Source: Thiotrichales bacterium HSG1 (GTDB lineage Bacteria; Pseudomonadota; Gammaproteobacteria; Beggiatoales; Beggiatoaceae). From it: DNA of 30,590 bases. The stretch lies in the NCBI GenBank assembly GCA_030378125.1, contig JAUCGN010000001.1, positions 1-30,590 on the forward strand. The letters are read 5' to 3'. Shown one piece after another: positions 1-30,590 of the stretch. The position numbers and the translations under genes were made by a program. The first letter of the stretch is position 1, and each line of letters opens with the position of its first letter. The notes below the pieces were generated by a model. It was not told where the DNA came from, ran no database searches, and was given only the letters and a program-made list of their open reading frames with translations.

Positions 1-528
1 TAGCATACCTAGTATAAAATGGCTATAATTAAATAGGTTAAATATTTGTTTATATTGCATTTACATATAATCACTTTATACTAGTTTAGCTATAGAATAA
101 AAAGTTTACCAATATTTAAATTTAGACTAAATTTACCACCTTGATATTATTCCCCATAAAAATTAAGTTTGTGACTAAAACTATACATGATAGTTATCTA
201 ACATAGTTGTAACATAAAAATATAAAGTAATTCAATACTTTAAAATAAATTTCTTAAACTATATCTACCATTGCCCAAATTCAAACGAGTTAGCTTTGTA
301 CTTTTCAAACATAATTTACATCCTCATTTTGAATAATTATATAGATAAAACAAAGGACTTGGTAATATTCATACTATTAGTACTACTCAAATCCGACATG
401 TGCGTAATAATATAATGAAAGCTATAAACAGAGAAAGTAAAATCACCAATTTATATAACATATTGTGTTACATTGAATATAAGCACTTTCCAACTGAGCT
501 TATTCAAGTGCTATAATATAACCAAAAA
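1..528. other. AT-rich intergenic region without a recognised gene
   Basis: I see no convincing open reading frame, RNA gene or mobile-element end on either strand. The stretch is very AT-rich and ends in the presumed promoter of the 529-4585 cassette. A gene reading out of the left edge cannot be excluded, but nothing supports one. Confidence 0.5.
487..517 (+). promoter_or_regulatory. Candidate promoter of the CHAT cassette
   Basis: A perfect TATAAT lies at 512-517. The -35 region is poor: TTTCCA or TTCCAA around 487-493. Transcription would start near 524, about five bases before the first ATG at 529, so the leader would be almost absent. No Shine-Dalgarno sequence precedes that ATG, which fits near-leaderless translation. 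Confidence 0.35.
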
Positions 529-759
529 ATGAATGTAAATATTATGCAATTACCTCCAGAACAAGAATTATTCACTCCATTAGCTAAATTTTTAGAATCT
601 GATTCAAAATCATTGTTGAAACAGGTTAATTTACAACAACATCCAGAACGGATAACGGCTAATACGGTTAAGTTACCTAATAGTATTTTTAACTTACAAC
701 GGGCTTTGTCAGAAACTAAAAAATCTGATATTGAGCTAATTAAAAACTATGTGAGTTAG
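529..759 (+). CDS. Small hypothetical protein, first gene of the CHAT cassette
   Basis: I do not recognise this 76-residue protein. It is charged and probably helical, with no signal peptide or membrane segment. An alternative start is the ATG at 544, giving a protein that begins MQLPPEQELF. Neither start has a clear ribosome binding site. The gene ends 11 bases before a GTG-started winged-helix-like gene, which itself overlaps the longest frame of the CHAT gene. The three therefore look like one transcription unit. By position it could be an accessory or partner of the CHAT-STAND protein, such as an adaptor or regulator. That is inference from linkage only. Confidence 0.5.
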   Translation: MNVNIMQLPPEQELFTPLAKFLESDSKSLLKQVNLQQHPERITANTVKLPNSIFNLQRALSETKKSDIELIKNYVS

Positions 760-770
760 ATTGGAAAATT

Positions 771-1094
771 GTGTTAGATATTGTTTTAACTAGCAGTTTT
801 CCTACAACTTCTTTTGTGATTATATTTTTAAGCAAGGTGATTAAATCAGTAAAAATTGAAGTAACAGAAACTGATGCTTTAGTTTTATATACCTTATATT
901 ATATTGGTGAAAGTGGTTTACCGGGTCGAGCTATTTTATTGGAAAATTTCCATAAATCTAAATTGCTCAAGGATGTTGATGCTGATAAATTGCAACAGAG
1001 TTTGCAGAATTTAGTAGAATTAAAATGTATTCGATTAGAAACTGATAGAGTTATTTTAACCGAGCAGATTGTGTTTAATAAGGTTTATGATTGA
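771..1094 (+). CDS. Winged-helix-like small protein, second gene of the CHAT cassette
   Basis: This 107-residue protein starts at GTG 771, with GGAA six bases upstream. From about residue 30 it has the look of a winged helix: a helix around TDALVLYTLYYIGESG, a GLPGRAILLENF segment, a helix with DADKLQQSLQNLVELKCI, then a beta wing RLETDRVILTEQIVF. The N-terminal 25 residues are hydrophobic and may form a helix. I recognise no named family. It could bind DNA as cassette regulator, or serve as a protein-interaction domain for the CHAT-STAND protein. Its stop at 1092-1094 overlaps a TTG that would begin the longest CHAT frame. The 11-base gap from the preceding gene and the shared strand suggest co-transcription. 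Confidence 0.55.
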   Translation: MLDIVLTSSFPTTSFVIIFLSKVIKSVKIEVTETDALVLYTLYYIGESGLPGRAILLENFHKSKLLKDVDADKLQQSLQNLVELKCIRLETDRVILTEQIVFNKVYD

Positions 1095-1112
1095 TAAAAA
1101 ACAGACCAAACC

Positions 1113-1145
1113 AGACCTTCCAGGTTTCCAAAACCTGGAAGGTCT
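1113..1145. repeat. Perfect 33-bp palindromic repeat upstream of the CHAT gene
   Basis: Two perfect 15-base arms, 1113-1127 and 1131-1145, are separated by the three bases CCA. The arm begins AGACCTTCCAGG. Elements of this type are scattered between genes in several bacterial genomes. This one lies between the winged-helix gene and ATG 1163. It would be translated only if the CHAT gene started at TTG 1091, which argues for ATG 1163. A degraded relative (CCTTCCAG then AGACCTG) appears at 20767-20790. Confidence 0.85.
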
Positions 1146-1162
1146 TAAAATCGAGAATCAAC

Positions 1163-4100
1163 ATGACAGACATACACAAAGAACCAGATTACCTTGAGAT
1201 TCCTGATGATTTATTGGAGCAGAAACCAAATTTAAAGCATTTGGCTAATGAATTGACACGGGCTTATGCTGCTAGGGATAAATTGGTGACTGAAGATGAT
1301 TTGCAGGCAATGGGGCAGGCTTTATGGTCGGGGGAAATAACTCCACCACAAGATAAAATTCGACCGGTGATTATTGCTAGTAATAAGGCGGAAATTCAGG
1401 CGTTGCCGTGGGAATGTTTGTATCATCCAGATTATAAATTTTTGGCTAAGGAATTGGGTTTTACTCTATCTCGTTGTTTGCCAGCAATAAAAACTGAGAC
1501 TAATTTAACTGCTGGGCCATTGCGAGTATTATTGTTTTCTTCATTGCCGGATGATGTATCACGGTTGGACATTGAGGAGGAACAGGCTCAGGTTTTAATT
1601 GCGTTGAATGAATGGGTGCAACAAGGCTGGGTGAAATTGGATGTGTTGGATGATGGCCGTTATCAAACTTTGGTAGATAAATTACAGGAAAATCAATATC
1701 ATTTGGTGTTTTTGAGTGGGCATGGTCAATATAATGCCGAACAGAAATATGGGGTGTTTTATTTTGAAGATCAGCAGGGTAAAGCAGAGCCAGTTGTAGA
1801 TAGTGAGTTAGCTAAGGCATTTATTGGGCGAGGAGTGCAATGTGTGGTGTTGTCGGCTTGTGAATCAGCGAAGGCTACGACTGGTTTGGCTCAGGCTTTG
1901 GTGCAGCAGGGGATAACGCATGTGGTCGGGATGCGGGAATCTATTTTGGATAAGGCTGGAATTGCATTTGCGAAGAGTTTTTGTGGCAGGATTGGTCGTA
2001 AGGAGCGAGTTGATATTGCGGTGCAAGCGGCTAGGCGAGCTATATTAACTGGGGTTAAGGATACTGTTACTTTACGGGATTTAAACAAGGATTTGTCTCA
2101 TTCGGCTGAGTTGAGCCAAAATCAATGGTGTTTGCCGTTGTTGTTTAGTCAAGATTTAACTGCTCCGTTGGTGGATTGGGATTTTACGCCCCAGCCAGTG
2201 AATGTTGAATATAAATTGCGGAATATTTGGGAAGGAATTCCAGATTTTGCGACTGAGCGTTTTATTGGTCGGCGGTCGGAGTTGCGAGAGTTGGGCAGTC
2301 GGTTTGTGCATGGTTCGCAAGCTCAATTGTTAATTACGGGTCCGGGTGGACAGGGTAAAACTGCGTTAGCAACTCGGTTAGCTCAACGGTTGGAGCATGA
2401 TGGTTATACGGTGGTGACTTATGTGGCGAAACCAGAAAATAGTTGGCAAAGCTTTCTTTTTAAATTAAAAACCAAAGTTTTAACTGGGGAATTTAAGGAG
2501 GAATTTAAGCAGAATCGGGAATTTTGTGAGACTCCAGAGCAGGAAGCCGAAGTTTTATTAGATTTATTATTACGCCAAACTAAAGGCAAGGTGTTATTTT
2601 TCTTTGATAATTTAGAGTCAATTCAGGATGCGAATAGTAGAGAATTAAACCATTCGGTATTGAATATTTGGCTAACGGAAATAACTCGTGCAGGTAGCAA
2701 GTTATTGTTGACTTCTCGGTATAGGTTGCCGGGTTGGGATGGTGAACGGCATCATGCGTTACAAAAGGCTAATTTCTTTGATTTTACGTACTATTTACAA
2801 CGGCAAAATTTGGCTTTGGAGCATGATTTACAGCGTTTATATCAAGATTTAAATGGTAATTTTCGAGGGGTGATATTCTTTTTAACCGCTCAAGCAAAAA
2901 ATCCAGAGTTTAAGCAGAGTTTGCAGCAAGCTCAACAGGATTTATATGTGGATATGGCGATTGCGGCTTTGTTTGAGTTGTTGACGGAAAGTGAACAGCA
3001 GTTGTTAGCTCGCTTGCCAGCTTATCAGTCGCCAGTGCCATTAGCTGGAATTGAGGCTTTGCAGTCACAGGCTTTGATTCAGAATTTGTTGGATTATTCG
3101 TTGTTGGAAGTGCAGCTTGATTTGTATTTAAATACTGAGATTTATCAAGTTTCATCTTTGGTTAAGGATTGGTTACAGCCGAATATTGGTAAGGAGGATT
3201 ATGCGGAAGCAGCTCGGTATCAAAAGCAGTTGTTTTATACTGATAAGGATACTGTTGGTCAGGCTTTGGATGTGCATCAGGCGTTGTTGTTAGCGGAGGA
3301 AGTTGAAGAAGCACGGCGATTTGCGTTGGATGAAATTGTGTCTCGTTTTGATATGGCTGGCTTGTATCATGATATTTTGACTGATTGGTTACCTGATATT
3401 TTGCAGACAACGGATGAGAAGTTGAAAGGTGATGCTTTAAATAAAATTGGTGAAATTCGTTTTTACATAGGAGATTACAATACAGCTCTATCCTATTTGG
3501 AACAATCTCTTTTGATAACACGTGAAATTGGTGATAAACAAGGCGAGGGAACTGCCCTCAATAATATTTCCCAAATCTATGATGCAAGAGGCGACTATAA
3601 TACAACACTATCTTATTTGAAACAATCGCTTTTGATAAGACGTGAAATTGGTGATAAAAAAGGTGAGGGAACTACTTCATCCAATATTGGCAGTATTTAT
3701 TATTCAAGAAGTGATTACGACAAAGCACTGGAATATTTTGAACAAACAATAACAATATTTCGTGAAATTGGTGATAAAGCAAGTGAAGGAACTATCCTCA
3801 ATAATATTTCTGCCATATTTCAAGCCAAAGGAGACTATGACAAAGCACTATCTTATTTGGAACAATCGTTGACAATAGTACGTGAAATTGGTGATAAAAA
3901 AGTTGAGGGAACTATCCTCAATAATTTTTCCCAAATATTTCAAGCTAAAGGCGACTATGATATAGCCCTATCCTATCTGGAACAGTCGCTGGCAATAGTA
4001 CGTGAAATTGGTGATAAACAAGGTGAGGGAAGAATTCTCAATAATATTTTTCTAATATTTCAAGCTAAAGGAGACTATGATACAGCACTATCTTATTTGG

Positions 4101-4585
4101 AACAATCGTTGACAATAGTACGTGAAATTGGTGATAAACAGAGTGAGGGAACTATCCTCAATAATTTTTCTCAAATATTTCAAGCCAAAGGAGACTATGA
4201 TATAGCCCTATCTTATTTGGAACAATCGTTGACAATAGTACGTGAAATTGGTGATAAAAAAGTTGAGGGAGTTATCCTCAACAATATTTTTCTAACATTT
4301 CAAGCCAAAGGAGACTACGACACAGCACTGTCTTATTTGGAACAATCGTTGACAATAGTACGTGAAATTGGTGATACCAGTGGTTTATGTAATGCTTTAT
4401 TTAATATTGCCCATATCCACCTAGCCAAACAAGAACCAGAACAAGCCAGAGAAAAATTCGTCCAAGCCTATAAAATAGCCTCTGAAATTGGTTTACATCA
4501 AGTCCTCCAAGCCCTAGAACAACTTGCTAATGATGGGGGAAAAGATGGATTAAACTTTTGGAAGGAAATGGCGGGGAAAATGTAG
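1163..4585 (+). CDS. CHAT protease - STAND NTPase - TPR repeat protein
   Basis: This 1140-residue protein has three parts. Residues about 60-330 are a CHAT (caspase-like) domain with the catalytic pair intact: His187 in LSGHG and Cys233 in VLSACES. Residues about 370-560 are a STAND-type P-loop NTPase with Walker A GPGGQGKT at 393-400, Walker B VLFFFDN at 477-483 and a downstream LLLTSRYRLPG sensor strand. A linker follows, and from about residue 756 there are nine TPR units, eight of them in a strict 40-residue period. Known STAND proteins oligomerise when the repeat region senses a trigger, and CHAT domains are peptidases. I infer a signal-activated protease acting in the cytosol, perhaps in defence or programmed cell death. 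ATG 1163 is preferred over TTG 1091 because the extra 24 residues would translate a perfect palindrome. Two small genes sit directly upstream. The specific trigger and substrate cannot be read from sequence. Confidence 0.9.
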   Translation: MTDIHKEPDYLEIPDDLLEQKPNLKHLANELTRAYAARDKLVTEDDLQAMGQALWSGEITPPQDKIRPVIIASNKAEIQALPWECLYHPDYKFLAKELGFTLSRCLPAIKTETNLTAGPLRVLLFSSLPDDVSRLDIEEEQAQVLIALNEWVQQGWVKLDVLDDGRYQTLVDKLQENQYHLVFLSGHGQYNAEQKYGVFYFEDQQGKAEPVVDSELAKAFIGRGVQCVVLSACESAKATTGLAQALVQQGITHVVGMRESILDKAGIAFAKSFCGRIGRKERVDIAVQAARRAILTGVKDTVTLRDLNKDLSHSAELSQNQWCLPLLFSQDLTAPLVDWDFTPQPVNVEYKLRNIWEGIPDFATERFIGRRSELRELGSRFVHGSQAQLLITGPGGQGKTALATRLAQRLEHDGYTVVTYVAKPENSWQSFLFKLKTKVLTGEFKEEFKQNREFCETPEQEAEVLLDLLLRQTKGKVLFFFDNLESIQDANSRELNHSVLNIWLTEITRAGSKLLLTSRYRLPGWDGERHHALQKANFFDFTYYLQRQNLALEHDLQRLYQDLNGNFRGVIFFLTAQAKNPEFKQSLQQAQQDLYVDMAIAALFELLTESEQQLLARLPAYQSPVPLAGIEALQSQALIQNLLDYSLLEVQLDLYLNTEIYQVSSLVKDWLQPNIGKEDYAEAARYQKQLFYTDKDTVGQALDVHQALLLAEEVEEARRFALDEIVSRFDMAGLYHDILTDWLPDILQTTDEKLKGDALNKIGEIRFYIGDYNTALSYLEQSLLITREIGDKQGEGTALNNISQIYDARGDYNTTLSYLKQSLLIRREIGDKKGEGTTSSNIGSIYYSRSDYDKALEYFEQTITIFREIGDKASEGTILNNISAIFQAKGDYDKALSYLEQSLTIVREIGDKKVEGTILNNFSQIFQAKGDYDIALSYLEQSLAIVREIGDKQGEGRILNNIFLIFQAKGDYDTALSYLEQSLTIVREIGDKQSEGTILNNFSQIFQAKGDYDIALSYLEQSLTIVREIGDKKVEGVILNNIFLTFQAKGDYDTALSYLEQSLTIVREIGDTSGLCNALFNIAHIHLAKQEPEQAREKFVQAYKIASEIGLHQVLQALEQLANDGGKDGLNFWKEMAGKM
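3428..4380 (+). repeat. 120-bp tandem repeat array encoding TPRs
   Basis: The 16-base string CGTGAAATTGGTGATA recurs exactly every 120 bases, at 3521, 3641, 3761, 3881, 4001, 4121, 4241 and 4361. Each period encodes a 40-residue TPR with consensus ILNN-x-FQAKGDYD-x-ALSYLEQSLTIVREIGDK. The units between about 3780 and 4370 are nearly identical at DNA level, which points to recent amplification or gene conversion. The first three units are more diverged. Confidence 0.92.
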
Positions 4586-4963
4586 AGTTTTGAACAGGAT
4601 TGTGCAGGATTAAAGGATAGACAGGATTTTAAAATCGCTTTTGATTTAATCTTGTCCATCTTTATAATCCTGCATAATCCTGTTCAAACATTTAATATCG
4701 TTCATATCCAACTCGCCAACGATTCGGGAAAAGATGGATTAAACTATTGGCAGGAGATGGCGGAGAAAATGTAGAGTTTTGAACAAGATTGTGCAGGATT
4801 AAAGGATAGACAGGATTTTAAAATCGCTTTTGATTTAATCTTGTCCATCTTTATAATCCTGCATAATCCTGTTCAAACATTTAATATCGTTCATATCCAA
4901 CTCGCCAACGATTCGGGACAAGATGGATTAAACTTTTGGCAGGAGATGGCGGGGAGAATGTAG
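4541..4963 (+). repeat. 189-bp tandem duplication of the CHAT gene 3' end
   Basis: The last codons of the CHAT gene recur downstream with a period of 189 bases: the stop TAG falls at 4583-4585, 4772-4774 and 4961-4963. The second and third copies read NIVHIQLANDSG then DGLNYWQEMAEKM or its equivalent. They appear to join the HIHLA segment of the CHAT C-terminus directly to the NDGGKDGLNFW end, so they are internally deleted remnants. They carry no start and are not expected to be translated. Each 189-bp unit also contains a long inverted repeat. Confidence 0.85.
4592..4685. repeat. Long imperfect inverted repeat inside the first 189-bp unit
   Basis: Arms 4592-4611 and 4666-4685 are 20 bases long with one mismatch, beginning GAACAGGATT and ending AATCCTGTTC. 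Inner segments around GACAGGATT and AATCTTGTC extend the pairing. A second copy lies at 4781-4874. The AGGATT / AATCCT motif is shared with the palindrome at 11096-11278, so these probably belong to one dispersed family. Confidence 0.8.
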
Positions 4964-4989
4964 GGTTATGCTTCGTTAACCTAATCTAC
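4960..4989. repeat. Short palindromic repeat with TGCTTCG loop
   Basis: GTAG-GGTTA-TGCTTCG-TTAACC...CTAC forms an imperfect hairpin. It overlaps the stop codon of the third CHAT remnant. It resembles widely scattered palindromes built around a GCTTCG loop in other bacteria. That resemblance is from memory and was not searched. Confidence 0.55.
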
Positions 4990-5035
4990 ATTAATTCATT
5001 TATTATTATGAAAAAAACTCAACATATTCAAAAAC

Positions 5036-5126
5036 TGGTAGTCCTGCAATGTACAGTGATAAACCTATTAATATTTGATATTTAACAGTTTTTTTAGAAT
5101 AAATACTATTCTGTGCAGGACTGCCA
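5036..5126. repeat. MITE-like palindromic element, copy A
   Basis: Terminal inverted repeats TGGTAGTCCTGCA (5036-5048) and TGCAGGACTGCCA (5114-5126) match with one mismatch. The element is about 91 bp with an AT-rich centre and no coding capacity. It shares its ends with copies at 6423-6488 and 7535-7623. It lies downstream of the 5189 membrane protein gene and may form a terminator-like hairpin in RNA. Confidence 0.65.
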
Positions 5127-5188
5127 ATATCTTATCAAACAAGATTTACCTATCCCTAATTTTCATTTTAACTTACCAAATAATTGCT

Positions 5189-6244
5189 TTATTTATCATT
5201 AGATTCTCTTACAGTTAATATACTGTCCACCAGAGGAATAAACTTATCATTTTCTATTTGTTTATAGGCAATCTCTAACTGCAATTTATCTATAGAAGTC
5301 AATTTCGAAAGTTCGTCATTGTCAATTTTTTCATCATCATAGGACATTTTAAATGAAAAAACGTCGTAAATACCTATATCATTCAAGTTAGTTACTTTGT
5401 TACCGAAGATTAACGTAAGCTTCGCACTCCCTATCCATTTAGCTATTGTTTCAGGGTTAAATGGTGTTATTATCAATAGCTCTACATAATCATAAACAGC
5501 TAAGTTTTGTACGTTGTCTATACCGAGTTCTTTAAGTCTCGAACAATGCAATAAGCTAAGACCTTCTATCATAGACAAGGGTAAGTTTTTTGCTGAATTA
5601 TCATTTTTTTGGCCAAAACCTGGTATTTTTGAAATCTTATCATCAATATATATAAAACCTCTTTCGGGAAAAGCACCAACCATAAAAAAAACAGCAGGAG
5701 CTAACGCAGACACAGAAAATTTATCAAAAATAAATCTGATCAAAAGAGCAAGACTAACTGCATACACAATGCGAATTACTATATCATAATAGACTCTCGG
5801 GTATAAATCGAAATAAACATATCTTCTAAAGATACTTTGTAATCCAAAAATATATGCACCTAAGAATGACCAAGCTATGGCGCTTAAACTAATTGCGGTT
5901 TGATATGAAATATTTTCAGGATGACTTGATGCAAAGCCGTTACCCAACATAAATGGTGTGTTTCCACTTTCACCTACTAAAAATGTTGTGTATAGTCCTC
6001 CTGATATTACAATGGTAGAAAGAATAACTGGGATAATATAATCATAAATGGAACGGTTATCTACAATATCTATATTATGCATTGAAAATTGGTTTAAATA
6101 TTTCTCTTGTGCAACTTTACTTATTTTTTGAATTTTCTCTTTTTTTATTTTGTGTTGAATTAATATATATGATATTGCTGAAAGAGGGACAATAAGATAA
6201 AGAGGTGATAGATAAAACATACTTATAAAATCAAATTTATCCAT
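5189..6244 (-). CDS. Multi-pass membrane protein with helix-hairpin-helix-like C-terminal domain
   Basis: I do not recognise the family. The 351-residue protein has a membrane helix near residues 9-29, a basic and helical cytosolic segment, and about four further membrane helices. These include stretches near IIPVILSTIVISGG, AISLSAIAWSFLGAYIFG, IVIRIVYAVSLALLI and ALAPAVFFMVGAF. The C-terminal ~140 residues are soluble. They contain a helix-hairpin-helix-like segment, IEGLSLLHCSRLKELGIDN, followed by PFNPETIAKWIGSA, a pattern seen in DNA- or protein-binding HhH domains. The start at 6244 is chosen because GGAAA lies seven bases upstream; the ATG at 6256 has no ribosome binding site. The gene converges on the CHAT cassette. 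It could be a membrane effector or simply a neighbour. Confidence 0.7.
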   Translation of the reverse strand: MDKFDFISMFYLSPLYLIVPLSAISYILIQHKIKKEKIQKISKVAQEKYLNQFSMHNIDIVDNRSIYDYIIPVILSTIVISGGLYTTFLVGESGNTPFMLGNGFASSHPENISYQTAISLSAIAWSFLGAYIFGLQSIFRRYVYFDLYPRVYYDIVIRIVYAVSLALLIRFIFDKFSVSALAPAVFFMVGAFPERGFIYIDDKISKIPGFGQKNDNSAKNLPLSMIEGLSLLHCSRLKELGIDNVQNLAVYDYVELLIITPFNPETIAKWIGSAKLTLIFGNKVTNLNDIGIYDVFSFKMSYDDEKIDNDELSKLTSIDKLQLEIAYKQIENDKFIPLVDSILTVRESNDK

Positions 6245-6422
6245 AACTATTTCCATTTTTTACTGTTTTAATGATGTTTAAATAACACATATTCTTGAGC
6301 TACTGGTTATTCTAACATCAAAGATATGATTAGTTTGTAGAGCATACGAGCAACAGCATCATAACATAATTCAGGAATTATTCCCAATTAGACATGTTTT
6401 GGTGATGGTGATAAAACAGTTA

Positions 6423-6488
6423 GGTAATCCTAAAATTATGTAGCGGTAAATTTTTCAAGTTTATAGAACTACTCTATTCAGGATTACC
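6423..6488. repeat. MITE-like palindromic element, copy B
   Basis: GGTAATCCT (6423-6431) and AGGATTACC (6480-6488) form a perfect 9-base terminal inverted repeat around an AT-rich centre. The left end continues TAAAATTATGTAG, matching copy C (TAAATAATGTAG). The element sits just downstream of the FecR-like gene stop. Confidence 0.6.
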
Positions 6489-6508
6489 CAAAGTTAATAT
6501 TACAAAAA

Positions 6509-7375
6509 CTACCCTCGAATACCACGCCGATTTTGCTTATTTTGACCATGTGCTAAGGCATCTCGTAATAACTTAGCTGGTTGATAATTATCAAGAGGAG
6601 CAACTTGTTGATAAGCCTCAAAAATCCATCTACCGTTATTTTGTTTAGCTAACCATGTTGCTTGTAAGGTACGGCGAACTTCAATCGGTAATTTACTGTT
6701 CAAAGTAGTATTATTAACCGGCATTGTAGTCAATTCCACTACTTTAAATCCACCCATAAATGACTGGCCTTTGCTATCTAACACTTTTATACGGTAAGAA
6801 GAATTTGCATCAAACTTAACGGTATCCATTTTAACCATTGTAGTGGAACTACTCTTACTAGCTAAAGAATCAAATCGCTTATGAACCTCTACCGTATAGG
6901 GAGTTTGTCCACCACCCCATTGCAAATATAAAGTTCTATCTTTGGCAATTAGGGAGACCGGTTCCTCAATATTACTCAATAATGGCATATCTATGGTATT
7001 TGAACTACCTGATACGGCAAGTTTTTGAGTAAGTTTATGCCAATCACCAAAACGTTCTTTCATCCAAATCCATAATTCATTTGCTGAAACTGGTACTTGA
7101 GCATCTTCAGTAATCGTAAAAGGAGAATTTTTCTGTTCAACTTTAACTACTTTTTCACCACCATTTAGGTATAACTCAATAAAACTTTGACTAGTATTGA
7201 CGGAAACAATATCTCCGACTTGCAGAACAGTAAAAACTGCTGTTGGTATAGTTTCAGTACTTCTTTTAATGAGATAACTATCTGGATCACCATTAAAATC
7301 ATTAATCCAACCAGCATCTGCCGCTACCAAGTTAACACTCCACAAAATAAATAATAATATTCCAAATATTCTCAT
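6509..7375 (-). CDS. Exported FecR-like protein
   Basis: The 288-residue protein begins with a signal peptide, MRIFGILLFILWSVNLVAADA, cleaved probably after the alanines near residue 20, so it should act in the periplasm. The N-terminal part after the signal, with VLQVGDIVSVNTSQSFIELYL, resembles a FecR-like beta domain. The middle has WMKERFGDWHKL and a beta-rich region. The C-terminus is basic, with RRGIRG. The start at 7375 is preferred to the longer frame at 7426 because it places the signal sequence at the N-terminus. FecR-like proteins often sit near CHAT-TPR genes in filamentous bacteria, as I recall. Whether this gene works with the 529-4585 cassette is unknown. Confidence 0.65.
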   Translation of the reverse strand: MRIFGILLFILWSVNLVAADAGWINDFNGDPDSYLIKRSTETIPTAVFTVLQVGDIVSVNTSQSFIELYLNGGEKVVKVEQKNSPFTITEDAQVPVSANELWIWMKERFGDWHKLTQKLAVSGSSNTIDMPLLSNIEEPVSLIAKDRTLYLQWGGGQTPYTVEVHKRFDSLASKSSSTTMVKMDTVKFDANSSYRIKVLDSKGQSFMGGFKVVELTTMPVNNTTLNSKLPIEVRRTLQATWLAKQNNGRWIFEAYQQVAPLDNYQPAKLLRDALAHGQNKQNRRGIRG

Positions 7376-8213
<838 letters not shown>

Positions 8214-8221
8214 TTGGTAAT

Positions 8222-8286
8222 GAATTTCGTGACGTACCAGCGTCATGTATAGATTAAGAGACGCTAGTGCGTTTTGACTGAAATTC
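8222..8286. repeat. Nested palindromic spacer between tadA and thiC
   Basis: GAATTTC (8222-8228) pairs with GAAATTC (8280-8286), enclosing two small hairpins, TGACG/CGTCA (8230-8234, 8241-8245) and ACGC/GCGT (8261-8264, 8269-8272). Lying between convergent genes, it may terminate both transcripts. There is no long T tract, so it may instead be a dispersed repeat. Confidence 0.55.
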
Positions 8287-8371
8287 CATTCAAGCGAGTG
8301 AGAACTAGATAATATACTGTTGTTTTTTCTGCATGACAGTACTATCTTCAAGAAACCTTCCAGTTAGTATT

Positions 8372-10592
<2,221 letters not shown>

Positions 10593-11054
10593 ATGTATAA
10601 ATTGTTTAAATTCAATATTTTGTTGATTACCATAGGTATATTAACGTCTTGTGCTGATATGCCTCTAAAGAATTTTACCCCTGAAGTTAGCTTGAAAGGT
10701 TTTGAATTAGTTAATTTAGGTATTTTGAAACAGGATTATCGGCTCAAATTACAACTCAAAAATCCAAATCCAATCCCAATTCCCATAACTGGTTTAAATT
10801 ATAAGTTAGAACTTAACGGTCAAGAATTTAGTAGTGGTGATAGTGATAAATCTATTACTATTCCAGCCAATGGAGAAGAATTTTTAGAAATTGATGTGTC
10901 CAGTAATTTACTGAGTACAATTGACCAATTTAAGGATATAAAGAGTTTGATTAGTAAAAAATTTGAGTATAGTCTATCGGGTGGTATAAATGTAATAGAT
11001 GGGGCAGCAATTCCTTTTAATCATAAGGGAGATGTTTCTTTGTTGAGAAATTAA
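10593..11054 (+). CDS. WHy/LEA14-type lipoprotein
   Basis: The 153-residue protein carries a lipoprotein signal peptide with the lipobox LTSC, so Cys20 would be lipidated. Residue +2 is Ala, which favours outer-membrane sorting by the usual rule. The mature part, with FELVNLGILKQDYRLKLQL, the strongly conserved KNPNPIPIPITGL turn and a DKSITIPANGEEFLEIDV strand pair, matches the WHy/LEA_2 beta-sandwich seen in water-stress proteins and in many gammaproteobacterial lipoproteins. The exact role is unknown; envelope protection or stabilisation is usually suggested. It is preceded by a promoter candidate and followed by a 183-bp palindromic repeat, so it is probably monocistronic. Confidence 0.85.
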   Translation: MYKLFKFNILLITIGILTSCADMPLKNFTPEVSLKGFELVNLGILKQDYRLKLQLKNPNPIPIPITGLNYKLELNGQEFSSGDSDKSITIPANGEEFLEIDVSSNLLSTIDQFKDIKSLISKKFEYSLSGGINVIDGAAIPFNHKGDVSLLRN

Positions 11055-11095
11055 ATCTCTTGGAGTCTAAGAGTCTAAATCTTTAAACGTTCTGA

Positions 11096-11278
11096 TTTTT
11101 GTACAGGACATTTTTTTGTCAGAATCAAAATTTTCAGGATTTAAGAATTAACAGGATTTTTTATAATTATGATATTACAAATATTTTGTCCTGAAAATCT
11201 TTTAATCTTGTAAATCCTGATTTAGACGATTAAATATTATTTAAATTAATAGCTTACAAAAAACATCCTGTACAAAAA
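11096..11278. repeat. 183-bp imperfect palindromic element
   Basis: The outer arms, 11096-11115 (TTTTTGTACAGGACATTTTT) and 11259-11278, match over 20 bases with two mismatches. Inner segments rich in CAGGATT / AATCCTG pair again. It resembles the inverted repeat at 4592-4685 in motif and may belong to the same dispersed family. No coding capacity was found. It fills most of the gap between two plus-strand genes. Confidence 0.7.
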
Positions 11279-11350
11279 GTTTATCTGTTTTTAGGAGTAC
11301 TATGTTTTGAACTTTTAAGTAATAACGGTTTATAAAAGGAGATAAATACA

Positions 11351-11905
11351 ATGTATTTTAATGCTTTATCAGGAATATTGATAACTATTTTACTGTTAAA
11401 TGTGGCAGTCGCCGATGATTGGAAGGAAAAACGTTTATTTGATTCCCAAGGAAAGTTAGTTACAACTGAATATTATGAATGCGTTAAGACTTCAGGAGCA
11501 TCAGCAACATATATGCGACCTGATATATGTTACCAAAATAAAGATGACATAAACTTGTCTGAAGATGACATAAATTTGCCTGGTGACATAATGTTTTCTT
11601 TTGGCAAATCAGTTTTGACTCCATTCGCTGAAAATGTTCTGAAAAATATCATTGCTCAAATTGATATGTATGCTCTACAAAACTTAGTAGTAATTGGTCA
11701 TACGGATAATATTGGTTCAGAACAATACAATCAAAAATTATCTACCCAGCGGGCTGCAAATGTGGCCAATTATTTGGTGAACTCAGGAATACCAATACAT
11801 AAACTCAGATATTATGGTGTTGGAGAACGAGAACCAATTGCATCAAATACTACCGATGTTGGGCGGAATAAAAATCGTAGAGTCACGATTAAAATTTTAC
11901 CATGA
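11351..11905 (+). CDS. Small OmpA-family peptidoglycan-associated protein
   Basis: The 184-residue protein has a signal peptide of about 21 residues ending AVA and a short linker with a repeated DDINL motif. Its C-terminal OmpA/MotB-like domain runs from about residue 75. That domain shows the opening FSFGKSVLTP, the VIGHTDNIGSEQYNQKLS core and the closing NKNRRVTI, including residues that bind diaminopimelate in peptidoglycan. It should tether periplasmic or outer-membrane material to the cell wall. AGGAG ten bases before the ATG supports the start. There is no beta-barrel, so it is not a full OmpA. It converges closely (13-base gap) on the TMEM43 homologue. Confidence 0.88.
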   Translation: MYFNALSGILITILLLNVAVADDWKEKRLFDSQGKLVTTEYYECVKTSGASATYMRPDICYQNKDDINLSEDDINLPGDIMFSFGKSVLTPFAENVLKNIIAQIDMYALQNLVVIGHTDNIGSEQYNQKLSTQRAANVANYLVNSGIPIHKLRYYGVGEREPIASNTTDVGRNKNRRVTIKILP

Positions 11906-11918
11906 TAATTTTCTCTGT

Positions 11919-13064
11919 TTAGTTTTCTGACTTTTGTGGGACTATGGTTTCTGAAACTAACTTTTGTGGTTTATAAGTAAATTTTAGCAAATATAAAATA
12001 ATAACAGCTAATGTAAATAACACTTTACCAATTGTTGAATTGTACTCATGCCAACTGAAAGAAATAACGGATAAAGTCAATGATACCGATATTATTAGTG
12101 CCAATAACCAACCCCGAAAATCATTTGGATTCAACAAAGAAGGTGAAGCTACCCATAATATATGAAATATAATATAAATACCTATAAATATCAGCAAAAT
12201 ACTTTCTAAACGTGGTTGAATACCAGTAGTAAATAGAGATGTTCTGGCATTTCTAAACATTCGTTCTTTAGTAAATATTCCATATTCAAACAGTTCTATG
12301 CTACCACCATTTGCAGTTATATAAGGACCAAGCTGTGAACCTTGTTTGGCTATTATACTGATATTTTCAGGTAGCACTGCCATAAAACTTAATTTCAAAT
12401 CACCTATTTTTGGTTGTTTGAAGTCTCTTCCTATGTAGTAACTACCCGCAGTAAAATGAATTTTTTTATTGGGAAATAACTTCCTTAGGTTTTCTTGTTC
12501 TTGCCATAAACCTTGCATTGGTAGCTCTTGGTAATGGTCCATCTTTTTGACCAACAAATTAGGAACAATAAAATCTCCTAATATCACCTGTTTCGCAGTC
12601 ATAACCTTGCTAGTAAAAGGTAAGTTCGGGTTTTTATGTTGGTTAGGATTGGCAAATTTTTTAGAGTTAATAAATTGCTTTGACCAAACCTTTTTATAAT
12701 TACTATCATCATCTTCCTGCCATTGGTACATCTGCACTATACGATGTAACTTTATAACATTAACTACTTCGATTTTAAATAATTTATCCACTATGATTTC
12801 ATCCACAGTAGTTTCACCAACAATATGAATTAATTTATTGTCATTATTCACATCAATTTGGTCAACATCAACTGAAGTAACATTATTTTTTCCATCAGTT
12901 AAAGTTTTAGCATGACGAGTAGCATCTTGCTCATAAAGGGCTAAATTTGTAATCGTACTTATGCAAAACCACAAACCAAAAAATAATCCCATAATGGTTA
13001 GCAACAAAGCCACCATTCGAGACTGTTGTAAACGCTGAAAAAAATTAGTAGTTATTTTAGCCAT
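11919..13064 (-). CDS. TMEM43-like membrane protein
   Basis: The 381-residue protein has one membrane helix near residues 18-40, then a large extracytoplasmic region of about 240 residues. Three or four C-terminal membrane helices follow (SILLIFIGIYIIFHILWVA, WLLALIISVSLTLSVISF, VLFTLAVIILYLLKF). This topology, with the motifs NLALYEQDA near the first helix and VGETTVDEIIVD, fits the TMEM43/LUMA family known from animals and many bacteria. Its bacterial function is not established; association with membranes or stress is speculative. The start at ATG 13064 has only a distant AAGG. It is transcribed divergently from the MoeB/ThiF gene with 88 bases between. Confidence 0.8.
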   Translation of the reverse strand: MAKITTNFFQRLQQSRMVALLLTIMGLFFGLWFCISTITNLALYEQDATRHAKTLTDGKNNVTSVDVDQIDVNNDNKLIHIVGETTVDEIIVDKLFKIEVVNVIKLHRIVQMYQWQEDDDSNYKKVWSKQFINSKKFANPNQHKNPNLPFTSKVMTAKQVILGDFIVPNLLVKKMDHYQELPMQGLWQEQENLRKLFPNKKIHFTAGSYYIGRDFKQPKIGDLKLSFMAVLPENISIIAKQGSQLGPYITANGGSIELFEYGIFTKERMFRNARTSLFTTGIQPRLESILLIFIGIYIIFHILWVASPSLLNPNDFRGWLLALIISVSLTLSVISFSWHEYNSTIGKVLFTLAVIILYLLKFTYKPQKLVSETIVPQKSEN

Positions 13065-13139
13065 TTATATTAATACCTTGGTAAAAGCTCCATAAAATTG
13101 TATATTTCCAAACTTAAATTAAGGATCGACTTGATATGC

Positions 13140-13145
13140 TATAAT
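13140..13145 (+). promoter_or_regulatory. Candidate -10 element of the MoeB/ThiF gene
   Basis: A perfect TATAAT ends seven bases before ATG 13153, so transcription would start at or next to the start codon. No good -35 is visible, and there is no ribosome binding site. This fits leaderless translation but is weak evidence by itself in AT-rich DNA. Confidence 0.35.
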
Positions 13146-13152
13146 CAAATAT

Positions 13153-13890
13153 ATGGATGATTCTCAATTATTACGTTATAGTCGTCAAATAATGCTACCT
13201 CAAGTTGGGATTGAAGGTCAAGAACGTTTGAATAATTCTAAAGCACTTATCATTGGATTAGGTGGTTTAGGTTCACCGGTCGCAATGTATTTGGCTGCAG
13301 CTGGTATTGGACATTTGAGGTTATGTGATTTTGATGTGGTTGATTTATCTAATCTACAACGCCAAATTATTCACAATAATGATGATATTGGTAAACTTAA
13401 AGTAGAATCTGCTCGTGACAGTTTATTGGCGTTAAATCCATCTATTGAGGTCATACCAATTGCTAAACGCTTGGACAATGAAGAATTAATAACTCAGGTA
13501 AAACAGGTAGATGTAGTATTAGATTGCAGCGATAATTTACCAACCAGATTTGCCATTAACTCTGCTTGTGTAAAAACTCAAATTCCTCTAATATCCGGGG
13601 CTGCAATAAGGACAGAAGGCCAGATAACAGTCTTCTTAAATGATGCTTATAGCCCTTGTTATCGTTGTTTGTACCCAAATGATACTAATTTAGAAGAAAC
13701 ATGTGTACAAACTGGCATTTTGGCCCCTATGGTTGGTCTAATTGGCAGTGTACAAGCTTTGGAAGCGATGAAAGTAATCATGGGAATCGGAAAGACATTA
13801 GTAGGAAAATCATTGTTAATTGACGGTTTAAGCATGGAAATTAACCAATTAAAATTAACCAAAAATTCAGCTTGCCCAATATGTTGTTAA
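13153..13890 (+). CDS. MoeB/ThiF-family adenylyltransferase (full-length paralogue)
   Basis: E1-like enzymes of this family adenylate the C-terminal Gly-Gly of MoaD or ThiS for sulfur transfer in molybdopterin or thiamine synthesis. The 245-residue protein shows the N-terminal helix LLRYSRQIMLPQVG, nucleotide motif GLGGLG at 35-40, DFDVVDLSNLQRQ, a DCSDN motif, the loop Cys in EETCVQTGILAP, and two zinc-binding pairs CYRC and CPIC. There is no C-terminal rhodanese domain. MoaA and ThiC are both in the window, so context does not separate MoeB from ThiF. A shorter paralogue is at 27102-27767. Ten bases separate it from the downstream signalling gene. Confidence 0.92.
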   Translation: MDDSQLLRYSRQIMLPQVGIEGQERLNNSKALIIGLGGLGSPVAMYLAAAGIGHLRLCDFDVVDLSNLQRQIIHNNDDIGKLKVESARDSLLALNPSIEVIPIAKRLDNEELITQVKQVDVVLDCSDNLPTRFAINSACVKTQIPLISGAAIRTEGQITVFLNDAYSPCYRCLYPNDTNLEETCVQTGILAPMVGLIGSVQALEAMKVIMGIGKTLVGKSLLIDGLSMEINQLKLTKNSACPICC

Positions 13891-13900
13891 ATACAATATT

Positions 13901-16006
13901 ATGAATAATATACATATTTTAGTGGCTGATGATTCAGCATTGATTCGTGATATATTGAGACAAGCATTACAAAAATATGGTTATATTGTAACATTAGTTA
14001 AAAATGGCCAACAGGCAATAAATTATTTTATTACTCACAACCCAGATTTAATCTTAATGGATGCAGATATGCCAATTCTTGATGGTATTTCAGCTTGTAC
14101 CCAAATCAAAAAGTTACCAGCCGCTAAACACACACCTATAATAATGATTACGGCTTTTGTCGAGTCCAAAAAAATTGATAGTGCTTTTGCAGCGGGAGTT
14201 ACTGATTATATAACCAAACCAGTAAATTTGGGAGTATTACGAAATCGAATTCATTATATTTTGCAGGCTAAACAAGCTGAGGGTGCCTTATTCGCAGAAA
14301 AAGAAAAAGCCCTAATCACTTTGTCTTCAATAGGGGATGGAGTAATAACTACAGATGCAGAAGGAAAAATAGAATTTTTAAATCCAGTTGCAACTAAACT
14401 CACTGGTTGGAAGACCAAAGATGCTCAAGGGTTACCCTTAAATCAAGTTTTGCATTTGAAAGATGAAAAAGATAATCAGTCAATTAAATTTCCATTGCAT
14501 CGTTGTTTAAATGAAGGGAAAACTATAGTTAAATTAAAGAATTATTGTACCATCTTAGAACATCGTGGGGGAAAGAAAAAATTTGCGGTAAGTGATTCCG
14601 CAGCTCCAATTAAAGATCGGAATGGAAAGATTATTGGAGTAGTACTGGTATTTTCAGATATGACTAAAAATCGTGAAATGACTAATACTCTTGCTTACAA
14701 GGCTTCTCATGATTCTTTGACTGGTTTATATAATCGTAATGAGTTTAAAATTCACTTAGAAAATATAATTCAAAACTCAGAATTGCAAAAACAAGAACAT
14801 GTTTTATTATTCATGGATTTAGACAATTTTAAAATTGTTAATGATACTTGTGGACATGAAGCCGGAGACCAATTGTTGAAAGAAGTATCCTTATTGTTAA
14901 AACAAAAAGTTACTGAAAATAAACATTTTTTTTCCAAGTTTGTGTTAGCAAGATTGGGTGGTGATGAATTTGGCTTATTGTTAGAACGTTGTTCAACTAA
15001 AGTAGCGTTAGATGTAGCTAATGAATTATGTAAAAGCATTAAAAATATCAAATTTTTGTGGAATACCATTAATCATGATAAAAATGTCTTCACTATTGGA
15101 GTTAGCATTGGTTTATTAGCAATTAATGGTCAAATTATTCATCCTAAAAATGCTTTAGCAATGGCTGATTCTGCCTGTTATGCAGCAAAAAATAATGGTC
15201 GTAATAATGTTTATGTTTACCAAAAAGATAAGAAAAAACCTGATGATAAAAACATTCATTGGGTTTCCTTAATTAACGATAGCTTAGAAAGATATGATGG
15301 TTTTTCACTATTTTATCAACCAATTGTATCTTTACAACAACAACATAATTTTACCAATTGTTATGAAGTTTTATTACGAATGAACGATCCAGAAGGCAAC
15401 AATATAATTCTACCAGGAGCTTTCTTATCAGCAGCAGTTCGTTATAACTTAATGTCTTCATTGGACCAATGGGTAATAAAAACTTTATTTAAGTGGTTAA
15501 AAAACAACCCTAATCACCTAAAACAACTAAATTTTTGCACAATAAATATCTCTAATTATTCTTTAAATGAAGATTTTTTAAATTTACTCATAAAAAATAT
15601 TAAATCTAGTAAAATTCCACCACAAAAATTATGTTTTGAATTTAGTGAAACCACCAGTATGAGTAATTTTAGTGAAGTTTTTAGTTTTATGACTAATTTG
15701 AAAAAACTTGGTTGTCGATTAGCATTGGATAATTTTGGGACTGGTATGGCTTCCTTCAACTATCTTAAAAGATTACCGTTGGATTTATTAAAAATAGACG
15801 GAGTTTGGATTAAGAAACTAGTGAATGGTGAGGTCGATTACGCCATAATTAAGTCTATCAATGAAGTTGCTCATTTGATGAAATTGCAAACTATCGCAGA
15901 ATATGTCGAAAATCAAGAAATTCTCAATAAATTGTATGAAATTAAAATTGATTATGCCCAAGGTTACTGGATTAAAGTCCCACAACCTCTGAAAGATATC
16001 ATCTAA
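13901..16006 (+). CDS. Response regulator with PAS, GGDEF and EAL domains
   Basis: This 701-residue protein probably controls cyclic di-GMP. Residues 1-125 form a receiver with acidic pair Asp10/Asp11, phospho-acceptor Asp54 in MDADMP and the conserved Lys in YITKP. Residues about 135-260 form a PAS domain (GVITTDAEGKIEFLNPVA). The diguanylate cyclase domain has an intact GGDEF at 353-357 and DLDNFKIVND. The EAL domain has EVL at 489-491 in place of EAL, FSET in place of the usual TET-type motif, and Asp610-Asn611 in FGTG context where active enzymes have two aspartates. The cyclase therefore looks competent and the phosphodiesterase impaired. No membrane helices are seen. The gene follows the MoeB/ThiF gene by ten bases; no partner histidine kinase is adjacent. 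Confidence 0.93.
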   Translation: MNNIHILVADDSALIRDILRQALQKYGYIVTLVKNGQQAINYFITHNPDLILMDADMPILDGISACTQIKKLPAAKHTPIIMITAFVESKKIDSAFAAGVTDYITKPVNLGVLRNRIHYILQAKQAEGALFAEKEKALITLSSIGDGVITTDAEGKIEFLNPVATKLTGWKTKDAQGLPLNQVLHLKDEKDNQSIKFPLHRCLNEGKTIVKLKNYCTILEHRGGKKKFAVSDSAAPIKDRNGKIIGVVLVFSDMTKNREMTNTLAYKASHDSLTGLYNRNEFKIHLENIIQNSELQKQEHVLLFMDLDNFKIVNDTCGHEAGDQLLKEVSLLLKQKVTENKHFFSKFVLARLGGDEFGLLLERCSTKVALDVANELCKSIKNIKFLWNTINHDKNVFTIGVSIGLLAINGQIIHPKNALAMADSACYAAKNNGRNNVYVYQKDKKKPDDKNIHWVSLINDSLERYDGFSLFYQPIVSLQQQHNFTNCYEVLLRMNDPEGNNIILPGAFLSAAVRYNLMSSLDQWVIKTLFKWLKNNPNHLKQLNFCTINISNYSLNEDFLNLLIKNIKSSKIPPQKLCFEFSETTSMSNFSEVFSFMTNLKKLGCRLALDNFGTGMASFNYLKRLPLDLLKIDGVWIKKLVNGEVDYAIIKSINEVAHLMKLQTIAEYVENQEILNKLYEIKIDYAQGYWIKVPQPLKDII

Positions 16007-16082
16007 TTGAAAATTATTCTGTTATTTTGGATAATCTGCTTTATACAACCCTTTACCTGAAATACTAAAAAGATATTTTATT

Positions 16083-16781
16083 ATGAAATATTTGCTGGTT
16101 TTACTGTTCTTATATCAGAATTGCTTTGCTCAAGATTGGTGGATAGTCCCAAAGATTTTTGTTGCTTCAAGAACTTTTGAATACTCAGTTTACAATGGCA
16201 ACATTAAAGGAAATATTCGTTCGGTGGGGGGAGGCATAACTGGAATTTACAAAAATTTCTATGTGGATTTATTTAGCGAAAGAAATGTTGATACTAACGA
16301 AGAATCTATTATTGGTGGTTTGCGTGATACTATTGAATTCGAACGTACTGATTTAACAGCAGCTTTTGGCTATGCTATTGATGAATCTATGAGTGTATTC
16401 ACCGGCTATAAATATGGTAAATCAACTTTAACAGAATTAAATTTTTCTCCTTTTGCTGGAGCTAAAACTAGTTTGGAAGGTAAAGGTTTTTTCATAGGTG
16501 TGGGTAGCGGTTGGAAGGTTAAAGATTGGGGAATGTTTTCATTCAGTGCTGCGTATGCCAAATTACAAGCTAGTTATGATTCATTTGACATTGGTTTAAC
16601 AAAAGGCGATGCTGATGGAACTAGTCTAAGTATTAAATGGAAAGGTATCATTGCTACAAATTTATACTATCAATTAGCAGTAATTCGCCATGATTATTAT
16701 TACGAGGACTTTAAAAAAATAAACTTCGATATTTCAGAACAAATTGTATCTTACCATCTTGGTATTTCCTATCAGTTTTAA
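16083..16781 (+). CDS. Outer-membrane beta-barrel protein
   Basis: The 232-residue protein starts with a signal peptide of about 16 residues ending FA before QDWW. The rest alternates short amphipathic strands and turns (VSSG-like glycine turns, FFIGVGSGWKVKD, MFSFSAAYAKLQ) and ends in the aromatic YHLGISYQF, the C-terminal Phe signature recognised by the Bam machinery. I infer a barrel of about ten strands in the outer membrane. The family is not recognised and the function is unknown. It follows the c-di-GMP gene by 76 bases and may be transcribed with it. Confidence 0.75.
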   Translation: MKYLLVLLFLYQNCFAQDWWIVPKIFVASRTFEYSVYNGNIKGNIRSVGGGITGIYKNFYVDLFSERNVDTNEESIIGGLRDTIEFERTDLTAAFGYAIDESMSVFTGYKYGKSTLTELNFSPFAGAKTSLEGKGFFIGVGSGWKVKDWGMFSFSAAYAKLQASYDSFDIGLTKGDADGTSLSIKWKGIIATNLYYQLAVIRHDYYYEDFKKINFDISEQIVSYHLGISYQF

Positions 16782-17176
16782 GTATTTTCAAATGGATAGT
16801 GGATTTAGATTAATAATCATCGTTAGTCATAATTTTTCTCTACATCAGTTTTTTCCATTTGTATCACTATTCGATATAATAAGTTCGTTGTTATGAAAAT
16901 ATATGATTACATTAAATTATTTTTTTTACATTTATTGACATGTAAGTCCCAATAATAAATAATCTGAAAAGTTTTGCTTTACTTTCTTTAGAATGTTATA
17001 CTTTCGCATGTGATTCTGTCATAATTTGTTTATTTTTTAAGTGATAATTTTTTACAATTTGTGCTTCTGTATTTATTATTTTGTGTCTTAAAACTATTAA
17101 TTTTTTAAGATGTACTTTAAACAATCAAATATTAAAATTCTTTGCACTTAGGAATATTAATATGGAGGAATATTTC
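16782..17176. other. Intergenic region with tandem promoter candidates
   Basis: There is no gene that I can support. It carries two well-formed promoter candidates (16935-17002) and a leader of about 170 bases before the secreted-protein gene. A longer in-frame extension back to 17081 is open but lacks a ribosome binding site. Confidence 0.6.
16935..17002 (+). promoter_or_regulatory. Two tandem sigma-70-type promoter candidates
   Basis: The upstream one is a perfect TTGACA (16935-16940), a 17-base spacer and AATAAT (16958-16963). The downstream one is TTGCTT (16974-16979), a 17-base spacer and TATACT (16997-17002). Both point at the secreted-protein gene starting at 17177. Confidence 0.55.
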
Positions 17177-18250
17177 ATGAAAAGAACGTTCATTATACTT
17201 GTTCTTTTAGTAATGGCGAGTACAGTTACTTCAGAAGAAGTAGATTTTTCTGCTGCTAATCTTCAACTAAATAATGGAGATACTGTAGTTTTTGACGGTG
17301 TTAGAGTTGATGGTTTTGGCTTTTCATCTAAGGATGATGCTCTAAAGTTGAAATTTAAATTTGATTTGGATTCCCTTAGCTTCAAGCTTGATACTTCTGA
17401 TGTTGTGTACTACAAAGGGGTTGGTATTTTTGATGGTCAATGTATGGTTAATGATGCCCCTGTTACATCAGTCACTACCAATGAAGAAGAGCAAGAAATT
17501 GAAAGCAGGCAACCATTTTACACTGCTAATACTGACGCTACTTATAGAAAAAATAAAGAAAATTTTACTGTAGTTGCGGGTGGCTTAATAGAGGCTAGTA
17601 AGACTAATTATACATTTGCTGGTTCAAAAGAAAAACCCTTTATTGCTGAATTTGATTTACAACCCAATCAAGTTATGTCATGGCATATAAATCGACCTGG
17701 AAAAACTGTTGCTTATCAACTAATTGCTCCAGAAATTCAAAATGGGGAAGGTGTAATAGAACCGGGAGAAGTAATTGCTTCAGGTGAATTGGAAAAAGGA
17801 GATAAACTGTTGCTTGGACCAGTAAGGATTCTTAGGGCTGGTATATATAAACTTCAAATGAATATTGTGTCCAAAGATCAGAGTGCTTTATTCTTACTCA
17901 AAGTCTATAATGGTAATGGTGGTGAGTTAAAGACATTAATTAATAACACTCATCTAAGAGAATCATTTGAATTAAATACTGCAAGCTGTTCTAAATTCCA
18001 AGTTTCTCTAAACCGAGATGAAGTTTTAAAAGTACCTGCTCCTGGAAACAAGAATGTTAGTATTAAGTTAGTTAATAACAGAAGTAAAATTATTAGCCAA
18101 ACCGATAGTAGCAATGGTGATTTGGTTTATAAGGAAACTGATAAAAATAATGATTACTATCTATTTATTTATAACAAAGCAGGTGAACGTGCTAACTATG
18201 GTGGTAGAATAAAGATTGTTCTTGACAAGCCTGAAGGAACTGAAAAATAA
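17177..18250 (+). CDS. Secreted protein of unknown function
   Basis: I do not recognise this 357-residue protein. It starts with a clear signal peptide, MKRTFIILVLLVMASTVTS, cleaved before EEVDFS, and has no further membrane helix. The mature part is beta-rich: an N-terminal DFSAANLQLNNGDTVVFDGV-type domain, then a region with two cysteines (FDGQC and TASCSK). C-terminal sandwich-like segments read HINRPGKTVAYQLIAPE and NKAGERANYGGRIKIVLD. GGAGGA eight bases before ATG 17177 fixes the start, excluding the 32-residue longer frame. Strong upstream promoter candidates suggest good expression. It may be a periplasmic or surface protein. A palindromic element begins 12 bases after its stop. Confidence 0.75.
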   Translation: MKRTFIILVLLVMASTVTSEEVDFSAANLQLNNGDTVVFDGVRVDGFGFSSKDDALKLKFKFDLDSLSFKLDTSDVVYYKGVGIFDGQCMVNDAPVTSVTTNEEEQEIESRQPFYTANTDATYRKNKENFTVVAGGLIEASKTNYTFAGSKEKPFIAEFDLQPNQVMSWHINRPGKTVAYQLIAPEIQNGEGVIEPGEVIASGELEKGDKLLLGPVRILRAGIYKLQMNIVSKDQSALFLLKVYNGNGGELKTLINNTHLRESFELNTASCSKFQVSLNRDEVLKVPAPGNKNVSIKLVNNRSKIISQTDSSNGDLVYKETDKNNDYYLFIYNKAGERANYGGRIKIVLDKPEGTEK

Positions 18251-18262
18251 GGTAGTTAAAAG

Positions 18263-18374
18263 AATAATATACCAATCTGGATTGGGAGTTCACTGAAATT
18301 AATATTAGGATTTTCAAATTCTAAAACTTTGTGACTCCTGATTCAAATAGTAGAAAATAATACGGTATATTATT
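18263..18374. repeat. 112-bp palindromic element with 11-bp terminal inverted repeats
   Basis: AATAATATACC (18263-18273) and GGTATATTATT (18364-18374) are perfect reverse complements. Inner GGGAGTTCAC and GTGACTCC segments also pair imperfectly. The size and terminal repeats are MITE-like. No target-site duplication beyond the AT-rich ends could be assigned. Confidence 0.6.
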
Positions 18375-18532
18375 GATTGAAGTATTAATTGAAATTTTGG
18401 ATAATCATTACAAATGGTTAACCTTAATTTAGGTTTTTAAAATATTGAAATTTTTTTGAATTATCTTTGATTTGGAAATACTAAACCTTAACTCCTAAAC
18501 TTTTGATATTATTTTGGGCATCCAACACATAT

Positions 18533-18634
18533 TTGACAGTTATTTTGGGAATGAAACAAAGTGGATTTCCCAAAATCCAAATTAAGCAATCGTCTCGGGA
18601 AATCAGTTTCAATCCATTCCCGAAACAACTGTTC
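18533..18634. repeat. Double-hairpin palindromic element upstream of nuoA
   Basis: Two stem-loops lie in tandem: TTTTGGGAA/TTCCCAAAA (18543-18551, 18567-18575) and TCGGGAA/TTCCCGA (18595-18601, 18617-18623). The outer flanks, ACAGTTATTTTGGGAATG and CATTCCCGAAACAACTGT, also pair. The core motif GGGAATGAA is shared with the palindrome at 29214-29249. It may be a dispersed repeat or a transcription attenuator before nuoA. Confidence 0.6.
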
Positions 18635-18694
18635 ACTAATTTTTATAAAATATGAAGGATACCTTATTTTGGTTTATTAGCTGGAGCGCTTCTT

Positions 18695-19051
18695 ATGTTA
18701 GAAAATTATATGCCAATATTTCTTTTTATTGTCATAGGGTTAGTTATAGGTGTTATCGTACCAACTCTTGGCTTTCTATTAGGAACGCGGCAACCTGATT
18801 CTGAAAAAAATTCTCCTTATGAATGTGGATTTGAAGCTTTTGAAGATGCACGGATGAAATTTGATGTGCGATATTACTTAGTGGCTATCTTGTTTATTTT
18901 GTTTGATTTAGAAATTGCCTTTTTGTTTCCTTGGGCGGTGATTTTTAAGAGTGTTGGTTTATTTGAATTTGTTGCAATGATAATTTTCTTGGCAATATTG
19001 GTCATTGGTTTTGTTTATGAATGGAAAAAAGGAGCGTTAGAATGGGAGTAG
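18695..19051 (+). CDS. nuoA: NADH-quinone oxidoreductase subunit A
   Basis: NuoA is a three-helix membrane subunit of respiratory complex I, near the quinone site. The 118-residue length is normal. Membrane helices are at about 7-29, 62-84 and 90-110. Between the first two lies the conserved loop ending [12 protein letters not shown], with the family Cys in ECGF, followed by [29 protein letters not shown] eight bases before ATG 18695 supports the start. The gene overlaps nuoB by ten bases. Confidence 0.97.
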
Positions 19052-19524
19052 AAGGATTGTTAGAAAAGGGCTTCATAACCACTAACGCAGATTCGCTCAT
19101 CAACTGGGCCAGAACCGGTTCCATGTGGCCAATGACATTTGGTTTAGCCTGTTGTGCAATAGAAATGATGCATACTGGTGCATCACGTTATGATCTTGAT
19201 CGTTTTGGAATTGTGTTTCGTCCCAGTCCTAGACAGTCAGATGTGATGATTGTAGCAGGAACCTTAACCAATAAAATGGCACCAGCCTTACGCAAAGTGT
19301 ATGACCAAATGCCAAATCCACGTTGGGTAATTTCTATGGGGTCCTGTGCCAACGGTGGTGGTTATTATCATTATTCCTATTCAGTGGTTCGCGGTTGTGA
19401 TAGAATTGTGCCTGTTGATATTTATATTCCTGGTTGTCCTCCAACTCCAGAAGCTTTGTTGTACGGAATATTACAATTACAACAAAAGATTAGACGTACT
19501 GATACCATTGCTCGTACTAGCTAA
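19042..19524 (+). CDS. nuoB: NADH-quinone oxidoreductase subunit B
   Basis: NuoB holds iron-sulfur cluster N2, the last electron donor to quinone in complex I. The 160-residue protein has all four ligands: adjacent Cys37-Cys38 in GLACCAIE, Cys102 in MGSCANGG and Cys132 in [11 protein letters not shown] place the start at ATG 19042 because AAGGAG lies eight bases upstream and the sequence [11 protein letters not shown] matches the family. The ATG at 19021 would add seven residues. The next nuo gene would normally be nuoC, but here the downstream gene is moaA, so the operon stops after nuoB. Confidence 0.97.
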
Positions 19525-19554
19525 AAATTATTAGTTTATGAAGATAATACCTTA

Positions 19555-19615
19555 TTTGGTAATCCTAAATTAAAGATGTCTTTAATAGAGCTTGTTAGGT
19601 ACTCAGATACCTAAC
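19555..19615. repeat. Partial repeat D and hairpin downstream of nuoB
   Basis: TTTGGTAATCCTAAATTAAAG near 19555 resembles the left end of elements A to C. No matching right end was found. It is followed by a perfect hairpin GTTAGGTA-CTCAGA-TACCTAAC at 19594-19615. This could end the nuoAB transcript, though no T tract follows. Confidence 0.5.
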
Positions 19616-19734
19616 GGGTTGCCACTACATATCTCTACAATACTACGCAGAAATGAAGTTTTGAAATCCAAAATATTCAATAACTCATGTTTCCAAAAAA
19701 AATTATTACAAAATACACAAATGCTGTTTAAAAA

Positions 19735-20727
19735 ATGGGTTATCAATTAGTCGACAGTTTTGGTCGCAAAATTACTTATGTACGCATGTCGGTTACTGAT
19801 CGTTGTGACTTCCGATGCGTATATTGTATGGGTGAAAAAATGACCTTTTTACCCCATAAGAATGTATTAACTTTAGAAGAATTAGAATGGTTAGGTCGTG
19901 CCTTTATAGAATTAGGAGTAACTAAAATTCGTTTGACTGGAGGTGAACCTCTGATACGCACTAATATACTACAATTATTTCGAAATTTGGGTAAGTTAGA
20001 TAATTTAGATGAATTAGTGTTAACTACTAATGGTTCTCAACTGGTGAGAATGGCACAACTACTGAAAGAAACTGGTTTAAAAAGAATCAATATTAGTCTT
20101 GACACTCTGAAACCAGAACGATTTCAAAGAATGACTAAAACCAATAAACTTGAAACTGTTTTGCAAGGTATCAGTGCTGCTATCCAAGCTAATTTTCAAA
20201 ATATTAAACTAAATGCAGTGATTTTAAAAAATCGTAATCATGATGAAGTTGTTGATTTAGTTAAATTTGCAATTGAACGTGGTATAGATATTAGCTTTAT
20301 TGAAGAAATGCCGTTGGGTACAATTGATAGCCATAATCGGGCTGAAGCTTTTTATTCTAGCAATCAGATTAGAAAGGATTTAAGAGCAGTTTTTAATTTA
20401 ACAGTTTCTACGGAGATTACTGCTGGTCCTTCCAGATATTATAGAATTCCTAATACCAATACTAAGGTTGGTTTTATTTCCCCTCATAGCCATAATTTTT
20501 GCGATACTTGTAACCGAGTTAGAGTAACTACCGATGGTTACTTGTTGTTATGTTTAGGCAAAGAACATTCGATTAACTTACGAGATATTATTCGCCAAAA
20601 TCCTAATGATTTAGAAGTGTTAAAACAAACTATTATTGATAGTATTGTTTATAAGCCTGAAGGTCATAATTTTAAGTTGGGTAGGGAATTACAAATTATG
20701 CGTTATATGAATGTGACTGGTGGGTAG
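19735..20727 (+). CDS. moaA: GTP 3',8-cyclase MoaA
   Basis: MoaA is a radical SAM enzyme making 3',8-cyclo-GTP, the first step of molybdopterin synthesis. The 330-residue length is normal. The radical SAM cluster ligands are Cys24, Cys28 and Cys31 in RCDFRCVYC. The second cluster motif CDTCNRVRVTTDGYLLLC is intact, and the protein ends MNVTGG, with the conserved Gly-Gly tail required for activity. There is no obvious ribosome binding site; the start MGYQLVDSFGRK matches the family. Other molybdopterin genes are absent except for two MoeB/ThiF-like enzymes elsewhere in the window. Confidence 0.97.
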   Translation: MGYQLVDSFGRKITYVRMSVTDRCDFRCVYCMGEKMTFLPHKNVLTLEELEWLGRAFIELGVTKIRLTGGEPLIRTNILQLFRNLGKLDNLDELVLTTNGSQLVRMAQLLKETGLKRINISLDTLKPERFQRMTKTNKLETVLQGISAAIQANFQNIKLNAVILKNRNHDEVVDLVKFAIERGIDISFIEEMPLGTIDSHNRAEAFYSSNQIRKDLRAVFNLTVSTEITAGPSRYYRIPNTNTKVGFISPHSHNFCDTCNRVRVTTDGYLLLCLGKEHSINLRDIIRQNPNDLEVLKQTIIDSIVYKPEGHNFKLGRELQIMRYMNVTGG

Positions 20728-20847
20728 ATTTTATTGAATTTAGGAATCAGAATATTTATTAATTATACCTTCCAGAGTTTTGAAGACCTGATTTAGTTTA
20801 ACAAATTGGGGGTATATAAGTTCTTATTCCTTAATTAACCAAAAACT

Positions 20848-21540
20848 ATGTTTATAACTGGAACTGATACTGAAATTGGTAAAACTTGGTGTACTTTAGC
20901 GTTAATCCAATATTTTAAAAACCGAAATTTATCTGTTGCTGGTATGAAACCTATTGCTTCTGGATGTTATTATGGCAATAATGGTTTAAGAAATAGTGAT
21001 GCCGAACAAATTTTAGCTTTGACTGGATTAGATATACCATATGATGTTGTGAATCCTTATTCATTTGAACCACCAATAGCTCCTCATATTGCAGCCGAAC
21101 AAATTGGACAACATATTGATTTAGATAAAATAATAACTAATTATAAAAAATTGCAAACCCAAGCTGATATAGTGATAGTAGAAGGATTTGGAGGTTGGCG
21201 ACTTCCTATTAATTCTAACTTGAGCATAAAAGATATGGTACTAGCAATGGAAATCCCAGTAATATTAGTGGTTGGAATACGGTTGGGTTGTATAAATCAC
21301 GCTTTATTGACTGCTGAAGCGATTATGCAAGATGGGTGTAACTTAGTTGGTTGGATAGCCAATCTAGTTGATGATAGTTTTGTTGCTCAACAGTCCATTG
21401 ATACAATTTCTAAATACCTATCAATTCCTATGTTAGCACAAATTCCATATTTAAAAACTTTAGATATTTCCTTGTTAGCAAATCAAATTCCCGATGAACC
21501 TATGATTAAAAATAATTTTAATATGTTTAGAAATTTATGA
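20848..21540 (+). CDS. bioD: ATP-dependent dethiobiotin synthetase BioD
   Basis: BioD closes the ureido ring of dethiobiotin from diaminopelargonic acid, CO2 and ATP. The 230-residue protein opens with the P-loop MFITGTDTEIGKTW, with Lys12 in the loop. It also has MKPIASGC, the substrate loop EGFGGWRLPIN and the NPYSFEPPIAPHIAA segment typical of the family. No other biotin gene is adjacent, which is common when bioD is detached from the bio operon. The stop overlaps the ATG of the following GrpE-like gene by four bases (ATGA at 21537-21540), so the two are translationally coupled. A degraded palindrome lies at 20767-20790 upstream. Confidence 0.95.
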   Translation: MFITGTDTEIGKTWCTLALIQYFKNRNLSVAGMKPIASGCYYGNNGLRNSDAEQILALTGLDIPYDVVNPYSFEPPIAPHIAAEQIGQHIDLDKIITNYKKLQTQADIVIVEGFGGWRLPINSNLSIKDMVLAMEIPVILVVGIRLGCINHALLTAEAIMQDGCNLVGWIANLVDDSFVAQQSIDTISKYLSIPMLAQIPYLKTLDISLLANQIPDEPMIKNNFNMFRNL

Positions 21541-22181
21541 ATGAATCTACCAAACAAAACTTATTAGCTCAATTCACTGAATATTTAGAAAAAGAGCAAA
21601 AAGATAATAAAGTTACCCAACAGACTGATTTATTTTCTCTATTTTCCGAACTAGCAGCACTGCGCAATGAAGTTAAGCTAGAATCACGACAGGTTAAAAA
21701 CTCTCTGGAATTATTTAAAGAGACGTTTACAACTATGCAAGATTCTCATAAACAAATCAAGCTTGAATTAGAACGTTGTCGGGAATCACAAAATATTCAA
21801 CATAATGAAATAATTCGTAAAATGCTATTAGAATTTGTAGAAATATATGATCGAATTAAGGCTGGTATGACGGTTCTTGATGCTTATGAACCACCAACAT
21901 GGTATTTTCGTAAACAGGAGATTAATTTAATTAATGGTTTACAAGAGGGTCAATCTATGACATTGAGACGTTTTGAACAAGTATTGAAAGAATATCAAGT
22001 TCAGCCAATAAAAACGTTAAATCAACCTCTTAACCCACATCGTATGCAAGCCATTGAAATATCACATCAGCCAAATGTAGGAAATGGGGTAGTGACAGAA
22101 GAATTGCGTACCGGTTTTATGTGGAAAGATGAAGTTTTAAGAACAGCAGAGGTCAAAGTAAATAAAATTGAGACAAACTAG
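21537..22181 (+). CDS. GrpE-like nucleotide exchange factor
   Basis: The 214-residue protein has a long charged helical N-terminal half (about residues 35-125, coiled-coil-like) and a C-terminal beta domain. The segment NPHRMQAIEISHQPNVGNGVV and the closing GFMWKDEVLRTAEVKVNK match the GrpE signature. GrpE releases ADP from DnaK. The central segment DAYEPPTWYFRKQEINLINGL is unlike canonical GrpE, and no dnaK or dnaJ is adjacent. It is therefore probably a divergent second GrpE, perhaps serving a specialised Hsp70, rather than the housekeeping copy. It overlaps bioD by four bases and is followed by a hairpin. Confidence 0.75.
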   Translation: MNESTKQNLLAQFTEYLEKEQKDNKVTQQTDLFSLFSELAALRNEVKLESRQVKNSLELFKETFTTMQDSHKQIKLELERCRESQNIQHNEIIRKMLLEFVEIYDRIKAGMTVLDAYEPPTWYFRKQEINLINGLQEGQSMTLRRFEQVLKEYQVQPIKTLNQPLNPHRMQAIEISHQPNVGNGVVTEELRTGFMWKDEVLRTAEVKVNKIETN

Positions 22182-22188
22182 TTGAATT

Positions 22189-22207
22189 CCACCGATTTTA
22201 TCGGTGG
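22189..22207. terminator. Bidirectional hairpin terminator candidate
   Basis: CCACCGAT-TTT-ATCGGTGG forms a perfect 8-base stem between the convergent GrpE-like and ppiB genes. The following plus-strand sequence GTTATATTT is only a weak T tract. Confidence 0.65.
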
Positions 22208-22222
22208 GTTATATTTAAAAAC

Positions 22223-22717
22223 TTACATTACCACGATATTTTCAATTATTACATCAGTAACCGGCACGTCTTGATGAGGGGCAACAGAGGTTGTTGATAC
22301 TTTTTTGATTTTATCAACTATATCCATACCTTCCACAACTTCACCAAATACGCAGTAACCCCAACCCTCTGTGGTTTTAGCGGTATGATTTAAAAAAATA
22401 TTATCAGTGGTATTGATAAAAAATTGAGAAGAAGCTGAATGAGGATTCGGAGTTCTAGCCATTGCAATAGTACCATTGGTATTACTTAAACCATTAGTAG
22501 CCTCATTTTCAATTGGTGGGCTGGTTTCTTTTTCACGCATTCCGGGTTCCATACCACCACCTTGAATCATAAAGTTTTCAATAACTCTGTGAAATATAGT
22601 GCCATTATAAAATCCAGCATTTACATAATTCAAAAAATTATCAACAGTTTTTGGAGCCTTATCAGGGTCTAGTTGAATTAAAATATCACCACGATTGGTT
22701 TGCATTTTAACTTGCAT
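22223..22717 (-). CDS. ppiB: Cytosolic peptidyl-prolyl isomerase, cyclophilin type
   Basis: Cyclophilins catalyse cis-trans isomerisation of proline peptide bonds. The 164-residue protein has no signal peptide, so it is the cytosolic form. Core motifs are intact: [14 protein letters not shown] with catalytic Arg and the Phe/Gln pocket, SASSQFFIN, and [20 protein letters not shown] eight bases before the ATG supports the start. It lies 39 bases downstream of the exported cyclophilin gene on the same strand, so they are likely co-transcribed. The sequence is close to E. coli PpiB in layout. Confidence 0.93.
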
Positions 22718-22756
22718 AAAAATTCCTTAATTGATTAGATAAATAAAAAGAAGTTG

Positions 22757-23872
22757 TTAATATGGAAATGGGTCTGGTGTATCAGGCTTGGATGGGATAT
22801 CAGTAGCCTTTATAATTTTGGAACTTTTAGAAGGTTTCTCTTGAATGGTTGGTATTTTATCTATAGGTATTTTTTTAGTTGTGAATTTTATTGTGGGAAA
22901 TTGTGCATTAAAAGTTACCAAATCTGCCTTAGGAGGAGGAATATCAGGTTCAACCACTGTAGCAAGTTCAACAGTATCTTCATTGTTAGCAATATTTTCC
23001 GTATTAGACTGGATATCATCCATTACATCAGTATCTATCATTTCGGCGGTTTCCTCAACAGCATCATCAAACTTTTTCTTTGAGCCTTCAAATGATGTTT
23101 CAGAAGTAGATAAAGCTTCATTAGTTGGTTCTTCATCGCCTATCACCGCTTCTCCAACATCATCAACTTTTTCATCTAAACTTTCTAACGATATTTCAGA
23201 ATTAGGTAAAGATTTATCAGGTGGTTCTTCAACATCTTTTTCTTCCAAATCTTCCAACGATGTTTTAGAATTAGATAAAGCCTCATTAGGTGATTCTGTT
23301 GTACTAACAGTATTTTTTACTACTACCACTTCAATTATGACCTGATTTTGTGGAACATATTTTTTTAGTTGATTTTTACTACCTGTTTTAAGAGATTGAA
23401 TTTCATCAATTATATCCATTCCCTCAATCACTTTTCCAAACACTGTATAGCCCATTTCCTCCAAAATACCATTATAGTTAAGAGATGGATTATCTTTCAC
23501 ATTTATAAAAAATTGGGAAGTAGCAGAATCAGGTTCACGATAATTGCGTGCCATTGCAATAGTTCCATATAAATTATCTAAGCCGTTATCACTTTCATTA
23601 ACAATAGGTTCATAGAGCGGGGTCTTTTTCTTATAATTTTTAGTATAAATACCACCTTGAATGATGTAATTTTTGATAACCCGATGAAAAATAGTATCAT
23701 CATAAAAGTTATCATTGGCATATTTAAGAAAGTTTTCTACAGTTTTGGGAGCCTTATTCGGATTTAATTCTAAAACTATCAGACCAAAATTAGTGTGCAA
23801 ACTCACTCTTGGAACTTCAGCAGCATAAGCTGAAATAGTTAGCAGAAAAAAGATAATGAAATACTTTTTCAT
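22757..23872 (-). CDS. Exported cyclophilin with acidic repeated C-terminal tail
   Basis: The 371-residue protein starts with a signal peptide (MKKYFIIFFLLTISAYAA), then a cyclophilin domain up to about residue 185 with FHRVIKNYIIQGG, SATSQFFIN and VFGKVIEGMDIIDEI. A tail of about 180 residues follows. It is acidic, low in complexity, and has three degenerate repeats of the form EALSNSKTSLEDLEEK. It ends in a proline-rich segment, FPTIKFTTKK to SKPDTPDPFPY. The start at 23872 is preferred to 23908 because it puts the signal peptide at the N-terminus. It should fold proteins in the periplasm. The tail is unusual and may bind partners or the envelope. It lies between an ODP-like gene and ppiB on the same strand. 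Confidence 0.85.
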   Translation of the reverse strand: MKKYFIIFFLLTISAYAAEVPRVSLHTNFGLIVLELNPNKAPKTVENFLKYANDNFYDDTIFHRVIKNYIIQGGIYTKNYKKKTPLYEPIVNESDNGLDNLYGTIAMARNYREPDSATSQFFINVKDNPSLNYNGILEEMGYTVFGKVIEGMDIIDEIQSLKTGSKNQLKKYVPQNQVIIEVVVVKNTVSTTESPNEALSNSKTSLEDLEEKDVEEPPDKSLPNSEISLESLDEKVDDVGEAVIGDEEPTNEALSTSETSFEGSKKKFDDAVEETAEMIDTDVMDDIQSNTENIANNEDTVELATVVEPDIPPPKADLVTFNAQFPTIKFTTKKIPIDKIPTIQEKPSKSSKIIKATDIPSKPDTPDPFPY

Positions 23873-23963
23873 AATTATTTCGGAATGTAAAAGGTTATAA
23901 CGTAACACTTAAAAAGACTAAATAATCTGTTTCACAAAAAATATTTACCCATAAAAGTTGATT

Positions 23964-24728
23964 TTATGGAACTTTATAGTTGTCTTGTGTCACTAAATCG
24001 GTACCACATTGCAGTTCTTCTAACCATTTTAAAAAATGTTCTATCATTGGTTTTCCTTTAAAACAACGACCATGATGTGGCACCAACCATTCTATGTCAA
24101 GCTCCCGTACCATATTAACCCAGTAACGACAAACTTTATTACACGACATATAACGACGATGGAAGCTTTCTATATTAAGGAGGTGAGCATTAAAATCATC
24201 AACCGGCTTATTAATATCTTCAGAATAACGCAAAAATAGGGAAGCTCCCATATCTCCAGAAAACAAAATTTTGCTGATTGGATCATAAAACTGAAAATTA
24301 CCATCAGCATGTAGAAAATGTGCAGGTATGGCTATGAGTTCAGAATCACCTAATTTGATTCTCGTTCCACCATCAGGAATACCTATAATACGTCCATGTA
24401 AATCATGATTGATGTAATCCGTAACAAACCTTTCCCACAAAATTGAAACCACAATAGTGCATTCACTATCATTCAGCCACTCACTCAGTGAGGATAAAAT
24501 GTCTGGGTATTGATGCGAACTAATCACATAATCCAAAGTCTTGCCGTGCATATATTCGCTAGAAGACATCAGTAAATCTTTGTAAATAAGCTCACCGCCA
24601 GGGTCTATCAAGGCACAATGGCTACCATCAATTACCAGAAATTGACTAGATTGAATTCCTCCATTAAGAGTTAAATCACAGAAACCAATACATTGATGTT
24701 TACCGTCATTATACAATTCGGATGCCAT
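23964..24728 (-). CDS. ODP-like diiron protein with metallo-beta-lactamase fold
   Basis: This 254-residue protein has the metallo-beta-lactamase fold of flavodiiron proteins without the flavodoxin domain, as in the oxygen-binding diiron protein (ODP) family. Visible metal-site residues are His72, Asp76, His137 or His140 in PAHFLHADG, Asp159 in LFSGDMG and the C-terminal His in VPHHGRC. The first motif reads HQYPD. Related proteins have an acidic residue at the third position, so Tyr74 is odd. ODPs bind oxygen reversibly and act as sensors. The start at 24728 has GGAG upstream; 24752 would add eight residues. It lies just downstream of rpmE on the same strand. Confidence 0.8.
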   Translation of the reverse strand: MASELYNDGKHQCIGFCDLTLNGGIQSSQFLVIDGSHCALIDPGGELIYKDLLMSSSEYMHGKTLDYVISSHQYPDILSSLSEWLNDSECTIVVSILWERFVTDYINHDLHGRIIGIPDGGTRIKLGDSELIAIPAHFLHADGNFQFYDPISKILFSGDMGASLFLRYSEDINKPVDDFNAHLLNIESFHRRYMSCNKVCRYWVNMVRELDIEWLVPHHGRCFKGKPMIEHFLKWLEELQCGTDLVTQDNYKVP

Positions 24729-24776
24729 ATTTTCTCCAATTTGATGTTCCATGCTTGCTTTAAAAACATCAAAAAA

Positions 24777-24998
24777 TTATGAACTAGTACCAGACTGTCT
24801 ATCTCCATATCTACGACGAAATTTATCTACTCTTCCAGCTGTATCGATAATTTTTTGTTGGCCAGTATAAAATGGATGACAAGCTGAGCAAACTTCAATT
24901 TGCAAATCTTTATTTACAGTCGAACGAGTATTAAAAACACTGCCACAACTACAAGTTACAGAGATTTCTTTATACGCCGGGTGGATATTAGACTTCAT
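24777..24998 (-). CDS. rpmE: 50S ribosomal protein L31, zinc-binding form
   Basis: L31 bridges the ribosomal subunits. The 73-residue protein opens [12 protein letters not shown] and carries the four zinc ligands Cys16, Cys18, Cys37 and Cys40, so it is the zinc (C+) type rather than the zinc-independent paralogue. [20 protein letters not shown] is characteristic. AGGAGA upstream of the ATG is a strong ribosome binding site. It is followed by the ODP-like gene after 48 bases. Confidence 0.97.
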
Positions 24999-25078
24999 GA
25001 ATTTGTTCTCCTAAAAAATTAGAGTGTTGGAAACCGGTTGCGAAGGCATTTTAACTAAATAAAACTAAATCGTCAAGC

Positions 25079-25612
25079 CTACTTGAAAATAACTCTGTCA
25101 ATATCGTTTTCAGAAATATCAGATACATTACGAAAGGAAATTGTGTTTTTAAGAATTGCAACATCAAAAATTGGTTGGATGGATTCGTCAACATGAAACG
25201 CTGGCAAAATATGATACTGCTTAAATTTAGCAAAAGAGGATTTAAAATCAATCAATCCAGTTGAGTTCTCTGAAGTAACCAGTCTTTGATACTTGTTTGT
25301 CATGTCTACCTGTACATCAGCCTCATTATTTTGGGTTAATATTTTATCCAAATTAGGAGAAATATGAATGGTGTACCCATCTGCTTGATCGGCAATTTCC
25401 CCCTCAATTATTGAGATGCGTAGCTTATCATCATCATCAGCTTTCCCAAAATCAGCTTGCCATTGTTGAAAAATTTCTATGGCTGGAGTTTCCTTTTCAA
25501 ATACTAAAGCGATAGCTGGGATTTCAGCTTCAGAAGAGGCGAAAGCAGTACCAATCCAATTGGCTTGTTCCCAGAGTTCCCCATTAATAATAATTGATGA
25601 TTCATATAACAT
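25079..25612 (-). CDS. Hypothetical protein
   Basis: I do not recognise this 177-residue protein. It has no signal peptide or membrane helix, and is acidic, with DDDD near residue 60. It contains alternating strands and helices (AIALVFEKETPAIEIFQQW, KLRISIIEGEIADQ, GYTIHISPNLDKIL). The C-terminal half has AFHVDESIQPIFDVAILK. It looks like a compact cytosolic domain. The ATG at 25612 has GGAAAA upstream. It precedes rpmE on the same strand with 80 bases between. The upstream side is bounded by a decayed transposon. Confidence 0.6.
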   Translation of the reverse strand: MLYESSIIINGELWEQANWIGTAFASSEAEIPAIALVFEKETPAIEIFQQWQADFGKADDDDKLRISIIEGEIADQADGYTIHISPNLDKILTQNNEADVQVDMTNKYQRLVTSENSTGLIDFKSSFAKFKQYHILPAFHVDESIQPIFDVAILKNTISFRNVSDISENDIDRVIFK

Positions 25613-25713
25613 AAAGTATTTTCCGTAAATTGAAGATTATAACAACTTTTATAAAATTTCACCTTTCCATTTTAGTATTTCTAGATTATCAATGGATCGG
25701 ACAGTTTAGACTG

Positions 25714-25745
25714 AACTACCGTCCGCTAAAGACGGGGGTGTTCGA
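25714..25745 (-). mobile_element. IS200/IS605-type right-end hairpin (relic)
   Basis: Read on the minus strand, the sequence runs GAACACCCCCGTC, loop TTTAGCG, GACGGTAGTTCA. A C-rich hairpin followed by TAGTTCA just beyond the transposase stop is typical of the right ends of IS200/IS605 elements. The hairpin stem is CCGTC (25719-25723) with GACGG (25731-25735). Confidence 0.6.
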
Positions 25746-25763
25746 TTAACAGTTAAAATCCAC

Positions 25764-25948
25764 TTAAAGTATTTGCTTTAAATTTTTTATGACTTCATCT
25801 ATAACATTACCGTTACTACGAACAACACCTTGCCCAAAGATATCTTTCCCAATATATTTTTTTAATTGTGAAAATTTGGACAACACTAAATTAGGATGAT
25901 TTTACCTTTTAAACGTTGCACTACCATAGTATAACATGCTAAAGCTGC
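25764..25948 (-). pseudogene. IS200/IS605 TnpA transposase C-terminal remnant
   Basis: Read on the minus strand, 25948 onwards encodes AALACYTMVVQRLKGK. After one frameshift the frame becomes HPNLVLSKFSQLKKYIGK, then DIFGQGVVRSNGNVIDEVIK and a stop at 25764. This matches the C-terminus of Y1 HUH transposases (family pattern VVQxLKGKSS, then LWxRGYFVxSxGNVTDEVI). The N-terminal HUH part is missing. The helix after DEVI, where the catalytic Tyr normally lies, reads KNLKQIL without Tyr. The gene is dead. The matching right-end hairpin lies 20 to 50 bases beyond the stop. Confidence 0.75.
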
Positions 25949-26208
25949 CATCTAAATATGGGGATTTTAATCTTCCCAAAAGGAGACAATAAAAATAGAA
26001 AATAACATGTGTTAAAATGTTTTTAAGCAAACCAAAAAAAATGATAACAAAAGATGAAAAAATATAAAAAAATCCAAGCAAAAATACCAAAAAAATTTAA
26101 ATGATTAACGATACTTTCGAAAGAAAATTTCCAATGTTTATGTTGTAAAACAGACCATTATTTTGATAAATCAATATAAACCATGACCTATTGTTATAAA
26201 GCCGTAAA

Positions 26209-27096
26209 ATGATTTTTTTAAAAACAAATATTTTAATAATATTACTTAACCTAATTTTTTTGTCGCAAGCTGTAGCAACAGAAGCTTGTGAACAAGCCAA
26301 TGATTTGTTGTATCAGGCTTATGATTTATATTCCAAACAAGACAGTTTTTCACAGCAAAAACAGTTACTAAAAAGAGCCATAAAAATTTGCCCTAAGGCT
26401 CCAAAAATTCATAATGCATTAGCGTTTGTATTAGAAAATAAAGGAGAACACCATCTAGCAATTAAACATTATAAGTTAGCTCTGCAACAAAATCCCAAGC
26501 TTTATGAAGCATGGTACGATTTAGCAGAACTTTATTATGAACAAAATCAATTTATTCTCAGCCTAGAAGCATACCTTAACATATGTATAACTGATAAAGA
26601 TGCTAAGGAGCAAATTAAACTTTTGTTAGATAAACAACGTTATGCAGTTGTTGATTCTGGGAAGGTTGTCTCTAAGGAAAATTTGTTACTTTTATATGGG
26701 AATAATAATTTCAATAGAAAACTTTTTGCTTGTGGAATTGACTCGCAAATACAGCCGGCATTTCTATTTTATAACCTTAAATTTAAACATAATGTTTTGC
26801 ATTCAACTTCATATTCACAATTAGATGAAATAGCCGCAACTTTACGAGAGCTTTACACTAGCACAATTGAAATCCATGCCCACACAGATGCTTTTACTAG
26901 TTCTATGAACCGAGACGAACTCAATTTAAAATTATCTCAAAAACATGCCGAAACAATAGCCAATGCATTGGTTGAACGAGGAATTTCTGCGGAACGGATT
27001 GGAGCTGTTGGTCATGGTTATCGTAAACCCATAGCTTATGGTACGTCGCCAGAAGTTGTCAAAAAAAATACTAGAATAGAAATAGTTAGTTTTTAG
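26209..27096 (+). CDS. Exported TPR-OmpA fusion protein
   Basis: The 295-residue protein has a signal peptide of about 22 residues (to VATEACEQ). TPR motifs follow at about residues 25-130 (APKIHNALAFVLENKGEHHLAIKHY, PKLYEAWYDLAELYYEQNQF). After a linker, a C-terminal OmpA-like domain runs from about residue 200 (IEIHAHTDAFTSSMNRDELN, LSQKHAETIANALV, ERIGAVGHGYRKPIA, and KKNTRIEI at the end). It should bind peptidoglycan in the periplasm while the TPRs hold a partner. Two cysteines after the signal could form a disulfide. The stop is five bases before a MoeB/ThiF paralogue, indicating an operon. No ribosome binding site is obvious. Confidence 0.85.
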   Translation: MIFLKTNILIILLNLIFLSQAVATEACEQANDLLYQAYDLYSKQDSFSQQKQLLKRAIKICPKAPKIHNALAFVLENKGEHHLAIKHYKLALQQNPKLYEAWYDLAELYYEQNQFILSLEAYLNICITDKDAKEQIKLLLDKQRYAVVDSGKVVSKENLLLLYGNNNFNRKLFACGIDSQIQPAFLFYNLKFKHNVLHSTSYSQLDEIAATLRELYTSTIEIHAHTDAFTSSMNRDELNLKLSQKHAETIANALVERGISAERIGAVGHGYRKPIAYGTSPEVVKKNTRIEIVSF

Positions 27097-27101
27097 ATAG
27101 T

Positions 27102-27767
27102 ATGGAAGATCAACTTGCATCAAAAAAAGTATTAATAATCGGTTTGGGTGGTTTGGGTTCACCAGTGGCTATGTATTTGGCAATAGCCGGAGTGGGGCAT
27201 TTGGTGTTGGTAGATTTTGATCTAGTAGACCTATCCAATTTACAAAGACAAATTATACATAATAGTGTTGGTCAATATAAAGTGGAATCAGCTCAAAATA
27301 AGTTACGAAAATTAAATCCAAATATAAAAATTACTATTTATAATCAACGAATTGAAAATTTACAAACTATAATTGATAATATTGATGTTATAGTTGACTG
27401 CAGTGATAATTTTGCTACCCGTTTTACTATTAACTCTATTTGTGTGAATAATGCCATACCACTGGTATCAGGAGCCGCTACACGTTGGAATGGGCAAGTG
27501 GCGGTATTTTTACCCAATAAACCTTGTTATCGTTGTTTGTATGATGACAGTGAAGAGCAGGCTGAAACTTGTAGTGAGACGGGTATACTTGCTCCATTAG
27601 TTGGAATTATTGGTAGTGTTCAGGCAATGGAAGTACTGAAAATTTTGCTAAAAAAAGGAAAATCACTTTGTGGCAAGTTGTTGTTATTTGATGCTTATGA
27701 AAATAATTGGCGGCAGGTAAAATTATTAAAAGACCCTTGTTGTCCAATATGTTCATCAAACCATTGA
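27102..27767 (+). CDS. MoeB/ThiF-family adenylyltransferase (N-terminally shorter paralogue)
   Basis: The 221-residue protein is clearly homologous to the 13153-13890 gene product. It shares GLGGLGSPVAMYLA (nucleotide motif at 14-19), VDLSNLQRQIIH, a DCSDN motif, ETCSETGILAP, and zinc pairs CYRC and CPIC. It lacks about 21 N-terminal residues, including the RYSRQ helix that in E. coli MoeB contributes an arginine to the neighbouring subunit's active site. It is also two residues shorter around VGQYKVESA. The missing part cannot be recovered upstream because an in-frame TAG lies at 27087-27089. It may have a specialised partner or reduced activity. It sits five bases after the TPR-OmpA gene. 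Confidence 0.9.
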   Translation: MEDQLASKKVLIIGLGGLGSPVAMYLAIAGVGHLVLVDFDLVDLSNLQRQIIHNSVGQYKVESAQNKLRKLNPNIKITIYNQRIENLQTIIDNIDVIVDCSDNFATRFTINSICVNNAIPLVSGAATRWNGQVAVFLPNKPCYRCLYDDSEEQAETCSETGILAPLVGIIGSVQAMEVLKILLKKGKSLCGKLLLFDAYENNWRQVKLLKDPCCPICSSNH

Positions 27768-27792
27768 CTTATATAAAAATTGAATGTATGAT
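27764..27792 (+). promoter_or_regulatory. Sigma-70-type promoter for the small secreted protein
   Basis: TTGACT (27764-27769), a 17-base spacer and TATGAT (27787-27792) form a near-consensus promoter. The -35 overlaps the stop codon of the preceding gene. Transcription would start about 24 bases before ATG 27823. Confidence 0.6.
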
Positions 27793-27822
27793 ATTTTTAC
27801 TATTAAATTTGAGGCTATATGA

Positions 27823-28143
27823 ATGTTTATCAAAAAATATTTGATCATCTTTAGTTTATTGTCTTGTCTGATTCCTTTACCCACTTTCGCTACATCTTAT
27901 TGGACTCCAATGTTACAAAATTGGAACTTGTATCTTGATAATGGGGTAGCCTATGTGAATGCGTACAACATGCCTAGTCATTGCATCCATAGACGAGCTG
28001 AAATTGAAATAACCACCGATGATAAATATCAAAATTTTTTATTTGATTTTACTTTGGCTATGTATCAACTTAGAAGACAGCTTAAGATTGTGATTGATAA
28101 CGATCAGACGGTATGTAAAATCATGGGCGTTGCTGACAAGTAA
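27823..28143 (+). CDS. Small secreted protein
   Basis: I do not recognise the family. The 106-residue protein has a signal peptide (MFIKKYLIIFSLLSCLIPLPTFA) and a mature part of about 80 residues beginning TSYWTPMLQNWNLYLDN. Two cysteines, in PSHCIH and TVCKIMG, could form one disulfide. Its mixed strand and helix pattern suggests a compact periplasmic domain. GAGG eight bases before the ATG and the promoter at 27764-27792 support expression as its own unit. A small hairpin follows at 28180-28194. Confidence 0.75.
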   Translation: MFIKKYLIIFSLLSCLIPLPTFATSYWTPMLQNWNLYLDNGVAYVNAYNMPSHCIHRRAEIEITTDDKYQNFLFDFTLAMYQLRRQLKIVIDNDQTVCKIMGVADK

Positions 28144-28179
28144 TAAAAATTATTAAAGTTTAATTATTATTTTTAAAGA

Positions 28180-28194
28180 GGGGCTATAAGCCCC
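28180..28194. terminator. Short hairpin, possible terminator
   Basis: GGGGCT-ATA-AGCCCC is a perfect 6-base GC-rich stem 37 bases after the stop of the small secreted protein. No T tract follows, so termination is uncertain. Confidence 0.45.
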
Positions 28195-28335
28195 TGTAAT
28201 AGCTAAAATTATAACTAAATTCTAATATCCTCAATATGTTCGAGATGGTGTGGTTCAACATAGTTGTCAATATATCTGTTAAGAATATCCTATTACCTAT
28301 TATTGCACTGAATAGCTGATAAATAATATTAATTC

Positions 28336-28364
28336 TTGCTTTATCATATTCTAAATGCGATAAT
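28336..28364 (+). promoter_or_regulatory. Promoter candidate for bamD
   Basis: TTGCTT (28336-28341), a 17-base spacer and GATAAT (28359-28364) lie about 38 bases before ATG 28402. Confidence 0.45.
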
Positions 28365-28401
28365 TTTCCATATGTAAAAAAATTCCCTTTAGGATTTTAT
28401 A

Positions 28402-29166
28402 ATGAAATATATAATTATTACAATTTTATCTTTAAACTTGTTTGCGTGTGGTGTATTGTCCGAACCTGAAACTGAAAAATGGTCAGCTAATAAAATTTAT
28501 GAAGAAGCCAAAGAAGCTTTTGCAGTGGGAGATTATGAAAGTGCGATTCGATATTATGAGTTATTAGAAGCTCGTTATCCATTTGGAAAATATGCCCAAC
28601 AAGCTCAAATGGAAATTATTTATTCTTACTACAAATACCAAGAACCGGCCTCCGCAATAGCAGCAGCAAATTTATTTATTAAATTATACCCACGCCATCC
28701 TAAAGTTGATTATGCTTATTATTTGAAAGGATTAGTTAATTTTGAACTTCACCAAGGAACTTTAGACCGATTTTTACCAATAGATCGCTCACAACGGGAA
28801 CAAATGGCAGCAGTGCAATCTTTTCAGGATTTTTCTGAACTGGTAGCACGTTTTCCTGACAGTGAGTATAGTAAAGATGCAAGACAACGTATGGTTCACT
28901 TACGCAATAGAGCGGCCCGACATGAGTTACATGTAGCAAATTTTTATATGAAACGAGAAGCTTATTTAGCCGCAGCGAATCGAGCTAAAACAGTGATAAA
29001 GTCTTACCAACGTACCCCAGCAATTCCACATGCACTAACAATCTTGGCTAGAGCTTATAAAATCATGGGATTACAGGATTTATCAGATAGTACGTTGAAG
29101 ATATTGAAATTAAATTATCCTAATCATCCGGGTATTATTAAAATAGAGAATTTGGCGGTAAGGTAA
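28402..29166 (+). CDS. bamD: Outer-membrane assembly lipoprotein BamD
   Basis: BamD is an essential lipoprotein of the Bam complex that inserts beta-barrels into the outer membrane. The 254-residue protein has the lipobox LFAC, with Cys16 lipidated. TPR-like helices follow the family order: IYEEAKEAFAVGDYESAIRYYE, ARYPFGKYAQQAQMEIIYSYY, PRHPKVDYAYYLKGLVNF, the DRSQREQ loop, FPDSEYSKDARQRM and KREAYLAAANRAKTVI. The length is normal. AGGA upstream supports the start. The gene converges on dprA with a palindromic spacer. Confidence 0.96.
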   Translation: MKYIIITILSLNLFACGVLSEPETEKWSANKIYEEAKEAFAVGDYESAIRYYELLEARYPFGKYAQQAQMEIIYSYYKYQEPASAIAAANLFIKLYPRHPKVDYAYYLKGLVNFELHQGTLDRFLPIDRSQREQMAAVQSFQDFSELVARFPDSEYSKDARQRMVHLRNRAARHELHVANFYMKREAYLAAANRAKTVIKSYQRTPAIPHALTILARAYKIMGLQDLSDSTLKILKLNYPNHPGIIKIENLAVR

Positions 29167-29196
29167 ATACAATTGATATAGCTTGTTACCCTACTA

Positions 29197-29270
29197 TATT
29201 CACCAATTTAATAGTTGTTTCAGGAATGAAGTGAATTTTTCGAAACAACAGATTTTGATATTGGTGAATA
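29197..29270. repeat. Nested palindrome between bamD and dprA
   Basis: The outer arms TATTCACCAAT (29197-29207) and ATTGGTGAATA (29260-29270) are perfect. Inside, GTTGTTTC (29214-29221) pairs with GAAACAAC (29242-29249). The inner motif with GGAATGAA resembles the element upstream of nuoA. Lying between convergent genes, it probably also stops transcription. Confidence 0.7.
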
Positions 29271-29281
29271 CTTATTACAGA

Positions 29282-30394
29282 TCACTTCAACCCATAAATA
29301 CCACCAGACTGCATAGTAATCAAGCCCTGTAATTCCAGCATAAGCAAGATAGAAGAAATTTTGCTAACATCCAAATCGGATAACTCAACTAAACCATCAA
29401 TAGAATTAGGACTGGTGGTTAAATGTTCCAGTATAAGTTGATGTTCAGCATCCAAATTTTTTACTTTTTCAGTTGGTATAATTGGATTTGCAGTATTTGG
29501 GTCTACCGTCGGAGGAGCTTGATAAACATGTAACTCTTCAAGGATGTCAGTTATGTTTTCTACTAACTTGGCTCCTTCCTTAATTAAACGGTGACTGCCT
29601 TTTGTTAGCGGATTATAAATGGAACTAGGGGTTACGAAAACCTCACGACCTTGTTTTAAAGCATGTTGAACTGTGTACAAAGCTCCACTTCTATTCGGGG
29701 CTTCTATGACCAATACACCTAAACATAAACCACTGACAATACGACTTCTAATCGGAAAATTATGACGTTTTACTGTAGTCCCAATTGGCAATTCTGAAAT
29801 TAAAGCTCCCCCATTCTGGACAATTTTATGAGCAAGCTCACGATGTTTAGGTGGGTACACTCGGTCCAGACCAGTACCTGCAACAGCAATAGTTTTACCC
29901 GAAGCACTTAAAGCTCCAATATGACCTGCACCATCAATACCATAAGCCATTCCACTGGTAATGGTAAATCCTTGATAAGACAGACTGGTAGCAAATTCTT
30001 TTGCAGCCATCTCCCCCTCTCTGGAAGGATTGCGAGTTCCCACAATAGCTATTTGTTGAGTTACTAACAATTTGTAGTTGCCATGCACAAATAATATTGG
30101 TGGAGCGTCATCAATGTTTTTCAACATTGTCGGATAGTCAGGATGTTCTAAAGTCAAAGCATGATTATCTGGTTGCTCTAGCCATAACATATCATTTTCG
30201 ATAATTCGCCAATCAACATTTTCCAAATATTTTATTAAATTGGCTTTCATTTTTATAGCTTGCCATTCGGCACGACCAGCTGCAAAAATATTTTGTAAAC
30301 TACCAAAGTATTTTAATAAACGTATAAAATTGACTGGTCCCACACCCGGAGCATGAGATAAAGCCAACCAATATTTAATATTTTCGGACTTCAA
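29282..30394 (-). CDS. dprA: DNA-processing protein DprA
   Basis: DprA binds incoming single-stranded DNA and loads RecA during natural transformation. The 370-residue protein has an N-terminal helical region with GVGPVNFIRLLKYFG. The Rossmann-like core carries AIVGTRNPSREGE, SGMAYGIDGAGHIGAL, AVAGTGLDRVYPPKH and the RHNFPIRSRIVSGL arginine-rich segment. A C-terminal winged-helix domain (about residues 315-370) follows. The start is TTG 30394, overlapping the stop of the upstream LysM gene as TTGA; no ATG lies in the right place. The LysM-dprA pair is the usual gammaproteobacterial arrangement. Confidence 0.95.
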   Translation of the reverse strand: MKSENIKYWLALSHAPGVGPVNFIRLLKYFGSLQNIFAAGRAEWQAIKMKANLIKYLENVDWRIIENDMLWLEQPDNHALTLEHPDYPTMLKNIDDAPPILFVHGNYKLLVTQQIAIVGTRNPSREGEMAAKEFATSLSYQGFTITSGMAYGIDGAGHIGALSASGKTIAVAGTGLDRVYPPKHRELAHKIVQNGGALISELPIGTTVKRHNFPIRSRIVSGLCLGVLVIEAPNRSGALYTVQHALKQGREVFVTPSSIYNPLTKGSHRLIKEGAKLVENITDILEELHVYQAPPTVDPNTANPIIPTEKVKNLDAEHQLILEHLTTSPNSIDGLVELSDLDVSKISSILLMLELQGLITMQSGGIYGLK

Positions 30395-30590
30395 GGTACA
30401 GTAACAATATCAAATTGGTTAATAGGTTTTTCTGCTTTGGTGACTAAAGCATAACTAACTTGTTCAAAAACTTTATAAACTAATAATTTTCCTACTTTTT
30501 GTTGTGGCAACATGACTTCCTCATCAGAAATTTTATCTTTTATTAAACGAGATGGTTTTGCAATTGCCAACATATGGCCTCTTTCAATCC
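30391..30590 (-). CDS. LysM-domain protein, C-terminal fragment (runs off the window)
   Basis: The frame is open from the window edge at 30590 to a stop at 30391, so the 5' end with any LysM repeat is outside. The visible part (ERGHMLAIAKPSRLI, then VGKLLVYKVFEQVSYALVTKAEKPI) matches the C-terminus of the LysM protein that commonly precedes dprA in gammaproteobacteria. The internal ATG at 30573 is not the true start. The stop overlaps the dprA start by four bases, which suggests coupled translation. Confidence 0.8.
   Translation of the reverse strand, partial: IERGHMLAIAKPSRLIKDKISDEEVMLPQQKVGKLLVYKVFEQVSYALVTKAEKPINQFDIVTVP

What the first reader, a model, noticed from the sequence alone, without database searches (positions are those of the whole stretch)
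529..4585. Three-gene CHAT-STAND-TPR cassette as a possible defence or cell-death system
A 1140-residue protein joins an intact His/Cys CHAT protease, a Walker A/B STAND NTPase and nine TPRs. It sits behind two small genes, one winged-helix-like, in a tightly packed order. CHAT proteases and STAND sensors are each known in bacterial immunity. Linkage with these two small proteins is not a layout I recognise. The partners could be a regulator, adaptor or protease substrate.
Basis: partly seen in the sequence, partly recalled or inferred. Interest (0 to 1): 0.75.

Follow-up and report, generated by a model that had tools for sequence, protein, structure and literature searches.

The report
Caspase-type switch with split partner gene
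Filamentous sulfur bacteria carry a two-gene unit in which a small protein of unknown function is encoded just ahead of a caspase-like enzyme with a molecular switch and a sensor arm; in this genome the small gene is cut in two, so it looked like two genes.

Summary
The large protein is as described: an intact His187/Cys233 CHAT domain, a P-loop NTPase and nine 40-residue TPRs (ATG at 1163, 1140 aa). The "two small genes" are halves of one ~183-aa gene whose reading frame shifts near 745-770; it is intact in Candidatus Halobeggiatoa sp. HSG11 and in P0005. Whether the break is real or an assembly error cannot be told here.

The proposed linkage test came out positive for that single gene. Of 20 loci of the family in 14 of 42 same-family genomes, 13 lie 5' and same-strand of a caspase-clan NTPase gene (10 directly, 3 with small ORFs between). 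Those genes are of three types: CHAT type A (window), CHAT type B, and Peptidase_C14-NACHT-PPR. Only about 3% of CHAT/C14 matches in those genomes have the partner; 5 of 6 related CHAT loci examined lack it. Sampled genomes outside the family gave no match. The partner ends in a predicted winged helix with an acidic third helix, suggesting protein contact rather than DNA binding.

Best reading: a two-gene conflict/cell-death switch organised like EACC1-caspase systems, with an unrelated partner. Defence itself is untested; only the downstream side of the locus is visible and shows no defence genes.

The parts
529..759 (+). N-terminal piece of the split partner gene (ORF 76 aa; the homologous start is the ATG at 544, MQLPP)
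   Evidence: 93% identical to the N-terminal part of one 183-aa gene in G004; P0005 reads through both pieces
771..1094 (+). C-terminal piece of the same partner gene (winged-helix half). The GTG at 771 is not a true start: homology in this frame runs on upstream, so the frame shifts between about 745 and 770
   Evidence: 92% identical to the C-terminal part of the G004 gene; upstream homology in the same frame; winged helix in AF2 models of relatives
1113..1145 (.). 33-bp palindrome between partner gene and CHAT gene; one further exact copy in the genome
1163..4585 (+). CHAT - P-loop (STAND-type) NTPase - nine-TPR protein, 1140 aa
1307..2062 (+). CHAT protease domain
   Evidence: PF12770 match over its cut-off
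1721..1723 (+). His187 codon (SGHG motif)
1859..1861 (+). Cys233 codon (LSACES motif)
2258..2638 (+). P-loop NTPase (AAA_16 match, aa 366-492; Walker A at aa 393-400, FFFDN at aa 479)
3419..4498 (+). nine 40-aa TPR units (aa 753-1112); the HSG11 homologue has six
4520..4970 (+). tail of the CHAT gene plus an inverted-repeat element, repeated with a 189-bp period (73-nt core three times; the copies after 4585 lie beyond the stop codon)
   Evidence: protein-level echoes at 4706-4771 and 4895-4960

Best explanation
This is a two-gene module of Beggiatoaceae. A ~180-210-aa partner protein is encoded just 5' of, and probably co-expressed with, a caspase-clan protease fused to a STAND-type NTPase and a repeat array. 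Most likely the large protein is a resting switch: the TPR (or PPR) arm senses a trigger, nucleotide-dependent assembly brings protease domains together, and the CHAT or caspase domain cleaves targets that arrest or kill the cell. The partner most likely works by protein contact, through an N-terminal alpha+beta region and a C-terminal winged helix with an acidic third helix. It would act as an adaptor or gate on the NTPase-protease (or its assembly), not as a DNA-binding repressor. Shown: the domains, the intact catalytic motifs, the gene linkage, the exchange of the large gene, the split of the partner in this window. Inferred: co-expression, the complex, activation, the cellular outcome. 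In this genome the partner would not be made whole if the break is real.
For: One gene, not two. 13 of 20 partner loci are 5' and same-strand of a CHAT or C14 NTPase gene: 10 with no listed ORF of 70-80 aa or more between, 3 with two or three small ORFs between. The frames overlap by 4 nt in G013 and are 2 nt apart in G057. The large genes form three types: A v B about 25% over CHAT and P-loop, with weak TPR matches; no BLASTP match of C to A or B at 1e-3. So linkage outlived replacement of the protease gene. Within type B, partners 82% identical sit by CHATs only 44% identical (G060a v G058, first 700 aa). His and Cys motifs are present in the partnered genes read: 2 type A, 2 type C, 7 single-ORF type B and G057's two pieces; for G022's split gene only the Cys piece was read. 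Window v G004 dN/dS (NG86) about 0.08 and 0.25 for the two partner pieces, 0.12 for CHAT aa 1-750. Winged helix, residues 111-180, block pLDDT 80-91. Net charge of its third helix: -1 to -4 in the 4 type A members, -4 to -8 in the other 11. Analogous 5'-component + caspase systems: PMC7159879, section 33.
Against: 7 of 20 partner loci are not beside such a gene; 4 of these 7 are truncated, split or decayed. Of six related CHAT loci without a partner that were fetched, 5 truly lack one and one (G058:C42) is cut by the contig end, so the partner is not obligatory. No partner was found in the nine own-genome stretches with other CHAT, C14 or TPR genes either. About 97% of CHAT/C14 matches in the 12 genomes lack it. 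The N-terminal half is modelled poorly (block pLDDT 42-71), and no complex could be modelled. In type B the partner and CHAT distances correlate only at r 0.38, though just 3 of 5040 permutations reach that, as shared ancestry alone could explain. Nothing here shows defence or killing.
Confidence: 0.5

Rival explanations
1. The partner is the protease's substrate: the activated CHAT or caspase cuts it, releasing an active half (as a gasdermin or Csx30 is cut by its linked protease; those parallels are recalled, not looked up).
For: Tight 5' linkage to proteases of two families with intact catalytic motifs; a two-part protein with a variable linker between the N-terminal region and the winged helix.
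Against: No conserved motif in the linker that could be a shared cleavage site (read by eye); CHAT and C14 proteases of different specificity would need different sites in one family.
Confidence: 0.22
2. The partner is a transcriptional regulator of the module, a classical winged-helix DNA-binding protein.
Confidence: 0.12
3. Linkage without function: an orphan small gene that hitchhikes with CHAT genes in repeat-rich genomes; the pair is decaying.
For: The partner is split here and in G025; truncated or decayed copies occur in G060:C15, G022:C283 (second copy) and G029; CHAT genes are split in G022 and G057.
Against: Purifying selection on both pieces until recently. Linkage to three large-gene types: by my arithmetic the chance neighbourhood rate is about 0.8% (470 matches in some 62 Mb, taking about one gene per kb) against 13 of 20 seen.
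Confidence: 0.1
4. A separate question from the three rivals above: the break in the window is an assembly or sequencing error, and the partner is whole in the living cell.
For: The contig is from a fragmented MAG (63% complete, 457 contigs); both pieces show purifying selection.
Against: A copy in two ORFs also occurs in another genome of the family (G025), so real decay is plausible.
Confidence: 0.45

Closest known systems
EACC1 two-gene caspase systems (Kaur et al. 2020, PMC7159879, 'System 4'; section 33 read)
   Same: Small 5' component of unproven role; 3' gene with an N-terminal caspase-superfamily peptidase and variable C-terminal domains including STAND NTPases and repeats; reported as associated with a multicellular habit.
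   Different: The 5' component is not EACC1: none of the 8 PF19953 matches in 12 genomes fell on a partner gene, profile comparison gave probability 0.3%, and a single TM helix is not clear. The protease is CHAT in 11 of 13 pairs. EACC1 genes followed by a caspase-like gene (by eye) do occur in the same genomes.
TRADD-N / EACC2 caspase gene pairs (Kaur et al. 2021, PMC8195603, section 9 read)
   Same: Two-gene neighbourhood with a caspase protein; some TRADD-N genes neighbour STAND NTPase-TPR genes.
   Different: No Pfam model matched the partner at useful significance, so no link to TRADD-N is shown; here the partner ends in a winged helix.
TPR-CHAT proteases such as Csx29 of type III-E CRISPR (recalled)
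   Same: CHAT protease and TPR in one protein, linked to small partner genes.
   Different: Domain order (CHAT first here), an NTPase in the middle, and no Cas family among the 20 downstream ORFs scanned.
bacterial NACHT / Avs-type STAND defence proteins (recalled)
   Same: N-terminal effector, central NTPase, C-terminal repeat sensor.
   Different: PADLOC matches were to repeat parts (TPR E 3.1e-51, PDC-S39 E 5.5e-7 over aa 846-911) or weak; partner gene present.
metacaspase expansion of Candidatus Thiomargarita nelsonii (Flood et al. 2016, PMC4853749; abstract and passages seen)
   Same: Same family, Beggiatoaceae; 59 metacaspase genes reported.
   Different: The words CHAT and TPR occur 0 times in its main text; partner genes are not mentioned in the passages shown.

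Membership tests
CHAT peptidases (PF12770) | Profile match over the cut-off | tested here: met
   111.1 bits v cut-off 24
CHAT peptidases (PF12770) | Catalytic His-Cys pair | tested here: met
   His187 in SGHG and Cys233 in LSACES; activity not tested
STAND NTPases | P-loop NTPase with Walker A and B between effector and repeats | tested here: met
   AAA_16 40.2 v 32.6 bits, NACHT 26.9 v 26.7 bits, GPGGQGKT, FFFDN
EACC1 two-gene system | 5' gene encodes an EACC1 domain | tested here: not met
   8 PF19953 matches in 5 of 12 genomes hit no partner gene; hhalign probability 0.3%
EACC1 two-gene system | Conserved single TM helix in the 5' protein | tested here: inconclusive
   Best 19-residue hydropathy 1.13-2.06 over 15 members; 14 of 15 at 1.8 or less
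EACC1 two-gene system | 3' gene with a caspase-superfamily peptidase first and variable C-terminal domains | tested here: met
   CHAT or C14 at the N-terminus; TPR or PPR arms
TRADD-N / EACC2 systems | 5' gene encodes a TRADD-N domain | tested here: inconclusive
   No significant Pfam match in 15 members; presence of a TRADD-N model in the library was not checked
Type III-E CRISPR TPR-CHAT | Adjacent Cas genes | tested here: inconclusive
   No Cas family among 20 downstream ORFs at 1e-5; the upstream flank is only 528 nt
Known anti-phage systems (PADLOC) | System-specific model match over most of the protein | tested here: not met
   TPR (E 3.1e-51), PDC-S39 (E 5.5e-7, aa 846-911 of the TPR region) and weaker partial matches such as SAVED_CHAT E 0.0031; for the 15 partner proteins only two matches at E 0.012 and 0.018
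Defence or cell-death system | Phage protection or protease-dependent toxicity | not testable with these tools
   needs experiment
Winged-helix DNA-binding regulators | Winged-helix fold | tested here: met
Winged-helix DNA-binding regulators | Recognition helix suited to DNA contact | tested here: inconclusive
   net charge -1 to -8 in 15 of 15 (-1 to -4 in type A), which speaks against it but is not proof

The most novel reading that the evidence does not exclude
A protein family for which no family model was found acts, in giant and filamentous sulfur bacteria, as a shared adaptor for caspase-clan switch proteins: it has been paired at least three times with different protease-NTPase-repeat proteins (CHAT and C14), and gates their assembly or activity by protein contact, in an immune or cell-death pathway.
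Probability: 0.4. Interest if true: 0.7.

Novelty: new variant of a known kind. Interest (0 to 1): 0.52.

Why it matters
Caspase-like switch proteins abound in these bacteria (470 CHAT and C14 matches in 12 genomes), yet what holds them off or turns them on is, to my knowledge, mostly unknown. A small partner that stays while the protease gene is exchanged (CHAT or C14) points to a shared control surface on the NTPase-protease unit, and gives a compact two-protein system in which to test it. It also shows how a frame break can make one gene look like part of a new three-gene cassette.

Tried and rejected
Rejected: the three-gene cassette (the two small ORFs are one gene). Rejected: the small ORFs as random ORFs (both pieces conserved, dN/dS below 1). 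Rejected: EACC1 membership. Tried without result: Pfam, PADLOC and PDB-sequence searches for the partner; NCBIfam for the two window pieces; Foldseek in PDB and viral models, no match at E 0.001 or better; phage and plasmid records, no match with P0007; viral contigs, none by one peptide pattern; genome contigs gave 2 loci by one peptide pattern; sampled class (2 of 369 genomes: the own genome and G025 of the same family) and phylum (1 of 398, the own genome); one Rfam scan of the window, none; sequence search of the CHAT-NTPase part in PDB, only weak P-loop matches. The search with the 76-aa piece found only itself, but that search admits only proteins up to 1.75 times the query's length, so P0005 could not appear. 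That the 42-genome family is Beggiatoaceae is inferred from the named records.

Rows dropped: P0006 (fragment) was left out of A2 and A4. A4 holds 15 members and leaves out the window pieces, G057, G060:C68, G022:C27 and the decayed copies. The mirror-distance test used 7 of 9 type B loci (the two with split CHAT genes were left out). In the partner tree the long branch of G013 makes its place unsure. ORF tables list ORFs of 70 or 80 aa and more and drop nested ones. VIA-align covers mainly residues 32-183; no statement is made that the N-terminal region is a new fold. A two-chain model was not possible with the tools.

Literature: every paper search and every DOI look-up failed by time-out, as did one PMC look-up (109). 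So I make no claim that the module is absent from print. Seen: PMC7159879 (outline with abstract, term passages, section 33, part 1 of section 35), PMC8195603 (outline with abstract, term passages, section 9), PMC4853749 (outline with abstract, term passages). PMC7096375 was a wrong guess of an id.

Full report
What is in the window. The window is contig C99 of a fragmented metagenome-assembled genome, 63% complete, 457 contigs. From this and the other named records (Thioploca, Albibeggiatoa, Thiotrichaceae bacterium IS1) I infer that the 42 same-family genomes are Beggiatoaceae. The large gene is real: ATG 1163 to 4585, 1140 aa, CHAT, P-loop NTPase and TPR by Pfam, catalytic motifs intact, nine TPR units at exactly 40-aa spacing.

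The two small genes are one. A protein search with the 107-aa piece found P0005, 183 aa, 80% identical to it, whose first part reads as the 76-aa piece. In G004 both pieces match in one open frame of 210 codons. In the window the two pieces lie in different frames, and the frame of the second piece continues to match upstream of its GTG. So one gene is broken by a frame shift between about 745 and 770. Intact copies exist. Substitutions between window and G004 show purifying selection in both pieces (dN/dS 0.023/0.27 and 0.045/0.18) as in the CHAT gene (0.0155/0.131 for aa 1-750), so the break is recent or an artefact.

Is the linkage real? A profile of six partner proteins was searched through the 42 same-family genomes held: 14 of 42 match, the own genome included. 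The 22 rows are 20 loci. In 13 of 20 the partner lies 5' and on the same strand as a CHAT or C14 NTPase gene. Ten have no listed ORF between: window, G004, G009, G013, G030, G001, G060:C68, G022:C283, G058:C229 and G057. Three have two or three small ORFs between: G005, G061 and G060:C343. The remaining seven are G058:C66, G022:C27, G058:C762, G060:C15, G025:C94, a decayed second copy in G022:C283 and a trace in G029; the last four named are truncated, split or riddled with stops. In the 12 genomes with such pairs there are 244 CHAT and 226 C14 matches, so 13 of 470, about 3%, are paired. At that density a random gene would stand 5' of one in about 0.8% of cases (my arithmetic, about one gene per kb).

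Three kinds of large gene. BLASTP among the large proteins shows type A (window and G004), type B (the Thioploca-like CHAT-NACHT-TPR genes, in two subgroups about 44% identical) and type C (G009 and G013: Peptidase_C14, NACHT, PPR repeats). A and B align over CHAT and P-loop at about 25%, with weak TPR matches; C matches neither at 1e-3. The partner tree has A as one clade (100/99) and B as one clade (88/93, below the starred level, with two orphan partners inside); the two C loci do not group together, but G013 is a long branch. Within B, partners 82% identical accompany CHATs 44% identical. So the large gene has been exchanged behind the partner, which argues for a functional tie to caspase-clan NTPase proteins as a class. 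Against an obligatory tie: six related CHAT loci without a detected partner were fetched. Five lack one (G013:C55, G030:C5, G058:C247, related to type A; G009:C117, G022:C326, related to type B); the sixth, G058:C42, is cut by the contig end. The profile also found no partner in nine own-genome stretches with other CHAT, C14 or TPR genes.

How it probably works. By analogy with STAND proteins (established knowledge, and the discussion in PMC7159879, section 35 part 1), the repeat arm senses, the NTPase assembles, the protease fires. The partner as adaptor or gate is the reading I think most likely (about one in two); substrate is next. The TPR number differs between window and HSG11 (9 v 6) while residues 1-750 are 97% identical, so the sensor arm is the fast-changing part.

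Comparison with the known. The organisation (small 5' component, 3' caspase-superfamily protein with NTPase and repeats) is that of EACC1 systems (PMC7159879 section 33). The same genomes also carry EACC1 genes, 5 of 12 with a match and 4 over the cut-off, the own genome included; in L102 and L103 a gene that looks caspase-like by eye directly follows. But the partner here is not EACC1. I therefore call it a new variant of a known kind, with an unrelated partner family.

Limits. Paper search was down, so novelty against print could not be checked. No complex was modelled. The defence role rests on family knowledge. Only the downstream surroundings are visible: of 20 ORFs scanned, 15 match ordinary families (ThiC, ThiF, MoaA-like, GrpE, DprA, GGDEF/EAL and others) and 5 none, so there is no sign of a defence island on that side.

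Noticed in passing
window 4520-4970: The 3' end of the CHAT gene and a 24-nt inverted-repeat element are repeated with a 189-bp period after the stop codon, leaving echoes of the C-terminus beyond the gene.
   Followed up: partly
window 3419-4498: TPR array of nine units against six in the HSG11 homologue; units 4 to 8 are very alike, as if recently copied.
   Followed up: partly
L065 7977-8647; L067 938-1665; L070 4893-5946: Small ORFs that look like toxin-antitoxin pairs (recalled resemblance: UPF0175 and PIN-like) sit between partner and CHAT gene in three loci.
   Followed up: no
L030 5693-8644; L031 6734-9454: Bacterial Peptidase_C14-NACHT proteins with C-terminal PPR repeats (PF13041), a repeat better known from organelles (recalled).
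   Followed up: no
L100 1462-1821; L102 1465-3065; L103 1-1746: EACC1 genes (PF19953) in the same genomes, own genome included, with a gene that looks caspase-like by eye directly after in L102 and L103.
   Followed up: partly
L072 1053-1674; L073 4170-4424; L064 about 9545-9766; L068 591-4361: Further broken pieces of these modules: split or truncated partner genes and a CHAT gene in two ORFs, pointing to frequent decay or assembly trouble.
   Followed up: partly
L029 9468-9662: The spacer between partner and CHAT gene in HSG11 holds a different inverted repeat from that in the window, so the spacer seems to collect small palindromic elements.
   Followed up: no
window 7764-8213: Deaminase-family ORF (PF14437, PF00383), about 3 kb from the CHAT gene; probably unrelated.
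   Followed up: no
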